Assembly: GCA_025363575.1 (NCBI GenBank)
Contig: JANYDM010000015.1
Span: 5,887 to 69,886, forward strand
DNA length: 64,000 nucleotides
Direction of reading: 5' to 3'
Source: Betaproteobacteria bacterium
Lineage (GTDB): Bacteria > Pseudomonadota > Gammaproteobacteria > Burkholderiales > SG8-41
Shown: piece after piece, positions 1 through 64,000 of the stretch
Layout: every line of letters begins with the position of its first letter
How positions within the stretch are numbered: the first letter of the stretch is position 1
Notes under the pieces: model-generated
Database searches by the model: none
What the model saw: only the letters and a program-made list of their open reading frames with translations
What the model was told of the DNA's origin: nothing
Position numbers and translations under genes: made by a program

Positions 1-515
1 GCTTGTCCCCGCTGTTTTCAAAGCCGCCGGTATTCGAAAATGCCATCGTGCAGAGCGTCGCCGGTGGCAACACCATGGTATTCAACGCCGCGGCGCGTGC
101 ATTGCTCATCGAAGCCGGCGCCGACGCCGACGTGCAGACGCATGACTGGTGGGCGTACATTCTGGTAACGGCGTGCGGCGGCAGGGTGTTCTACGATGCG
201 AACCCGACGGTCGGCTATCGCCAGCACGGGCGCAACCTCGTCGGCTCGAACGCGAGCTGGGCCGGGCGATTGCGGCGCGCCCACCGCATACTCAAGGGGC
301 AGTTCAAGCGCATGAACGACCGCAACATCGCGGCCCTGCAGCGCGTACGTCACCGGCTGACGCCCGAGGCGCTGGATGTGTTGCGCGAGTTTTCGCGCGC
401 ACGCGCGGCTGGATTCCTGCCCCGCGTATGCGGAATCTGGCGCTCCGGGGTTTACTGCCAGACGCCGTTGTCGAACTTGGCGCTGGCGGGGGCGTCGTTC
501 CTGAAGAAGCTATAG
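1..515 (+). CDS. Glycosyltransferase family 2, C-terminal part (partial)
   Basis: The reading frame is open from the window edge to a TAG at 513-515, so this is the 3' end of a gene whose start lies outside. The roughly 170 visible residues contain GGNTMVFN, DWWAYIL and YRQHGRNLVGSN, which resemble the C-terminal half of rhamnosyltransferase-like GT2 enzymes: acceptor loop, Asp-Trp segment and the QHG..N..G element. It probably adds a sugar to a lipid-linked surface glycan at the inner membrane. A Wzm/Wzt exporter follows about 95 bases downstream, which supports that role. The GT2 catalytic DXD region is not in the window, so donor and linkage cannot be inferred. Confidence 0.8.
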   Translation, partial: LSPLFSKPPVFENAIVQSVAGGNTMVFNAAARALLIEAGADADVQTHDWWAYILVTACGGRVFYDANPTVGYRQHGRNLVGSNASWAGRLRRAHRILKGQFKRMNDRNIAALQRVRHRLTPEALDVLREFSRARAAGFLPRVCGIWRSGVYCQTPLSNLALAGASFLKKL

Positions 516-609
516 ACTATGGACTTGAGCGCGAACCATTCATGCGGCACCGCGGTGCATACGGGCCGGCCGTGTCGCTGACCCCGGCAGCGAAGGACGG
601 GGAAATTTC

Positions 610-1440
610 TTGAATCCGCACGCGTCGCGGAGCGTTTCGCCGGCGGCGCTGGCACGCAGCCTCAAACACAACCGTCAGCTCATCGTGCAAATGATCAGGC
701 GCGAAGTCATCGGCCGCTATAAGAGTTCGGTGCTCGGTCTGGCATGGTCATTCTTTACGCCATTCATAATGCTGGCAGTTTACACGTTCATCTTTTCAGT
801 CGTTTTCAAGGCGCGCTGGGCCGACGGTGGCGAGCAAAGTAACAGCGGCTTCGCAGTCGTCATGTTTGCCGGCATGATAGTCCACGGCCTGTTCGCGGAA
901 GCCGTGAATCGCGCGCCGGCTTTGATATTGTCGAACGTCAACTACGTGAAGCGGGTCGTATTTCCGCTCGAAATCCTGCCGGTCGTCGCCATCGGCGCTG
1001 CGCTGTTCCACACCGCTGTCAGTCTCGGCATTCTGCTCGGTGCGTGCGCGCTCTATAAGGGCTTCGTGCACTGGACCGCGATTTTCGCGCCGCTGGTGTT
1101 TCTGCCGCTGGTCATTCTGAGCCTGGGACTCGCGTGGATATTGGCGTCGCTCGGCGTTTTTCTGCGCGATGTCGGGCAGACTACCGGTCTCATCACGACG
1201 GTGATGCTGTTTCTGTCGCCGGTTTTCTATCCGCTGACGGCGGTGCCCGAAGCATTCCGCCCTCTCGTCATGGCGAATCCGTTGACCTTCATCATGGGCC
1301 AGGCGCGCGAAGTGCTCGTATGGGGACGCTTGCCGGACTGGCAGGGACTGATCATTTATACTCTGGCCGCGAGCGGCGTGGCGTGGGCGGGTTATGCCTG
1401 GTTTCAGAAGACCAGCAAGGGATTTGCCGATGTCCTCTGA
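610..1440 (+). CDS. ABC-2 type polysaccharide export permease (Wzm-like)
   Basis: This is the membrane subunit of an ABC exporter for undecaprenyl-linked O-antigen or capsule glycan. The 276-residue protein has an N-terminal amphipathic segment ending in RREVIGRYKSS, typical of Wzm/KpsM-type permeases, then about six hydrophobic segments. The best start is TTG 610, preceded by GGGGAA at about 599-604. The first ATG (691) would remove the conserved N-terminal segment. Its stop overlaps the start of the ATPase gene by eleven bases, so the two are probably translationally coupled. Family is clear; the exported glycan is unknown. Confidence 0.92.
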   Translation: MNPHASRSVSPAALARSLKHNRQLIVQMIRREVIGRYKSSVLGLAWSFFTPFIMLAVYTFIFSVVFKARWADGGEQSNSGFAVVMFAGMIVHGLFAEAVNRAPALILSNVNYVKRVVFPLEILPVVAIGAALFHTAVSLGILLGACALYKGFVHWTAIFAPLVFLPLVILSLGLAWILASLGVFLRDVGQTTGLITTVMLFLSPVFYPLTAVPEAFRPLVMANPLTFIMGQAREVLVWGRLPDWQGLIIYTLAASGVAWAGYAWFQKTSKGFADVL

Positions 1441-2764
1441 CGAAATCGCCATCCGCGTCACCAACCTCAGCAAGTGCTATCAAATTTACGCCACGCCGCG
1501 CGACCGGCTCAAGCAGTTTATCGTGCCCCGCGTGCGCAGCCTCGCCAGGATCAAGCCCCGTCAGTACTTTCGCGAATTCTGGGCGCTCAGGGATGTATCG
1601 TTCGAAGTAAAGAAAGGCGAAACGGTCGGCATCGTCGGCCGCAACGGCTCGGGCAAGTCGACTTTGCTGCATCTCATTTGCGGCACGCTGTCGCCGACGG
1701 CCGGCAGCGTGGAAACCAGCGGCCGCGTCGCCGCGCTGCTCGAGCTCGGGGCCGGCTTCAACCCCGAGTTCACCGGCCGCGAAAACGTCTATCTGAATGC
1801 CGCGCTGCTGGGCTTGAGCAATGAGGAAACGGCCCAGCGCTTCGACGCGATCGCCGCCTTCGCCGACATCGGTGATTTCATCGATCAGCCGGCCAAGACC
1901 TACTCGAGCGGCATGGTCGTGCGCCTCGCTTTCGGCATTCAGGCCATGGTCGAGCCGGACGTCCTGGTGGTGGACGAGGCGCTCGCCGTTGGCGACGAGA
2001 AATTTCAGCGCAAATGCTTCGCCCGTCTCGAAGATTTGAAAAACCGCGGCACCGTTATTCTGTTCGTTTCGCATTCCGCGCCGCAGGTCGTCGAGCTGTG
2101 CGACCGTACGCTGCTGCTCGAGGACGGCGAACGAATAATGTACGCGCATCCTCCAGACGTTGTGCGGTCGTATCAACGCCTCATCTACGCGTCGAATGCA
2201 GAGCGGCCGCAGATCTTGCAGGACCTGCGGGAAGCGAACCGCGCCGAAAGCGGCGCCGCGCGCGAGTCCCCTGCGGCGCCCTTCGCCGATACGTTCGACG
2301 CCGGCCTCGTTCCTGCAACCACCACGAGTTATCTAGTGCGCGGCGCCGAAATCGAATTCATGCAGGTCGAAGATGTCCAAGGACGCATCGTCAATTTGCT
2401 GCGGCAGGCCGGGCGCTATCGCATTGTCATGTCGGGACGCGCGCATGAGGACCTGAGAGGAATTTCCTTCGGCGTGCATATACGTTCGATTTCAGGCGCC
2501 GTCATTACCGGCCAGCGCTATCCCGCTGATGGAGAATTCATGGAACTGCGGGCAGGCGCCAAGTTCAGGCTCAGCTGCTGGTTCACCATGCGACTGCTGC
2601 CCGACACTTATTTCGCGGGTGGCGGAATCTGGTCGGGCGTCGGCGACGATTGCGTGCATCGAAAACTGGATGCCACGATGTTCCGCGTGCAGAGCGACGG
2701 TCCGCAGAGCGCGTTCGGCTATTGCAATCTCGTGGCTGCGCCGGCGGCCATCGAGCTGGACTGA
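1430..2764 (+). CDS. ABC polysaccharide export ATPase (Wzt-like) with C-terminal glycan-binding domain
   Basis: This is the nucleotide-binding subunit that partners the upstream permease. In the 444-residue product I see Walker A GRNGSGKST at 70-78, the ABC signature YSSGM at 158-162 and Walker B LVVDE at 179-183. After about residue 245 there is a second domain of roughly 170 residues rich in beta-type sequence (through VRGAEIEFMQVED and the GISFGVHIR segment), as in Wzt proteins that recognise the terminal modification of their O-antigen before export. ATG 1430 is preferred over an in-frame ATG at 1394 because the 12 extra residues are not family-like. The C-terminal domain implies that a chain-end modification, possibly from the sulfotransferase or methyltransferase genes downstream, licenses export; that link is inference. 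Confidence 0.93.
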   Translation: MSSDEIAIRVTNLSKCYQIYATPRDRLKQFIVPRVRSLARIKPRQYFREFWALRDVSFEVKKGETVGIVGRNGSGKSTLLHLICGTLSPTAGSVETSGRVAALLELGAGFNPEFTGRENVYLNAALLGLSNEETAQRFDAIAAFADIGDFIDQPAKTYSSGMVVRLAFGIQAMVEPDVLVVDEALAVGDEKFQRKCFARLEDLKNRGTVILFVSHSAPQVVELCDRTLLLEDGERIMYAHPPDVVRSYQRLIYASNAERPQILQDLREANRAESGAARESPAAPFADTFDAGLVPATTTSYLVRGAEIEFMQVEDVQGRIVNLLRQAGRYRIVMSGRAHEDLRGISFGVHIRSISGAVITGQRYPADGEFMELRAGAKFRLSCWFTMRLLPDTYFAGGGIWSGVGDDCVHRKLDATMFRVQSDGPQSAFGYCNLVAAPAAIELD

Positions 2765-2766
2765 CC

Positions 2767-3438
2767 GTGGCCACTCTGATCGCACTTGGAGACTCGCATC
2801 TCGAGGCGCTCAAATTCGCGGCCGACGCCGGGCTGCTGCAAAGCGCGGACGCGCATTTTTGCGTCATACCCGGCGCCACGGCCGTCGGGCTGCGCAATCC
2901 GCATTCGACCACGGACGCTCTGAACAAATTCCGCGAATTCTTGGCCGCCAGTCCGCGTAACGCCCACGTGCTCGTTCATCTCGGTGAAGTCGATTGCGGT
3001 TTTGTCATCTGGTGGCGGCAGCAGAAATACGGGGAAACCCTGGAGCGCCAGTTGCAGGAGTCGCTCGCGGCGTACCGAAGCTTTCTGCTTGAATTGCGCC
3101 GTGGTGGTTTTGCGCACTTGTGCGTCGCGGGCGCATCGTTGCCGACACTGCAAAACGGAGTCGATTTCGGCGAGGTCGCCAACATGCGCGCGGAAGTGCA
3201 GGTCGGCCTGCGCGAACGGACTGCACTAACTCTCGACTACAACGCCAGGCTGGCGACGATGGCGGCGGAGCTGGGCTGCGCGTATTTCGATATTTCATCC
3301 GGCATCATCGAGCGCGCGAGCGGCGTGGTTGCCGCTCATTTCCGCAACCCCGACCCCCGCAATCATCATGTCGACAAGGAAAAGGTTGCCGGTATGTGGG
3401 CGATGGCCTGCAACCATTTTCTGGCGGCGCCGCCGTGA
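2767..3438 (+). CDS. SGNH-hydrolase-like protein, polysaccharide locus
   Basis: The 223-residue protein begins with a beta strand followed by GDSHLEAL, an SGNH block I with candidate nucleophile Ser10. A GEVDCGF segment stands where block III would be, and a late His-rich segment (NHHVDKEK) may carry the catalytic His. There is no signal peptide, so it is probably cytoplasmic. Start GTG 2767 lies two bases after the ATPase stop; upstream codons in this frame lie inside the ATPase gene and do not resemble the family. Relatives act as esterases or acyltransferases on glycans, so a role in acylating or deacylating the exported polymer is plausible but unproven. Confidence 0.7.
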   Translation: MATLIALGDSHLEALKFAADAGLLQSADAHFCVIPGATAVGLRNPHSTTDALNKFREFLAASPRNAHVLVHLGEVDCGFVIWWRQQKYGETLERQLQESLAAYRSFLLELRRGGFAHLCVAGASLPTLQNGVDFGEVANMRAEVQVGLRERTALTLDYNARLATMAAELGCAYFDISSGIIERASGVVAAHFRNPDPRNHHVDKEKVAGMWAMACNHFLAAPP

Positions 3439-4394
3439 GCGTGCGCTGCGGGCCGCGCGTTTATGTCGTTGGCGCCTATGTTCCCAACGGCGGAACCTAT
3501 ATGGCGTACCACCTCGGGCGCCTCGTGCAGGACGAATTCGGCTATGCAGCGGTCGCCGTGCGCCTCTCGCGCGAAACGCATGCTGACGGCGTTCAAAGTT
3601 ACGACACGATATTTCCAGCCGTCTCTGTGCGGCAGATGGAGGAGGACATCCGGCCCGACGATCTATTGATCGCGAACCCGTCGTTTTCGGCGTTCAACTT
3701 CGGGTTGCGTTTGCAGTGCCGCAAATTGATGTACATCCAGGGCTTCAATACGTTCAGCGTGCTCGACATGGCGTTCGACCGTTATGTTTGCGCCAGCGAT
3801 TTCGTCCACGGCGTAATGGCGCAGACGTACTGCCTTCGCGCATCCGTCATTCCGCCGTTTATCGAAGCCGCGCAATTTCCGCCGCCGCCGCCGTGGCCGG
3901 ACCGGCCACGCAACACAGTCCTCGTTCATCAAAAAGGCGATGCGGTCCTGCAGAAGCTGTTGCTCGACCGCGTGCAGTCGCATTCGCGGTCGGCGGCCGT
4001 CCACATACGGTTCGAGCCGTTGGCGCCCGCGCCCCTTCCGCAAGCGGATTTCGTGCGCAGGCTCGGCCAGCACAGGTATTTGCTGACGCTGGCCGTCACG
4101 GAAGGATTTGGCCTGGTCCCGCTGGAAGCCATGGCCATGGGCGTCGTCGTCGTTGGCTTTGACGGATATGGCGGCCGCCAATATATGCAGTCCGGTTTCA
4201 ATTGCCTCGTTTCCGGCTATCCTGATGTCGACGCAGTTGCCCGTAACCTGGTTACATCGATGCAACGGGAGGCCGATGCGCAACTTATGGCAGAGCAGGC
4301 GCGCTTCTGCGCCGCTGAATTCAATTACGCGCGTTTTCGCGCCGCATGGATTGCGGAGTTGAAATCGTTTTTGCCGGCGCACTCATCCCGATGA
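3435..4394 (+). CDS. Glycosyltransferase, group 1/GT4-like
   Basis: The 319-residue protein opens with YVVGAYVPNGGTYMAYHLGRL, compatible with the acceptor-side Rossmann domain of GT-B enzymes. It contains FGLVPLEAMAMG near residue 230, corresponding to the E-x7-E nucleotide-sugar binding region of GT4 enzymes. GTG 3435 overlaps the previous stop by four bases; the longer in-frame extension to 3120 lies wholly inside the previous gene. It most likely adds a sugar to the lipid-linked glycan in the cytoplasm. The protein is shorter than usual for GT4 (350-400 residues), and its specificity cannot be read from sequence. Confidence 0.78.
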   Translation: MSVRCGPRVYVVGAYVPNGGTYMAYHLGRLVQDEFGYAAVAVRLSRETHADGVQSYDTIFPAVSVRQMEEDIRPDDLLIANPSFSAFNFGLRLQCRKLMYIQGFNTFSVLDMAFDRYVCASDFVHGVMAQTYCLRASVIPPFIEAAQFPPPPPWPDRPRNTVLVHQKGDAVLQKLLLDRVQSHSRSAAVHIRFEPLAPAPLPQADFVRRLGQHRYLLTLAVTEGFGLVPLEAMAMGVVVVGFDGYGGRQYMQSGFNCLVSGYPDVDAVARNLVTSMQREADAQLMAEQARFCAAEFNYARFRAAWIAELKSFLPAHSSR

Positions 4395-5218
4395 GAGACA
4401 CCATCATCACGGGCATTCCGCGGGCTGGCACCACGCTGGCCGCGGCCATCGTCGACCAGGCAGCAGATTGTTGTTGCCTGTCGGAGCCGTCACAACATGT
4501 CGAACTCATGACACGGTCGACGAGCGAGAGCGATTTTGTCGACCGGCTGGAAAGTTCGTTTGCCGCGTTGCGCGCGACCCTGCGCGCGGGCGGCAGCGTG
4601 ACGGACCGCAGGTCCGCCGACGGCAGCCCGCTGACCAACTATTTTCACGAGCGCGCCGCCGGCCCCCGACAGCCCGCGTTCATCGAGTGCGAGAATGCAC
4701 GGCCGGGCCTGAGCCGCCATTTTTTTCTTGGCGTCAAACACAATGCGCTTTATTGCGCGACGCTGCCCGAGATCGCGCGCCGCGCGCACTTTGGAATAAT
4801 CGCCGTCGTGCGCCACCCCGCCGACGTCGTCGCGTCATGGCATACCCTGAGTTTGCCGGTCAGCAGCGGCAAGTTGCCGGCCGCCGAGCGCTATTGGCCC
4901 GAAATGCGCGAATTGACCCATGCCACCCTGCCGCTGCTGGACAAGCAGTTGCTGATATACGAGTTGCTGTGCAAACGCCTGCAGAGTCTGGACGCGCGCG
5001 TTGCTATCATTCGTTACGAAGAAATGATCAGGAATCCCGCGCTGGTGCTGACAGCTGCGGGCATTCCGGCCGAGAGTGCCGGCGGCGGCATAGACATCGC
5101 GGAATCAGCGCCGGCACGGCCGCCGGCGATCGAGCGGCGTCGGCACGCGCTGACGCAGGCGGGGTTGCTTCCCGCAACCGCCAGTCTTTATCCGTGCGAA
5201 CTTCCGATCCTCGCTTAG
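4391..5218 (+). CDS. Sulfotransferase family protein (first of two)
   Basis: This is a likely PAPS-dependent sulfotransferase acting on a carbohydrate. The 275-residue product starts MRDTIITGIPRAGTTL. PRAGTT at 10-15 fits the 5'-phosphosulfate loop, and VVRHPADVVASWH near residues 137-149 fits the 3'-phosphate binding segment. ATG 4391 forms an ATGA overlap with the upstream glycosyltransferase stop. A second sulfotransferase-type gene follows after 19 bases, so the polymer may carry two different sulfate groups. Some members of this fold have other roles, so sulfation is inferred. No PAPS synthesis genes are in the window. Confidence 0.75.
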   Translation: MRDTIITGIPRAGTTLAAAIVDQAADCCCLSEPSQHVELMTRSTSESDFVDRLESSFAALRATLRAGGSVTDRRSADGSPLTNYFHERAAGPRQPAFIECENARPGLSRHFFLGVKHNALYCATLPEIARRAHFGIIAVVRHPADVVASWHTLSLPVSSGKLPAAERYWPEMRELTHATLPLLDKQLLIYELLCKRLQSLDARVAIIRYEEMIRNPALVLTAAGIPAESAGGGIDIAESAPARPPAIERRRHALTQAGLLPATASLYPCELPILA

Positions 5219-5237
5219 GCCGGGCGCGAGAAATCCG

Positions 5238-6269
5238 ATGAGCCCCTCAGACCTTGACGGCCAAGCGCGCGCGCCGCGGCTGATTGTCGTCCTTGGTATG
5301 CATCGAAGCGGCACGAGCGCAATCACGCGCGGATTGCAGGTGCTGGGCGTTGAGTTGGGCAACAGTCTGATGCCGCCGCAGGCGATCAATGCCAAAGGTT
5401 TTTTCGAAGACATCGATTTCAACGCGTTGAATATCGACATGCTGGACTCATTGCGTGCCGAATGGCACTCCCTGGCGCCGCTGTCACTGCATGATTTTGC
5501 CGCCCTGCGCGCCGAAGGCTATGTAGAAAAGGCCGTCGCTTTGCTGAAACGCAAAGCCGCCGGTGTGCCGCTCTTCGGTTTCAAGGATCCGCGGGTAACG
5601 AAATTGCTGCCCCTCTGGAGCGAGGCGATATCTAGTGCCGGTTTCAGCCCGATCTATGTGCTTGCCCTGCGCCATCCGCGGAGCGTGGCGGACTCGCTTG
5701 CAGAACGCGACGGATTTGAAGCGGAGAAGAGTTATCTGCTGTGGCTCGGCCATGTCATCGCGGGCCTGGCAGGCAGTGCCGGACACGCGCGCGTGCTCGT
5801 CGACTACGACCGCCTGCTGCACTCGCCAGCTGCCGAACTCGGCCGCATCGCGGCGCGCATAGGGACTGGCGTGGATGCGGCAGCATTGCATGAATATAAA
5901 TCCGCATTTCTGGACCCGACTCTGCGCCACGCGCTTTACCGGCCCGAGGACTTGCGCCGGGACCCGGCTTGCCCCGCGCTGGTGCTCGACGTATATGACG
6001 CATTGCTCGACGTCGCGTCGGACAAGAAGGCGCCCGAGGATATAGGGTTGCCGCAGTGGAGCGAGGAATTCGGACGCGCCGCACCGTACCTGACGCTCGT
6101 CGACAGGATTTGCGCGCAGAACGCCGTGCTGGAAAAAACTGTAGTCGAACGCGAAATGCAGATAGCCCATGTTATCGCCGAGCGGGAGCAACGCGTACGG
6201 GCGCTGACAGAATCGACCAGTTGGAGAATCACCAAACCTCTGCGCGCGCTGCGCCGGCTGATGTCATGA
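5238..6269 (+). CDS. Sulfotransferase family protein with C-terminal coil (second of two)
   Basis: The 343-residue protein carries GMHRSGTS at 20-27, the P-loop-like PAPS-binding element of bacterial sulfotransferases, and ALRHPRSVADSL near residue 140, the expected second element. Its last 55 residues form a charged helical stretch ending in SWRITKPLR, a tail otherwise seen at the ends of glycosyltransferases and methyltransferases of polysaccharide clusters, perhaps for assembly on a multi-enzyme complex. The stop overlaps the next start as ATGA. It differs clearly from the preceding sulfotransferase, so a recent tandem duplication is unlikely. Acceptor unknown. Confidence 0.77.
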   Translation: MSPSDLDGQARAPRLIVVLGMHRSGTSAITRGLQVLGVELGNSLMPPQAINAKGFFEDIDFNALNIDMLDSLRAEWHSLAPLSLHDFAALRAEGYVEKAVALLKRKAAGVPLFGFKDPRVTKLLPLWSEAISSAGFSPIYVLALRHPRSVADSLAERDGFEAEKSYLLWLGHVIAGLAGSAGHARVLVDYDRLLHSPAAELGRIAARIGTGVDAAALHEYKSAFLDPTLRHALYRPEDLRRDPACPALVLDVYDALLDVASDKKAPEDIGLPQWSEEFGRAAPYLTLVDRICAQNAVLEKTVVEREMQIAHVIAEREQRVRALTESTSWRITKPLRALRRLMS

Positions 6270-7792
6270 CCGTCCATGCGCGCGCCGCCGGAAGGTCCGC
6301 GCAACTGATGCGCGTGATCATGCTTCACGCAGGGCGGGCGACGTCGACGCTTGGCCGTTTTAAACGGCGCGCTTTGCGGATAATCAGGCCGCTAGCGCCC
6401 TCACGCCATGGTTTTCGCGGCGGCATCGATGGCGTCAGCCGCGGATGCGTCAGTGGGTGGCTGGTGCCGCCCGAGCCGGTTTATGTGCGCGCAGGTGACC
6501 TCACGGTCGCCAGTTTTGCGCCGGATGCTGCGCGCGCGGATGTCGTCGCCGCCGGTAAATGCGAAAATCCGCGCGTCGGCATCGCTTTTCGCATCGACGG
6601 CGAAATACTGGCAGACCACGCTGCGCTTGGCTTTTTCGTCAAGCGCGCAAACGGCTGGGTGGAGTTGCCGGGCTCGCCGGTGGATTTGTCGGAGTGCCGC
6701 CGCAACGCGCGTACGCTGGCGGGATTGCTCGCGTCGCCGCCTTTGATCGTGACCGACATCAGGCAATCGGGCGGCGATGTCGTCATAACCGGCCTGTTGA
6801 TTCCGCAGGCGCGCACTTGCAAACGCGATCTGGAATTACGGATCAACGGCGAGCGTTGTGACAACATCGCATGGAGTGCGCCCACGCAGGACCAGAAAAA
6901 CTATTTCTGGTACCTCGGGCCGCTTGGTAATTGCGAGTTCACCGTCACCGTCACGGCACTGGCTGCCGCCGGCCAGCTGCGCATGGAAGCAGTGGACGCG
7001 GTCAGCGGCGAATGCGCCAATCCTTATCAGTTCCACGAGTTGTCGAACGCCGCGTCGCGTCGCTGCCTGCCCGACGCCGGCGCGCAAATACGCGTGCTGG
7101 GGTGGACCAACGACCTGCTGTTCCGAGCCACCGGCCGTGATCACATGCTCGCGATCGCCGCGCTCGTGCGCAAATACCGCGGCGATTTCGACTGGGCTAC
7201 GCGCAGCGTGCTCGACTGGGGATGCGGGTGCGGCCGGATCGCCGCGCGGTTTCTCGAAGATCCGGAACTGCGTCCCGCGCGGCTGGTGGGGGTCGACATC
7301 GACCCGGTGAATATCGCGTGGTGCAGGGACAATCTAGCAGGCGCCGAATTCCACCTGACCGGCATCAGGCCGCCGTTGCCGTTCGCAGACGGAAGTTTCG
7401 ATTGCATACACGGCAATTCGGTCTTTACGCATCTGGACGCGGAGCATCAGGATCGTTGGCTCGCCGAGCTGGGCCGCCTGCTCAAGGCGGACGGCGTTGC
7501 AGTGGTTACCGTGAACAGCAGCAGCGCGCTGGCCTTCGGTAGCGCCGATTCTTCGTTTATCGAAGCCTGGCACCGCCGCGGTATATATTTCCCGGGCCGT
7601 AACTCAAATCTCGACGAAGTGATCGACCATCCTGACTACTATCGGGACACTTTTCACACGCACGACTATGTGCGCGGTCACTGGAGCCGGTTTTTCGAGG
7701 TAGTTGCGATACACGAAATGGTTTTCGGCTATCAGGATGCTGTGGTCCTGCGCAAGCGTCAGCAGGCATCGCCTGTGAGCCTGGGGCAATGA
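6266..7792 (+). CDS. Two-part protein: unknown N-terminal domain plus class I SAM methyltransferase
   Basis: The C-terminal half of this 508-residue protein is a Rossmann methyltransferase: DWGCGCGR at 317-324 is motif I, VGVDIDPVN follows as the acidic loop, and FDCIHGNSVFTHL gives motif IV. The N-terminal 270 residues include a beta-rich repeat-like region (GVSRGCVSGWLVPPEPVYV) resembling small domains attached to glycan-modifying enzymes; I cannot name it. ATG 6266 overlaps the previous stop (ATGA). Position suggests methylation of a sugar, possibly as chain terminator for Wzt recognition. Acceptor and cap role are inference. Confidence 0.8.
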   Translation: MTVHARAAGRSAQLMRVIMLHAGRATSTLGRFKRRALRIIRPLAPSRHGFRGGIDGVSRGCVSGWLVPPEPVYVRAGDLTVASFAPDAARADVVAAGKCENPRVGIAFRIDGEILADHAALGFFVKRANGWVELPGSPVDLSECRRNARTLAGLLASPPLIVTDIRQSGGDVVITGLLIPQARTCKRDLELRINGERCDNIAWSAPTQDQKNYFWYLGPLGNCEFTVTVTALAAAGQLRMEAVDAVSGECANPYQFHELSNAASRRCLPDAGAQIRVLGWTNDLLFRATGRDHMLAIAALVRKYRGDFDWATRSVLDWGCGCGRIAARFLEDPELRPARLVGVDIDPVNIAWCRDNLAGAEFHLTGIRPPLPFADGSFDCIHGNSVFTHLDAEHQDRWLAELGRLLKADGVAVVTVNSSSALAFGSADSSFIEAWHRRGIYFPGRNSNLDEVIDHPDYYRDTFHTHDYVRGHWSRFFEVVAIHEMVFGYQDAVVLRKRQQASPVSLGQ

Positions 7793-9273
7793 CATTGTGG
7801 AAGCGGCGTTTTGCGCGGTTCATGCGCGGTTTCGCCGATCTTGAAGGGGCGCCCGCGCGTGCGCGCTATGTGACGGGCGCGCTGCGCAAGGCGCTGGAAC
7901 TCCTTCTGCAGGAAATCGCTGCCCAAATCGGCGGAACGACAAACACCGGACTGCCGGCCAGCGTCTCGCTCGCATCGGGCATCGCGCGCGCAAACACGCT
8001 CGGCCATGCGTATACGGGCCGCCTGCAGCTGGTTGCGCAGGACGGCGGCCCGCGCATTAATTTCGTGATTCCCATGCTGTCGCCGGCGGTGATTTTCGGC
8101 GGCTACATTTCGCTGTTCAATTTCGCCGCGCGTCTCGCGGCGCGCGGTCATGCCATCCGTTTCATCGTTTCGGAGGGTATGAGCCATACGAAAGAGGAAT
8201 TGCTCGCGCTGCTGGCCGGATTTCCTGCCGCCGTGTTCGTGCTGCAAAAGGCCGACGTGATACGCGCCATTACGCATACCGCGTACGCGCCGATTCCGGC
8301 TTCGCGTCAGGACGTGTTCATCGCCTATTCGGCGTTTGCGGCGCTGCTGTGCCATCGCGCCTGCGAAGAACTCGACGCGGGCCGCTTCATCTACTACCTG
8401 CAGGAAGAGGAGGGCCATTTTCACGCGCACAATGCATTCCGCGCCACGATCGAATATGTCTACACGCTGCCGCATGTGCCGGTGTTCAATTCGGAGATGC
8501 TGGAAGATTATTTCCGTGCGGCGGGTCTCGGTGCGTTCGCCGCGCGAGACGCCGCGCCGCGCTACATGACTTTCCGCCATGCGCTGAGCACGGCCCGATC
8601 GCCGACGCTGGGCGAAATCGCGGGACGCGCGCCGCGCAAGCTGCTGTTTTTCGCGCGGCCCGAGCAGCACGCCGAACGCAATCTGTTCGAGATCGGCTTG
8701 ATCGCGTTGCGCATCTGCTGCGAGAGCGGCTTGTTTCCGGCCGGTGAGTGGGAGTTTCACGCCGTCGGCGCGATGACCGACGGGTATGCGCTGGACCTGG
8801 GCCGCGACCACGCATTGAAATTCCTCCCGCGACGGCCGCTCGCCGAGTACGCGGAATCGCTCTACGGTTACGACGTCGGTTTGAGCCTCATGTTCGCGCC
8901 GCACCCCAGCGTGCCGAATTTCGAAATGGCCGCCGCGGGCATGCCGACGGTGACGACGACGTTCGCCAATCGCCCGCAGGCAGCCATGCAAAAGCTGTGC
9001 CCCAATTTCATCGCGGTGCCGCCGCATATCAAGGGCGTCGTCGACGGTATCCATGAAGCAGTGCAGCGCGCAGGCGACTATGAAACCCGCATCAGGAATG
9101 CGCAGTTTGCGTGGCCGCGGTCATGGCAGGAATCGTTCAGCGATGCCTGGCTGGATGAATTCGATCGCTTGCTCGTGGAGGTCTCGCCCGGCTTTCGGCA
9201 GGCTGATTGGCACAGTGCGGCAAACTTCGGCGTGACGCGGCTACCGCCCGCGCCGGGATTCAGCGCCACATGA
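7789..9273 (+). CDS. Glycosyltransferase, WsaF-like GT-B
   Basis: This 494-residue protein has an N-terminal region of about 80 residues, then a GT-B fold beginning INFVIPMLSPAVIFGGYISLFNFA, which resembles the rhamnosyltransferase WsaF type. Later segments GRFIYYLQEEEGHFHAHN and LMFAPHPSVPNFEMAAAGMP match the donor-binding region, with the SPxxxPxExAxxG-like turn. ATG 7789 overlaps the methyltransferase stop by four bases. Probably another sugar-adding step of the same polymer; the rhamnose donor is only suggested by family resemblance. Confidence 0.78.
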   Translation: MTLWKRRFARFMRGFADLEGAPARARYVTGALRKALELLLQEIAAQIGGTTNTGLPASVSLASGIARANTLGHAYTGRLQLVAQDGGPRINFVIPMLSPAVIFGGYISLFNFAARLAARGHAIRFIVSEGMSHTKEELLALLAGFPAAVFVLQKADVIRAITHTAYAPIPASRQDVFIAYSAFAALLCHRACEELDAGRFIYYLQEEEGHFHAHNAFRATIEYVYTLPHVPVFNSEMLEDYFRAAGLGAFAARDAAPRYMTFRHALSTARSPTLGEIAGRAPRKLLFFARPEQHAERNLFEIGLIALRICCESGLFPAGEWEFHAVGAMTDGYALDLGRDHALKFLPRRPLAEYAESLYGYDVGLSLMFAPHPSVPNFEMAAAGMPTVTTTFANRPQAAMQKLCPNFIAVPPHIKGVVDGIHEAVQRAGDYETRIRNAQFAWPRSWQESFSDAWLDEFDRLLVEVSPGFRQADWHSAANFGVTRLPPAPGFSAT

Positions 9274-10403
9274 CGTACTACTTGCTCGCGTTTGCCGCCT
9301 CGTTCCTGATTACGCTGCTCATCATGAGGTTCCATCTCGGGCGCACGCACGGCCCGGTCTGCGTACCGGGCCGCAAGCTGTGGGCACGCGACGCGGCATT
9401 GCACGGTCCCGGCCGTGCTGGCGGCATCGGTGTTGCCGCGGGGTTCTTGATCAGCCTCTGCGCGCGCTCTTGCGAAGACGCGCCTCTCGCCGCGGAAAGC
9501 ACTCATCTGGGACTGAGTTTGCTCGCGAGCGCAATGCCGGTTTTCGCGACGGGATTGATGGAAGACCTCACGCAACGCGTGAACAAGGAAGTGCGGCTTG
9601 CGGCGGCGTTCCTGTCGGCCGGGCTTGCGGGCTGGCTGCTCGGCGCATGGGTCGCGCGGCTGGATGTCGCGGCGTTTGACCGGTTGATTGCCGTGCCCGC
9701 GGTGTCGATTCCCGTAACCTGCCTGCTGGTGCCCGGCATAACCAACGCGTTCAATATTATCGACGGTTTCAACGGCCTGGCGGCGGGGGCCGCCGCCATC
9801 GTGCTGCTCGGCATCGCTTACGTTGCGTTTCAGGTCGGCGACGTTCCGGTTGTCGTCGCGGCATTGACGGCGGTCGCGGCCATCACCGGATTCCTCCTGC
9901 TCAATTTTCCGCGCGGACTGATATATCTGGGCGACGGCGGCGCATATCTGCTGGGGTTCTGGGTCGGCGTGCTGCTGGTGCTTCTGGTCGGGCGCAATCC
10001 CGAAGTTTCCGCCTGGTTTCCGGTACTGTTATGCGCGTATCCGGTATGTGAGCTGTTGTTCTCGATCTACCGTCGCGGCATCGTGCGGCGCTCGCACCCG
10101 GGGCTGCCTGACCTCGCGCACCTCCATCATTTGATTTACAAGCGGCTGGTGCGCTGGGTGGTGGGCTCCGACCTGCCGGCGCACCGAACGCAGCGCAATT
10201 CGCTGACGGCGCCCTATCTGTGGATGCTGACGTCCATCGGCGTCGCCCCGGCCGTGATTTTCTGGCAATCGACCCCGGCGCTGCAGATCGGCAGTACGCT
10301 CTTTGCCGCGGCCTACGTTTTTGCCTATGCGCGTATCGTGAAATTCCGTACTCCGCGCTGGTGGGTGTTGCGCAAACCCAACGGCCCTGCGGGCAAGCGG
10401 TGA
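9270..10403 (+). CDS. WecA/MraY-type polyprenyl-phosphate sugar-1-phosphate transferase
   Basis: This integral-membrane enzyme probably starts glycan synthesis by moving a sugar-1-phosphate from a UDP-sugar to undecaprenyl phosphate. The 377-residue protein has about ten hydrophobic segments, the NAFNIIDGFNGLA motif near residues 158-170 and YLGDGGAYLLGF near 217-228, both diagnostic of the GT4 (MraY/WecA) integral family; a late HLHHLIY segment resembles the His loop. The first cytoplasmic loop reads GLMEDLTQRV, where many members have an Asp-Asp pair; here it is Glu-Asp. ATG 9270 overlaps the upstream stop. The longer frame from 9207 lies inside the previous gene. Confidence 0.88.
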   Translation: MTYYLLAFAASFLITLLIMRFHLGRTHGPVCVPGRKLWARDAALHGPGRAGGIGVAAGFLISLCARSCEDAPLAAESTHLGLSLLASAMPVFATGLMEDLTQRVNKEVRLAAAFLSAGLAGWLLGAWVARLDVAAFDRLIAVPAVSIPVTCLLVPGITNAFNIIDGFNGLAAGAAAIVLLGIAYVAFQVGDVPVVVAALTAVAAITGFLLLNFPRGLIYLGDGGAYLLGFWVGVLLVLLVGRNPEVSAWFPVLLCAYPVCELLFSIYRRGIVRRSHPGLPDLAHLHHLIYKRLVRWVVGSDLPAHRTQRNSLTAPYLWMLTSIGVAPAVIFWQSTPALQIGSTLFAAAYVFAYARIVKFRTPRWWVLRKPNGPAGKR

Positions 10404-13153
10404 GCACCCTGTTGCAGCGGCAGTTCTGGCTGGCCCTCGCCGCGATATGTGTCGCTGCAATCGTTGCCGCCGTGCCGGTACTCATGAGCGGCGTGCTGGC
10501 GCGCGGATTCGAGATCGCGAAGCAGTCCGTGGCCGAGCCGCTGGCGGTACTTGCGTGCGGCGCCGCCCTGCTCGGAGCGCGCCGAAACTGGTTCACGCAG
10601 CGCGATGCGGCCACGAAGATCGCCGCCGGCAGTCTCGCCGTGTTCCTGCTGCTGGCGGTGGTTTCGACCGTGCTTTCAGAAAATCCGGAAGTTGCCATTT
10701 TTGGCGGTTACTACCGCCGCGAAGGGCTGCTCGAATGGGGCGTTTACGCGGTGTTTTTCGTGGCGGTGCTCGTTTGCGCGTCCGCCGCGCGGTGGACCGA
10801 AAGCGTGCTCGACGTGCTGCTCCTTGCCAGCGTGATTCCGGCGGCCTATGCAGTGCAGCAGCGGTTCGGCCTGGATTTCTACGTGGTCGCCAGCGGTGAA
10901 CTCGCACGGCCCGGAGCGACGCTGGGCAGTCCGCTTTTTCTCGCCGCCTATCTCGGTATCCTGCTGCCGCTGACTGCAGTGCGTTGCTGGCAGATGCGCG
11001 GCGACGCGCGGCGGCTCGTGCTGTGGTTCGCGGTGGCGATATTGCAGGCAGTCGCGCTGCTACTCACGCAAACTCGCGGGCCGCTGCTGGCGCTGATCGC
11101 GGGTTTTCTGCTGCTGGCCTGCATGGCCGCGGGTTACGCGCGGGCGCGGCGCTTTTTTTTCTTCAGCGCCGCAGGGCTGACGCTGCTGGTTGTAGCGCTG
11201 CTGGCCATCAATACGCTCGACGGCGCGCGGCAGTGGGCACAGGACGTGCCGGTCGCGCGCCGCCTGGTGTTCGATCTTGGTCGCGGCGCGGGCGACCAGA
11301 CACAGCGCGCGTCCGCCAGCGCGGCGGCGCGCCTGGCGATTTGGGGTGCCGGCGCCGACACGTTCCAGGACGCGCCGCTGGCAAACAAGCTGTTGGGGTA
11401 TGGGCCGGAATCCGCGTACCTGCATTATTTCGCGTACATCCCGGCTTCGGTGATGCAATTGATCGGACACGATGCTTACTTCACATATGACCGCATGCAT
11501 GCCGACGCGCTGGATATCGGGCTGAATTTCGGGGTGCTTGCCTGGCTGGCTTACTGCTTGTTTTTTTGCGCAGTGATGTACGCAGCGGCCAGCGCGCTGT
11601 TCGGGTTTGCCGCGCGCGGCCCGCCGCTGATTTTTCTTGGGTGCACACTTTCCTGTGCGGGGCTTTTTGCCGCGGCTGCAGTCTGCGCCGGACTGCCTTC
11701 CGCCGCAGCGCCGGCATTCGGCATTGGCGCGGGCATCGGCTGGTTTGTGTTCATGGCCGGCAGCGCGTATCGCGCCTTGCAGCACGGCGTCGCGCGCTCA
11801 GGCGCGCCTGGAAAGTGGACCTTGCTCGCAGGCTTGACGGCGGCGCTGCTGGTTTTCTGGCTGGACGCACAGATCAATATTCCAGTGCTGACCACGCGCC
11901 TGATCTCGTTCGCGCTGGCCGCGCTCATGCTGGTTACGGCCGGCGAATTGCGGCGTGACGCAGCGATTGACGAGACCGGTCTTATCGCGGCAAGCGGCGT
12001 GCGGCGATGGGGAATCGCGTTTACGCTGGTCGCTTTTTGCGCCAGTGCGCTGCCCCTGACGGCGGCCGATGTCATTACCGGCGCGGGCGTGCCGCTGCAT
12101 TGGCCGCTGCGCTTTGCGCCGTTGTTCGTCTTCATGATGGCCGCGGCATTGATGGCATGGGGATACACACGGCGTGAAGGCGGCGGCGCAAACTGGCGCA
12201 GCGGCCTGGCGATCGCCCTGGGATTGCCGACACTCTACGCGGTCATTCATGTTGCCATAACTGCGACGCGCGATCTCGTGTCCGATGCTGCGCTTGTGCA
12301 GTCGATTTCCATTGCTGCGTATGCCGGTCCCGCATGCATTTTCGCGATGTGCGCCGCGTTTGCGCTGCGGGCGGGCCGCCGCAGGGAAAAATTTGCGCAA
12401 CCGCTGCCGGCCGCGGCACGCTGGTCGATCTGCGCCATTGTCGCGGCGGTAGCGCTGATTGTGATGCACGACTTGCGCACGACCCGCGCTGATGCGGCGG
12501 CAACGCTTGCCACTCAGACGTTCACGAAATTGCCGCAATTGGGCAGGCAACTCGGCGAAGACGCGATTCGACTCTTGCCATACGAGCGCTATTACCATCG
12601 GCAACTCGCGCTGGATCTGCTCGCCAGGGCAGTCGCTGACTTGCGTGCGCTGGCCGCCAGTCCCGCGCAATTGTCGCGGGCCCGGCTTGATGAAGTATTG
12701 AACAACCTCGCGGCTGCCGAAAGCGCGGCGCGCATGGCGGTGCTGCGGTTTCCGCGCGACCCATGGGTGATCGTTACGCTCGCGAATGTGTTGCAGATTG
12801 AAGCTCTGCGCGTGCTGCGGCCGATCGATCCGGCGGGCGGCGCGCGCGCCTCATTTGAAGCGCAGCAGTTATTTGAACAGGCGCATGGCTTGTTTCCAAA
12901 CCAGCCGCTTTTCTTGCGTAACTGGGCACAATTGCTCGCCGACGACGGCGATGCGGCGGGTGCATACAAATTGCTGGATTTAATGGAAAAACAAATCCCG
13001 GCCGATCCCGAGCCGTATTTGGCTCAACTCGCAGTCGCGCAGCAAATGTCGGATAAATCAATGGGTTTGGCAATAACCGAGCGGGCCCGCCGGGCGCTCG
13101 AGCCGAAGGCATTTCGCCAACTGCTGAATGTTGCAAATGCACAACAGAAATAA
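10400..13153 (+). CDS. O-antigen ligase/polymerase-type membrane protein with C-terminal helical domain
   Basis: The 917-residue protein has many transmembrane segments over residues 1-720 and a hydrophilic helical C-terminal part of about 190 residues that looks TPR-like (LLDLMEKQIPADPEPYLAQL). A segment reading LLTQTRGPLLALIAG corresponds to the conserved RG region of WaaL/PglL/Wzy-type ligases, followed by a large periplasmic loop. GTG 10400 overlaps the preceding stop. It probably joins the finished glycan to lipid A or protein, or polymerises it. Because a Wzm/Wzt exporter is present, ligation is more likely than Wzy-type polymerisation; an O-linked protein glycosyltransferase is the main alternative. 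Confidence 0.8.
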   Translation: MSTLLQRQFWLALAAICVAAIVAAVPVLMSGVLARGFEIAKQSVAEPLAVLACGAALLGARRNWFTQRDAATKIAAGSLAVFLLLAVVSTVLSENPEVAIFGGYYRREGLLEWGVYAVFFVAVLVCASAARWTESVLDVLLLASVIPAAYAVQQRFGLDFYVVASGELARPGATLGSPLFLAAYLGILLPLTAVRCWQMRGDARRLVLWFAVAILQAVALLLTQTRGPLLALIAGFLLLACMAAGYARARRFFFFSAAGLTLLVVALLAINTLDGARQWAQDVPVARRLVFDLGRGAGDQTQRASASAAARLAIWGAGADTFQDAPLANKLLGYGPESAYLHYFAYIPASVMQLIGHDAYFTYDRMHADALDIGLNFGVLAWLAYCLFFCAVMYAAASALFGFAARGPPLIFLGCTLSCAGLFAAAAVCAGLPSAAAPAFGIGAGIGWFVFMAGSAYRALQHGVARSGAPGKWTLLAGLTAALLVFWLDAQINIPVLTTRLISFALAALMLVTAGELRRDAAIDETGLIAASGVRRWGIAFTLVAFCASALPLTAADVITGAGVPLHWPLRFAPLFVFMMAAALMAWGYTRREGGGANWRSGLAIALGLPTLYAVIHVAITATRDLVSDAALVQSISIAAYAGPACIFAMCAAFALRAGRRREKFAQPLPAAARWSICAIVAAVALIVMHDLRTTRADAAATLATQTFTKLPQLGRQLGEDAIRLLPYERYYHRQLALDLLARAVADLRALAASPAQLSRARLDEVLNNLAAAESAARMAVLRFPRDPWVIVTLANVLQIEALRVLRPIDPAGGARASFEAQQLFEQAHGLFPNQPLFLRNWAQLLADDGDAAGAYKLLDLMEKQIPADPEPYLAQLAVAQQMSDKSMGLAITERARRALEPKAFRQLLNVANAQQK

Positions 13154-13327
13154 GCTAATTATCAGCCTTTTAGGCGCATATCTGTAGGCATTACATGAAA
13201 TGCTTGTTAAGCTGTATTCACGCGGAAAGACTTTATAAACTTCGTGCGTTAAGAAATTTCACGTGCGGCAGGTTCGACGTGCGTTTCTTGATTTTCCGTT
13301 TGTTACTCGGAACCAAGGGGTCAAAAC

Positions 13328-14350
13328 ATGAAATTAAAAAATATCCTCGCCGCCGGCACAGCACTGGCATTCGCCGCATTTTGCGGGTCGGCATCAGCGC
13401 AGTCTTCATCGCAGCCGAACAACAGTTCGGGCCTCGCGACCACTTTGATTTCGAACACCGGATTAAATACTGCCGATAGTCTCGGCAGCGCTATCGGCAG
13501 CATTGTCGGCGGCGGCGGTGGCCAGAATGCGGGTCTGAATATGAAACGCTTCGCGCTGACCGGCGGCGGCACCGGCGCGGCCGCCGCACCCGGCGCCAAA
13601 CCGTGGAACGTATGGGGTGCTTATTCGCGCAGCAATATCGCGTATAACTTCGCGCCGCTGCAATCCGACGGCCGGGTCAACGTCTATCTGGCCGGTGTCG
13701 ACTACACGTTCGGCAATAACGTCGTTCTCGGCGTCGCCACCGCGGTGGACCGCACCGACGTCGATCTCAATTTCTCCGGCGGCAAACTCAGCGGGAGCGG
13801 CGTCACCGTATCGCCGTACCTGGGCGTCGCGATCAACAAAAACTTCGCGTTCGACGCCACGCTGGGTTACGGGCGCACCAATGTCGACACCGCGGTCGGC
13901 GGGGTGGGAGGCTCATCGCGCACCGATCGTAACGTGGGCTCTCTCGGCCTTACTTATCGCACGGTCATTGATAAGTGGACTTTAAGCGCGCGCGCCGCTT
14001 ATCTGAGCGTGCACGACAAGCTCGGCGCCTACACGCTGTCCAACGGCACGTTCGTTCCCGAAGGCAACGTCAATGTCTCGCAACTGCGCTTTACGGGCAT
14101 GGCCGGCTATACCATAGGGCAAGTCACGCCCTACGCAGCGCTCAGCTATGTCAACGATGTGCGCCGGCCTGACCAGGCGCCCGTCGGCGGTGTCGCCGCC
14201 GCCAACGACCGCGACGCCTGGATTCCGGCTGTCGGGTTGCGTTTCAAGGCCGACAACATGGTTTATGGCAGCATCCAATACCAGAGCGAGCGCATGCGCG
14301 CGCAAGTGAAGAACAACCAGCTCATGCTCAACGTTGGAGTGCGCTTCTAG
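13328..14350 (+). CDS. Autotransporter-type outer-membrane beta-barrel protein
   Basis: A signal peptide of about 24 residues (MKLKNILAAG...GSASA) precedes a low-complexity Gly/Asn/Ser stretch of about 65 residues. From KPWNVWGAYSRSN onward there are alternating amphipathic strands that end in VGVRF, with the C-terminal aromatic residue typical of barrels inserted by BAM. The roughly 245-residue barrel fits the autotransporter beta domain, but there is no large passenger, so it may be a stand-alone outer-membrane protein. AAGGGG at 13315-13320 is a good ribosome site for ATG 13328. A strong terminator follows. The 174-base upstream region is AT-richer and holds no gene. Confidence 0.88.
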   Translation: MKLKNILAAGTALAFAAFCGSASAQSSSQPNNSSGLATTLISNTGLNTADSLGSAIGSIVGGGGGQNAGLNMKRFALTGGGTGAAAAPGAKPWNVWGAYSRSNIAYNFAPLQSDGRVNVYLAGVDYTFGNNVVLGVATAVDRTDVDLNFSGGKLSGSGVTVSPYLGVAINKNFAFDATLGYGRTNVDTAVGGVGGSSRTDRNVGSLGLTYRTVIDKWTLSARAAYLSVHDKLGAYTLSNGTFVPEGNVNVSQLRFTGMAGYTIGQVTPYAALSYVNDVRRPDQAPVGGVAAANDRDAWIPAVGLRFKADNMVYGSIQYQSERMRAQVKNNQLMLNVGVRF

Positions 14351-14402
14351 GAGCCGGCGTCTGTCACCGGCCGCCGCCGTCAGCGCGGCCACCCCGCACG
14401 TA

Positions 14403-15227
14403 ATGCTGCCGAGTTGGGTAATCCCCGGCTCGGCAGTTTTATTTTGCGTCGCTTGCGCGGTGCTGCAGTCGCCAATCGAACAAACCCGCGCAATTGCCGA
14501 AACGGCGGGATACAGCGAACTCGCGGTACCCGACCGGCGCGTGCGCGCGTACACGAAACGTGCTGCGCCGGCGGCGAACACCGCGCGCGCGACGATCTAT
14601 GTCGAGAGCGACGGCGCGCCGTGGCGTTTTCCCGATGAGCCGCCAGCCGACCCGACACCGCTCAAACCGCTGGTTTTGCGCATGGCTATTGATGACCCGG
14701 CGCCTGCGGTCGCGTATCTGGGGAGGCCATGCCAGTATTTGCGCGAAGAGGAACTGCTCAACTGCGATCCCGCGCTGTGGATGCGCGGTCGCTTTGGCAA
14801 CGAGGCGGTAGCGGCTATGAATTCGGCCGTCGATGAAATCAAACGCAGCTACGGCGCGCGGGAAGTCGATCTCGTCGGCTATTCCGGCGGCGGCGCGATG
14901 GCCGCTTTGATCGCAGCCCGGCGCAGCGACGTCAGTTGCCTCGTGACCGTGGCGGCGCCGCTCGACACGGTTGCATGGACCGACGCCCTGCGCGTTTCGC
15001 GCCTCGATTCGTCGCTGAATCCCGCCGATGCAACCGATCAATTGCGCAAGGTGCGCCAGACGCATTTCAGAGGGCTGCGCGACAAGCTCGTGCCGGCGGC
15101 GACGGCGCAACGGTTTCTTGGCCGCTCGCCGGGTGCAACCGTCATCGACAAGGAAACATTCGACCATCAGTGCTGCTGGCAGGACGAATGGAAAGAGTTG
15201 CGGCGCGCGTCCTGCCTCGCGCAATGA
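14403..15227 (+). CDS. Exported alpha/beta-hydrolase-like protein
   Basis: From ATG 14403 the 274-residue protein starts with a hydrophobic export signal (PSWVIPGSAVLFCVACAV); a Cys at residue 18 could be lipidated but the lipobox is poor. LVGYSGGGAMAAL near residues 157-169 is a nucleophile elbow with Ser in G-Y-S-G-G, and FDHQCCW near the C-terminus supplies a candidate catalytic His. It probably is a periplasmic or membrane-anchored serine hydrolase of unknown substrate. The first codons lie inside the terminator hairpin, so transcription must either read through or start within; a shorter form from a downstream codon would lose the signal. No ribosome site is obvious. Confidence 0.68.
   Translation: MLPSWVIPGSAVLFCVACAVLQSPIEQTRAIAETAGYSELAVPDRRVRAYTKRAAPAANTARATIYVESDGAPWRFPDEPPADPTPLKPLVLRMAIDDPAPAVAYLGRPCQYLREEELLNCDPALWMRGRFGNEAVAAMNSAVDEIKRSYGAREVDLVGYSGGGAMAALIAARRSDVSCLVTVAAPLDTVAWTDALRVSRLDSSLNPADATDQLRKVRQTHFRGLRDKLVPAATAQRFLGRSPGATVIDKETFDHQCCWQDEWKELRRASCLAQ
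14406..14445 (+). terminator. Rho-independent terminator of the outer-membrane protein gene
   Basis: CTGCCGAG at 14406-14413 pairs with CTCGGCAG at 14429-14436, with a further GGG/CCC pairing inside the loop, followed by TTTTATTTT at 14437-14445. It begins about 55 bases after the barrel gene stop. It overlaps the first codons of the following reading frame. Confidence 0.85.
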
Positions 15228-15269
15228 TGCACGGCCGCGTTGCGCAGCCCCGTGCCCACCCGTCCGCGT

Positions 15270-15965
15270 TCAGCGGAACATCGGTATCTGGATTGTGATC
15301 GACTGGATCAACGCATCCATACCGCCACCCTGCTGCAGGAAGATCGGCGTGTCGCGCAGGATCTGCAACGGCTCTTCGCCGGGTTTTAGCTTGTCGGGAG
15401 CGAAGGCAGTCTGGTTCTTCTTGACGTCCAGGTTCCTGTCCATCTGGGTGAGCTTGATATTGGTCGAGCCATCGTGCACCAGGTTGTAAACGCCGGCGCG
15501 CGCTTCCGCCGTGTCTTCCGGTATTACGGCGACTTCGAAATCGGTGCCGCGTATGCCGATCGTCGCCGTGATGGTAGTGACGCCGACGCTGCGCGGGTTG
15601 CGCTTGCCGATCAGGCCGGTCACCATGCGTGCGGTGCCGCGCAGCAATTTGACCAGCGATGAGTCACCGGCGTTTTTCTCGTATTTGAATTCCGTAATCT
15701 GAAACTGCGTGTTCGGGCGCACGATGACCGTCGAATCGTCGGCCATCTTGATCAGGGTCTCGCTTTTGGCTTCGGTCGTGATCGTATCGCCGGACAGAAT
15801 TCTCTCCTTCGGGCCGGCGGTGCGCGTCACATTGTCGGCGCTCGTAATCGTTACATTGCCCGTGACCTGTTGAACGGTCCCCGCATCGGCGGCTAACGCG
15901 CTTGCGGCGAACCCGGACAACAAAGTTACGGCGGCGAATTTCGCGACCCTTGAAAGAAGGCGCAT
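15270..15965 (-). CDS. FecR-domain periplasmic protein
   Basis: The 231-residue protein has a signal peptide (MRLLSRVAKFAAVTLLSGFAASALA) and then a FecR-type domain: TVQQVTGNVTI, a GDTITTEAKSETLIKMADDSTVIV core and an ATIGIRGTDFEV segment, the usual FecR consensus. ATG 15965 is chosen over an upstream in-frame start because it gives a clean signal sequence. Unlike classical FecR there is no cytoplasmic anti-sigma helix, and no sigma factor lies nearby, so this is the stand-alone export variety often associated with surface or cell-envelope functions. Role unknown. Confidence 0.85.
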   Translation of the reverse strand: MRLLSRVAKFAAVTLLSGFAASALAADAGTVQQVTGNVTITSADNVTRTAGPKERILSGDTITTEAKSETLIKMADDSTVIVRPNTQFQITEFKYEKNAGDSSLVKLLRGTARMVTGLIGKRNPRSVGVTTITATIGIRGTDFEVAVIPEDTAEARAGVYNLVHDGSTNIKLTQMDRNLDVKKNQTAFAPDKLKPGEEPLQILRDTPIFLQQGGGMDALIQSITIQIPMFR

Positions 15966-16103
15966 GGCTAAATCTCCTCGCTTGTGGACGATCCCGCAAA
16001 TGCATTGAACCGGCGAGCCGATCGGCTTTACAGGATTCCCATAATAGACCCTCCCGCGCGAAAAATCTGCGCACAGCGCCCTTGTCACCCGCGAGTATTG
16101 GCG

Positions 16104-16865
16104 CTAAGCGTTTTTTTCCAGGACCAGCAGGCAGCCGCCGGTCAGTGGCAACCCGAGCCGGTGCGCGAGATTTCTGAACTGTTTTTCCAGCACGGCGGCC
16201 GGCCGGAATCGTTCGTAGTAAGTGTGGCCGATGTAGCCGGTGAACACGCGGACCGAATATCCGATCCCTTCGAATGCGCTGATGAGCGCCGGGCCGGGGG
16301 CGCCGCACATCCGGTAGTAGGCCTTGAATTTCTGCTGCGCGCCTTGCAGATCGCGGCCGGGCTGGGCGAGCCTTAACAGTTGAGCCGACAGCGCCTCCGG
16401 CAAAATGCGGTTCAGCAACAGCGGCAGGTTGTTGGGCGACGGGTAGATGTGCACGCAGCTGCCACCGGGGTTCAGCGCGCCGTAAAAATTGCGGTGCGCC
16501 CGCATGGGGTGCTCGACGTGCTCGAGCAGCATGTGGGAAAAAATCAGGTCGAACTTCCTGTCCGCGGTGTTTTTGCGGAAAAGATCGTTGTCGCAGGCGA
16601 CATCCGTTTCCAGCTTGCCGTAAGCGGCCCCGGCTTGTTGCAGCGCGCGCGCGGATTTGTCGATCACGAAGTAGTCGAGCTTGTTGCAGGCGACGAACGC
16701 CTGGCTCAACAGCGGGTGGGCGCCGCCGCCGGCGTCGGCGATCGATCGATAGCCGCGTGCGACGATAAGCTGTTCGATATAAGGTGCGGCCCGCTCGAAT
16801 GCGGGGAAGTTGTCGATCAGGTCGAGCGTGGGGGCCGGATGCGCTGGGGGCATGATGACCGGCAT
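16104..16865 (-). CDS. Class I SAM-dependent methyltransferase
   Basis: The 253-residue protein has IADAGGGAHPLLS as glycine-rich motif I (near residue 50), DYFVIDKSARAL as the acidic turn and FDLIFSHMLLEHVEHP as motif IV, followed by LNPGGSCVHIYPS. This arrangement matches methyltransferase type 11/12 proteins of polysaccharide and lipid loci. ATG 16865 lies 13 bases after the upstream amidohydrolase stop, so the two are probably co-transcribed, although their functions look unrelated. ATG 16853 is an alternative start. Substrate unknown. Confidence 0.83.
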   Translation of the reverse strand: MPVIMPPAHPAPTLDLIDNFPAFERAAPYIEQLIVARGYRSIADAGGGAHPLLSQAFVACNKLDYFVIDKSARALQQAGAAYGKLETDVACDNDLFRKNTADRKFDLIFSHMLLEHVEHPMRAHRNFYGALNPGGSCVHIYPSPNNLPLLLNRILPEALSAQLLRLAQPGRDLQGAQQKFKAYYRMCGAPGPALISAFEGIGYSVRVFTGYIGHTYYERFRPAAVLEKQFRNLAHRLGLPLTGGCLLVLEKNA

Positions 16866-16878
16866 TGTCAGCGCCGCT

Positions 16879-17886
16879 TCAACCGCCGTTCTCGCCGAGC
16901 AGTCCCAATGCATTCAACCCGAGCACGCGCGCGCGGTCGGCGGTGCTCAGGCCGCGAACCGCATCGAGTCGTGCGAGCGGGTTTTCCTCGCCCATATCGA
17001 ACGGCGCATCCGTAGCGAGTATCACGCGGTCGGCGCCGGCCTGCTCGATCAGGAAGGCGAGCGCCTTGTCGTCGTGCGTGAGCGCGTCGAAATGAAAACG
17101 GCGCAGCAAGTCGCGCGGTGACGAGGCGTTGTTGACTCGCGGCTCCTTGCGCACCGAATAGCCGTGCGCGAGGCGGCCGATCTGATACGGCAGGTAGCCG
17201 CCGCCGTGCGCCAGCACGAACTGCAGATCCGGGAGCTCGTCGAGCGCGCCGCTGAACATGAGATGCGCGGCCATGGTTATGGTGTCCAGCGGGAAGCCGA
17301 CCAGATTGGAAAGATAATAGGGCTCGAGGCCGCAGCGGTCGCCGGTGAAATGCGGATGCGTAAAGATAAATGTTTTCAATTCCTGCGCCCGCTTCAGCAC
17401 CGGCCGGTAGCGCTTCTCCGCGAGTTGTGCGGTCCCTATCGTGCAACCCAGTTCGATCGCGCGAAACCCGTGATCTTTCACGACGCGCTCGAGTTCGGCA
17501 ACAGCCGCATCCGTGTCTTGCATGGGCAGCGTGGCCATGCCGCGCAGGCGGTCGGGGCGCTGCGCCACCATGTTTGCGACTCCATCGTTGGTCATGCGCG
17601 CCGCGGCGGCTGCGCGCCCGGCATCGAGATCGTAAAAATAAATCATCGGCGTCGGCGAGATTACGGAAATGTCGAGTCCCTTGCGGTCCATGCCTGCGAC
17701 TTTCGCGCCGGCATCGAAAAATTCGTCGAACAGCGGGCTCACGTGGCCGTCGTCGCGCAGCAAGCGTTCGCCCGCCGGCGTGTCCGCGAAGTGCATGCCG
17801 TAGTCAAGCGGCCGCGCGCGTATGAGATCGAGCATTTCGCGCGGAAAAACGTGGCTGTGCACGTCGACGCGCGGGGTCTGGGCCAT
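16879..17886 (-). CDS. Amidohydrolase family 2, ACMSD-like decarboxylase/hydrolase
   Basis: The 335-residue protein opens VDVHSHVFPREML, with the HxH metal pair at 10 and 12. Further metal or catalytic candidates are His in FIFTHPHF, His in VLAHGGGYLPY and Asp in ILATDAPFDMG. This order is that of 2-amino-3-carboxymuconate-6-semialdehyde decarboxylase and related zinc-dependent decarboxylases such as gamma-resorcylate and 4-oxalomesaconate-type enzymes. It is a cytoplasmic TIM barrel. The gene diverges from the lipoprotein gene. A second ACMSD-like gene lies at 37440. Exact substrate cannot be read from sequence. Confidence 0.85.
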   Translation of the reverse strand: MAQTPRVDVHSHVFPREMLDLIRARPLDYGMHFADTPAGERLLRDDGHVSPLFDEFFDAGAKVAGMDRKGLDISVISPTPMIYFYDLDAGRAAAAARMTNDGVANMVAQRPDRLRGMATLPMQDTDAAVAELERVVKDHGFRAIELGCTIGTAQLAEKRYRPVLKRAQELKTFIFTHPHFTGDRCGLEPYYLSNLVGFPLDTITMAAHLMFSGALDELPDLQFVLAHGGGYLPYQIGRLAHGYSVRKEPRVNNASSPRDLLRRFHFDALTHDDKALAFLIEQAGADRVILATDAPFDMGEENPLARLDAVRGLSTADRARVLGLNALGLLGENGG

Positions 17887-18032
17887 GGCGGGATCCTTCG
17901 TGATTGGCGGTTGTGCGCCTGCCTCAGTGCGGGCGGCGCGCCATTCTAGCCGGTACTGCGCGGCAATTGAACACCGCTGCCGGGTATGCTACGGTCGCTA
18001 TCCGCAACAAAACTTAAACGGGGAGGAGATTC

Positions 18033-18704
18033 ATGTTGAACCGGAAAATCGGCTATTCGATCGCCGCGTCGCTGGCGTTTGCCGCTGTGGGCTTGAGCGG
18101 CTGCGCTGACAGGCCGCAAAACGGCATGACGTTTTTCGTAACGAGCGTCGGCAGCGGCAAGGGCGCTGATCTCGGCGGGTTGACGGGCGCCGATGAGCAT
18201 TGCCAGAACCTCGCGCGGTCGGTCGGTGCCGATCATCGCACATGGCGCGCCTATCTCAGCACCGCTTCGACTGCGACGACACCCGGCGTCAACGCGATCG
18301 ACCGCATCGGCCGCGGGCCCTGGCAGAATGCCAAAGGTGTCGTGATTGCGACCGACGTCGAGAATCTGCACGGCAGCAACAATCTCACCAAGCAAACCAA
18401 CCTCAATGAAAAAGGCGGTGTCGTCAACGGCCGCGGCGATACGCCGAACACGCACGATATGCTGACCGGTTCGCAAACCAATGGCCTCGCCTTTCCGGCC
18501 GATAAAGACCTGACGTGCGGCAATTGGACGAAGAGCGGCGCTGATGGCGCAGTGCAGATGGGGCATAGCGACCGCCTGGGGTTGTCCGAAGATTACTATG
18601 CCAAGTCGTGGAACTCGTCGCACGCTTCGCGCGGAGGTTGCAGCCAGCCGGCGCTCGTGAGCACGGGCGGCGCGGGTCTGTTCTATTGCTTTGCTGCCAA
18701 CTAG
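18033..18704 (+). CDS. Lectin-like lipoprotein of unknown function
   Basis: A 223-residue protein with a clear lipoprotein signal: hydrophobic stretch ending in LSGC, so Cys24 should be lipidated. The mature part contains FFVTSVGSGKGADLGGLTGADEHC and TWRAYLS, a pattern seen in a Cys-containing domain of uncharacterised exported proteins (GADxxC, WRAYLS), and ends with a Cys-rich SRGGCSQP and GLFYCFA segment, suggesting disulfides. GGGGAGGA at about 18018-18025 is a strong ribosome site. A perfect hairpin terminator follows. I recognise the family only as uncharacterised. Confidence 0.8.
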   Translation: MLNRKIGYSIAASLAFAAVGLSGCADRPQNGMTFFVTSVGSGKGADLGGLTGADEHCQNLARSVGADHRTWRAYLSTASTATTPGVNAIDRIGRGPWQNAKGVVIATDVENLHGSNNLTKQTNLNEKGGVVNGRGDTPNTHDMLTGSQTNGLAFPADKDLTCGNWTKSGADGAVQMGHSDRLGLSEDYYAKSWNSSHASRGGCSQPALVSTGGAGLFYCFAAN

Positions 18705-18721
18705 CCGGGCGCAGCTGCAAA

Positions 18722-18748
18722 AAAAACGGGGCCGCGGGCCCCGTTTTT
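18722..18748. terminator. Bidirectional rho-independent terminator
   Basis: A perfect 12-base inverted repeat (arms 18722-18733 and 18737-18748, three-base loop) with an A-tract on one side and a T-tract on the other sits between the convergent lipoprotein and DUF3301 genes. It can stop transcription from either strand. Confidence 0.93.
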
Positions 18749-18766
18749 CATCCACGGTTTCCCGCG

Positions 18767-19099
18767 CTAGTGCAGCGTGCGCACGTCTGCGGACGCGCGC
18801 ACCCCCACGTTAAGCAGGATGACGCGGTGGCCGAGCAATACGACGCTGCCTTGCAGACGGTTGTCGCCGGTGTCGCTGTACTCGAAACCGTAGGCGCGTT
18901 GCAGCTTAAGATGGCCGTCGTCGTCACGCGCGGGCTTGAGGTTGGCGATCGCCACGGTATCGTCGAGCAGCAGCAGCGCTTCGGCCGCGCACGCGTTGCG
19001 CGCTGCCCGTACCGCAATTTCTCGCGCCTTCATGCTGTCCAGCCACAGCCACGCGGCCGCGGCCAGTGCCGCGAGGCTCAGGATTTCGGTGACCGGCAT
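18767..19099 (-). CDS. DUF3301-type small membrane-anchored protein
   Basis: The 110-residue product begins MPVTEILSLAALAAAAWLWLDSMKAREIA, one membrane-spanning helix followed by an amphipathic stretch. It then has QRAYGFEYSDTGDNRLQG and GHRVILLNVG, the conserved core of DUF3301 proteins, which are frequent in Beta- and Gammaproteobacteria and have no assigned role. ATG 19099 is preferred; upstream codons in the same frame belong to the pseudopilin gene region and are not family-like. Five bases separate it from the pseudopilin stop, so the two are co-transcribed. Confidence 0.83.
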   Translation of the reverse strand: MPVTEILSLAALAAAAWLWLDSMKAREIAVRAARNACAAEALLLLDDTVAIANLKPARDDDGHLKLQRAYGFEYSDTGDNRLQGSVVLLGHRVILLNVGVRASADVRTLH

Positions 19100-19104
19100 G
19101 CGTG

Positions 19105-19605
19105 TTATTTTTTTGCCGCGCGCGAGCGGCAGGCGAACGGCAGAAAACTCGCCGGTATATTCGTCTTGTTCTGGCCGTGCAGCGTCATCTTGTCGGGCGC
19201 TTCGGCATAGCCGCAAACCCAGGTCACCGGCACGATGGGCGCATCTTCCACGACTGCAGCGCGCAGCGTGAGGATCTTGCCGGTGATTACGCCGTTGGCG
19301 CGATTGCCGAAGGTCACGTGAATGGCACCATCCTGAACCGCGACCGAATTGATTGCATTGTTCACGATCTTGTCAGGGGACGGCAGCCCCGCAGCGGCGT
19401 TGTCCGGCGGAAACGTCTGCAACATGTTCCACGCGGTGGCGTTCGGTGTTTTCGCTATATCGGCAAGCGGCAAAGACGAATTGATTTGATCTCTGATGAT
19501 CTGGTCCTGGAATCCGGGCGCGGCTATCAATGCGAGTATGGCGACAATGGCCACCACCACCAACATCTCTATCATCGTAAAGCCGGCACGTCGCATCAGG
19601 TTCAT
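19105..19605 (-). CDS. Type IV pilin-like (pseudopilin) protein
   Basis: The 166-residue protein has a short leader ending at the prepilin peptidase site RRAGFTMIEML, with Gly before Phe and Glu at mature position +5, followed by a long hydrophobic helix (VVVAIVAILALIAAPGF). The C-terminal half has two Cys residues, one in WVCGY and one in PFACRS, which may form the usual pilin disulfide loop. No other pilus or type II secretion genes are nearby, so it probably works with a machine encoded elsewhere, for example as a minor pilin. ATG 19605 places the leader at a normal length. Confidence 0.87.
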   Translation of the reverse strand: MNLMRRAGFTMIEMLVVVAIVAILALIAAPGFQDQIIRDQINSSLPLADIAKTPNATAWNMLQTFPPDNAAAGLPSPDKIVNNAINSVAVQDGAIHVTFGNRANGVITGKILTLRAAVVEDAPIVPVTWVCGYAEAPDKMTLHGQNKTNIPASFLPFACRSRAAKK

Positions 19606-19721
19606 GGGCGGCGGCAGAAGGGGCGGCCGCAACGCCAGATTGTCGATGCACCGATGATAGCGGAAGCCATGCCGCACAGGAAACGGCGCGCACTCACGCG
19701 GGCTGCGTGTGCGTGTGCGGG

Positions 19722-19949
19722 TTAGCGGGATTTTTGCGTCAGGTGCACGAGCGCGGAAGTGCCGAACGCCGAACCCCCGTACTGGGCAGCGACTTCAAAC
19801 GTCTGCTCGCGTTGCGACATCTCGATCAGTGCGAAAGCCGAAGGCTGGCGGTGCACTTTGACCGAAGTTACGCGGCCATACATGGAGCAGCTTTCCGTTA
19901 TGGACTTCTCCACCGTCGGGTCGGAACTTTCGAGGTCGACTTCCAGCAT
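19722..19949 (-). CDS. Small RRM-like protein
   Basis: This 75-residue protein resembles one RNA-recognition-motif-like domain without tails: VEKSITESCSMYGRVTSVKVHR corresponds to helix 1 and strand 2, SAFALIEM to the RNP1-like strand, followed by a helix with AAQYGGSAFG. AAGGAG at about 19956-19961 on the transcribed strand is a strong ribosome site for ATG 19949. It is too small for an enzyme and probably binds RNA or another protein. The aromatic residues normally expected in RNP1 are partly missing, so nucleic-acid binding is not assured. Confidence 0.68.
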   Translation of the reverse strand: MLEVDLESSDPTVEKSITESCSMYGRVTSVKVHRQPSAFALIEMSQREQTFEVAAQYGGSAFGTSALVHLTQKSR

Positions 19950-20191
19950 GCCGGGCTCCTTGCGCTATATCGACCGCTGCGCATGCGAAATTCGCAGGCC
20001 GCATGCTTGACGAAAAGCTGGGAATACTTACGCAATAAGCGGGCCAGACGCTCGATGTCGAGTTGTGCTGTTCGCATGCGCTTAACGTGGCTGGAAAGCC
20101 GCTTGTACCGCGCAATTCGCGGCAGGCTTGTCGAAAACCCGACGAAAGATGCCGATTAGTCGGCGAGAAGGCGCCGCAAGATGCCGATGGC

Positions 20192-21025
20192 CTAGAGCAT
20201 TTCCAACGGGCGCGGCCCACGCGGGGCCGGGAACAGCGTATCGAGTTCCTTCAGTTGCGCTGCGGTCAGAGCGTGGTTCAGTGCGCCGAGGTTTTCCTTG
20301 AGCCGGTCGCGATGACCGGATTTGGGGATGACTATGACGTCATCCTGGGCGAAAAGCCAGGCGAGGGCAGCTTGCGCTGGGGTCATACCGTATTTGCGCG
20401 CGAACGCCGCCAGCTTCGCGTCGGTGACGAGCCGCGCCTGCTCCAGCGGCGAATAGGCCATGAGCGGGATCCCGCACTCGCGCAGCCACGGCAGCAGGTC
20501 GCATTCGATGCCGCGCCGCGTGAGGTTGTAGAGCAATTGGTTGACCGCCGTCGCTGCGCCGCCCGGCAGCGGCACGAATTCCTGCATGTCGGCGAGATCG
20601 AGATTGCTCACGCCGTAATGGCGGATCTTGCCGGCCGCCTTCAATGCCGCAAGCGCTTCCAGGGTTTCGGCGAACGGCACGTCGCCGCGCCAGTGCAGCA
20701 GATACAGATCGAGCCGGTCAGTTTTGAGGCGCTTGAGAGATTTCTCGCACGCACTCAGGGTGCCGCGCCTTGTCGCGTTCTGCGGCAGTACTTTGCTGAC
20801 GAGAAAAACTTCTTCGCGGCGTCCCGCGATCGCTTCGCCGACGAGCTGCTCGGCGCGTCCATCGCCGTACATCTCCGCGGTGTCGATCAAGGTCGCGCCG
20901 AGGTCGAGGCCGAGCCGCAGGGCGGAAATTTCTTCCGCGCGTACCCCACGATCGTCACCCATGAACCAGGTGCCCTGACCGAAAGCAGGAACCCGCTCGC
21001 CGCCGGGTAAAGCGACCGTCTTCAC
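20192..21025 (-). CDS. Aldo/keto reductase
   Basis: The 277-residue NADPH-dependent oxidoreductase has the AKR tetrad in order: Asp48, Tyr53, Lys78 and His111, in LIDTAEMYG, VSKVLP and LYLLHW. The cofactor site near VIVIPKSGHRDRLKENL is also recognisable. It is close to the DkgB/YeaE type of small AKR. The stop of the ribonucleotide reductase gene on the same strand lies seven bases upstream of its start, so it is likely co-transcribed, but no functional link is evident. Substrate unknown. Confidence 0.9.
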   Translation of the reverse strand: MKTVALPGGERVPAFGQGTWFMGDDRGVRAEEISALRLGLDLGATLIDTAEMYGDGRAEQLVGEAIAGRREEVFLVSKVLPQNATRRGTLSACEKSLKRLKTDRLDLYLLHWRGDVPFAETLEALAALKAAGKIRHYGVSNLDLADMQEFVPLPGGAATAVNQLLYNLTRRGIECDLLPWLRECGIPLMAYSPLEQARLVTDAKLAAFARKYGMTPAQAALAWLFAQDDVIVIPKSGHRDRLKENLGALNHALTAAQLKELDTLFPAPRGPRPLEML

Positions 21026-21032
21026 ACGCGAA

Positions 21033-23873
21033 CTACCCGCATGCGCCGATCGCGCCGCACGCGGTGCAGAATTCGCAGCCGTCCTTTTTGATCACGGCGG
21101 TGTTGCCGCATTCCTTGCACAGCTTGCCGTGCAGCGGCCGGTAATCGAAGGCAGCAGATTTGCGGTCGTCGTCCGGCACTTCAAGCACACCCATGTCGCT
21201 GACTGGAAAGCCGCGCTCGTCGAGGATTCCGAGCATCGCGTAACGATGAATGATGAGGCGCGCAACGTACGCAACGGTGCTCGCGAAATTCTCCTGGCGT
21301 TCCGCGCCCGGCACGCGTGCCATGAAATCGCCGAGCGGCTCGTCGTACGAGAGCAGCTTCCTCAGCTTCATGCCTATCCATGCGGGGTCGATGACGCGCA
21401 TGTCGAGCGACAGCAGCTTGCACATACCGTCGAGCGCCTTGGGATATGAACCCGCCATCCACATCGAGTAGGGCCTGCGCTGGCCGTTGGGCAGCACGAG
21501 CTCTTTCAGCATCAGCACGAAATCGTCCTGCGAGCTGGGGTTGTAGACGTCGACTGTCCACGACATCGTGCCGTCGGTGCCGGTCTTGGGTTCCTTGGCC
21601 GCGAACAGCGCGTTGAGCACGGGCGACTTGTCGCCGGCTGCCGGCAGCGCGCCGAGCTTGTCGACGCGATAGCGCACGATGCGGGCGAACGCGGCGACTA
21701 TGCCAGGCACGCGCAGCGGCTTGCCGTCGGGCGGCATCGCGCAGTCGAACGCGTCGCCGCCGGTGCGCGTGAGCACGTCGAGCTTCATGCGCAGCCATTT
21801 CGCGTCCAGCGCGCGCATGTCCATCGACAATGTCTTGGCGATAGCGCCGAGCCCGCGCGGCTGCTCGTTGCCGTTGATCCACACTTCAAACGGATAAGGC
21901 GCATCATTTTCCACGTGGCCGACAAATATGGCGAAGCGGCCGAACGGCGACTCGACCATGTACGTCCAGGCGGGGTTGCCGTCAGGCAGCGGCGGACGCC
22001 CGGGCCAGCGCAGGCTGAGCAAAGCGGCTTCGGGCGTCGCTTCCAGCCGAATGCGGCGGTTGGTGTCCGAAGTGTCGAGATCGTTGGGCTCGATTGCGGC
22101 AGTGGCGGGGGCGACTGACAGCACGCTGCCCAATACCGAATTGGGGCGATAGGTGGCAATGCCTTTGAGGCCGGACTTCCACGCTTCGAGATACAGGCTT
22201 TCGAATTGCTCGTACGGATAATCCTCCGGCACGTTCACGGTTTTGCTGATGGCCGAATCCACGAACGGCGCGATGGCGGCGACCATGTGCATGTGATCGA
22301 GCGCTGAGATTTCGAGCGCGGTGACGAAATGCGCCGGCAGCTCATTCACATCGCCATCGTTATGGCGGTAAAGCCGCCAGGCATGGTCTTCGACGTCATA
22401 AGTGCGGTGCGTGTTGTCGGGCATGCGCTTCTTGCGCTGATACGTCCACGCGTACGGCGGCTCAATGCCGTTCGACGCGTTGTCGGCGAACGCGAGCGAA
22501 ATGGTGCCGGTCGGCGCGATTGACAGCAGATGGCTGTTGCGCAACCCGTGCGCGGCGATCTTGTCCTTGAGCTCAGCGGGCAGCCGCGCAGCGAAGCGCG
22601 GCGCGGCGAGGAAGCGTTTGGCGTCGAACAGCGGAAACGCGCCTTTCTCCTGCGCGATCGCCAGCGACGCCGCGTACGATTCGTTGCGCATGAACTCGGC
22701 GATTTCGGCGCCCATGCGGCGCGCCGCGTCGGTGTCGTACTTGAGGCCGAGCATGACGAGCGTGTCGCCCAGGCCCGTGAAGCCCAGACCGATGCGGCGC
22801 TTGGCGCGCGCTTCGGCCTGCTGTTGCGGCAGCGGCCACACGGTGACGTCGAGCACGTTGTCGAGCATGCGCACGGCCGGGTGTATGACCCGCGCGAATG
22901 CCGCGAAGTCGAAGCGCGCCTTGGGCCGGAACGCGTCGGTGACAAACAGCGTGAGATTGATGCTGCCGAGGCAGCAGCAGCCGTACGCGGGCAGCGGCTG
23001 CTCGCCGCAGGGATTGGTCGCGTCGAGCCGCTCGCAATACGACAGGTTGTCGTCGTCGTTGATGCGGTCGATGAACACGATGCCCGGTTCCGCATGGTCG
23101 TAGGTCGAATGCATGACCTGCTGCCATAGATCGCGAGCTTTGACCGACCGGTAAATCCACGCGCCGTCCGTGCGTTGCATCGCCGCGCCGGCGCTCATGC
23201 TTGGCGGTGTTTTGTGCACGAGCTGCCAGTCGCCGTCGCTCTCGACCGCGCGCATGAAGGTATCGGTAACGGCGATGCTGACATTAAAATTAGCGAGATC
23301 GCCGCGGTCTTTGGCGTGGATGAAGTCTTCGATGTCCGGATGATCGCAGCGCAGAATGCCCATTTGCGCGCCGCGCCTGGAACCGGCGGATTCGACGGTC
23401 TCGCAGCTGCGGTCGAAGACGCGCATATATGACACCGGGCCGCTCGCGGCGGAATGCGTGCCCCGCACGTAGGCGCCCTTCGGCCGGATATTGGAAAAAT
23501 CATAGCCGACGCCGCCGCCGCGCCGCATAGTCTCGGCGGCCTCCATCAGCGCGACATAAATGCCGGGCCGGCCATCCACCGTGTGCGAAACAGAGTCGCC
23601 GACCGGCTGCACGAAACAATTGATCAACGTTGCCTGCAATTCGGTACCCGCCGCGGAGTTGACGCGGCCACCCGGAATGAAACCGCCGGCCAGCGCTTCG
23701 AAGAACTCCAGCTCGCGGCGTGCTGGATTTGCTTCGACCGCGGCCAGCGCGCGCGCGACCCGGCGGCGCACATCATCCGCGCTTTGCTCGCCGCCCTTGG
23801 CGTATTTCTCCAGCAGCACATCGATGCTGACCTGCTGCTGCGGCAGCGACAATCGAGAATCGTCGGGTTTCAT
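21033..23873 (-). CDS. nrdJ: Adenosylcobalamin-dependent (class II) ribonucleoside-diphosphate reductase
   Basis: The 946-residue protein makes deoxyribonucleotides using B12, without oxygen or a small subunit. Visible hallmarks are an [10 protein letters not shown] segment with the first redox Cys near residue 90, [20 protein letters not shown] with the radical-site Cys and Glu in the middle, [10 protein letters not shown] for the substrate phosphate loop, and a C-terminal Cys-rich tail (CKECGN...CEFCTACG) that could bind metal or relay electrons. The region around residues 600-880 contains two repeated RPY/RGLG-type segments typical of the long class II form. ATG 23873 is 112 bases from the divergent pssA start. 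Confidence 0.93.
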
Positions 23874-23985
23874 GTTCGGGTGCTATACCTGTAAGCAATG
23901 CGGGCGTTGTAATTGTTGCAATTTTGCAGCGCCCGCGGAACGGCGGGAAGGGCCGGAATTATACGCCTGCGATATACTGAAAACC

Positions 23986-24633
23986 ATGTCGCGCCCACCC
24001 GCATCCGCACCACCTTCTGCGCCGAAACATTTCTCGATGGTGCGCGGTTTTCATCTCGCCGATTTCTTCACGCTGGCGAATGCCGCGTGCGGCGTCGGCA
24101 TCTTATTTCTTGCAATGATCTATATCGGCAATACGTCGTCGGCCCATTTTTATGCCGCCGCGGCGCTGGCGCCTCTCGCGCTGGTGTTCGACGTATTCGA
24201 CGGCCGCATCGCCCGCTGGCGGCACACCCATTCGGCGCTCGGGCGCGAGCTCGATTCGCTTGCCGACGTCATATCATTCGGCGTCGCGCCCGCCGCGCTC
24301 GGCTTCGCCGCGGGCATGCGCGGCGGCTGGGACGCGGCGATCCTCGTGTACTTCGTGTGCTGCGGCGTGAGCCGGCTCGCGCGCTATAACGTCACGGCTG
24401 AGAGCCTGTCGCAGGGCGGCGACAAGGTGGCGTACTTCGAAGGCACGCCCATACCGACGAGCGTACTGCTGGTCGCGATACTCGCCGTGCTCGCGTGGCA
24501 GGACCGTCTTGGCGCGCATCTGTACGGCGGCGTGTGGGCGCTGGGGCCATGGGACCTGCACCCGCTGGCGCTGATGTTCTTCGCCTCCGGCACCCTGATG
24601 ATCAGCAAGACCCTGCGCATACCGAAACTCTGA
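23986..24633 (+). CDS. pssA: CDP-diacylglycerol-serine O-phosphatidyltransferase
   Basis: The 215-residue integral membrane enzyme joins serine to CDP-diacylglycerol to give phosphatidylserine, the precursor of phosphatidylethanolamine. The CDP-alcohol phosphotransferase motif DGx2ARx8Gx3Dx3D fits exactly, beginning at DGRIAR near residue 70. About seven hydrophobic helices follow the usual pattern. ATG 23986 is preceded by TATACT (23973-23978) and no ribosome site; a longer frame reaching 23560 lies inside the opposite nrdJ gene and can be dismissed. Its Psd partner is not in the window. Confidence 0.9.
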   Translation: MSRPPASAPPSAPKHFSMVRGFHLADFFTLANAACGVGILFLAMIYIGNTSSAHFYAAAALAPLALVFDVFDGRIARWRHTHSALGRELDSLADVISFGVAPAALGFAAGMRGGWDAAILVYFVCCGVSRLARYNVTAESLSQGGDKVAYFEGTPIPTSVLLVAILAVLAWQDRLGAHLYGGVWALGPWDLHPLALMFFASGTLMISKTLRIPKL

Positions 24634-24663
24634 GCCCGCGCGCGCGAACGCACCTGCACTGAA

Positions 24664-26157
24664 ATGTCCGCCAGCGTACCGAGTTACACCGAGCTTTGCC
24701 GCGTCTGGTCGCGGCTCTATCGCTACAACCATCTCGCAGCCATCGTAGGCTGGGACCGCAACGCGATGATGCCGCCCAATGGCAACGACGCGCGCGCCGC
24801 CGCTGAAGCCGAGTTGAACGCGTTGCGTCATCGCACGCGCACCGAGCCGCGCCTCGCTGAACTGTTGCGCGCAGCGGAGCAGGAGCCATTGTCGGAAGTC
24901 GAGCGCGCGAACCTGCGCGAGATCAGGCGCGACTGGCGCGATGCGAATGCGCTGCCCGAATCGCTCGTCGAGGCAAAAACCCTGGCGGGCGCGAAATGCG
25001 AGCACGCGTGGCGCAGTCAGCGGCCGGCGAACGACTGGCCCGGTTTCCTGGAAAATTTCCGTCCCGTGGTCGACCTTGCGCGCGAAGAAGCGCGCTTGCT
25101 CGCCGCCGATTCGGGACTTACGCGTTACGACGCGTTGATGGACCGCTTCGAGCCCGGTGTGCGCGCGGCGGACATCGACCGTATTTTTGCGGATATCAAG
25201 CAGTGGCTGCCGGGGCTCATCGCGCACGTGCAGACGAAGCAGCGCGGCGAGCAGGTCATCGCGCCGGTGCCGCCGTTTCCAGTGGCGGCCCAGCGCGCGC
25301 TGAATCTCGCGGTCATGCAGCGGCTGGGGTTCGATTTCGCTGGCGGACGCCTGGACGAAAGCACGCATCCATTCAGCGGCGGCGTGCCCGAAGACGTGCG
25401 CCTGACCACGCGTTACCGCGAGGACGATTTCGCGCAGAGCCTGATGGGCACCATCCACGAGACCGGCCACGCGCGCTTCGAGCAAAACCTGCCGCGCGAA
25501 TGGCTGGAACAACCGCTGGGCGTCGCGCGCTCGTACGGCATTCACGAAAGCCAGAGCCTGTCATTCGAAATGCAGCTCGCGCGCAGCCGCGGCTTCGTCG
25601 GCCTGCTCGCGCCCATGCTCGCCGCGCAATTTGGCGCGCAAGGTGCGTTCGACGCGGACAATCTGTTCCGGCTTTTGACGCGCAGCAAACCCGGCTTTAT
25701 TCGCGTCGATGCCGACGAAGTGACGTATCCGGCGCATATCATCCTGCGCTACGAAATCGAACGGGCATTGATTGAAGGCGAGATCGAGGCCGCGGACATT
25801 CCGGCGCTGTGGGACGAAAAAATGCAGACCTTGCTCGGCTTGGACACGCGCGGCAACTACAAAAACGGCTGCATGCAGGACGTGCACTGGACGGACGGCG
25901 CATTCGGCTATTTTCCGAGCTACACGCTGGGCGCGATGTATGCAGCGCAATGGTTCGCCGCAATGCGCCGCGCGACGCCGGATCTCGATGCCAGGATAGC
26001 CGCCGGAGATCTCGCGCCGGTGTTCGACTGGCTCAAAGCAAACATCTGGTCGCAGGCGAGCCGCTGGGAGACCCCGGAACTCGTGCAGCGTGCGAGCGGC
26101 GAGCCGCTCAACCCCCAACATCTGCGCGCACATCTCGAAAGGCGCTATCTCGCTTGA
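24664..26157 (+). CDS. M32 family metallocarboxypeptidase (carboxypeptidase Taq)
   Basis: The 497-residue zinc (or cobalt) carboxypeptidase removes C-terminal residues from peptides in the cytoplasm. HETGH at 265-269 is the HExxH metal site, and GIHESQSLSFE about 30 residues later supplies the third ligand, the arrangement of M32. Length matches the roughly 500-residue family norm and no signal peptide is present. The gene starts 30 bases after pssA, so it may share the same transcript. Confidence 0.93.
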   Translation: MSASVPSYTELCRVWSRLYRYNHLAAIVGWDRNAMMPPNGNDARAAAEAELNALRHRTRTEPRLAELLRAAEQEPLSEVERANLREIRRDWRDANALPESLVEAKTLAGAKCEHAWRSQRPANDWPGFLENFRPVVDLAREEARLLAADSGLTRYDALMDRFEPGVRAADIDRIFADIKQWLPGLIAHVQTKQRGEQVIAPVPPFPVAAQRALNLAVMQRLGFDFAGGRLDESTHPFSGGVPEDVRLTTRYREDDFAQSLMGTIHETGHARFEQNLPREWLEQPLGVARSYGIHESQSLSFEMQLARSRGFVGLLAPMLAAQFGAQGAFDADNLFRLLTRSKPGFIRVDADEVTYPAHIILRYEIERALIEGEIEAADIPALWDEKMQTLLGLDTRGNYKNGCMQDVHWTDGAFGYFPSYTLGAMYAAQWFAAMRRATPDLDARIAAGDLAPVFDWLKANIWSQASRWETPELVQRASGEPLNPQHLRAHLERRYLA

Positions 26158-26218
26158 TTCGCGGCGCGCGCCGGATGGGTTAGAGTAGCGGCTTTTCGTT
26201 TACAGGAAGGCCGCTGTC

Positions 26219-26956
26219 ATGAGCGATAACATTGCCGCGGCGCGCGCCGATCTCGCGCCTTCAGGCACTTTGCAGGTCGGAATCAATTTTGCGAATATTC
26301 TGCTGACCGCGCGCGATCCGGTGACCCGCGCACCGAGCGGCGTCGCGCTCGACATCGCGCACGAGTTCGGGAAGCGCCTGGGCGTGCCGGTCAAAATCGT
26401 GCATTACGAGTCTGCAGGCGCGCTCGCCGAATCCGCGGCCAAGGGTGAATGGCAACTCGGTTTTCTCGCCATCGAGCCCAAACGCGCGAATGAAATCACT
26501 TTTACGGCGGCGTACGTCGAAATCGAAGCGACTTACCTCGTACCGCCGGGATCGCCGCTCAAAACAATCGACGAGGTCGACCGGCCCGGCACGCGCATTT
26601 CGGTCACCGGCAAGGCCGCCTACGATTTGTATCTCACGCGCACGCTCAAGCACGCGCAGCTCTTTCGCACCGCTGATGCGGACGCGACTTTCACACAGTT
26701 CGCCGGCGAGCAAATGGACGCACTCGCCGGTTTGAAATCGCAACTCGAGATCGATCGGGAAAAGCTGCCGGGTTCACGCATTCTGCCCGGACGCTTCACT
26801 GCAGTGATGCAGGCGGCCGGCACGCCGCGCGGACACGACGCGGGCGCGCGCTATCTTGCCGAATTCATCGAAGACGTGAAGGCGTCCGGATTCGTCGCCC
26901 GCTCGATCGAAAATAACAAGATACGCGGGCTTACGGTCGCGGCGGCAGGACGGTGA
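26219..26956 (+). CDS. Solute-binding protein family 3 domain without signal peptide
   Basis: The 245-residue protein has the amino-acid-type (SBP family 3) fold: LQVGINFANILLTARDPVTR, GVALDIAHEFGKRLGVPVKIV and WQLGFLAIEPKRANEITFTAAY. The N-terminus (MSDNIAAARADLAPSG) has no hydrophobic signal, so as read it would stay in the cytoplasm. AGGAAGG about eight bases before ATG supports this start, and no upstream in-frame signal is visible. Transporter permease and ATPase genes are absent. It could be a cytoplasmic ligand sensor, an enzyme of the cyclohexadienyl-dehydratase-like branch, or a moonlighting receptor. Confidence 0.8.
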   Translation: MSDNIAAARADLAPSGTLQVGINFANILLTARDPVTRAPSGVALDIAHEFGKRLGVPVKIVHYESAGALAESAAKGEWQLGFLAIEPKRANEITFTAAYVEIEATYLVPPGSPLKTIDEVDRPGTRISVTGKAAYDLYLTRTLKHAQLFRTADADATFTQFAGEQMDALAGLKSQLEIDREKLPGSRILPGRFTAVMQAAGTPRGHDAGARYLAEFIEDVKASGFVARSIENNKIRGLTVAAAGR

Positions 26957-26972
26957 ACCGCGCGCGCGGCGC

Positions 26973-27938
26973 TCACTGCACGCTGAGACCTGCGGCCTTC
27001 ATCACTTTCGCCCATTTCTCGAGTTCGCGCGCGATATGCGCGTCGAGCTCGCGCGGCGTACTGGCGATCATGGTCATGCCCTCGGTGTCGAAGCGCTTCG
27101 CGAGCTCCGGATTCTTCGCGGCCTGCGCGATCTCGCGATACAGGCGATTCACGATCATGTCCGGCATTTTTGCCGGTCCCAGCAGCGCCTGCCAGCTCGA
27201 GCTTTCGAAGCCGGCCACGCCGGCTTCGGCGACTGTCGGAATTTCCGGCAACTGGGGCGAGCGGTCGCGCGAACTGATGGCGAGCGCGCGCAGCTTGCCT
27301 GCGCGCACCAGCGGCACCGTGCCCGGCATGCTGCCGAAAGTCAGATCGCATTCGCCGCCAACCACCGCGGTCAGCGCGGCGGTCGCGCCTTTGTAGGGCA
27401 CGTGCTGCATGTCGGTCCCGGTCATCAGCTTGAAGAGCTCGGTTGTGAGCTGCGTCGCGCTCGCCACGCCCGACGAAGCGTAATGCAGGCGGCCCGGTTG
27501 CGCGCGTGCCGCCGCGATAACATCGCGCACGGAACGCGCCGGGTTGTTCTGGCCGACCGCGAGCAGATTGTAGCCGGCGCCCAGCAGAGAAATTGACGCG
27601 AGATCGCGGCGCGTGTCGTAAGGCAGTTTGGCGACGAAATTCGGATTGGTCGCATGCGAAGTCGGCGCGAGCAGCAGCGTATAGCCATCCGGCGGCGCGT
27701 GGACGACGAGCTCGGTGCCGACGATGCCCGCGGCGCCCGGACGGTTGTCGATGACGACCTGCTGGCCCATCTGCTCGCTTATGCGCTGCGCGTACGTGCG
27801 CGCGACAAAGTCGGCGCTGCCGCCGGCGCTCTGCGCGACAACAAGCCGGATCGGTTTTGCCGGATAAGGCGCTTGCGCTGCGTGCGCGCAGGGCGCGCCA
27901 GCCAGCGCCACCAGCAGCGCCGTTGCGAGCAGTTTCAC
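26973..27938 (-). CDS. Bug/TctC-type solute receptor 1
   Basis: A 321-residue periplasmic receptor with signal peptide ending CAHAAQ and the family start YPAKPIRLVVAQSAGG, then DNRPGAAGIVGTE and HAPPDGYTLL, both typical ligand-loop segments of Bug proteins. Start GTG 27938 overlaps the stop of the VOC gene (GTGA), giving a clean signal; the longer in-frame extension is the VOC region out of frame. It closes a minus-strand unit with an amidase and a VOC protein, so it may capture the amide or acid the unit degrades. No TctA/TctB permease genes are in the window. Confidence 0.92.
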   Translation of the reverse strand: MKLLATALLVALAGAPCAHAAQAPYPAKPIRLVVAQSAGGSADFVARTYAQRISEQMGQQVVIDNRPGAAGIVGTELVVHAPPDGYTLLLAPTSHATNPNFVAKLPYDTRRDLASISLLGAGYNLLAVGQNNPARSVRDVIAAARAQPGRLHYASSGVASATQLTTELFKLMTGTDMQHVPYKGATAALTAVVGGECDLTFGSMPGTVPLVRAGKLRALAISSRDRSPQLPEIPTVAEAGVAGFESSSWQALLGPAKMPDMIVNRLYREIAQAAKNPELAKRFDTEGMTMIASTPRELDAHIARELEKWAKVMKAAGLSVQ

Positions 27939-28351
27939 GGATGGTCCGCGGGCAGTTCCGCCAGTTCGATCAGGCAGTTTTCCGTCGCTGACGGATCGAT
28001 GAAGGCGATGCGGCAGCCGGCATGGCCTGTGCGCGGCACCTCGTCGAGCAGCGGTATGCCTTTCGCTTTCAGTTCGGCGAGCGCCGAATCGATGTCCTCG
28101 ACCTCGAAACAGATGTGATTGAGTCCGCCTTTGCCTTCGGCGATCAATTTCGCCTGCTTGCTGTCGGGCGTGGTGCCCGCGATCAATTCGACCATGGATT
28201 CGCCGACGGGATAGAGCGCGAGCTTGACCGGACGCTCCTTGAATTCCTCGACGCCGCCGAGCTTGATGCCGAAGCAGTCTTCCCACAGCGCGCGGCTTTT
28301 TTCGACGTCGCGCACGACGATGCCGACATGTTCGATGCGTTTGATCTTCAT
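27935..28351 (-). CDS. VOC-family protein, methylmalonyl-CoA epimerase-like
   Basis: The 138-residue protein contains two beta-alpha-beta-beta-beta modules: MKIKRIEHVGIVVRDVEKS and GLNHICFEVEDIDSAL. His8 and His in GLNH, plus Glu in NCLIELAEL, match the metal ligands of the glyoxalase/epimerase fold. Overall it is closest to methylmalonyl-CoA epimerase. It sits between two catabolic-type genes and shares four bases with the following receptor. It may instead isomerise or cleave a small aromatic-derived acid; epimerase function is therefore only the best guess. Confidence 0.78.
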   Translation of the reverse strand: MKIKRIEHVGIVVRDVEKSRALWEDCFGIKLGGVEEFKERPVKLALYPVGESMVELIAGTTPDSKQAKLIAEGKGGLNHICFEVEDIDSALAELKAKGIPLLDEVPRTGHAGCRIAFIDPSATENCLIELAELPADHP

Positions 28352-28418
28352 GCTGTCCTCTTGATGAATGGGATGGCCCGGGCCTAGTCTAATGCAACTC
28401 CGGCGGCGGCGAGCCCGG

Positions 28419-29561
28419 CTAGTCGCGCGGGAATAGCAGCGGCAGCGCGGCGTCTGCGGTCAGCATGCAGCGCGTGTTGTGTCCGCACCCCTCGACCACG
28501 AGCGTCTTGTGCTGCGCACCGTAGTTCTCGCGCACGTACTTGCCGAAGGCCATGCCGCGCGCGAGACGCGAAGAACCTTGCGCCATCGCCGCGCATGAGA
28601 TGTCGAAGTTGACGAGCGGCAGGATGTCGAGCTCGCCGAGCAGAAATGTGGTGGGCCGGCTGACGATCTGTTTCTTCAGCTGGTCATCGGTGGATGCCGC
28701 GCTGTAGCCGACGCGGCTGTTGATGCCGTACGGCCACGCGTCGTACGTCGTGCAGTTGCGCGCATCCGCGTAAGCGACATAGGGCGGCGGCGGGTTGGCG
28801 CCGCTCATTGCGATGAAGCCGGACACGGCGGCCGACACATTCGGCGGGATGGCGCTCGCGGTGGGCCGGAGATTGTCCAGATACGTATACGCGCCGGGGT
28901 TGGAGACCAGGTAGGAGACCTTGACGCCGAGCTCTTCGTGCACGCGATTGACCATCTGGTAGCGGCCGACGAACTGGCCGCCCGACGAGTGGCCGGCAAT
29001 GACGATGGACTTGAGATTGGGAAACGCATCCTTGCGCGCAAGCCTCCGCAGGATTTCATCGATGACTTCGTACGACGTCACATTAGCGTTGATCGCAACG
29101 CCGCCCGCGTTCCAGTGGCGCCCGCCGAACTGGCTGATCCAGTTGAGCTCATTGGTCGCGAGCACGTCGCGCGGGATTGCGCGCGCGGCGGCGACCGAGT
29201 TGCCGCCGCTGCTGCCGCCCGGCAGGCTTTCCTCGTTGGAGGCGAAGCGCGGCGATACGATGACGGTGTCTTCGAGCGCGCCGGCGAGAAAGGCCGCGGC
29301 GAGCACGTTTGCAAAATTCACGTGCGCATCGCGTGAGCCCCCGTGAACGATGACGACCGCGCGGGTTATTTTGTCGTTGCGCGCCGTCAGCGGCTGCGAG
29401 CGGTAGACGAGGGCGCGCATAGGCGTCTGTGTCGTGGTTATCCATTCGGTGCACGCGGCCGCCGCATCGGTGCAAGGTGCCGCGCCCGCTGCATGCGCCA
29501 GCGTGGCTGCGAGCAGGGCAGCCGCCCAGCGTATTCCAGCGATGGAAATCAAGTGACGCAT
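28419..29561 (-). CDS. Secreted alpha/beta hydrolase
   Basis: A 380-residue protein with signal peptide (MRHLISIAG...AAALLAATLAHAAGAAP). IVIAGHSSGGQFVGRY holds the nucleophile elbow G-H-S-S-G-G, VVIVHGGSRDAH gives the oxyanion-type HGG segment, and EGCGHNTRC supplies the late catalytic His. Several Cys residues suggest disulfides in the periplasm. It resembles lysophospholipase or feruloyl-esterase-like enzymes. It lies between Bug receptors in a minus-strand unit, so it could release the acid that those receptors bind, but this is inference. Confidence 0.8.
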   Translation of the reverse strand: MRHLISIAGIRWAAALLAATLAHAAGAAPCTDAAAACTEWITTTQTPMRALVYRSQPLTARNDKITRAVVIVHGGSRDAHVNFANVLAAAFLAGALEDTVIVSPRFASNEESLPGGSSGGNSVAAARAIPRDVLATNELNWISQFGGRHWNAGGVAINANVTSYEVIDEILRRLARKDAFPNLKSIVIAGHSSGGQFVGRYQMVNRVHEELGVKVSYLVSNPGAYTYLDNLRPTASAIPPNVSAAVSGFIAMSGANPPPPYVAYADARNCTTYDAWPYGINSRVGYSAASTDDQLKKQIVSRPTTFLLGELDILPLVNFDISCAAMAQGSSRLARGMAFGKYVRENYGAQHKTLVVEGCGHNTRCMLTADAALPLLFPRD

Positions 29562-29598
29562 GCAACCTCCCGTTGAATTTATTGTTTTACGACAGGCT

Positions 29599-30573
29599 TT
29601 ATTCCGCGCGCGCGCCTGCGTCTTTCACGACACGCGCGTACTTCGCAATCTCGGATTTTATGTAATCACCGAAGGCTTCCGGCGTCGGCAGCGTGAACGG
29701 CAGTATGCCCAGTTGCTCGAGGCGGGTCTTGACGTCAGGTGCGGCGAGTGCGCGGTTGATCTCGCGGTGGATTTTGACGACGATGTCGCGCGGCAGGCCG
29801 CGCGGGCCGACGAAACCGTACCAGTTGTCGACGGCGAATCCGGGCACGCCGGCTTCGGCCACGGTAGGCAAGTCGGGGAAGAGGTCGACGCGATTGGCGG
29901 TCGTTACCGCGAGCGGGCGGATACGCCCGGATTTCACCGCTGTAACAGCCGTGGAAACAGTTGCGAAGATCAATTGGATGTTGCCGCCCACGAGATCGAC
30001 CATGGCCGGCGCGCCGCCTTTGTACGGCACGTGCTGCATTTTCACGCCCGCGAGCGTATTGAACATTTCGCCCGCAAGGTGATCGGCGCGGCCGGCGCCC
30101 GACGAGCCGAAGTTGAGCCTGGCCGGATTCGCCTTCGCATACGCGATCAGATCCCTGACCGAATTGACGGGCAGCGCTGGATGCACAACGAGCATGTTGA
30201 GCGCCGTGACGCCGCGCGCGATCGGCGTGAAGTCGCGCACCGGATCGTACGGCAGCTTGTTGTACAGGCTGACGTCGACCGTCAGCGGCCCCATCGAGCC
30301 TTCAATGAGCGTATAGCCGTCGGGCGTCGCGCGCGCGCCGATGTCCATGCCGACGGTGCCGCCGGCGCCGGCGCGGTTGTCGATGATCATTTGCTGACCC
30401 CACGTCGAGCTGAGTTTTTGCGCAACCGCGCGTGCAGTGATGTCGGCGCCGCCGCCGGGCGCGACGGGTACGATCATGCGTATCGGCTTGTCGGGATACG
30501 TGTCGGCCGCCAGCGCCGGCGATGGGGCGAGACAGAAAACGGCCGCAAGAACGATGCGCGTTTGAGTTGTCAC
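29599..30573 (-). CDS. Bug/TctC-type solute receptor 2
   Basis: A 324-residue periplasmic receptor: signal peptide ending SPALAAD, then YPDKPIRMIVPVAPGGGADITARA and DNRAGAGGTVGMD, the Bug ligand loops, with TPDGYTLIEGS. Its ATG overlaps the stop of the amidase gene (four bases), so the receptor is translated with the amidase and probably binds the same substrate class. No membrane permease genes are nearby. Confidence 0.93.
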   Translation of the reverse strand: MTTQTRIVLAAVFCLAPSPALAADTYPDKPIRMIVPVAPGGGADITARAVAQKLSSTWGQQMIIDNRAGAGGTVGMDIGARATPDGYTLIEGSMGPLTVDVSLYNKLPYDPVRDFTPIARGVTALNMLVVHPALPVNSVRDLIAYAKANPARLNFGSSGAGRADHLAGEMFNTLAGVKMQHVPYKGGAPAMVDLVGGNIQLIFATVSTAVTAVKSGRIRPLAVTTANRVDLFPDLPTVAEAGVPGFAVDNWYGFVGPRGLPRDIVVKIHREINRALAAPDVKTRLEQLGILPFTLPTPEAFGDYIKSEIAKYARVVKDAGARAE

Positions 30574-32009
30574 GCGAGCGGCGGCCGGCGTAGATGCCAG
30601 TCAGTGGCATTTTCGTACGCCCAGCCGATGCGCAACACGCGTGCTTCGTCGTAAGCGCGGCCGACGATCTGCAGCGAAAGCGGCAGGCCCGTGGCGGTAA
30701 AGCCGCACGGCAGCGCGAGCGCGCACAGGTCGAGCAAATTGACGGGCCGCGTCAGCAAGCTCATCGGCGCCTTGCTCTGGTCGATTTCGCTCAGCGCTAC
30801 CGCCGGCAGCGGCATCGTCGGCATCAGCAGGGCGGCAAAGTCGCGCAACAGATGATCGACTTCGCGGCGCAGGCTGTTGCGCTCGGCCATCACATCGATA
30901 TAGTCCGCGGCCGACAGCCCCTTCGCCCAGCGGATGCGGTCGCGGACGTCGACATCGAACGGCAGATCGTCGCGTTCTATCCACGCGCGGTGCAGTGCGT
31001 AGCCTTCGGCTGCAATGATCTTGCCTGTGAGGTCCGCAAGGCGCTTGTACGCAACCGGCAGCGCGAGCGTGTCGACGCGCGCGCCAAGGCCGCGTATGAC
31101 GTCGAGCGCGCGCGAGAATGCGCGCGCGACTTCGGGATCGAGTTCGCCGAGTTCCGCATCCGGCAAAACCGCGAAGCGCAGGCCGGCGATGCCCGTCTTG
31201 AGCCCGCTTAACCCATCGACGGGCGCATGCGGCCACGTCTGGGAGTCGTGCGCATCGGGCCCATGTAGTGCAGCGAACAGCAGCGCGGCGTCTTCGACGT
31301 CGCGCGTCATCGGGCCTATGGTGTCGAGCGTCGCGGCGAGATTCAACGTGCCGTGATTGCTGATACGGCCGACGGTGGTTTTCAGCCCGACGATGCCGCA
31401 CAGGCCCGCAGGTATGCGCACTGAGCCCCCGGTATCGCTGCCGAGAGCGGCGGGCGCGAGCGCGGCGGCCACCGCGACGCCTGAACCGCTGCTCGAGCCG
31501 CCGGGCGAGCGCGCGGTTTGCGCGTCCCACGGATTCCACGGAGTGCCCATTGCGCTGTTCGTGCCCCACGCGCCGAATGCAAATTCGACCATGTGGGTCT
31601 TGCCGAGCGTAATCATGCCGGCCGCGTCGAGACGCTGCGCCACCGACGCCGTCACTTTGGAAACGCGGTCGCGCCAGAAAAGCGAGCCGCCGGTCGTGCG
31701 CTTGCCGGCGATCTCTATCAGGTCCTTGAGCGCTATGGGGATGCCGTGCAGCGGTCCGCGCGCCTGGCCGGCCTTGAAGGCGCGGTCCGCGATGTCGGCG
31801 GCAGCACGCGCTTCTTCGGCGTACACCTCCACGTAGGCATGCAGCTTCTCATCGTGCGTGCGGATGCGTTGCAGATAGCAATCGACGAGCGCGCTCGCGG
31901 TGAGCGCGCCGCTGCGCAGGCGCGCGGCCAGCACGTGCACCGGCGCGTAGGCGAGCGCGCTGCTGTCGTTGGCAGTCGCGGTTGCGGCCGGGTGTGAGGG
32001 TGCATGCAT
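30570..32009 (-). CDS. Amidase (amidase signature family)
   Basis: The 479-residue cytoplasmic enzyme hydrolyses a carboxamide. The Ser-cisSer-Lys triad is visible: Lys95 in GIPIALKDL, Ser172 in SPGGSSSGSG and nucleophile Ser196 in GSDTGGSVRIP; the 24-residue spacing of the two serines fits the family. It is not GatA, because GatB/GatC genes are absent and the context is catabolic: DUF4286-like gene upstream, Bug receptor downstream with overlapping start. Substrate unknown; aryl or ring-derived amides are possible. Confidence 0.92.
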   Translation of the reverse strand: MHAPSHPAATATANDSSALAYAPVHVLAARLRSGALTASALVDCYLQRIRTHDEKLHAYVEVYAEEARAAADIADRAFKAGQARGPLHGIPIALKDLIEIAGKRTTGGSLFWRDRVSKVTASVAQRLDAAGMITLGKTHMVEFAFGAWGTNSAMGTPWNPWDAQTARSPGGSSSGSGVAVAAALAPAALGSDTGGSVRIPAGLCGIVGLKTTVGRISNHGTLNLAATLDTIGPMTRDVEDAALLFAALHGPDAHDSQTWPHAPVDGLSGLKTGIAGLRFAVLPDAELGELDPEVARAFSRALDVIRGLGARVDTLALPVAYKRLADLTGKIIAAEGYALHRAWIERDDLPFDVDVRDRIRWAKGLSAADYIDVMAERNSLRREVDHLLRDFAALLMPTMPLPAVALSEIDQSKAPMSLLTRPVNLLDLCALALPCGFTATGLPLSLQIVGRAYDEARVLRIGWAYENATDWHLRRPPLA

Positions 32010-32020
32010 CGTGCGCCCGC

Positions 32021-32326
32021 TCAGATCGCTTTGTACAAAGCATGCATGCGATTAAACGTATGCGGCCGGATTTTCGGCTTCCAGTCGCCGGTGTCCGATG
32101 CCTTTACCCACGCGGGCCCCTGCGGCACATCGGGCGACGACACGCGATAGAGCGCCGCGTACTGCGGTACGCCTGCCGCCGGCTTCTCCAGCTTGTAACG
32201 TTTGACGCCAAGCACGCCCGGCACTTTTGTAATCTCGGGGATGTGCTGCGTGTCGTAAACGCGGTTGAAATCCGCCTCGAGTTCGGGCGGCACGTCCATT
32301 TGCACGAGATACAGGTATTCGCTCAT
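32021..32326 (-). CDS. DUF4286-like dimeric alpha-beta barrel protein
   Basis: A 101-residue protein with MSEYLYLVQMDVPPELEADFNRVYDTQHIPEIT and GVLGVKRYKL, the pattern of small ferredoxin-like barrel proteins (EthD and DUF4286 relatives) that often assist catabolic enzymes. It is first in the minus-strand unit, 11 bases before the amidase, and diverges from the RidA gene at 32459. The pair DTQHIPEI contains a His that could be catalytic, but the reaction is unknown. Confidence 0.75.
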   Translation of the reverse strand: MSEYLYLVQMDVPPELEADFNRVYDTQHIPEITKVPGVLGVKRYKLEKPAAGVPQYAALYRVSSPDVPQGPAWVKASDTGDWKPKIRPHTFNRMHALYKAI

Positions 32327-32411
32327 AGTTTTTCGCTTTCGGTTGGATTCGAAAATGACGCGGCCAACCAGTTGACCTCCGGTGCGGCCGATGCGTCTGT
32401 AAGCGCGGAGT

Positions 32412-32417
32412 TATACT
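32412..32417 (+). promoter_or_regulatory. Possible -10 box for the RidA pair
   Basis: TATACT lies 41 bases before the RidA start at 32459 in the short divergent gap. No convincing -35 box stands at the right distance, so this is only a candidate. Confidence 0.3.
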
Positions 32418-32458
32418 ACGCGAGAGTTGTCGCGTACATCAACCGACTCAGCGGACAC

Positions 32459-32845
32459 ATGCCGAAACAATTTCTGAATCCCGCCGCGCTCGACGCCATG
32501 CAAGGCCCGTACAGCCAGGGCGTGCGCGCGGGCAACACGATTTGGGTGTCGGCGCAGGCAGGCCAGGACGCGGACGGCCGGATCATCGGGTTGAACGATC
32601 CGGAGGCGCAGTGCCGGGCCATATTTCAGCGCATCGCAGCCGTGCTCGCCGCGGGCGACGCGACGCCGGCCGACATCGTCATGGTGCGCGGCTTCCTCAA
32701 GCATCGCGATTACATTCAGGCGACGTGGAAGGTCCGCAAAGAATTTTTCGGCGCGCATCGCCCGGCCAGCACGACTTTCATGGTGAGCGACGTCGAGCCC
32801 GAAGGTGCGTTGATGAGTTTCGAAGTTATCGCCGCGCTGGATTAA
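32459..32845 (+). CDS. RidA/YjgF-family protein A
   Basis: A 128-residue single-domain RidA-family protein: GPYSQGVRAGNTIWVSAQAGQD, ILAAGDATPADIV-type helix and strand, and GALMSFEVIAALD at the end. Classical RidA deaminates enamine/imine intermediates with an Arg in a P-A-R-S motif; here that segment reads RPASTTFMV, with Ser in place of Arg, so it belongs to a non-RidA Rid subfamily. ATG 32459 is the first start with a family-like N-terminus. It is followed after 15 bases by a second RidA-family gene. Confidence 0.87.
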   Translation: MPKQFLNPAALDAMQGPYSQGVRAGNTIWVSAQAGQDADGRIIGLNDPEAQCRAIFQRIAAVLAAGDATPADIVMVRGFLKHRDYIQATWKVRKEFFGAHRPASTTFMVSDVEPEGALMSFEVIAALD

Positions 32846-32860
32846 AAGGACGCGCAGCCG

Positions 32861-33253
32861 ATGGCCAAGGAATTCTACAATCCGCCGGACGTGTTCAGCC
32901 CTGTCGCCATCTACAGTCACGGAGTTCGCAGCGGCCGCACGGTGACATTGGCTGGGCAGGCGCCGCTCAATGACGACGGCAGCGTGGCCGGGCCGGGCGA
33001 TCCCGACGTGCAGTGCCGGCGGGTCTTCACTGACCTTAAAAAGACGCTGGACCTGGCCGGCGCGACATTCGAAGACGTCATCTACGTTCGTGCGTATCTG
33101 ACCGACAAGGCCGTGCTGCCGGTACTGCGGCGTGTTGCTGCAGAAATATTCGGCGCCAACCGGCCGGCGTTTACACCGGTTATTGTGCCGAGCGTGCGGG
33201 CGGCGGGTGCGCTGGTTGAAATCGAGCTCGTGGTCGAACTCGCCGCGGATTAG
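32861..33253 (+). CDS. RidA/YjgF-family protein B
   Basis: A 130-residue Rid-family protein with SHGVRSGRTVTLAGQAPLNDDG, FTDLKKTLDLAGATFEDVIYVRAYLTD and a C-terminal LVEIELVVEL strand. The segment matching the RidA catalytic Arg reads RPAFTPVIV, with Phe instead of Arg. It is about as far from its neighbour protein A as most family members are from each other, so it is not a recent tandem copy. It ends one base before the convergent triple-RidA gene. Confidence 0.87.
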   Translation: MAKEFYNPPDVFSPVAIYSHGVRSGRTVTLAGQAPLNDDGSVAGPGDPDVQCRRVFTDLKKTLDLAGATFEDVIYVRAYLTDKAVLPVLRRVAAEIFGANRPAFTPVIVPSVRAAGALVEIELVVELAAD

Positions 33254-33254
33254 A

Positions 33255-34535
33255 TCAGGGCGCGTAGATCCACGGATCGACCATCACGGTGCATGCAGGG
33301 ACGGGCAACCTTGCCGGAACGCGAATCGCGGTGAAAGGTACTGGCCCATCGCCGAGCGTTGCCTGCAAGACGCGGTGCATCGGATAAAACCCCGCGAGAT
33401 CGGTGTGAAACTGGTGGATACGCACGACGTTTTCGATCTGAGTGGCGCCCGCAGCGCATAGCTTCTTGAGTGCTTCCACGATGTATTCCATCTGCGCGCG
33501 CGCCGCCGTGCCGAAATAAGGCAGTCCCGCGCCCGCGTTGATGCCGGCGATGGGACCGTGGTCGTCGACCGCCAGCATGCCGGAACACAGCAGGAGATCG
33601 CCCGCGCGCACCGCCGCCGCGCCGTAGGTCATGGCCGCCGGTATGCAACCGTCGATAACTTGCTTTTTGGTTTTGCCGGCGTCGACCAGTGCAACCAGAT
33701 TGATTTCGATGTTGCCTGCGACCAGCCCGAAATTGCTGGTCGGCACTATGGTCAGCGCGCACTGGCGGGCGCCGAAGTGACTATTCCATACGTCGAGGAA
33801 ATGCGCCGTGTCGTCGATGTCGCGCAGGTACACCTGCGCTTTGACTGCGTTCTTGAGCGACGAGCCGGCGGCCGCAAGCGCGGGTACGAATTTTTCGCGG
33901 ATCAGGTATTCGGTCTGGCGGCGAATTTCGTAGCCGCCCCACAGGCTGTGGTCGGGAACGTGCGCTCGCGGATCGGGACCGTCGACGCCGCGCGCCATCT
34001 GGCCGGCGATGAAGACGAAGTCGCCGGACGTCACCGCCGGAACGAAACCCGACCATACGGGTGCGGTTACTTGCGGTGTCGCTACGCGTTTGGGATCGCG
34101 GCCCCCGCCGGGCAGCACCGCGAGCAGCGACGCCGTGATGTCCGCACGCGCCGTCAGCAATTCCTCCATGATCACGGAAGTGCTCGGCGGGATGTAATCG
34201 CCGAACGCGGCGCGGCGCGCGAGATGGTAGGGGTCGACCGCTTGCCACGTTGGATAATATTGATCGAGCCTGACGGTGTTCGCGAAGCTCGTTCCCGCTT
34301 GCGCAAGCAGCTCCTTGAACCGCGCGCAGATGAAATCGCCTTCGCGCCTGTGCCGCGGCAGCCCGTGATTGGGCAGGCCCGCGGCGCCCGCAACTTCGGG
34401 ATGCAGACCGCTGGCGTAATCGACCGCTTCCACGCCGGTCAGAAAAACCCAGTTACCGGCTTGCATGCACGGGGCGTAATGGATGTCGGTGCCGGCAATG
34501 CGCACAGCGCCGAGGGGAGTTACTTGCTTTGCCAT
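33255..34535 (-). CDS. Triple-domain RidA-family protein I
   Basis: The 426-residue protein is made of three consecutive Rid-type domains, about 1-142, 150-290 and 300-426. Each starts with a G-x-x-x-x-x-G-x-x-x-x strand pair (GNWVFLTGVEA; GDFVFIAGQMA; GDLLLCSGMLAV) and has the long helix FKELLAQAG / LAAAGSSLKNA / LKKLCAAGATQ. RidA proteins are homotrimers with active sites between subunits, so this chain may fold as a one-polypeptide trimer. None of the three domains has the catalytic Arg. It is last in a five-gene unit starting at 38495; gaps are 7-25 bases. Confidence 0.83.
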   Translation of the reverse strand: MAKQVTPLGAVRIAGTDIHYAPCMQAGNWVFLTGVEAVDYASGLHPEVAGAAGLPNHGLPRHRREGDFICARFKELLAQAGTSFANTVRLDQYYPTWQAVDPYHLARRAAFGDYIPPSTSVIMEELLTARADITASLLAVLPGGGRDPKRVATPQVTAPVWSGFVPAVTSGDFVFIAGQMARGVDGPDPRAHVPDHSLWGGYEIRRQTEYLIREKFVPALAAAGSSLKNAVKAQVYLRDIDDTAHFLDVWNSHFGARQCALTIVPTSNFGLVAGNIEINLVALVDAGKTKKQVIDGCIPAAMTYGAAAVRAGDLLLCSGMLAVDDHGPIAGINAGAGLPYFGTAARAQMEYIVEALKKLCAAGATQIENVVRIHQFHTDLAGFYPMHRVLQATLGDGPVPFTAIRVPARLPVPACTVMVDPWIYAP

Positions 34536-34545
34536 TGAGTTCTCC

Positions 34546-35559
34546 TTAGCGCTCGAGCTTGACGCCGGCTTCGCGCGCGACCGGCGCCCAGCGCGCTATT
34601 TCGTCTTCGAGGAACTGCTTGAACTCGGCGGGCGTGCTGGAGCGCGGCTCGCCGCCGAGATTCTGAATGCGTTCCTGAACGTCGGGCATCTTGAGTGCGC
34701 GCACCATTTCCGCGTTAATCTTGTTGATGATCTGCGGCGGTACGCCCGCCGGCGCGACCGCGCCTGCATAGCCGACCGACTGAAAGCCCGGCAGACCCGC
34801 TTCCGCGACGGTCTGCAGGTCGGGCAGCAAGGTGCTGCGCGAGGGCGATGCAATGCCGATGGGGCGCACGCGGTTGCCGCGGATGAAAGTGATGGCGGTC
34901 GGCATGTTGACGAACATGAAATCGATGCGCCCGCCGGACACGTCGGTCAGCGCCACCGGGCTCGAGTTGTAAGGCACGTGCGCGCCGTTGAAGCCAGCCT
35001 GTTTGCGAAAAAGCTCGGTAGCGAGATGCGGCGAGCTGCCCGCACCGACAGTCGCCCACGTCGGGCCGCCCGGCTTGCTTCTCGCATACGCGATCAGTTC
35101 GGCGACGTTTTTGGCGGGCAGATTGGGATTCGCGACCAGGATGTTCGGATACGTGGCAATCATCGAGATCGCCGCGAAGTCCTTGCGCGTGTCGTACGGC
35201 AACCTGGCGTAAACACTGGCGTTGATTGAGAACGGCGTCGACACGAACACCAGCGTGTAGCCGTCCGGCGCCGCTTTGGAGCCGATATCGTTGGCGATCG
35301 TGCCGTTTACGCCGGGGCGCGCTTCGTTGATGACGGGCTGGCCCCAGGCCTCGGCGAGTTTCTGCCCGACGATGCGCGCCAGCGTATCGGACAACCCGCC
35401 CGCTCCGAAGTCAATGATCCAGCGTATCGGCTTGTGCGGAAAGTCCTTGGCTGGATCGGCAGCGGCTTTCTGCTGCGCCATCGCCGCGTGGCTGCCTGCG
35501 ACGAGCAACGAAAGTGCAGCCAACAATACGCAGCCCAACCTGCGCGTGAGTTTACTCAT
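34546..35559 (-). CDS. Bug/TctC-type solute receptor 3
   Basis: A 337-residue receptor with signal peptide (MSKLTRRLGCVLLAALSLL...AMAQ) and HKPIRWIIDFGAGGLSDTLAR as the first ligand loop; the second loop is EARPGVNGTIANDI and the third PDGYTLVFVST. ATG 35559 is preferred to an in-frame start seven codons upstream. It sits between a RidA-family gene and a triple-RidA gene in one unit, the clearest case here of a receptor packaged with Rid proteins. Confidence 0.93.
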   Translation of the reverse strand: MSKLTRRLGCVLLAALSLLVAGSHAAMAQQKAAADPAKDFPHKPIRWIIDFGAGGLSDTLARIVGQKLAEAWGQPVINEARPGVNGTIANDIGSKAAPDGYTLVFVSTPFSINASVYARLPYDTRKDFAAISMIATYPNILVANPNLPAKNVAELIAYARSKPGGPTWATVGAGSSPHLATELFRKQAGFNGAHVPYNSSPVALTDVSGGRIDFMFVNMPTAITFIRGNRVRPIGIASPSRSTLLPDLQTVAEAGLPGFQSVGYAGAVAPAGVPPQIINKINAEMVRALKMPDVQERIQNLGGEPRSSTPAEFKQFLEDEIARWAPVAREAGVKLER

Positions 35560-35584
35560 GGCTTGCTCCCGTATCGTCAACGAC

Positions 35585-36031
35585 TTATTCCCATACCGCG
35601 GTGGCTTCGATTTCGATCAGCATGTCCGGATGCATCAGCGATGCGACCCCGATCGACGTGATGCAGGGCAATTCGCCGCTTGGCAAATGCTTCTCGAAGA
35701 ACTCGACGCGCGCCGGAATCGCCTCGCGATGCCATTTCTCGCGGTCGGTGAAATAAAAGGTCATGTGCACGATGTCGTCCCAGCGCGCGCCGCCGGCTTC
35801 GACAGTGCGTTTTACATATTCGAGCGCCTGCAGGGTTTGCGCGCGCATGTCGCCTTTGCCGATGATGCCGTCGGGACCGATCGCGGGATAGCCGGACATG
35901 CGCAAGGTGCTGCCGCCGTTTGTCACGATAGCATGCGCGATGCGGATGGGTTTGTACTCCGGGATGTCCTTGTGCAAAGTGCCGCAATAGAACTGCTCGA
36001 TGTCGGGAAGGACTATTCTGCGTTTTTTCAT
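35585..36031 (-). CDS. RidA-family protein C
   Basis: A 148-residue single Rid-type domain: SGYPAIGPDGIIGKG, ALEYVKRTVEAGGARWDDIVHMTFYFTD and MLIEIEATAVW. The position of the RidA catalytic Arg reads LPCITSIGV. ATG 36031 with GGGCGGAG five bases upstream is preferred over ATG 36049, which directly abuts the previous stop and has no ribosome site. It belongs to the 38495-33255 unit. Confidence 0.83.
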   Translation of the reverse strand: MKKRRIVLPDIEQFYCGTLHKDIPEYKPIRIAHAIVTNGGSTLRMSGYPAIGPDGIIGKGDMRAQTLQALEYVKRTVEAGGARWDDIVHMTFYFTDREKWHREAIPARVEFFEKHLPSGELPCITSIGVASLMHPDMLIEIEATAVWE

Positions 36032-36049
36032 GGCTCCGCCCTTTTGCAT

Positions 36050-37432
36050 TTACACCGCGACCGCTTCGATCTGCAACCGCGCGTCCTTGAGCGGCAGATC
36101 GTGCACCGCAATCACGGTAATCGCGGGCGGGTCGTCACCCAGAGTCGCGAGCAGCACTGCGCGCACGAACGGGAAGTCGGCCATGTCGCGCAGATAAATG
36201 GTAATTTTCAGGAGTGCGCGCAGATCCGAATCCAGGCTCTGCAACACGATCGCCAATTGATCGAGAATGCTTTGCGTTTGCGCCGCCGCCGCAAGTTGCC
36301 CGTGTGTTTGTGCGACGAGTCCGGCGATGGCCTGTTTGACGCGTTGCGCCGCCGCGGACTCCAGATCGGATGTGCGACAGATCATGCGGCCGGCAGCGGT
36401 TGCGTAGCCCATGAGGCCCGACACGAAGACGAGATCGCCGCCGCGTACCGCGTTGACGTGGCGTCCCCACGACGCGACACGTGGGTTTGCCGGCGCGGCC
36501 TGGACCGCGCCACGATAGGTGATGCCTTCAATTTCAATATAGAAATCGCGCCGCGCGAGGCTCTCGACGCCGATGAGCGTGCCGGCCGGAGCCCGTTCTT
36601 TGAAAAAATGCGCGGCGATCCGTTCCATTTCCGGCAGCTCGGCCATGTTGCGCAGGTAGATGTTCACCCGCGTGAGGTGTGCGAACCCCGTGCCGTGCTC
36701 TTCGAGCATGCTGCGCATCAGTTTGTAGATCGTGTAAGTCTGCGCGGAGATTGGTTCGAGCAGCGATCGTGCAGCGAGCCCGCCGGACGGCCGCGGCCAT
36801 GCGGTGTCCTTCAATTCGTTCGCGCCGTAGATGATAAGCCCAGTCTCCGGATGTGCGCCGATCACGCCGGCGTAGAACGTGTAGTCGCCCGCGCGCGTCG
36901 CCAGTTCGTAGTTCGAGAGCGGCCCCTGCACGACATGCTTCGACGTGAGGACTTTTTTTGCAATGCCCTGTGCCGGATCGGGGACGATGGCGACGGGATC
37001 GAAATAAACGACCGCTTCAGGATACAAAAGTCCCGGCACCTGGGATGCGGTGCTCGGGGGCGCAACACCGCCGTCGAACAATGCCGCGCGCGTACGCGCG
37101 AGCACCGGGAAATTTCGCATCTCGCGCTTGTAGATGCTGTAGAACAGGAGGTCGGCTTTTTTCGCGCCCTGCTCGGTGAGCAGCGTTTCAAGGTCTTCGT
37201 AAATGCGCGACGCCTGCGCGACGAATGTTTCCTCCCAGCTGTCGGGAGCGAGCAGCCCTAGCGCCGGCACCGGCTTACGGCCGAGGTCGCGGTAACCGGC
37301 AAGCGGCAGGCCCGTGTCGTGATCGAGCCCGGCGCGCCCTGATATGAAAAGCAAATGCCCTGCGCGCGTCGCCACGGGAAAGCCCGCTACTGGCGCGGCG
37401 ACCGCGTGGCTTGCGACGAGCGCTTTTTTCAT
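36050..37432 (-). CDS. Triple-domain RidA-family protein II
   Basis: The 460-residue protein has three Rid-type domains, about 1-150, 165-310 and 325-460, seen by the repeated starts GHLLFISGRAGL, GDYTFYAGVIGA and GDLVFVSGLMGY and repeated ends (AVVYFDPVAIV; YIEIEGITY; RLQIEAVAV). The Arg position of classical RidA is replaced in all three (Ser, Gly and Ile by eye). The third domain contains an inserted Gln/Ala-rich helix (QLAAAAQTQS). ATG 37432 gives the family-like MKKALVASH start seven bases after the amidohydrolase. Sequence identity to triple protein I is low, so the two architectures are old or arose twice. Confidence 0.82.
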   Translation of the reverse strand: MKKALVASHAVAAPVAGFPVATRAGHLLFISGRAGLDHDTGLPLAGYRDLGRKPVPALGLLAPDSWEETFVAQASRIYEDLETLLTEQGAKKADLLFYSIYKREMRNFPVLARTRAALFDGGVAPPSTASQVPGLLYPEAVVYFDPVAIVPDPAQGIAKKVLTSKHVVQGPLSNYELATRAGDYTFYAGVIGAHPETGLIIYGANELKDTAWPRPSGGLAARSLLEPISAQTYTIYKLMRSMLEEHGTGFAHLTRVNIYLRNMAELPEMERIAAHFFKERAPAGTLIGVESLARRDFYIEIEGITYRGAVQAAPANPRVASWGRHVNAVRGGDLVFVSGLMGYATAAGRMICRTSDLESAAAQRVKQAIAGLVAQTHGQLAAAAQTQSILDQLAIVLQSLDSDLRALLKITIYLRDMADFPFVRAVLLATLGDDPPAITVIAVHDLPLKDARLQIEAVAV

Positions 37433-37439
37433 TGCGCGT

Positions 37440-38495
37440 TCACGCCGCGTGCGTCTTGCCGGGCTTGTGCGCTGCAGCGAGCACCGCGGCGGCATTGTCG
37501 CGGAAGATTTTCTTTCGTGGTTCGTCAGCGAGACGGTTCAAGGCGGGCAGCGCGAGCTTCGCTTCCGGGTCACCGATGTCGAACGGATAGTCGGTGCCGA
37601 ACATCACGCGGTCCGCGCCCGCGATCTGAATTGTGAAGTCGACTGATTCGGGCGACAGCGAGCAGGTGTCGAAAAAGATTTGCTTGTAGTACTCCCCCGG
37701 GGCTTTCGAGACGTTTTTGCGATAGTACGGATCGGCTTCCCAGCCGGTCGCGTTATAGGCCGAATTAAGCCGCCCCTTGAGAAAAATGAGATTGCCGCCG
37801 CCGTGCGCGAGCAGCAACTGCAATCCCGGATGACGGTCGAACACGCCTTCGAAAATCATGCGCGTCACCGCCAGCGTCGTTTCGAACGGCCATTGCACGA
37901 GCACCTGCACTCCATAGAGCGGAAACCGCGTCGGCACTTCCGCTGAAACGGGATGCATAAAGAGAAGCACGCCGAGTTTTTCCGCGACCGTGAACAATGC
38001 ATCGAATTCCGGAGCATCGAGCGGGCGTCCGCCTGCCGTCGCCGGCAGCAGCGCGGAACGCGCGCCATACAAATCCACGGCGCGTTCGAGTTCGTAAGCG
38101 CATTGGTCCGGCGCCGCGAGCGCCAGTGATGCCATCAGTTCCAGCCGGCCTTGGCCTTCGGATGCAACCCGCGCGCCGTGTTTGTTCAACGCTCGCGCGT
38201 ACTCGACGCCCGCCGCGCCGCCCGGCCACGCGACGTAACCCGGGGGAGGGCCGATGAGCTGCAGATCGACGCCACGGCTCGCGAGGCTGGCGACCCGTTT
38301 GGGTACGTCGGAAAGGTTTTCATCCAGCGAATGCGGCGGCCCGTCGCCGCGCCTCACCCAGAATCGTCCATCCGCGCGGCGTTCCGCGGACAAACCGAAA
38401 GCCGGTTTGCGGCACAGGCCGTCAAGAAAAGCTTCGTCCAATGCGTGGGCGTGGGTGTCGATAATCAATTGCGGCGCTCCTCGGGGTCGGGCCAA
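37440..38495 (-). CDS. Amidohydrolase family 2, ACMSD-like
   Basis: A 351-residue TIM-barrel metalloenzyme: LIIDTHAHALDE with the HxH pair at 15 and 17, His in LLFMHPVSAEV, His in LLLAHGGGNL and Asp in VMFGTDYPFD. The order resembles the decarboxylase branch of the family (ACMSD and relatives). It heads a five-gene unit with two triple-RidA genes, a RidA gene and a Bug receptor. Together this suggests a degradation route for a small carboxylated, possibly nitrogen-bearing compound, with decarboxylation as one step. Confidence 0.86.
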   Translation of the reverse strand: MARPRGAPQLIIDTHAHALDEAFLDGLCRKPAFGLSAERRADGRFWVRRGDGPPHSLDENLSDVPKRVASLASRGVDLQLIGPPPGYVAWPGGAAGVEYARALNKHGARVASEGQGRLELMASLALAAPDQCAYELERAVDLYGARSALLPATAGGRPLDAPEFDALFTVAEKLGVLLFMHPVSAEVPTRFPLYGVQVLVQWPFETTLAVTRMIFEGVFDRHPGLQLLLAHGGGNLIFLKGRLNSAYNATGWEADPYYRKNVSKAPGEYYKQIFFDTCSLSPESVDFTIQIAGADRVMFGTDYPFDIGDPEAKLALPALNRLADEPRKKIFRDNAAAVLAAAHKPGKTHAA

Positions 38496-38557
38496 AAGTT
38501 TAACCCAACTTTGTTGTTGCGCAAGACGGCGACGGCGTTATAAATTCAACGCCGCCC

Positions 38558-39835
38558 ATGAACGCTCAAATTGCAACCGCGCAGGACATTGAGTCGCCGT
38601 ACGCGTGGACACGGCTTTTCGTGTCGCTCGCGCTGATGACTATCGGCGGCTCCGGCATGTATACAGTGAGCGTGGTTCTGCCGCATATCCAGGCTGAATT
38701 CGGAGTCGCGCGCGGCGATGCGTCGCTGCCATACACGATGGCGATGGTTGGCTTCGGTCTCGGTGGCGTAATGATGGGCAAACTTGCGGACCGCTTCGGC
38801 GTGCTGGTGCCGGTCGCGATCGGCGCGATTTTTCTCGGCGGCGGATTCATCGCCGCCGGAGCGGCGGGGAGCCTATGGCAGTTCAGCCTCGCACAGGGCG
38901 TGCTGATGGCCTTTCTGGGCTGCTCCGCGACGTTTGCTCCGCTGGTCGCGGATACCTCGCAGTGGTTCTCGCGCCGGCGCGGCATCGCAATCGCCATCTG
39001 CATGAGCGGCAACTACCTCGCGGGCGCGGTGTGGTCGCCTATCGTCCAGCACTTCGTCGACAGCGTAGGCTGGCGTCAGACTTATACGGGCATGGGCGTG
39101 TTCTGCCTCGTCAGCATGCTGCCGCTCGCGTTCATGGTATTGCGCAAGCTCCCACCGCTGCACGTGCAGCATGCCGCGCCGCCGGAGGCCTTGTCCGCGC
39201 AGACGATACAGCATGCAGTGCACGCAGAGTCGGCGCGTCCGCTCGGTTTCTCGCCGGCGGCATTGCAGACGTTGTTGTGCATCGCCGGCGTCGCCTGCTG
39301 TGTCGCGATGTCGATGCCGCAGGTGCATATCGTCGCGTATTGCGGCGACCTGGGTTTCGGCTTCGCGCGCGGCGCGGAAATGCTGTCGTTGATGCTGGGC
39401 GCGGGCATCGTCAGCCGGCTGATCTCGGGCTGGATCTCCGATCGCATCGGCGGCTTGCGCACGCTGCTGCTCGGGTCGGTGCTGCAGGGCGTGGCGCTGC
39501 TCGCCTTCCTGTTCACCAACGGCATCACGTCGTTGTACGTGGTATCCGCGATGTTCGGTTTATTTCAGGGCGGCATCGTGCCGAGCTACGCACTCATCGT
39601 GCGCGAGTATTTCACGCCGAAGGAGGCGGGCGCGCGCGTCGGGACCGTGCTGATGGCAACCCTGTTCGGCATGGCGCTGGGCGGCTGGATGTCTGGCGCG
39701 ATTTTTGACCTGACCGGTTCCTATCGCGCCGCATTTCTCAACGGCACGGCGTGGAACCTGCTCAACGTGAGCATCGTCCTGTTCCTGATTTACCGCGCAC
39801 GCGGCGGCCGGCCGTTCGTCGCTGCCGCTGCTTAG
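38558..39835 (+). CDS. MFS transporter, oxalate/formate or monocarboxylate-like
   Basis: A 425-residue protein with about 12 membrane helices. MGKLADRFGVLVPVA and GWISDRIGGLRTLLL match the loop 2-3 and loop 8-9 signatures of the major facilitator superfamily. It diverges from the amidohydrolase unit, a typical arrangement for an uptake carrier of the compound the unit degrades. Its stop overlaps that of the convergent gamma-glutamyltransferase gene. Substrate inferred from context only. Confidence 0.88.
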   Translation: MNAQIATAQDIESPYAWTRLFVSLALMTIGGSGMYTVSVVLPHIQAEFGVARGDASLPYTMAMVGFGLGGVMMGKLADRFGVLVPVAIGAIFLGGGFIAAGAAGSLWQFSLAQGVLMAFLGCSATFAPLVADTSQWFSRRRGIAIAICMSGNYLAGAVWSPIVQHFVDSVGWRQTYTGMGVFCLVSMLPLAFMVLRKLPPLHVQHAAPPEALSAQTIQHAVHAESARPLGFSPAALQTLLCIAGVACCVAMSMPQVHIVAYCGDLGFGFARGAEMLSLMLGAGIVSRLISGWISDRIGGLRTLLLGSVLQGVALLAFLFTNGITSLYVVSAMFGLFQGGIVPSYALIVREYFTPKEAGARVGTVLMATLFGMALGGWMSGAIFDLTGSYRAAFLNGTAWNLLNVSIVLFLIYRARGGRPFVAAAA

Positions 39836-41706
39836 TACGCAATCGCGTAGCAGTCGCGGCGCCGCTCGCCGCCCGCAATGCGGCTGCCGGTGGCCGGATC
39901 GACCATGACGACAGTCGCGCAGCCGTTCATGCTGTAGGGACGGATTTTTTGCGCGTTGTGGCCGCGTTTCTTCAGCTCGTCGATGATCGCATCGGGAATG
40001 TTGGATTCGATGTTGAGCACATTCAATCCTGTATTGTGCGGCCAGAACGAGCCGTGGAAATGCAGCGTCTGCACGCGCGGCCATTCGAACGCGGTGTGCA
40101 GGTTCGGATACCAGTCGGGCCAGAACTCGACGATGTCGAGGAAGGCTTGCAGCACGGTTTGCTCCTGGTTGTCGCCGCCGGGCGACCCTATCGCCATGAA
40201 CGGCTGCCCGTTGCGCAGCACGAGGCCCGGCGTCAGCGTGTAGCGCGGACGCGCGCGCGGGCGCAATTGCGCGGCGCGCGTCTTGTCGAGCCAGAACTGC
40301 TCGCCGCGTATGCTCATGCCAATGCCGGTCTTGCCGAGGATCACGGCGCCCGGGATCCAGCCGCCGCTCGGCGTGCTGTCGAAGATATTGCCGTCCTTGT
40401 CGATAATCGCGATGTGCGTCGTGTCTTTGATCGCGTTGGCGACCGGTTCCGCGTCGGGCAAAGGCGCATCCGGCTTCTGCTCTTCGCGGATATTCGCGAC
40501 CCAGTACTTCCATTCCTTCACTTTCGAATCGTACGGCAGCGGATCGCCCGCAACGAACGTGCGATTCGCGCGCTGCGGATCGATCAGTTTCGCGCGTTCC
40601 TTCGCGTAAGCTTTTGATAGTAGTCCCTCCGCCGGCGTGTTAACGAAGTCGGGATCGCCGTAATACGTGTCGCGGTCGGCATAGGCGAGTTTCAGCGCTT
40701 CGACCACCGTATGCAGATAGTCGGCGCTGTTGAGCTTCATCGATTTCAAGTCGAAGTTCTCAAGGATGTTGAGCGCCTGCAGCAGCACCGGCCCCTGGCT
40801 GCCGAACGCATGCTTGTAAACCTCAAAACCGCGGTAGGTGGTCATCGCCGGCGCTTCAACCCGCGCGTAGAACTCCGAGAAATCGGCGAGCTCGAACGGC
40901 GCGTCATGTTGCTTGAGAAACGTGACCATCTCGCGCGCGATGTCGCCTTTGTAAAAGCGATCGCGCGCGGCGGCGATGCCGGCTTTGCGGCCCTGCGCCT
41001 TGCCCGTGCGTTCGGCGTCGACCATGCGCTTCAACGTATTCGCGAGCGTTGGAAACTTGAGCGTGTCGCCGGGCGAGTACAGCGTGCCGTCGGGTTTCAG
41101 CCAGTACGCGCGATTGTCGGGCCATTGCTCGATGAATTTCAGCTGGTCCTTGATGCGGGCCGCCGTGCGCGGGCGCAACGGGAAGCCGCTTTCGGCGTAT
41201 TGGATCGCGCGCGCCGACACTTCTTCGAAACTCATCGTGCCCCAGCGCTCGAGCACGGTGAGCGCCGCATGCAGAGCGCCCGGAATCACCGCAGGGTCTA
41301 GACCTTTGCCGTTGAGGGTTTTGTTGTGCGCGGTGTACCAGTCGATGGTCGCGCCTTTGGGCGCCCAGCCCTGGCCGACGATTGAAACGACTTTGCCGGT
41401 GCTTTTTGGATACACAAGCACGAGCGCTTCGCCGCCGAGGCTGTAAAGATCCTGCTCGACGACACCGCCGACGAGCAGCGCCGCGACGCCGGCATCGAAT
41501 GCGTTGCCGCCACGCACAAGGATTTCGAAGGCCGCCGCGGTCGTCAGCGGGTGGCCGGCGGAGATGCCGGCATTAGGTCCCATGACAAGCGGGCGCTCCG
41601 CCGCAAGTGCTGCCGCGCAGCAGAATCCGGCTGCTGCCAGCGCGGCCAGCAATTGCCGCGAACGTCGCATCACGGCCCTGGACGTCCGGGTATTCCATCC
41701 AAACAT
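39832..41706 (-). CDS. Gamma-glutamyltransferase
   Basis: A 624-residue exported N-terminal-nucleophile hydrolase that cleaves gamma-glutamyl bonds (glutathione, gamma-glutamyl amides) in the periplasm. A signal peptide (...LLAALAAAGFCCAAALA) is followed by GISAGHPLTTAAAFEILVRGGNAFDA, a family hallmark. The self-cleavage site should be just before Thr429 in KDTTHIAIIDKDG, and GSPGGDNQEQTVLQAFLDI forms the glycine pocket. ATG 41706 gives the best signal. It might also serve as a cephalosporin-acylase-like or capsule-type enzyme, since the family is broad. Confidence 0.9.
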   Translation of the reverse strand: MFGWNTRTSRAVMRRSRQLLAALAAAGFCCAAALAAERPLVMGPNAGISAGHPLTTAAAFEILVRGGNAFDAGVAALLVGGVVEQDLYSLGGEALVLVYPKSTGKVVSIVGQGWAPKGATIDWYTAHNKTLNGKGLDPAVIPGALHAALTVLERWGTMSFEEVSARAIQYAESGFPLRPRTAARIKDQLKFIEQWPDNRAYWLKPDGTLYSPGDTLKFPTLANTLKRMVDAERTGKAQGRKAGIAAARDRFYKGDIAREMVTFLKQHDAPFELADFSEFYARVEAPAMTTYRGFEVYKHAFGSQGPVLLQALNILENFDLKSMKLNSADYLHTVVEALKLAYADRDTYYGDPDFVNTPAEGLLSKAYAKERAKLIDPQRANRTFVAGDPLPYDSKVKEWKYWVANIREEQKPDAPLPDAEPVANAIKDTTHIAIIDKDGNIFDSTPSGGWIPGAVILGKTGIGMSIRGEQFWLDKTRAAQLRPRARPRYTLTPGLVLRNGQPFMAIGSPGGDNQEQTVLQAFLDIVEFWPDWYPNLHTAFEWPRVQTLHFHGSFWPHNTGLNVLNIESNIPDAIIDELKKRGHNAQKIRPYSMNGCATVVMVDPATGSRIAGGERRRDCYAIAY

Positions 41707-41773
41707 GGCGCTATCCTCCGTCTGAGCGCACATAGTAGCAGTAGCGAAATATGCGCGCGGCGACCGCGAGCCA

Positions 41774-41803
41774 GCGACAAAACGATATTTTAGGGGTTAC
41801 AAT
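41774..41803 (+). promoter_or_regulatory. Candidate sigma-70 promoter for iorA/iorB-like genes
   Basis: GCGACA at 41774-41779 and TACAAT at 41798-41803 are separated by 18 bases, about 100 bases before the iron-sulfur subunit gene. The -35 box keeps the GACA half only, so activity is uncertain. Confidence 0.4.
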
Positions 41804-41901
41804 CGTTTTCCAAAAAAATGTCAGCGCCCCCTGTGTGGCCGGCGCGGCAAAGCAGGGAGAAGCGCAAGTCCACATATCTATTACGGCGGGAGGAGCTCGA
41901 A

Positions 41902-42351
41902 ATGGCAAGCCTGAATATCAACGGAAAAACCCAGCAGGTCGATGTCGATCCGTCGACCCCATTGTTATGGGCATTGCGCGAACAGGTCGGTTTGACGGGC
42001 ACCAAGTACGGCTGCGGCATTGCGCAGTGCGGCGCGTGCACCGTGCATATCGATGGCGCCGCCGTGCGCTCCTGCGTGATGCCGGTCGCCGCCGTAGCGG
42101 GCAAAAAAATCACGACGATCGAAGGCCTCGCGGCCAACGGCACGCTGACCAAAGTGCAGCAGGCGTGGCTCGATCACGAGGTGCCGCAATGCGGCTACTG
42201 CCAGTCGGGCATGATCATGGCGGCGGCGGCGCTCTTGAAGCAGAAGCCGAAGCCCACCGACGCCGACATCGACGCTGCAATGACCAACATCTGCCGCTGC
42301 GGCACCTTCCAACAAGTGCGCGACGCGATCCACGCCGCCGCCAAAGCCTGA
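41902..42351 (+). CDS. (2Fe-2S) subunit of a molybdenum hydroxylase, IorA-like
   Basis: The 149-residue small subunit carries two iron-sulfur clusters: Cys38, 43, 46 and 58 (plant-type) and Cys97, 100, 131 and 133. It passes electrons from the molybdenum subunit encoded just downstream (10-base gap). GGGAGGA at 41888-41894 and ATG 41902 set the start. The family includes isoquinoline 1-oxidoreductase and aldehyde dehydrogenases of the same two-gene layout; which applies cannot be told. Confidence 0.92.
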
Positions 42352-42361
42352 GAGGGACGCC

Positions 42362-44560
42362 ATGACTACCGCCAGCCAGAAAACCAATAAGCCCAATCTC
42401 AGCCGCCGCTCTTTCATTATCTCGTCCGCCGCCGTCGGCAGCGGGCTTGCGCTGGGCCTGAATATTCCGTTCGGCTCGTCCGTCGTGCGCGCCGCCGACG
42501 GCTCGCCTGAAGTCAACGCATGGGTCGTCATTCGGCCCGACGATACCGTCGTCATCCGCATCGCGCGCACGGAGATGGGCCAGGGCACTTTGACCGGCCT
42601 CGCGCAGATGGTCGCGGAAGAACTCGAGTGCGACTGGAACAAGGTCACGACCGAATATCCGACACCGGGACAGAGCGTGGCGCGCAAGCGCGCGTGGGGC
42701 GATTTCTCCACGGGCGGCAGCCGCGGCATCCGCGAATCGAACGAATACGTGCGGCGCGGCGGCGCCACCGCGCGCGTCATGCTGGTCCAGGCCGCAGCCG
42801 ACGAATGGAAAGTGCCGGCTACGGAATGCACCGTCTCGAACGGCGTGATCACGCATGCAGGATCGAATCGCACGACGACGTACGGGAAAGTCGCGGAAGC
42901 TGCGGCGAAAATCACGCCGCCGAAAGATGTGCCGCTCAAAGACCCGAAAGACTGGAAGATCATCGGCAAGGGCATCAAGCGCCTGGATACGGTGGAGAAG
43001 TTGACCGGCAAGGCCGTGTACGGCGTCGACTTCAAGCTGCCCGGCATGCTGAACGCGACGATCAAGGAATGCCCGGTGTTCGGCGGCAAGGTCAAGAGTT
43101 TCGATGCAGCCAAAGTCGAGAAGATGAAGGGCGTGCGCAAGGTCGTGCAGGTCGGCGACACCGCGGTGGCCGTCGTCGCCGATACCTGGTGGCAGGCGAA
43201 AGTGGCAATGGATGCCTTGCCGATTGTGTGGGACGAAGGCGACAACGCCAAGGTGTCGAGCGCAACGATTGCAGCGACGCTGAAAGAAGGCCTCGATGCC
43301 GAGCAGGCGTTCGTCGGCAACAAGAACGGCGACGCGAAAACGGCGCTGGCTGGCGCGGCCAAAAAAGTCGAGGCCGTCTACGCCTATCCGTACCTGAACC
43401 ACGCGCCGATGGAGCCGATGAATGCGACCGCGCGCTATACGCCGGACAAGTGTGAAGTCTGGTGCGGCACGCAGAACGGCGAAGCCGCCTTTGCGGCGAC
43501 GCTGGCGGCCTCGGGCCTGCCCGCCGACAAATGCGATGTGTATAAATTCCTGCTTGGCGGCGCGTTTGGCCAGCGCGGCGCGTTTCACGATTTTGTGCGC
43601 CAGGCCGTGCTCATAGCGAAGCAGATGCCGGGCACACCGGTGAAATTGCTGTGGACGCGCGAAGAAGACATGACGCAGGGCCGCTATCACCCGGTGACAC
43701 AGTGCAAGCTCGTCGGCGGATTCGATGCGAACAACAATCTGACCGGCCTGCACATGCGCATTTCGGGCCAGTCGATTCTTGCCGCGGTGCGCCCGGAAGC
43801 CATGCAAAACGGCGCCGATCCCGCGACGTTCCAGGGCGTTTCGCCGAGCGGCGAGTTCGAGTACGGCTACAGCGCTATCCCGAACCTCCTGATCGACCAC
43901 GCGATGCGCAATCCGCACGTGCCGCCGGGCTTCTGGCGCGGCGTCAACATCAACCAGAACGCGATCTACGTCGAATGCTTCATGGACGAGCTCGCGCACT
44001 CGGTCGGCCAGGATCCGCTCGAGTTCCGCCGCAAGCTGATGGCGAAAAACCCCAAGCACCTGGCCGTGCTGAATGCCGTCGCCGAGCGCGCAGGCTGGGG
44101 CAAGCCGGCGCCGAAAGGCGTGTTCCGTGGGCTCGCGCAAATGAAGGCATTCAACAGCTATGTCGCAGCGTGCGCGGAAGTGTCGGTGACCGGCGGCAAC
44201 AAGGTCAAAGTGCATCGCATCATTGCCGCAACCGATCCCGGTTACGCGGTCAATCCTGCGCAAATTGAGCGCCAGATCGCGGGCTCGTTCGTCTACGGGC
44301 TGTCGGCGTTGTTCCTGCAGGAGTGCACGGTCAAGAACGGCCGCATCGAGCAGACCAACTTCAACACGTTCAACTCGATGCGCATCGCGCAGATGCCCAA
44401 GGTCGAATCCATCGTCATGCCGTCAGGCGGTTTCTGGGGCGGAATTGGCGAACCGACAATCTGCGTGGCGGCGCCGGCCGTGCTTAACGCGATGTTCGCC
44501 GCGACCGGTAAGCGCATCCGCTCGTTTCCGCTCAAGAACCACGGCATCACGCTGGTGTGA
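42362..44560 (+). CDS. Molybdopterin-binding subunit of a molybdenum hydroxylase, IorB-like
   Basis: The 732-residue large subunit hydroxylates its substrate at a molybdenum centre. It begins with a twin-arginine signal (SRRSFI at 14-19), so it is folded with cofactor in the cytoplasm and exported. AFGQRGAFHDFVRQA near 400 and FWGGIGEPTICVAAPAVLNA near 690-710, with the Gly-Glu pair of the active site, match the xanthine dehydrogenase family. The FAD subunit is missing, as in IorAB. N-heteroaromatic ring or aldehyde oxidation are the likely reactions. No XdhC chaperone or cytochrome gene is next to it. Confidence 0.92.
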   Translation: MTTASQKTNKPNLSRRSFIISSAAVGSGLALGLNIPFGSSVVRAADGSPEVNAWVVIRPDDTVVIRIARTEMGQGTLTGLAQMVAEELECDWNKVTTEYPTPGQSVARKRAWGDFSTGGSRGIRESNEYVRRGGATARVMLVQAAADEWKVPATECTVSNGVITHAGSNRTTTYGKVAEAAAKITPPKDVPLKDPKDWKIIGKGIKRLDTVEKLTGKAVYGVDFKLPGMLNATIKECPVFGGKVKSFDAAKVEKMKGVRKVVQVGDTAVAVVADTWWQAKVAMDALPIVWDEGDNAKVSSATIAATLKEGLDAEQAFVGNKNGDAKTALAGAAKKVEAVYAYPYLNHAPMEPMNATARYTPDKCEVWCGTQNGEAAFAATLAASGLPADKCDVYKFLLGGAFGQRGAFHDFVRQAVLIAKQMPGTPVKLLWTREEDMTQGRYHPVTQCKLVGGFDANNNLTGLHMRISGQSILAAVRPEAMQNGADPATFQGVSPSGEFEYGYSAIPNLLIDHAMRNPHVPPGFWRGVNINQNAIYVECFMDELAHSVGQDPLEFRRKLMAKNPKHLAVLNAVAERAGWGKPAPKGVFRGLAQMKAFNSYVAACAEVSVTGGNKVKVHRIIAATDPGYAVNPAQIERQIAGSFVYGLSALFLQECTVKNGRIEQTNFNTFNSMRIAQMPKVESIVMPSGGFWGGIGEPTICVAAPAVLNAMFAATGKRIRSFPLKNHGITLV

Positions 44561-44664
44561 GGCGGTAAAGGATGAAGGACAGTCCCCGCGACTCGTTAGC
44601 CGCAGGCCCGTTTGCGGGAGCGGGGACCGTCGAGCGACGTATTGCAGCTTGAATATTTACCGCC
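44561..44664. repeat. Nested inverted-repeat element
   Basis: Outer arms GGCGGTAAA (44561-44569) and TTTACCGCC (44656-44664) enclose a second inverted repeat, GTCCCCGC (44582-44589) with GCGGGGAC (44620-44627), extended by GAC/GTC across one mismatch, and an inner CCCG-TTTG-CGGG hairpin at 44607-44618. It fills the gap between iorB-like and soxY-like genes. Confidence 0.75.
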
Positions 44665-44672
44665 GCTTCAGA

Positions 44673-44735
44673 GCGAGAGGAATGAGGAATGAGGAGACGT
44701 AAAACTCGATCCTCGATCCTCGAACCTCAATCCTG
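44673..44735 (+). repeat. Short tandem repeats around the soxY start
   Basis: Two copies of GAGGAAT (44677-44690 region) are followed by three degenerate copies of CGATCCT/CGAACCT up to 44732. The first codons of the SoxY-like gene lie within this repeat, and the repeat also supplies the GAGG that would serve as ribosome site. Confidence 0.6.
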
Positions 44736-45198
44736 TCCCGGCCGCCGTACGTTTCTTGCAGCCGCGGGCAAGCTGACTGTCGCGGCTTTCCTGCCCGCGA
44801 CCGCCGCAGCCCAACTGAACCGCACCCAGCCTAACAACATGCCGGAAGTCATCCGGCGGCTCGCCGGCGGCGCGCAGATCAATCCGGGCAAAGTCAAAAT
44901 CACGCTGCCGCCGCTCGTGGAAAACGGCCACCTCGTGCCGCTCACCGTCAGCGTAGAAAGTCCGATGACGGCGACGGATTACGTGAAGGCGATCCATGTC
45001 TTCACCGACAAGAATCCGTTGCCGGAAGTCATCAGCTTTTACCTGGGACCGCAGGCGGGGCGCGCGACGTTTAGCACGCGCGTGCGGCTCGCCGACTCGG
45101 AAAACGCCATTGCGATTGCGCAGATGAGCGACGGCTCCTTGTGGTCCGATCGCGTGTACGTGGTCGTCACCACCGCGGCGTGTCTCGAAGAGCTCTAA
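44689..45198 (+). CDS. soxY: SoxY-like sulfur carrier protein
   Basis: The 169-residue protein has a twin-arginine signal (RRTFL at 19-23) and an immunoglobulin-like core (NPGKVKITLPPLVENGHLVPLTVSVESPMT) like SoxY, which carries sulfur intermediates on a C-terminal Cys in the periplasm. The C-terminus reads TTAACLEEL, with Cys165; the conserved GGCGG swinging arm of canonical SoxY is absent. It still pairs with a SoxZ-like gene one base downstream. Start ATG 44689 is the only ATG; the codon before is preceded by an in-frame stop. Confidence 0.82.
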   Translation: MRRRKTRSSILEPQSCPGRRTFLAAAGKLTVAAFLPATAAAQLNRTQPNNMPEVIRRLAGGAQINPGKVKITLPPLVENGHLVPLTVSVESPMTATDYVKAIHVFTDKNPLPEVISFYLGPQAGRATFSTRVRLADSENAIAIAQMSDGSLWSDRVYVVVTTAACLEEL

Positions 45199-45199
45199 C

Positions 45200-45520
45200 G
45201 TGGCCGTCGCCCGCATCAACGTGCCGAAGACCGCGCAGCGCGGCGAGATCATCGAGATCCGCACGCTGATCAGCCACGCGATGGAGACCGGCTACCGCCG
45301 CGATTATCTGGGCAAAACGCTGCCGCGCGATATCATCACCGAATTCAAATGCAGCTATAACGGCGCCGAAGTTTGCCGCGCCGTGTTTCATCCGGCGATC
45401 GCGGCCAACCCGTACATGGTGTTTCCAGTGCGCATCACCGAAAGCGGCACCCTGCAGTTCACGTGGAGCGGCGACAACGGCTTCACGCAGACCGAATCGG
45501 CGCAAATCAGCGTCGCCTGA
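45200..45520 (+). CDS. soxZ: SoxZ-like partner protein
   Basis: A 106-residue protein with RINVPKTAQRGEIIEIRTLISHAMETGYR, the SoxZ hallmark, and VFPVRITESGTLQFTWSGDNG. SoxZ dimerises with SoxY in thiosulfate oxidation. It has no signal, as expected because it travels with Tat-exported SoxY. GTG 45200 follows the SoxY stop by one base. SoxA, SoxX, SoxB and SoxCD are not in the window. Confidence 0.9.
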   Translation: MAVARINVPKTAQRGEIIEIRTLISHAMETGYRRDYLGKTLPRDIITEFKCSYNGAEVCRAVFHPAIAANPYMVFPVRITESGTLQFTWSGDNGFTQTESAQISVA

Positions 45521-45564
45521 ACGGCGCTGCGCCCGCAGCACAATCACGAAAGGAGTTGCGTTCT

Positions 45565-46980
45565 TTGAGTATGAGTGAATTGCACGCGCCCGCCGTTGCC
45601 CCAACGCGCGAGCTTGCGCAGTGGGCGTCCGCATTGCGCTATGAAGATTTGCCGACCGCGGTCGTCGCGAAGGCCCGCACCTGCGTGCTCGACGCGCTCG
45701 GCGTTTGCCTGTTCGGCTCGACGCTCGCATCGGTGCAGAAACTCGCAGCGATGGTCGCAGAAGAAAACTGCGCGCCGCAGGCGGCGGTGTTCGGGCTGCC
45801 GATGCGCACGTCGGCTTCGCAAGCAGCTTTGATTAATGCAGCGTCGGCGCATGCTTTCCAGCTCGACGAGATTCATATCGAAGCGACTTTGCATCCGGGC
45901 GCGATTGCGGTCCCCGTCGCGCTTGCCATCGCCGAAGCGGGCGGCGGCGCCAGCGGCCGCGAGTTGATTGTCGCGCTGGTCGCGGGCTACGAAGTCGGTC
46001 TGCGCGTCGGGCTCTCGGCGAAAGGCGGTATGTTTGCGCGTGGCTATCACAATCAGGGCACGACCGGCGCATTTGTCGCCGGCGCCACGGCGGCGCGCCT
46101 GATGAAGTTGAACGCCGATCAGACGCAGCACGCACTCGGCCTCGCGGGTTCGCAGGCCGCCGGCCTGATGGCGGTACAGGAAGGTGCGATGGCAAAGGGT
46201 TTTCATTCCGGGCGCGCGGCGCAAAGCGGCATCTACGCGGCGAGGCTCGCGAAGCTCGGCTACACCGGAATTCCCGACGTGCTCGAGACACGCTATGGCG
46301 GCTTCCTGAGCGCTCTCGTCGGTGATTACCAGCTCGATCCATTGACCGCCGAACTCGGCAAGCGCTGGGAGATGCTCAAAGTCGGCTTCAAGCCGGCGCC
46401 GGCATCCAATGGCAGCATTGTGGCGATGGCTGCGCTCGACAGCATAATGCGCGAGCATGCGCTTGCCGCCGACGATATCGAGAGCGTGACTGCGTACGTA
46501 AGCACGAACACGCTGCATCATTGCGGCTGGGAATACGATCCTGCAAAAATCCAGGGTGTGCTCGCGGCGCAAATGAACTTGCGCTACGGCATGGCGGTGA
46601 TCGCACTCGAGCGCAAGGCAACTGCGGCGCAATTCACCGAGCAGAAGATGCGCGACCCGGTGATTCTAGATTTCGTGCGGCGCGTCAGCGTCGAGCTCGA
46701 GGCGAAATTCGACGGCAGCGGCGGCAAGTATCGTGTTGCCTGCCGCGCCCGGGTCGTGTGCCGCAGCGGTGCGCATCACGATGCAGAAGTGCTTTATCGC
46801 AAAGGCAGTTTCGAAGACCCGATGAGCGACGCTGAAATAGATGAGAAATTCATGGAGTTATCCGGCAAAAGCATTTCGTCTTCGACTGCACAACGCATCG
46901 CAGCCATTGTCGCAAAGCTTGACGCGGCCGAAAACTCGAATGCGCTGACCGATTTGCTCGTGGTGCCGAAGAAAGGATGA
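45565..46980 (+). CDS. MmgE/PrpD family protein
   Basis: The 471-residue protein has LDALGVCLFGSTL, HAFQLDEIHIEATLHPGAIAVPVAL and YHNQGTTGAFVAGATAARLM, the helical-domain signatures of the 2-methylcitrate dehydratase/MmgE family, and a lid domain after residue 280. The family also contains iminodisuccinate epimerase and cis-aconitate decarboxylase. TTG 45565 is chosen because AAGGAG at 45550-45555 is nine bases away; ATG 45571 would be 15 bases away. The stop overlaps the next gene (ATGA). No prpB/prpC genes are nearby, so methylcitrate-cycle function is unlikely. Confidence 0.87.
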   Translation: MSMSELHAPAVAPTRELAQWASALRYEDLPTAVVAKARTCVLDALGVCLFGSTLASVQKLAAMVAEENCAPQAAVFGLPMRTSASQAALINAASAHAFQLDEIHIEATLHPGAIAVPVALAIAEAGGGASGRELIVALVAGYEVGLRVGLSAKGGMFARGYHNQGTTGAFVAGATAARLMKLNADQTQHALGLAGSQAAGLMAVQEGAMAKGFHSGRAAQSGIYAARLAKLGYTGIPDVLETRYGGFLSALVGDYQLDPLTAELGKRWEMLKVGFKPAPASNGSIVAMAALDSIMREHALAADDIESVTAYVSTNTLHHCGWEYDPAKIQGVLAAQMNLRYGMAVIALERKATAAQFTEQKMRDPVILDFVRRVSVELEAKFDGSGGKYRVACRARVVCRSGAHHDAEVLYRKGSFEDPMSDAEIDEKFMELSGKSISSSTAQRIAAIVAKLDAAENSNALTDLLVVPKKG

Positions 46981-47948
46981 AAGCGCACCTCTGTTTACTG
47001 TTTGCGACAGTGCTAAGCGCATCGGCAGCAGGTGCGTTCGCCGCCGATACTTTTCCGTCGAAGCCGATCCGCCTCGTGGTCGGATTTGCGCCGGGCGGCT
47101 ACGTCGATCTGGGCGCGCGTCTTGTGGCGATGCCTCTGGGCAATGCGCTCGGTCAGCAAGTCATCGTCGACAATCGTAGCGGCGCTGGCGGAGTGGTTGC
47201 CGCCGACATCGCGGCCCATTCGCCGGCGGACGGTTACACGCTGACGATCGGCAGTGTCGGCACGCACGCGATCAACCAGACCCTCTACCGCAAGCTGCCG
47301 TACAACGTCGTGCGGGATTTCCAGCCGATCGCACGGCTCTCCGATGCGCCGAACATTCTCGCGGTGCACCCGTCGTTTCCCGCGAAATCGGTCAAGGAAC
47401 TCATCGCGATGGCGAAAGCGCAACCCGGGAAAATACTGTACGCGTCCGCAGGCGCCGGGACATCAACGCACATCGCAGCGGTGCTGTTTGAGTATCTGGC
47501 CAAGGTAAAGCTGGTGCACGTGCCATACAAGGGCGGCGGGCCCGCGATGGTCGACGTTGTCGCCGGCCAGGTGCCGGTCACGTTCGCGACCGCCGCGTCG
47601 GTTTCTCCGCATACAAAATCAGGACGTCTGCGCGGGCTCGGCATTACAGGCAGCCAGCGCTCCACGCTATTGCCCGATCTGCCGACCATTGCGGAAGCGG
47701 GGCTGCCGGGCTATGAAATGATCAATTGGCTCGGCTTGTTTGCGCCTGCCGGCACGCCGCGCAGCATTGTCGATCGCGTTGCCGCCGAGTCACTGCGCAT
47801 CGTGCAAACGAGCGACGTGCGCGAACGGTTCAATGTGCAGGGCGCCGAGCCTGCGCCGCTCAGCACCGATCAGTTCACTGTCTTCGTCAGGCATGAAGTG
47901 GAGAAGTGGTCTAAGGTCGTCGCCGCGACCGGCATGACGACCGACTAA
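46977..47948 (+). CDS. Bug/TctC-type solute receptor 4
   Basis: A 323-residue receptor: signal peptide ending AAGAFAAD, FPSKPIRLVVGFAPGGYVDLGAR as loop 1 (Tyr-Val-Asp in place of the usual Gly-x-x-Asp), DNRSGAGGVVAADI as loop 2 and PADGYTLTIGS. The start overlaps the MmgE/PrpD stop, suggesting that this receptor binds the substrate or precursor of that enzyme, probably a tricarboxylate or related acid. It is followed after one base by another receptor gene. Confidence 0.93.
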   Translation: MKAHLCLLFATVLSASAAGAFAADTFPSKPIRLVVGFAPGGYVDLGARLVAMPLGNALGQQVIVDNRSGAGGVVAADIAAHSPADGYTLTIGSVGTHAINQTLYRKLPYNVVRDFQPIARLSDAPNILAVHPSFPAKSVKELIAMAKAQPGKILYASAGAGTSTHIAAVLFEYLAKVKLVHVPYKGGGPAMVDVVAGQVPVTFATAASVSPHTKSGRLRGLGITGSQRSTLLPDLPTIAEAGLPGYEMINWLGLFAPAGTPRSIVDRVAAESLRIVQTSDVRERFNVQGAEPAPLSTDQFTVFVRHEVEKWSKVVAATGMTTD

Positions 47949-47949
47949 A

Positions 47950-48927
47950 GTGTTAGACACGACGTCAGCGGGCCATTGCATCGCGAAAGGCGCCGCGCTG
48001 ATATTGTGTTTCGCCCAGGCGGGCGCGGCAACGTTTCCCGGAAAACCCATACGCGTGATCGTGCCGTTCGCGCCGGGCGGCGGCACCGATGTGATCGCGC
48101 GCGTGCTCATGCAGGAAGCCTCCGTCGCGCTGGGCGCGGCCATCGTCGTCGATAACCGCGGCGGTGCGGGCGGTGTTGTTGGCACCGAACTCGGTGTGAG
48201 GGCGCTTGCTGACGGTTACACGTTGACGCTTGGTTCGGGCAGCTACGCAACCAGCGCCGCTTTGAGCGATCTTACGTACGATCCCGTCAGAGATGTCACT
48301 CCCGTCATTCTGATCGGCGACAGCCCGTTCATCATGACCGTCAACCCGGCAGTTGCTGCGAACACACTGCAGGACCTCATCCGTCTGGCGAAGGCTAAAC
48401 CGAAATCTCTGAGCTATGGCACTACGGGGACGGGCGGCATCACCCATCTCGCGGTGGAACTCTTCGACATGATGGCCGGAACGCAGATGGTGCAGATCCC
48501 GTACAAGGGCACGGCGCCCGCGCTCAACGATGTCATCGGCGGGCAGATTCCGGTGATGCTCGGCACCGCGCCATCGACGTTGCCGCATGTCAGATCAAAA
48601 CGGCTGCGTGCGCTCGCGGTGACGTCTGCGCAGCGTTCCGCCTTTGCGCCCGAGCTGCCGACGGTCGCGGAAGCCGGCGTTCCCGGCTATGAAGCGGTGA
48701 CCTGGTACGCGGTATGGGGGCCAAAGAAATTGCCGGCTGCCGTGGTTGCGCGCCTGAACACCGAGTTTGGCAAGGCGCTTACAGTGCCGGAGATCCGCAG
48801 GAAATTCGAAGTCGAAGCGCTCGAAATTCGCGGCGGCCCGCCGCAGGACCTGGAGAAACTCATGATCCGCGAAATCGAAAAATGGAAAGCCGTCGTGAAA
48901 AAAGCCAACCTGAAAGCGCCATCATGA
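47950..48927 (+). CDS. Bug/TctC-type solute receptor 5
   Basis: A 325-residue receptor starting at GTG 47950, one base after the previous receptor. FPGKPIRVIVPFAPGGGTDVIARV is loop 1, DNRGGAGGVVGTELG loop 2. The signal is short and not basic (hydrophobic segment GAALILCFAQAGAA), so export efficiency may be low or the real start differs. It differs clearly from receptor 4 (loop 1 and C-terminus), so the pair probably binds two ligands. The stop overlaps the GNAT gene start. Confidence 0.91.
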   Translation: MLDTTSAGHCIAKGAALILCFAQAGAATFPGKPIRVIVPFAPGGGTDVIARVLMQEASVALGAAIVVDNRGGAGGVVGTELGVRALADGYTLTLGSGSYATSAALSDLTYDPVRDVTPVILIGDSPFIMTVNPAVAANTLQDLIRLAKAKPKSLSYGTTGTGGITHLAVELFDMMAGTQMVQIPYKGTAPALNDVIGGQIPVMLGTAPSTLPHVRSKRLRALAVTSAQRSAFAPELPTVAEAGVPGYEAVTWYAVWGPKKLPAAVVARLNTEFGKALTVPEIRRKFEVEALEIRGGPPQDLEKLMIREIEKWKAVVKKANLKAPS

Positions 48928-49376
48928 GCGCGAAAATACGCAAGATCGAAGCGCGCGACGAGGCACGCTGGCGCGAGCTGTGGGACGGCTATTGCCGCTT
49001 CTACGAGCGCGAGCCCGCGCCTAAGGTCAACGATTACACGTGGCAGCGCATCATGGATGCAGCGTCACCCGTGCATGGCGTCGTCGCCGAGCAGGGCGGC
49101 CGCGTCGTCGGCATCGCCAATTACATCATCCACGAGAACACGTCGACGCTGACGCCGGTCTGCTACCTGCAGGATTTGTTCGTCGATCCGACGCTGCGCG
49201 CAGGCGGGGTGGGCAAGCAACTGATCGATTGGCTGATGGCGGAGGTGAAGGCGCAGGGCTGGTCGCGCCTGTATTGGAACACGAAGGAAAACAACTACCG
49301 CGCGCGCGGCTTGTACGACAAATACACGCCGCACAGCGGTTTTTTGCGCTATGTCGTCAACAATACCGGGGCCTGA
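48924..49376 (+). CDS. GNAT family N-acetyltransferase
   Basis: A 150-residue cytoplasmic acetyltransferase: VCYLQDLFVDPTLRAGGVGKQLIDWL holds the acetyl-CoA loop (R-x-x-G-x-G-K), and YWNTKENNYRARGLYDKY is the usual C-terminal strand-helix region. It overlaps the upstream receptor gene by four bases (ATGA) and ends the plus-strand unit that begins near 41902. Substrate unknown; resistance to a compound or modification of a polyamine or amino acid are common family roles. Confidence 0.88.
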   Translation: MSAKIRKIEARDEARWRELWDGYCRFYEREPAPKVNDYTWQRIMDAASPVHGVVAEQGGRVVGIANYIIHENTSTLTPVCYLQDLFVDPTLRAGGVGKQLIDWLMAEVKAQGWSRLYWNTKENNYRARGLYDKYTPHSGFLRYVVNNTGA

Positions 49377-49658
49377 GTAGGCTAGAAAGGCGGTTTGGCT
49401 GGCGCGCAGCTATTTACCGAGGGCTATCGCAGTGGGTTGCACTGAGTGTGTTCGCGGCGGCGGCCAGGCGTGAAAAACGCCGAAATTGACCGCAAATGAC
49501 CTGGAAAGCAGTCGGTCACAGCCGGAATCGACGGGGAGAAGCCGGAAAATGGCTCTATTAGACATGCCAAAAGAGCCAACTCAGTCTAAAATGCCGGCCT
49601 TCTCAATCAATTGCATGTCCTGCTCTAGCGGCTGAGGCAGGCTTTATTAGGTGACACC
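49377..49658. other. Gene-free stretch before elongation factor G
   Basis: 282 bases without a credible gene. It has a weak inverted repeat GGCTCT (49551-49556) / AGAGCC (49572-49577). A promoter for the EF-G gene should lie here, but I cannot pick convincing boxes. Confidence 0.5.
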
Positions 49659-51788
49659 ATGGCACGGCAAAAAGAACTGAATCTTTACCGCAACATTGGA
49701 ATCATTGCGCACATCGACGCGGGCAAGACGACGACGACCGAGCGCATCCTCTACTACACCGGTAAAAAGCACCAGATCATTGACGTCCATGACACCAAGG
49801 ACGGCAAATCCAGCACCACGACCGACTACCTCGAGCAGGAGAAAAAGCGCGGCATCACCATTCAGTCCGCCGCCGTCTCGACCGAGTGGAAGGGTCATCA
49901 GGTCAATATCATCGACACCCCGGGCCACGTCGACTTCACCATCGAGGTGAACCGCAGCCTGCGCGTGCTCGACGGCGCCGTGGTGGTGTTCGACGGCGTT
50001 GCCGGTGTCGAGCCGCAGACCGAAACGAACTGGCGCTTGGCCAACCAATACAACGTGCCGCGCATGTGCTACATCAACAAGATGGACCGCATGGGTGCCA
50101 GCTTCGAGAAGGCCGTCACCGGCATCAAGGAGCGCCTCGGCGCCAACATCGTGCTGTGTCAGATCCCGATCGGCAGCCACGATGAATTCAAAGGCATGGT
50201 CGACCTCATCGCGGGCTGCGGCTACGTGTGGAAGGAAGAAGACAAGGATTCCCCGTGGGAGACCATTCCCATCGAGGAAATGAAAGGCAAGTACAAGTTC
50301 TCGAGCACGCGCGACAATCAGTGGATGGACGAGCTCCTCGAGCTGCGCCGCGAAGCGATCGAAACGGCGCTCGCGCTGGACGACGATGCGTTCATGGAAT
50401 TTGTCGAGAACGGCAAGTTCGATATCGAGAAGGTCAAGGAGTGCATCCGCAAGGGCACCGTGCAGGGCAAGCTGGTGCCGATATTCTGCGGCTCATCGTT
50501 CAAGAACAAGGGCGTGCAGCAGCTGCTCGACGGCGTGGTGGATTACATGCCCTATCCCGGCGAGAACGGCGGCATCTCGCTGGTCGATCCGGACGGCAAG
50601 ATCATCGGCGAGCAGGATGTGAAAGACGATGCGCCGGCGCGCGCGCTCGCGTTCAAGGTGATCAACGACCAGTTCGGCACGCTGACCTTCGTGCGCATTT
50701 ACTCGGGTGTCATCAAGAAAGGCGACACCCTGTACAACGTGACGCGCGACAAGAAAGAGCGCATCGGCCGTATCGTCGAAGTGCAGGCCGACGAGACCAA
50801 GGACATCGCGGAAGCGCGCGCCGGCGACATCTGCGCCTTCGTGTCGATGAAAGACACCGAGACCGGCGACTCGTTGTCCGATCCCGATCATCAAGCGCTG
50901 CTCGAGCGCATGCGCTTTCCCGACCCCGTCATCAGCGTCTCGGTCGAGCCGAAGACGCGCGCCGACGTCGAGAAGATGTCGACCGCGCTCTACAAGATGG
51001 CAAAAGCCGACCCGTCGCTGCGTCTCGCAGTGGACCAGGAAACCGGCCAGACCGTATTGCGCGGCATGGGCGAACTGCATCTGGAAGTGACCATCGATCG
51101 GATGCGCACGGAACTGGGCGTCGAAGCCGTCATGGGCAAGCCCAAGGTCAGCTTCCGCGAAGCCTTCGGCAAGGTCGTCGAACACATCTACACGCACAAG
51201 AAGCAGTCGGGCGGTTCGGGCCAGTTTGCCGAGGTTAAGATGGTGTTCGAGCCGCTGCCGGCAGGCACGGGCGTCGAATTCGTCGACGAAGTCACGGGCG
51301 GCCGTATTCCGCGTGAGTTTATTCCGTCGGTCGAGCACGCAATTCGCACTGAGTGCAAGAAAGGGCAGGTCGCCGGCTACGAAGTGGTCGACTTCAGGGC
51401 CCGCCTGCTCGACGGCAAGTTCCATGACGTCGACAGCTCGGCGCTGGCGTTCGAAATCGCGGGGCGCGCCTGCTTCCGCGAATCGCACAGGGCCAGCAAG
51501 CCGAAGCTGCTCGAGCCGGTGATGAAAGTCGAAGTTGTTACCGAAGCAGATTATCTGGGCGACGTCATCGGCGACATCAATCGCCGCCGCGGCCAGGTGA
51601 CCGACCAGGGACAAAAAGGGCCGAGCGCTTTCATCCAGGGCTTCGTACCGCTGGCGGAAATGTTCGGCTACATCAACTTCCTGCGCTCGGCGACCAGCGG
51701 TCGCGGCACGTTCACGATGGAATTCGACCACTACGCCGAAGTGCCGGCTGGTCTGGTCGACAAGCTGATGGAGAAAGAAGCCGCTTAA
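49659..51788 (+). CDS. fusA: Elongation factor G (stand-alone copy)
   Basis: The 709-residue GTPase catalyses ribosomal translocation. AHIDAGKT at 17-24 (G1), IDTPGHVDF (G3), INKMDRMG (G4) and the IQSAAVS switch region are all intact, and length fits EF-G. It is not beside rpsL, rpsG or tuf, so it is probably not the str-operon copy but a second paralogue, perhaps EF-G2-type specialised for ribosome recycling or stress. That cannot be proven from one window. A hairpin follows its stop. Confidence 0.93.
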
Positions 51789-51797
51789 GCCAGTCGT

Positions 51798-51836
51798 CCG
51801 GAATCGTGCCGGTGACTGCCGGCGTCACGATTCCGG
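51798..51836. terminator. Hairpin between convergent EF-G and receptor genes
   Basis: CCGGAATCGTG (51798-51808) pairs with CACGATTCCGG (51826-51836), an 11-base perfect stem with a 17-base loop that itself contains CCGG twice. There is no T-tract, so intrinsic termination is less certain. The right arm lies inside the end of the receptor gene. Confidence 0.6.
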
Positions 51837-52790
51837 CTTGAGCCCCGCTTTACGCGCGACTTCGGTCCAGCGCGTCACTTCGCTTTGTACGAAAGTGCCG
51901 AATTCCGCGGGCGTGCTGCCGACGGTCTCGGCGCCTTCGCGCAGGAAGCGTTCCTTGATGTTCGGCAGCGCCATCACGCGCACATACTCTTTGTAGAGCG
52001 CATCGATGATCGCGGGCGGCGTTTTCGCGGGCGCCCAGATGCCGTACCAGTGCGGGATGTCGATGCCCTTGATGCCGGACTCGTCGAGCGTCGGCACGTC
52101 CGGAAAAACTGCGCTGCGCCGTATCGTCGACACCGCAAGCGCGCGCAGCTTGCCGGCTTCGACGTGCGAGCGGATGACCGGCGGCACGATGAACGCGTAG
52201 GTCGCTTCACCGGCGATCAACGCCGTGGTCGCCGGCGCCGCGCCGCGGTAGGGCACGTGGATGCCGCGGATGCCGGCGACCTGCTGAAATAGCTCGCCAA
52301 CCACGTGCGAAATCGAGCCGAGCCCCGTCGATGCGAACACGAATTCGCCCGGCCGCCGTTTCGCCAGCGCGAGAAACTCGCGCACATTCCTGGCCGGTAG
52401 CGCCGGCGGTACGACCAACACGTTCGGTATGCGCACGAGCTGGGTGACAGGCGCGAGGTCGCGCACGACGTCGTAGCCGAGCCTGGCATAGAGCGGCCGG
52501 CTCGTGATCATGCTTGCAGTGTGGATCATGATGAGCTGACCATCGGGTGCAGCGCGCGCAATCGCTTCAGCGGCTATGTGGCCGCTCGCACCCGATCGAT
52601 TCTCTACAACAACCGGTTGACCGAAAGTTTTGGTCATTTCGATCGCCATCACGCGCATGAAAACGTCGGTGCCTCCGCCGGGCGCGAAGCCGTCGAGCAC
52701 GACGATGGGGCGGTTCGGCCAGTCCGCTGCCTGCAGCGCGCCCGCGGCGAGCAGCAAAACGCCTGCAAACGGCAGGCGGATTTTTTTCAT
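51825..52790 (-). CDS. Bug/TctC-type solute receptor 6
   Basis: A 321-residue receptor with signal peptide (MKKIRLPFAGVLLLAAGALQA) and WPNRPIVVLDGFAPGGGTDVFMR as loop 1, VENRSGASGHIAAEA as loop 2, APDGQLIMIHT in place of the common PDGYTLL. ATG 52790 overlaps the stop of the coiled-coil gene. No permease genes nearby; substrate unknown. Confidence 0.92.
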   Translation of the reverse strand: MKKIRLPFAGVLLLAAGALQAADWPNRPIVVLDGFAPGGGTDVFMRVMAIEMTKTFGQPVVVENRSGASGHIAAEAIARAAPDGQLIMIHTASMITSRPLYARLGYDVVRDLAPVTQLVRIPNVLVVPPALPARNVREFLALAKRRPGEFVFASTGLGSISHVVGELFQQVAGIRGIHVPYRGAAPATTALIAGEATYAFIVPPVIRSHVEAGKLRALAVSTIRRSAVFPDVPTLDESGIKGIDIPHWYGIWAPAKTPPAIIDALYKEYVRVMALPNIKERFLREGAETVGSTPAEFGTFVQSEVTRWTEVARKAGLKPES

Positions 52791-53377
52791 CGTTTGATGT
52801 TCAGCCGGCTGAATTCGGCGAGGGCGGCGCGCGCCTTGTTCCACGCGGCGTCTGCGCGGTTGTAATTGTTAACGGCATCTGTCCACTCTTTGGCCGCGTT
52901 GTTCGCGGCGTTCGGTTTCGCCGGCCCCTCGCGCCGCTCGGCCTTGCTCTTGCGGCGGTCGAAGCCCGGCTTGCGGCGGTCGGCCGCGGTCGCGCGCCGC
53001 TCAGCCCGTGCGGGCGCGGCCGCGACGGATTTTTCGCGTTCGGCACGTGCACGCGCGACCGCGGCCAGCGCCGCGTCTGCCTTGTCGCGCTCCGCCTTGG
53101 CGGCGGCGACGGCAGCTTCCAGTACTGCGCGCTTGCGAGCCACGTCCTCGACGCGGTCGAGCTCGGCCAAAGTCGCGGTGAGCTTTTCGACTTCGGCGTT
53201 GTACTGGTTCCACTCAGCGTCTGCCTTGCTCCAGTTGGCGCGCACTTTGTCGTAGCTCACGCTCGCATCGGTGTGCTTGCGCCAGTCGGCGCCGGCCTTC
53301 GAGCGTTCGGCACTGGCCAGCTCGCGCGACATGCGGGCATTGGCCAGCGCGGTTTCGATTTTTTCACGTGCGTTCAT
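52787..53377 (-). CDS. Coiled-coil protein of unknown function
   Basis: A 196-residue, highly charged, helix-rich protein without signal or membrane segment: residues 1-110 are heptad-like with repeats of A/E/K/R, then an Arg/Lys-rich patch (RKPGFDRRKSKAERR) near residues 137-150 and a final helix. No Cys. Its stop overlaps the start of receptor 6. Homology is not recognisable; composition suggests a structural, nucleic-acid-binding or scaffold role. Confidence 0.65.
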   Translation of the reverse strand: MNAREKIETALANARMSRELASAERSKAGADWRKHTDASVSYDKVRANWSKADAEWNQYNAEVEKLTATLAELDRVEDVARKRAVLEAAVAAAKAERDKADAALAAVARARAEREKSVAAAPARAERRATAADRRKPGFDRRKSKAERREGPAKPNAANNAAKEWTDAVNNYNRADAAWNKARAALAEFSRLNIKR

Positions 53378-53475
53378 GGAGGGGAGGGGGCTGGCGGAAA
53401 ACGACGAGCGGATCGCCAGTTTATATCCGCCGAAAGCGGTTTAGCCACCGCGGCGCAAATTAATTGCGGCCGCGG

Positions 53476-54456
53476 TCAGTCGGCGCGCGCGCCGGTGGCT
53501 TTGATGACCTTGCCGTATTTCTCGTACTCCTTGCGAATATAAGCCGCGAATTCCTTCGGCGAGCTGCCCGCCGGATCGGCCACGAGGACGGTCAACCGGT
53601 CCTTGAAATCGGCCGAGGTGACTACTTTGACCGATTCGCGCTGGAGCTTGTCGATGACGGCCTTGGGGGTTTTGGCGGGAGCGCACAGCCCGTACCAGCC
53701 GTTGGCCTCATATTGCGGCCAGCCGGACTCCGCGAAGGTGGGCACGGTCGGCAGATCGGGCCAGCGGGCGGAGCGGGCGAGCGCGAGCGCTTTCAGCCGC
53801 CCGCTTTTCACATGCGGAGCAACTGAGGGCGCGCTGTTGATCTGCAGGTCGATGCGCCCGGAAATCGTATCGTTCATGGCGTCGCCGCCGCCTTTGTAGG
53901 GAATGTGCAGCAGGTCGATGCCTGCCATCATCTTGAAAATCTCCACCGAGAGATGCGACACAGAGCCCGGGCCGCCCGACGCGTAGGACAGCTTACCCGG
54001 CGCTGCTTTGGCGGCTGCGACGAGATCGTTGAGCGTAGAGACCGGCAGTTTGTTGGTCACGACCGCGAGTATCGGTGTCGTCGCGAGCAGCACGATGGGA
54101 TCGAAATCCCTGATCGGGTCGTAAGGAACATTCTTGAATAGCTGCGGACTCGTGGCCTGCGTGGCGGTCGAACAGAACAGCAGCGTATAGCCGTCGGGCG
54201 ATGCCTTGGCCACGATATCGGCGCCGATCAGCGCACCGCCGCCGCCACGGTTTTCGAGTATGACCTGCGTGCTCATGCTCTCGCTGAGTTTGTGCACGAG
54301 CGGGCGCGCGATGTTGTCGTTGGCGCCGCCCGGAGGGTAAGGGACAATAAGCCGAATGGCTTTGGCCGGATAGCTTTGTGCTGATGCGAGATGCGCGATC
54401 GCCATGCCTGTAGCAAGTACAAGCAACGGCATCCACACGTTGTGCAGCCTCTTCAT
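53476..54456 (-). CDS. Bug/TctC-type solute receptor 7
   Basis: A 326-residue receptor: signal ending AHLASAQS, YPAKAIRLIVPYPPGGANDNIARP as loop 1 (Asn-Asp-Asn), ENRGGGGALIGADI as loop 2, and ASPDGYTLLFCST. It stands alone, about 150 bases from a divergent MFS exporter gene. The unusual loop 1 Asn-Asp-Asn motif is common in one Bug subgroup. Confidence 0.93.
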   Translation of the reverse strand: MKRLHNVWMPLLVLATGMAIAHLASAQSYPAKAIRLIVPYPPGGANDNIARPLVHKLSESMSTQVILENRGGGGALIGADIVAKASPDGYTLLFCSTATQATSPQLFKNVPYDPIRDFDPIVLLATTPILAVVTNKLPVSTLNDLVAAAKAAPGKLSYASGGPGSVSHLSVEIFKMMAGIDLLHIPYKGGGDAMNDTISGRIDLQINSAPSVAPHVKSGRLKALALARSARWPDLPTVPTFAESGWPQYEANGWYGLCAPAKTPKAVIDKLQRESVKVVTSADFKDRLTVLVADPAGSSPKEFAAYIRKEYEKYGKVIKATGARAD

Positions 54457-54607
54457 GGTTCGGGCCCCTCCGCCGCGCTGAAGCGCTATGTTAGAGCATT
54501 TCGACGCGGCAGCGTCGCGCTGTTATCCTACGCGCACAACTAGAAAAGCATGACGGAGCAGTGATGTTCGAGGAGGACTCAGGGAATACGCGCGGCGGGT
54601 TCGCGAT

Positions 54608-55870
54608 ATGAGCGCCGTTTCGCCGGCGTCGGCGTTCGCGCCGTTTCGCGTGCGCAGCTTCCGCTTTCAATGGCCCGCCGACATGGCGACGTCGTGGGCG
54701 TTCGAGATGGAGACGCTGATCCTCGGCTGGTACGTGCTCGTCGAGACGCAATCGGTCACCCTGCTCGCGCTTTTCGCCTCGCTTCAATATACCGGCACGT
54801 TCGTAGGTCCATTATTCGGTGTGATGGGCGACCGCATCGGCCATCGTACTTTGCTATGCGCGATGCGCGCGGCGTACGCTACGTTTGCTATCGCGCTGAT
54901 GGTGCTCACGCTGACCGGCATCGTCGCGCCCCTGTATGTATTTATCGTCGCCGGACTCAATGGGCTCGTGCGCCCGTCGGACGTCGGCATGCGCGCGGCG
55001 GTGGTCGGTGAAACCATGCCGGCCGCGCAACTAATGGCCGCGATGGGCATACAGCGCACAACCCAGGACAGCGCGCGCATTGCCGGTGCGCTGTCTGGCG
55101 CAGGGCTTGTCGCAGCACTCGGGATGGGCGCAGCCTACGTCGCTGTCGCGATGCTCTATACCGCTAGTTTTGTTCTGACGTGGCGAGCGGGTGGCGCGCA
55201 CAAGTCGGCGACCACGCGCGCCGCACAGCTCCCGCGCGAGCGCGCCTCGCCGTGGCGCGAACTCAAGCAGGGGCTCGTCTACGTATGGAACACGCCGCTC
55301 CTGCTTGGTCTGATGTGCCTCGCATTTTTGCTGAACCTTACCGCGTTTCCGCTGCTCAACGGACTGTTGCCGTACGTGGCGAAGGAAATTTACGCAGGCA
55401 ACCAAACCCTGCTCGGCTACATGGTCGCCGGCGCCTCGTTCGGCGCGCTCATGGGTTCGCTGATATTGAGTCGCGGCGGCAAAGAGTTTCCGGCGGCGCG
55501 CTTCGTCATCGTGTTCAGCCTCATGTGGTATGCAATGATGTTCGTCTTCTCGCGCATGGAGTCGCCGGGCGCGGGCATCGCGGCGCTTATGTTCGCCGGA
55601 TTCGCGCAGAGCTTCAGCCAGGTGCCGATGGCAACAGTGCTCCTGCGCAACGTGGACCCAGACTATCGCGGCCGCGTCATGGGCATACGCATGCTGATGG
55701 TCAACGGCAATATTCCGGGGTTGTTGATTTCCGGGCCGTTGATTGCAAGCTTCGGTTATCCCGCTACGGCTGCGCTCTACTGCATGATCGGCATTGCGGT
55801 GACGCTGGTGATTACGGCGCGCTGGCGCGCGCAGCTTTGGCGGCGCAACGCACCGGCGAATAATCATTGA
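54608..55870 (+). CDS. MFS transporter, efflux-type (MFS_3-like)
   Basis: The 420-residue protein has about 12 membrane helices. GVMGDRIGHRTLLCAMRAAYA is the MFS loop 2-3 signature. The long hydrophilic middle loop (HKSATTRAAQLPRERASPWRELKQGLVYVW) is typical of EntS-like efflux carriers. It diverges from receptor 7. Substrate unknown. Confidence 0.87.
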   Translation: MSAVSPASAFAPFRVRSFRFQWPADMATSWAFEMETLILGWYVLVETQSVTLLALFASLQYTGTFVGPLFGVMGDRIGHRTLLCAMRAAYATFAIALMVLTLTGIVAPLYVFIVAGLNGLVRPSDVGMRAAVVGETMPAAQLMAAMGIQRTTQDSARIAGALSGAGLVAALGMGAAYVAVAMLYTASFVLTWRAGGAHKSATTRAAQLPRERASPWRELKQGLVYVWNTPLLLGLMCLAFLLNLTAFPLLNGLLPYVAKEIYAGNQTLLGYMVAGASFGALMGSLILSRGGKEFPAARFVIVFSLMWYAMMFVFSRMESPGAGIAALMFAGFAQSFSQVPMATVLLRNVDPDYRGRVMGIRMLMVNGNIPGLLISGPLIASFGYPATAALYCMIGIAVTLVITARWRAQLWRRNAPANNH

Positions 55871-55939
55871 CTTGCTTCCCGGTCATTTACAGCATTGCGC
55901 GGCAGGCGCGGCTGAGTTAGTTATGACGATGGGATTGCT

Positions 55940-55998
55940 GTCATCTAATAAGTCATCTAATTTATCGAACAAAAAGTCATCTAAATTTTGTCATCTAA
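55940..55998. repeat. Four direct repeats GTCATCTAA
   Basis: Exact copies at 55940-55948, 55952-55960, 55976-55984 and 55990-55998 in a noticeably AT-rich stretch, ending 42 bases before the start of the membrane protein gene at 56041. Spacing between starts is 12, 24 and 14 bases. They may be binding sites for a regulator, or a remnant of a mobile element. Confidence 0.75.
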
Positions 55999-56040
55999 TA
56001 CCAGTTATCCTAACTGATAGCAATTCACCCTAGAGCAAAT

Positions 56041-56484
56041 ATGGAAAACGAACACTACGCGCCGCCGGCTTCTGTTCTCGAGAGTGCCTCGCCTCCCAAG
56101 GGGCCGCCGCCAAGTCAAACCACTCTTGCTGTCCGCTTGCTATGGCTTGGCCTTTTTTTGGCTCTGCCAAGCGTCTATTACAGCGCGGGACGCTCACGGA
56201 GTACACTGGAGAGCGTAGTTTTTGTATTCTTTTGCCTGGTCATGTATGTGTTCACGGCCTACCTCAACGTGTCCGTTCGTCGTGGTCATAACTGGGCTCG
56301 AATCGTTACTCTTGTCTTTACGACTATTGGCCTACTCGTGGTGCTATTTGTGCCGGACCCCCCGGAAATTACCGCGGTCGAAAGACTGATTAATGGAATC
56401 GAACCGATCATCGATGTTGTCGCCACGTATCTTCTATTCACCGCGCCAAGCGCCGCGTGGTTCAAGAGTACAAGACAATCCTAA
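56041..56484 (+). CDS. Hypothetical four-helix membrane protein
   Basis: A 147-residue protein with a proline-rich N-terminal tail and four hydrophobic segments (about residues 28-46, 55-76, 84-103 and 119-137). The gene is clearly AT-richer than its neighbours and uses codons such as TTA, ATT and CTT more freely, which suggests recent transfer. It sits behind four GTCATCTAA repeats. No ribosome site is obvious (GAGCAA upstream). I cannot assign a family. Confidence 0.7.
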   Translation: MENEHYAPPASVLESASPPKGPPPSQTTLAVRLLWLGLFLALPSVYYSAGRSRSTLESVVFVFFCLVMYVFTAYLNVSVRRGHNWARIVTLVFTTIGLLVVLFVPDPPEITAVERLINGIEPIIDVVATYLLFTAPSAAWFKSTRQS

Positions 56485-56486
56485 GT

Positions 56487-57878
56487 TCACGCCATGTTTT
56501 TCACATTCGCCGCCGGCGTCATTTCCATTTCGCCGAGCTTCATCACTTCCTCGGCGGTGAATCCCGGCGCGACTTCCTCGAGAATAAATTTGCCGTCCTG
56601 CCAGTGCAGCAGCGCTAAGTCGGTGACGACATAATTTACGCAGCTTTTGCCGGTTAGCGGGTAGGCGCATTTCTTTTTGACTTTCGCCCGGCCTTTGCTG
56701 TCTGCGTGCTCCATCACGATGATGAGATCACCTTTGCCCGACAGCAGGTCCATCGCACCGCCGATGCCGCCGCGTTTCGCGTCAGAGGTGCTCCAGTTGG
56801 CGACGCTACCGGTCTGATCAACTTCGTAGGCGCCGAGGATCACCGTATCGATGCGTCCGCCGCGCGCCATCTCGAATGACGTCACGCTATCGAAGAACGA
56901 CGCCCCGGGCTTGAGCGACACGAACTGACCTGCCGCGTTGTAGACATCGGGATCGACCGTATCGTCGGTCACCATTTCACCGTAGCCAAGCACGCCGTTC
57001 TCGGCGTGCAAAATCACGTCGCGGCTTTGCAGGTAGTTCGACACCATCGTGGGAATGCCCACGCCGAGATTGACGTAGGTGCCGTCCTTTACGAGCGCGG
57101 CAGCGCGTTTGGCAATGCCCGCTCGTGTCAGCGCAGGCTTGCCGTTGTAAAGACGCGGCTTGTCCGAGGGCCGCCGTTCCGGCCGGCGCCAGGCTTTGCC
57201 GTCGACTTCCTGCGTGGTTTTGATGACGCGCGAGACAAATATGCCGGGCAGATCGATCAGCTCCGGCGGGATCACGCCGGGTTCGACAATCTCATCGACT
57301 TCGACGATAGCCACGCGCGCGGCCTTGGCGAAGCTGGGATTGAAGTTCTGGCTGCCGCCGCGGAACTGCACGTTGCCGAGGCGGTCCGCGCGGTAGCCGC
57401 GCAGGAACGCATAGTCGACGTGTATCGCGTGCTCGAGCACGTGGGTCTTGCCGTCGAACACGCGCGTCTCCTTGCCTTCCGCGATATCGGTGCCGACGCT
57501 CGTTGGCGAATAAAACGCGGGGATGCCGGCGCCCCCTGCGCGGCAGCGCTCGACGAGTATCCCCTGCGGCACAAGCTCGACTTCCATTTCGCCGGCGACA
57601 ATCTGGTCTTCGCTCGCTGTCGGCGTGCCGGGGCGCACCGAAAATGCGGCGATGAGTTTTTTTACCTGCTTGTTCTCGGCGAGGATCTGGCCGCGCTGCG
57701 CGCCGGGGTCGCCGAGCGAATTGCAGACGAGGCACAAGTTTTTGGTGCCCTTGTCGCGCAGCGCGAGTATCAGGCTTGTCGCGAAGCGGTGGCCGACGCT
57801 GAAGCCGGCGATGGCGATGGTTGAGCCGTCGGCGATGTCGGCGATTGCTTGTTGCGGTGTGGCGATTGCCTTGTCCAT
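56487..57878 (-). CDS. Fused 3-oxoacid/succinyl-type CoA-transferase (alpha plus beta subunits)
   Basis: A 463-residue protein joining both halves of a family I CoA-transferase. The N-terminal half starts DGSTIAIAGFSVGHRFATSLI, with a Gly-rich CoA loop. The C-terminal half starts near residue 245 (YVNLGVGIPTMVSNYL), with catalytic Glu293 in HAENGVLGYG. Fusion in one chain matches mitochondrial SCOT-like and some bacterial proteins. ATG 57878 with GAGGGA upstream is used; the much longer frame above it lies in the receptor gene. It shares the strand with receptor 8, 17 bases apart, hinting that the imported acid is activated by CoA transfer. Confidence 0.87.
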   Translation of the reverse strand: MDKAIATPQQAIADIADGSTIAIAGFSVGHRFATSLILALRDKGTKNLCLVCNSLGDPGAQRGQILAENKQVKKLIAAFSVRPGTPTASEDQIVAGEMEVELVPQGILVERCRAGGAGIPAFYSPTSVGTDIAEGKETRVFDGKTHVLEHAIHVDYAFLRGYRADRLGNVQFRGGSQNFNPSFAKAARVAIVEVDEIVEPGVIPPELIDLPGIFVSRVIKTTQEVDGKAWRRPERRPSDKPRLYNGKPALTRAGIAKRAAALVKDGTYVNLGVGIPTMVSNYLQSRDVILHAENGVLGYGEMVTDDTVDPDVYNAAGQFVSLKPGASFFDSVTSFEMARGGRIDTVILGAYEVDQTGSVANWSTSDAKRGGIGGAMDLLSGKGDLIIVMEHADSKGRAKVKKKCAYPLTGKSCVNYVVTDLALLHWQDGKFILEEVAPGFTAEEVMKLGEMEMTPAANVKNMA

Positions 57879-57895
57879 GCTGTCCCTCGTAGTTG

Positions 57896-58864
57896 TTACT
57901 GTTTCAAACCAAAACGCTCGACCACGGTTTTCTCGACCGCGTACTGCTCGCGCGCCCACCGCGTGTAGTCTTCCGTATTGAGATAGCTTTTTACCTGATC
58001 GTATTGCTCCATCGTGCGGACGAAGTCCGGCTCGTCGAGCCCTTTGCGGAATGCGTCGTGCAGCGTTTTCACGACTTTCGGGTCCATGCCTTTGGGGCCA
58101 CCGATGCCATACGACGAGCTCGCATTCACGTCGTAGCCCTGTTCTTTCGCCGTCGGGATATTGGGCCAGCGCTTGATGCGGTTGGCGCCGAGTATCGCAA
58201 GCACGCGGATCTTGCCGGCATCGGCCAGCTGCGCGTAACTCACCGCGGCGGCGACCATGTCGATGTGGCCACCAATCACTGCATTCATCATATCGGCGGT
58301 CGTGCGATGCGGCGCATGCACCCACTTGATGCCGTTCATCGTCGCCAGCTCTTCCATCACCATGTGCATGGTAACGCCGACGCCTGAGGTCGCATACGTG
58401 AGCTTGCCCGGGTTGGCCTTCGCATAGTTCACAAGCTCGTTGATGCTGCGCCACTGCGCCTCGTTCTTCACTACCAGCGCGTAGGTGTAATCGACGATGC
58501 GGATGATCCAGGTGAAGTCGTTCAATACATCGAACTCGACTTTCTGGATATGCGGAATGCGCAGGATAGGCTGCGGCAGCTGCGAGTGCGTGTAGCCGTC
58601 GGGCTTGCCCATCTTCAGCATATAAGTGGGCGCCAGCGCGCCACCTGCGCCGGGTTTATCTTCGACCACGATCTTCTTGCCGAGCGTCTTGCTTGCCACT
58701 TCGCCGAGCGCGCGCAGAGTGACACTACTGCTGCTACCCGGCGAATAAGCATGCAACAACGTGATGTTCTTGTCGGGGAAGGTCTGCGCGCCGGCGCCTG
58801 CCGCCGCGAAAAGTAGCAGCAGGGCGCAACGCGTACAAACGGCCGGTTTCCCTGCGCGCGACAT
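57896..58864 (-). CDS. Bug/TctC-type solute receptor 8
   Basis: A 322-residue receptor in which loop 1 reads FPDKNITLLHAYSPGSSSSVTLR, with four Ser where most Bug proteins have G-x-x-D-x-x-A-R; loop 2 is EDKPGAGGALAP and the third region GKPDGYTHSQLP. It probably binds a ligand with different head-group geometry. ATG 58864 gives signal peptide MSRAGKPAV...AGAGAQ. It precedes the CoA-transferase gene on the same strand. Confidence 0.9.
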   Translation of the reverse strand: MSRAGKPAVCTRCALLLLFAAAGAGAQTFPDKNITLLHAYSPGSSSSVTLRALGEVASKTLGKKIVVEDKPGAGGALAPTYMLKMGKPDGYTHSQLPQPILRIPHIQKVEFDVLNDFTWIIRIVDYTYALVVKNEAQWRSINELVNYAKANPGKLTYATSGVGVTMHMVMEELATMNGIKWVHAPHRTTADMMNAVIGGHIDMVAAAVSYAQLADAGKIRVLAILGANRIKRWPNIPTAKEQGYDVNASSSYGIGGPKGMDPKVVKTLHDAFRKGLDEPDFVRTMEQYDQVKSYLNTEDYTRWAREQYAVEKTVVERFGLKQ

Positions 58865-59209
58865 GCGATTTTCCCCCGGGCGACGGTGTGGAGCGCCGTC
58901 GTGGACGTTTGATCTAATGGTGTCGCCAGCCGGGCGGTGCAGCACATGCCTGGTGGCGGTTCGAGGATTCTACTAGAAGTCAAAAATCCGTTCGCCCTGA
59001 TGTATAGACGGGGCAAAAAGCTGCGTGCCGTCAAAGCCGCCGTTCATGCTTCGATACCTCAGCACGAGCGGCCACCCCATCCCCACCCTTGCCCTTCCCT
59101 TGTCCCCCAAAGGGACTTCCTTCAAGGCGAAGTGCGGGAAGGAATCTTGGGGTGCGTAACACGCCGCCCGCTCTGTGGCAGAATCGCCCTCCTGAGGAGA
59201 AAACCCGCC
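58865..59209. other. Gene-free divergent region between receptors 8 and 9
   Basis: 345 bases between two divergent receptor genes. It holds a REP-like sequence at 59048-59071 and a small GTCCC/GGGAC hairpin (59102-59116), and a purine-rich ribosome site GAGGAGA at about 59194-59200. Promoters for both receptors must lie here but I cannot place them. Confidence 0.5.
59048..59071 (+). repeat. Possible REP-like dispersed repeat
   Basis: The segment GCTTCGATACCTCAGCAC followed by GAGCGG resembles the widely dispersed GCTTCGACAGGCTCAGCAC/GAACGG repeat family of many bacterial genomes, with a few changes. Only one copy is in this window, so repetition is not proven here. Confidence 0.4.
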
Positions 59210-60187
59210 GTGCGTCCGTTGAGCTTAATCGTGCCTGCCTGTTGCATTGTGAATGCGCTCGCCATGGCGGTGCCGGCCGCGTTCGCTCAGGCGTTTCCGG
59301 CCAAGCCCTTGCGCATGGTTATCGGATTTCCCGCAGGAAGCTCAAGCGATGTTGTCGGGCGCCTTGTCGCGCAGAAGATGAGCGATGGACTCGGGCAACA
59401 GGTCATATTCGAAAACCGTCCCGGCGCGGGTGGCAACATAGGCGCCGAAATTGTCGCCAGGTCGCAGCCCGACGGTTATACGCTGCTCTACGCGAATACC
59501 GGGATTGCAGTAGCCGTAAGCGCCTACGAGAAGCTAGCCTACGACGTGTCGCGCGATTTTGTGCCGGTCGGGCAGGCGGCCGTCGGCCCGCATCTGTTGA
59601 TCGTGAACATGGCGCTGCCGGTGCAGTCGGTGAAGGACTTGATCGCGCTCGCCAAGTCCAAACCGCGCGGCTACAGCGTGGCGTCATCGGGCAATGCGAA
59701 TTCGGATCATCTCGCCTACGAGTTGTTCCGGTCGATGACAGGGGCCGAGATGGTGCACGTGCCGTACAAGGGCGGCGGCCAGGCCACGATAGACGTTATC
59801 AGCGGGCAAATGGCCGCGTATTTTTCCGGCATGGCCGGCGGCCTGCCGCACGTGCGTGCGGGCAAGGTCAGGGGACTGGCGGTGACGACGGCGCAACGCT
59901 CGCCGATCGCGCCCGACATTCCGACCATGATAGAGGCGGGCGTGCCGGGCTACGAGCATGTATTGTGGAACGCGGTGTTCGCGCCCGCGGCGACGCTGAA
60001 GTACGTGGTTGCACGCCTCGATGCGAATCTTGCGAAAACCGTCAACGCGCCGGATTTGCGCGAACGATTCGCCGCGCTGGGCGTCGAGCCCTATAGCCGG
60101 TCGTCTGCGCAGATGGCGGCCTACCTCAAGACTGAAATCGACAAATACGGCAAGATCGTGCGCGCGATCGGCCTCAAGATAGATTGA
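59210..60187 (+). CDS. Bug/TctC-type solute receptor 9
   Basis: A 325-residue receptor beginning at GTG 59210, nine bases after GAGGAGA, with signal VRPLSLIVPACCIVN...AFAQ and loop 1 FPAKPLRMVIGFPAGSSSDVVGR (Ser-Ser-Ser-Asp). Loop 2 is ENRPGAGGNIGAEI and SQPDGYTLLYAN follows. A frame extending to 58937 is not family-like. It is followed by the SDR gene after 31 bases, probably co-transcribed. Confidence 0.93.
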   Translation: MRPLSLIVPACCIVNALAMAVPAAFAQAFPAKPLRMVIGFPAGSSSDVVGRLVAQKMSDGLGQQVIFENRPGAGGNIGAEIVARSQPDGYTLLYANTGIAVAVSAYEKLAYDVSRDFVPVGQAAVGPHLLIVNMALPVQSVKDLIALAKSKPRGYSVASSGNANSDHLAYELFRSMTGAEMVHVPYKGGGQATIDVISGQMAAYFSGMAGGLPHVRAGKVRGLAVTTAQRSPIAPDIPTMIEAGVPGYEHVLWNAVFAPAATLKYVVARLDANLAKTVNAPDLRERFAALGVEPYSRSSAQMAAYLKTEIDKYGKIVRAIGLKID

Positions 60188-60218
60188 ACCGCGCAAGAAT
60201 TTAACCAGGAGAGCAAGC

Positions 60219-61187
60219 ATGCATTTGAAAGGAAAAGCAGCTGTTGTAACGGGCGCCGGACGCGGCATCGGACGCGCGGTCGCGTTGTTGCTGGCCGAGC
60301 AAGGCGCGAGCGTCGTCGTCAACGATCCGGGTGTCGGCCGCGGCGGGGAGAAAACGGAAGAGCGACCGGCCGACGACGTCGTCGCCGAGATCAAGAAGGC
60401 GGGCGGCAAAGCCGTCGCCAACTACGATTCAGTCGCCGACTACCTGAAGGCGGGGTTGATGATCAACCAGTGCATCGAGCAATTCGGCAAGATCGACATC
60501 GTCGTCAACGTCGCCGGCAACCTGCGCGAACGCATGATCTGGAACATGTCGGAAGACGATTTCGACTCGGTGGTGATGGTGCATCTCAAAGGCCATTGGA
60601 ACCTGTGCCATCACGCGGTCAAGTACATGCGGCAGGCGGGCCATGGCCGCATCGTGAATTTCTCGTCCGATGCGTTCAAGGGCTCGGTCGGCCAGTGCAA
60701 CTACAGCGCGTCGAAGGCCGGCATCATCGCGCTGACGCGCTCGATCGCCAAAGAGACCTATAAGAACGGTATCACCGCCAATGCGATCTGCCCCGCGGCG
60801 GACACGCGCATGACACTGACCGAGACCGTCAAGGAAAACCGCCGCCGCAAATTCGAGGCCGGCCTCATGACGAAAGAGCAGTACGACCTGACGCTGGTGC
60901 ACCGCGGTCCCGAATACATCGCGCCGATGGTGGCCTACTTGTGCACCGACCAGGCCGATCAGATCAATGGGCAGGTATTCCACGTCGAACGCGGCCGCAT
61001 CAACACTTACTATTTCGGCGAAGACTACAAGTTCCTGCACAAGGGCGACGACGGCATGTTCACCGTCGACGAGCTGATCGAGACCGTGCCTGGCTCGCTC
61101 ATGACCGGCATCGTGCCCGTAGCGCCGCCGGTGAAAATGGCCGACGCGGTCAAGTCGGGTGATGCGAAGAAAGAAAAAGCGGGTTAG
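60219..61187 (+). CDS. Short-chain dehydrogenase/reductase
   Basis: A 322-residue NAD(P)-dependent oxidoreductase: TGAGRGIG at 11-18, NVAGNLRERM, catalytic Ser in VNFSSDAFKG and Tyr-x-x-x-Lys in NYSASKAG. It carries a C-terminal extension of about 70 residues after the fold, with YYFGEDYKFLHKGDDGMFTVDEL, as in a subgroup of acyl-CoA or ketosteroid dehydrogenases. A ribosome site AGGAGAG is eight bases before ATG 60219. Likely acts on the acid taken up by receptor 9 once CoA-activated, but this is a guess. Confidence 0.88.
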   Translation: MHLKGKAAVVTGAGRGIGRAVALLLAEQGASVVVNDPGVGRGGEKTEERPADDVVAEIKKAGGKAVANYDSVADYLKAGLMINQCIEQFGKIDIVVNVAGNLRERMIWNMSEDDFDSVVMVHLKGHWNLCHHAVKYMRQAGHGRIVNFSSDAFKGSVGQCNYSASKAGIIALTRSIAKETYKNGITANAICPAADTRMTLTETVKENRRRKFEAGLMTKEQYDLTLVHRGPEYIAPMVAYLCTDQADQINGQVFHVERGRINTYYFGEDYKFLHKGDDGMFTVDELIETVPGSLMTGIVPVAPPVKMADAVKSGDAKKEKAG

Positions 61188-61219
61188 TAGTCCACGCCGG
61201 CTGGGGATGCGCTGTTGTA

Positions 61220-62437
61220 TCAGCGCTTCGCCGGCTTGGCGCCGGGCGCCGCGAATTGCTTCGCGAGCTTGAGGCTCTGGCCCTGATAGTTCGAGTTGCT
61301 GTCGTGACCGTATAGCAGATCGGGTGGAGCTGCCATACGTTCATAGCGCAGCCAACCGACGGTTTGCTCATGTTCGAGCAGAAAGGGAACTTCATGCGAA
61401 CGGACTTCCAGAACTGCTCGACTGCTGCCAGCCCGCCTTGTTTTTACATCCCAGCCAAAGCCAGGATCAAAGAAGCCAGCATAGTGAACCCTGAATTCAC
61501 CAGCACGAGTGTCGTAAGGTAGCATTTCGGCTGCATATGCCGGAGGAACGGCGATTGCCTCCTTCGTCATGAGAATGTAAAACTCATCGGGGACGAGAAT
61601 CAAAGACGGGGCGCGATGAAAACGGATAGGTTCCCAAAAATCTAACGGGTCATAGTCCCGTATATCTAAGTCGATTCGTCGAGCATGTTTTTTTGCTCGA
61701 TAGCCAATTAAGTTATCGTCTTGGCCACAACAACTTAAATCAACCGTTACGGGAAGAATACCGGTTTTGGTGCTTGCTAACGTCGTTGCATCTCCGTCAC
61801 CGTATTTGACGATCTGTCCTTCTTCAATAAGTTGTTTCCATTCCGCAGCTGCGATTGATTTCGGACCCTCGCCGCGAGTGCGGCTGAAGCGCAGTTGGTT
61901 TAAACGAGTGCCGGTTCTTACAACGACGCTGAAGCTTCTAGGGGCGACTTCCACGTATAGTTCGCCTTTGTAACCCTCTTTCACTTCATCAAAGATTGTC
62001 GCTTCATCGGCGATTAACCGAGTCAATATGTCCAATCGTCCCGTCGAACTTTTAGGATTGGCAAAGGCCGCTACCTCGCTTCGTAAATTGATTGCCTCCA
62101 TTAGTGGAATGACATAAATCCGGCCTTTTTCCAGAACTGCACCATCGCGGAGATCGATCTTAAAGCGGTCGAACTGCTCGTCCAGCTGCCGCATTTTTTC
62201 TAATACCCTTACTCCTTTGCCAGGCAGGAAGCTTGTATCTAGTGGATACGCGAAATCGCCGAGCCGTAAATCTATGCTCGCAGGCTGAATCTGGTCTTCG
62301 TCGACTGGCCGCATCAACGACTTGATCTCCTCCGCCCGCAACATTTCTCTAATTCTTTGGCTTGGCAAGATGCCAGTGTTTGTAACCGGCAAGACGGAAC
62401 TGGCTGCCGAACTTGCTTTAGCAATAACTTCGTTCAT
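61220..62437 (-). CDS. Two-domain dCTP-deaminase-like protein
   Basis: The 405-residue protein contains two dUTPase/dCTP-deaminase-type barrels. The first has DQIQPASIDLRLGDFAYPL, NPKSSTGRLD and EGYKGELYVEVAPRSFSVVV; the second has MLPYDTRAGEFRVHYAGFFDPGFG and VLEVRSHEVPFLLEH. This is the arrangement of the long 2'-deoxycytidine-5'-triphosphate deaminase family of Alphaproteobacteria and others. It would make dUTP (or dUMP) from dCTP. Base composition is lower in GC than most of the window, suggesting transfer. A zinc-ribbon gene precedes it (15-base gap) and a 5'-nucleotidase-like gene diverges, so it may be part of a nucleotide-control or phage-defence set. Confidence 0.83.
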   Translation of the reverse strand: MNEVIAKASSAASSVLPVTNTGILPSQRIREMLRAEEIKSLMRPVDEDQIQPASIDLRLGDFAYPLDTSFLPGKGVRVLEKMRQLDEQFDRFKIDLRDGAVLEKGRIYVIPLMEAINLRSEVAAFANPKSSTGRLDILTRLIADEATIFDEVKEGYKGELYVEVAPRSFSVVVRTGTRLNQLRFSRTRGEGPKSIAAAEWKQLIEEGQIVKYGDGDATTLASTKTGILPVTVDLSCCGQDDNLIGYRAKKHARRIDLDIRDYDPLDFWEPIRFHRAPSLILVPDEFYILMTKEAIAVPPAYAAEMLPYDTRAGEFRVHYAGFFDPGFGWDVKTRRAGSSRAVLEVRSHEVPFLLEHEQTVGWLRYERMAAPPDLLYGHDSNSNYQGQSLKLAKQFAAPGAKPAKR

Positions 62438-62452
62438 TGATCGGTACCTTTA

Positions 62453-62650
62453 TTACTTCGAGGGACGATGCTGTCGTATTAACAATTCTTGGCGCCACTT
62501 GGCATAGCAATCCAATGAGCAAAATACCCCGTCTTTTGGATTTCCACTTCCTAACTTTTTTACGATAGGCTGCTGACAGGTGGGGCAGATGTTTTTTTGC
62601 AGACATCTACTCAAATAATCTGCTTCATGTTCAGCCATCAAAGTACCCAT
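62453..62650 (-). CDS. Zinc-ribbon mini-protein
   Basis: A protein of 65 residues (or 61 from the second Met at 62638) with ICPTCQQPI and GVFCSLDCYAKW, a Cys4 pattern likely to bind zinc, similar to small FYVE/DNA-gyrase-inhibitor or MYND-type ribbons. It lacks a recognisable ribosome site from either Met. The gene precedes the deaminase-like gene in one unit and shares its lower GC content. It might bind nucleic acid or be a regulatory subunit of that enzyme. Confidence 0.65.
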   Translation of the reverse strand: MGTLMAEHEADYLSRCLQKNICPTCQQPIVKKLGSGNPKDGVFCSLDCYAKWRQELLIRQHRPSK

Positions 62651-62874
62651 GTAAAGATGGTAAGAGCCTATTTCATAGACGCTTACCCTTTAGCCATTAT
62701 TGGATTATAACGTTGGTAGCGGCAAGTCGAACCGGTGACCTGCTCGCGAAAAGAATTTCTACAAATGCATGAATATCGACGTTCCCGCAATTCGGACAAG
62801 AATTTCTATGCGGAATCCTGAGCATAGGCCGCGTCTAACCAAATTTCACGCAGATTCAGAACACGAACCACTAT
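62651..62874. other. AT-rich divergent intergenic region
   Basis: 224 bases between the divergent zinc-ribbon and 5'-nucleotidase-like genes, with lower GC than the surrounding genome. No gene or clear hairpin is visible. Promoters for both sides, and possibly a small RNA, could lie here. Confidence 0.4.
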
Positions 62875-63840
62875 ATGCCATACGATCTATCTGACACCTT
62901 AGTAGTAGGGATTTCAGCGACGGCGCTCTTCGATTTGAGCGAGGCCGACTTAGTATTTCGTTCCAAGTATGCCGAGGATAAGAACACGGCGATCATGGAA
63001 TATCGCAGATATATGCTCGATAGAGAAAATGACACCCTCGACGACGGAACGGGCATGCCTCTCGTACGCGCGCTCCTTGATCTAAATAAACACCAATTGG
63101 ATGACCAACCACCGCTCGTTGAAGTTGTCGTAATGTCGAGGAATAGTCCTGAGACCGGTGTTTGTGTGCTCAACAACATTAGGAAGAAAGAGCTGAAAAT
63201 CTCGCGGCACGCATTTACGGGAGGTGAATCAGTTGTCGATTATTTGGATGCATTTGATGTGGATCTTTTTCTTACAACGAACATTAAAGATGCTCAGCGA
63301 GTAATTGATGGGCGCACTTGTGCGGCCGCAATTGTTAAGAAGCCACCTCAAGAATCTGGAACCATTCCGGCAGATCAAGTCCGAATCGCATTTGACGGCG
63401 ATGCGGTTCTCTTCGATGAGAGTAGTGAAATCGTATACCGTGCCGAGGGATTAACGAGCTTTCACGAGAAAGAGGATCAAAATCAGGATGTGCCCATGCG
63501 CGAAGGCCCTTATGCAACTTTCTTGGCAAAACTGTCGCGGTTGCAGCAACGTCTTCCGTTTAGGGAAGAGTACTCGCCAGTAAGAATAGCGATAGTGACA
63601 GCGAGAGGCGCGCCCGCTGAGATGCGTGTAATCAAAACACTAAGGCACTGGGGTGTCTACGTTAACGAAATTTTCTTCTTGGGAGGAGTTGAAAAAACGA
63701 AAGTCCTCAAGGCATTTCGGCCGCATATATTCTTCGACGATCAGGATCTTCATCTTGATGCAGCAGCCAAGATAGTTCCTTGTTGTAGGGTTCCCTATCA
63801 TACTGGGTCACTATTGCTCGAACCCGGTAAGAGTGGTTGA
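62875..63840 (+). CDS. Cytosolic 5'-nucleotidase-like protein (NT5C1 family)
   Basis: A 321-residue protein matching the cytosolic IA/IB 5'-nucleotidase family (PF06189 type): LVVGISATALFDLSEAD at the start, VVMSRNSPETGVCVLNNI, ISRHAFTGGESV and RIAFDGDAVLFDE near residues 168-182, the last carrying the D-G-D pair that replaces the HAD DxD nucleophile region. It would dephosphorylate AMP or deoxynucleoside monophosphates in the cytoplasm. AT-richer than the flanking receptor genes and divergent from the deaminase unit, it probably belongs to the same transferred island. Confidence 0.8.
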   Translation: MPYDLSDTLVVGISATALFDLSEADLVFRSKYAEDKNTAIMEYRRYMLDRENDTLDDGTGMPLVRALLDLNKHQLDDQPPLVEVVVMSRNSPETGVCVLNNIRKKELKISRHAFTGGESVVDYLDAFDVDLFLTTNIKDAQRVIDGRTCAAAIVKKPPQESGTIPADQVRIAFDGDAVLFDESSEIVYRAEGLTSFHEKEDQNQDVPMREGPYATFLAKLSRLQQRLPFREEYSPVRIAIVTARGAPAEMRVIKTLRHWGVYVNEIFFLGGVEKTKVLKAFRPHIFFDDQDLHLDAAAKIVPCCRVPYHTGSLLLEPGKSG

Positions 63841-63850
63841 GGGACGTCCG

Positions 63851-64000
63851 CTAATTCACCTGGATACTCGATTCCTTAATCACCTTGGCCCATTTTGCGC
63901 GTTCGGATTTAATGAAGGCGGCGAACTGGCGCGGAGTGGTCACGGCGATTTCCAGGCTTTGATTGGCTAATTGAGTTTTGATCTCGGGCGCGGCGAGAAT
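63851..64000 (-). CDS. Bug/TctC-type solute receptor 10 (C-terminal end, partial)
   Basis: Reading the minus strand from the window edge to a TAG at 63853-63851 gives 49 residues that end ...TTPRQFAAFIKSERAKWAKVIK followed by a short tail. This matches the typical C-terminus of Bug receptors (P-x-x-F-x-x-x-I-x-x-E-x-x-K-W-x-x-V). The rest of the gene lies beyond the window. This is the tenth member of the family in the window. Confidence 0.85.
   Translation of the reverse strand: MLAAPEIKTQLANQSLEIAVTTPRQFAAFIKSERAKWAKVIKESSIQVN

Follow-up and report, generated by a model that had tools for sequence, protein, structure and literature searches.

Two unlike chains of three tandem Rid domains, predicted to fold as single-chain pseudo-trimers, share one betaproteobacterial operon

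What do two different proteins, each with several Rid domains in one chain, do side by side in one operon, and do they still use the sites of the RidA trimer? The question is raised by the window, by which we mean the whole stretch of 64,000 nucleotides analysed here, from a host whose relatives are uncultured betaproteobacteria. The genes of the two chains belong to a five-gene run on the minus strand in the order amidohydrolase, chain 2, 154-aa Rid, TctC and chain 1 (Table 1). The gaps within the run are 0-10 bases, counted with mechanical ORF starts and with chain 2 beginning at the ATG at 37432. The gene of the 130-aa Rid on the opposite strand ends one base away from the end of chain 1. 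Altogether nine Rid domains from five proteins are found inside 5.0 kb, and seven of them belong to the operon.

Table 1. Genes of the locus, with positions in the window
Feature	Position	Strand	Remarks
Triple-Rid chain 1 (426 aa)	33255..34535	-	domains ~1-150, 151-292, 293-426
Triple-Rid chain 2 (460 aa)	36050..37432	-	domains ~1-158, 159-310, 311-460
Single-domain Rid (154 aa)	35585..36049	-	PF01042 60.8 bits; Ile at catalytic Arg position
TctC-type periplasmic receptor	34546..35580	-	PF03401 218 bits
Amidohydro_2 metalloenzyme	37440..38495	-	PF04909 108.4 bits
Single-domain Rid (130 aa), convergent neighbour	32861..33253	+	PF01042 78.2 bits; Phe at Arg position
Single-domain Rid (134-aa reading), convergent neighbour	32441..32845	+	PF01042 69.6 bits; Ser at Arg position; alternative start at 32459 used in analyses
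Amidase-signature amidase, doubtful associate	30570..32009	-	PF01425 348.4 bits

The PF01042 profile matches chain 1 with 78 bits and chain 2 with 132.4 bits, against the curated Pfam cut-off of 27.3. With E values up to 10 allowed, neither chain matches any other Pfam profile; no FIST profile and no profile of the cyanuric acid hydrolase/barbiturase family appears at this threshold. The chorismatase profile TIGR04444 gives 23.3 bits for chain 2 against a cut-off of 325, and chain 1 is absent from its matches at E up to 1. Domain searches together with predicted structures bear out the three Rid domains per chain that the preliminary description had counted by eye. They stand in tandem in both proteins, domain 1 of chain 1 being recognised by structure only. 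Searches at E up to 0.001 gave 1908 relatives for chain 1 and 135 for chain 2, drawn from candidates of 0.55-1.75 times the query length with the most words in common, the best 120 of each being listed. Such numerous relatives rule out a chance or artefact origin of the triple chains, and the observation of two triple-Rid proteins is confirmed as real.

Models of both chains were predicted as monomers from input alignments of family members only (57 rows for chain 1 and 46 for chain 2), and both reach a pTM of 0.93. Both superpose end to end on the pseudo-threefold chains of chorismatase and FBXO22; the extent of superposition is taken from the first and last aligned residues and their count, and coverage of single domains is derived from these. 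The confident models and the end-to-end superposition point to a single-chain pseudo-trimer. The trimer-like arrangement proposed earlier for the chains thus holds as a prediction, and it is a closed threefold arrangement of domains in both. Judging from the models, it is very probable that each chain is a one-chain imitation of the Rid trimer: three Rid domains joined one behind another would close into the threefold assembly which ordinary Rids build from separate chains. We may have here a homotrimer caught becoming an asymmetric single chain, with domains that are still recognisable from sequence.

The triple-Rid architecture and the idea of a covalent trimer are already in print. Niehaus et al. 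2015 (PMC4433059, cited in part) describe 3x-RidA proteins with three Rid domains fused in tandem, exemplified by EF_0115 of Enterococcus faecalis, and propose a covalent trimer. The likeness to our chains lies in the tandem fusion and in this idea. In the passages of that paper considered here 3x-RidA is a subset of RidA, given without a model or a per-domain analysis of sites. The present case differs from that description in that all sites are Arg-less and two unlike versions occur in one operon. One-chain pseudo-trimers of the Rid fold are also known, namely chorismatase, AtzD (PMC3758960, cited in part) and FIST. Both chains find their best end-to-end match in structure among chorismatases (4bps, 5a3k, 5ag3), which have the same overall fold. 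Chain 2 is 22% identical to 5a3k_C over 284 residues, whereas chain 1 shares only 11-13% with chorismatases, and the window chains are ~95-130 residues longer. AtzD, a cyanuric acid hydrolase/barbiturase of the Toblerone fold, resembles our chains in joining three Rid-like units in one polypeptide, believed to be YjgF-type monomers that became concatenated. However, AtzD has its site inside the central barrel, whereas the sites of Rid trimers are between monomers, on the outside (PMC3758960, same excerpt). AtzD is absent from the 50 structural matches listed per chain, an absence that excludes nothing. The FIST domain of FBXO22, part of a ubiquitin ligase, has 6-10% identity to the chains and no obvious pocket. 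RidA, RutC and AmnE have the same domain and fold, but one domain per chain; such single-chain Rids assemble as trimers, and AmnE as a hexamer (PMC6742747, cited in part). In the open-licence PMC literature, judged mostly by titles and the starts of abstracts, we found no description of paired, Arg-less, operon-bound triple Rids.

Equivalent site positions were obtained from a MAFFT alignment that included Arg-bearing single Rids, and alignments with PDB Rids were also used. The family alignments contain 57 (chain 1) and 46 (chain 2) sequences out of the best 120 listed for each, fragments and near copies being left out. At the position of RidA Arg105 chain 1 has Ser118, Leu261 and Phe401, and chain 2 has Ser127, Gly284 and Ile438. 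Arg is found there in 0 of 57 sequences for each of the three positions of chain 1 and in 0 of 46 for each of chain 2, the window included. The window's three single Rids likewise have no Arg there (Table 1), so all seven Rid domains of the operon, two of whose products are predicted pseudo-trimers, lack it. RidA (PMC4433059, in part) and RutC, by our alignment, carry this Arg, unlike the chains. The expectation of ordinary RidA sites finds no support, as none of the six positions has the catalytic Arg in the 57 and 46 aligned sequences.

The remaining residues are conserved unevenly. The position of Glu120 is invariantly Glu in domain 2 only (Glu277 in 57/57 sequences of chain 1, Glu300 in 46/46 of chain 2); in domain 3 of chain 2 it is Gln in 37/46 and Glu in 9/46. 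Invariant columns in domains 1, 2 and 3 number 23, 18 and 8 in chain 1 and 33, 20 and 11 in chain 2. Polar residues that are invariant in each family and stand at the sites or next to them are His104, Ser118, Thr119 and Ser120 (domain 1) and Glu277 (domain 2) in chain 1, and Thr128 (domain 1), Tyr175 and Glu300 (domain 2) in chain 2. The absence of Arg and this unevenness indicate that the three inter-domain clefts of each chain are non-equivalent, with domain 3 the least constrained, as read from the aligned sequences. Per-domain conservation therefore agrees with the three non-equivalent sites suggested at the outset; that the sites are specialised is our inference.

Could the chains nevertheless be RidA trimers in covalent form, with RidA's hydrolysis of reactive imines kept and the fusion having no special consequence? 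Proteins of the 3x-RidA type are described, and chain 2 exceeds the cut-off of TIGR00004, the NCBIfam 'Rid family detoxifying hydrolase' (115.7 against 106.25 bits, in three matched stretches). In both chains of the window the Arg position of domain 1 is occupied by Ser, which ~10% of RidA proteins also have there (PMC4433059, in part), so that Ser alone is no proof of another activity. However, the Arg is absent from all six positions in the aligned sequences, chain 1 stays under the TIGR00004 cut-off with 58.6 bits, and three operon genomes (G001, G002 and G005) encode separate Arg-bearing single Rids at loci L008, L006 and L007. The 18 single Rids compared (10 with Arg, 8 with Ser) were picked by eye from 35 rows and give no frequency. 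We consider ordinary RidA activity improbable; judging by the alignments, a chemistry other than that of RidA is probable for the chains. Rid4-Rid7 proteins, none of which has the Arg, 'remain mysterious' according to PMC4433059 (in part), and an operon of Arg-less Rids offers a tractable genetic unit for this mystery.

The relation of the two chains to each other was examined through their domains. The profile-profile alignment of the chains runs collinearly along 417 columns (E 6e-26), as would be expected of one triple-Rid ancestor duplicated into both. A tree that pairs the domains in register is not rejected (AU p 0.29), nor are trees that hold single domain pairs together (p 0.12-0.30). 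In the best tree the domains of both chains adjoin, with a support of 16/2 that makes nothing firm, and by profile scores domains 2 and 3 of chain 1 resemble domain 3 of chain 2 about as much as they resemble each other. Yet the domains cluster by chain and not by register, with support 99/95 for chain 2 and 91/92 for chain 1, or 100/98 and 86/94 when a third triple chain is included. The tree with by-chain clades is 18.9 log units above the in-register tree under a simple model and a short search, which was not exhaustive, as the unconstrained tree of this quick run fell 14 units below the by-chain tree. Profile scores also place the domains of chain 2 nearer to each other than to any domain of chain 1. 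We thus favour two separate triplications, as far as the sequences can tell, and give a single triplication a smaller though appreciable chance.

A contig scan with the chain-2 alignment gave five loci (L001-L005). The gene order of the window operon is kept in all four betaproteobacterial ones (L001-L004); the L001 stretch stops inside chain 1. Compared with the window, these loci are 80-92% identical in the amidohydrolase, 64-84% in chain 2, 84-93% in the single Rid, 70-82% in TctC and 75-85% in chain 1. Gene order and conserved loci together uphold the view that two unlike triple-Rid versions belong to one operon. In the alphaproteobacterial L005 the amidohydrolase is 55%, chain 2 41% and the single Rid 66% identical to the window counterpart, and chain 1 is missing from the 19 kb of this locus; by eye, genes resembling ABC uptake genes are also present there. 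The 154-aa Rid is the most identical operon gene in each of the five loci. In L001 chain 2 is followed by a third triple-Rid chain, of 471 aa, ahead of the single Rid.

The plus-strand Rid pair adjoins chain 1 in only one of the four betaproteobacterial loci (L002), and neither the pair nor the amidase is found within ~7 kb past chain 1 in L003 and L004. The linkage of the amidase is a 76-residue piece at the contig end of L002. We dropped the pair and the amidase as operon parts, their linkage being seen in L002 only, with L001 ending too early. Besides that of the window, 14 contigs are apparently common to the relatives of both chains (best 120 each, compared by eye), two of them being L003 and L004, which suggests that further linked pairs of chains 1 and 2 exist. 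Across 300 genomes of the order of G001, G001 and G002 among them, chain 2 occurs in 2 and chain 1 in 11 (E up to 1e-40, at most five candidates scored per genome). PLSDB holds no plasmid relative of either chain at E up to 1e-10. The genome G001 has six open frames of more than 450 aa, each with two or three Rid matches.

The metalloenzyme of the operon has its nearest solved relatives among ACMSD (2-amino-3-carboxymuconate-6-semialdehyde) decarboxylases (2wm1, E 1.3e-30). The two align at the His and Asp positions that we take to be the metal ligands. No ring-cleaving dioxygenase or PLP enzyme is present among the scanned window genes, and the operon has no further gene that could be recognised as part of a kynurenine or 2-aminophenol route.

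On balance we lean towards fused pseudo-trimers with diverged Arg-less clefts, of which one or two per chain would work in the service of a catabolic operon. The fusion would have let the three domains diverge, so that the clefts ceased to be equivalent. The Arg needed by RidA for imine hydrolysis is absent from all of them, and each chain may work with its one or two remaining sites, nearer to chorismatase than to RidA. A TctC-type receptor would help carboxylate uptake and feed the pathway. The ACMSD-like metalloenzyme might then act on the carboxylate to give an unstable enamine or enol, which the Rid proteins would hydrolyse, deaminate or tautomerise. The catabolic role taken by itself is tentative.

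The chains could also be non-catalytic pseudo-trimers for binding, scaffolding or sensing, perhaps as partners of the single Rid or the metalloenzyme, with a parallel in the pocketless FIST domain of FBXO22. Against this stand the runs of invariant polar residues to which the Rid sites correspond, most marked in domain 1 of chain 1, and the catabolic-looking neighbours in the orthologous operon; we hold it for quite unlikely. In a bolder form of the catalytic reading, two pseudo-trimers were invented separately and came to share an operon, and the absence of Arg and the uneven decay of clefts made each of them a one-site enzyme of the chorismatase type. With the ACMSD-like enzyme and the single Rid they would make up a catabolic route, so far undescribed, for a carboxylate that bears nitrogen or forms an enol. 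We regard this full picture as rather unlikely. If true, it would mean that Rid domains have repeatedly given rise to new enzymes of one chain, with chorismatase, AtzD, FIST and at least two further cases.

The surroundings of distant chain-1 relatives were compared with control stretches from like genomes. The test stretches measure 3.7-13 kb and the controls 13 kb, and several queries came from test loci (L036, L037, L039, L041), so the counts lean towards the test set. TctC genes occur in 19 of the 26 loci and in 12 of the 20 controls; being very common in these genomes, TctC is a weak functional clue. Amidohydro_2 genes are found in 2 of 26 loci, one of which (L039) is a self-match, against 1 of 20 controls, and M20 deacylases in 7 of 26 against 1 of 20. 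Within the group of 54-57% identity TctC directly precedes the chain on the same strand in four of four loci (L070-L073), a count that stands without a control comparison. Relatives of ~40% identity are flanked by genes of an arginyltransferase, a ferredoxin and a DUF748 protein (L085-L088), and further ones adjoin an M20 deacylase gene. A universal set of neighbours for triple Rids was not found, some relatives being in housekeeping surroundings. Such quite different settings make a single role common to all triple Rids unlikely. In L036 the triple Rid stands in a run with a nitrilase-type hydrolase, Amidohydro_2, an ornithine cyclodeaminase/mu-crystallin and TctC, which is compatible with nitrogen-bearing carboxylates and imine chemistry.

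A third triple-Rid chain is encoded at the betaproteobacterial locus L001, which has the operon order of the window, and its gene sits between those of chain 2 (460-aa triple-Rid protein) and the single-domain Rid protein. In the domain tree, domain 2 of this chain is placed beside chain-2 domain 1 and domain 3 beside chain-2 domain 2 (92/69 and 85/44), with weak support for these placements and long branches. Such an arrangement matches what circular permutation would give. However, tblastn pairs a piece of this third chain's domain 3 with chain-2 domain 1, contrary to the tree placement.

Features with their coordinates
Feature	Location	Strand	Basis
Third triple-Rid chain, 471 aa	L001:11383-12798		PF01042 in three stretches
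Chain-1 relative, alphaproteobacterial genome	G003:C596:8424-9630		
380-aa ORF	window 28419-29561	-	Pfam scan, E up to 1e-5: zero families
2Fe-2S and molybdopterin-binding subunits, ahead of SoxY/SoxZ	window 41818-44560		Pfam assignment only
SoxY and SoxZ, adjoining	window 44689-45520	+	Pfam assignment only

The alphaproteobacterial relative of chain 1 (426-aa triple-Rid protein) matches in two separate pieces lying in different open frames, possibly owing to a frameshift or an assembly break.

At L074-L077 and L082, genes for TctC and for an M20 deacylase come after the chain-1 relative. The L075 deacylase, the one scanned of these loci, is nearest to the ArgE/DapE subfamily, with a score below the cut-off of that subfamily. 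Around the chain-1 relatives of L085, L086, L087 and L088 (40-41% identity) the neighbour genes are common to the four genomes; they were identified by Pfam for L085 (OmpW, aat, arginyltransferase, ferredoxin, DUF748/AsmA and pseudouridine synthase) and by BLASTP likeness for the other three.
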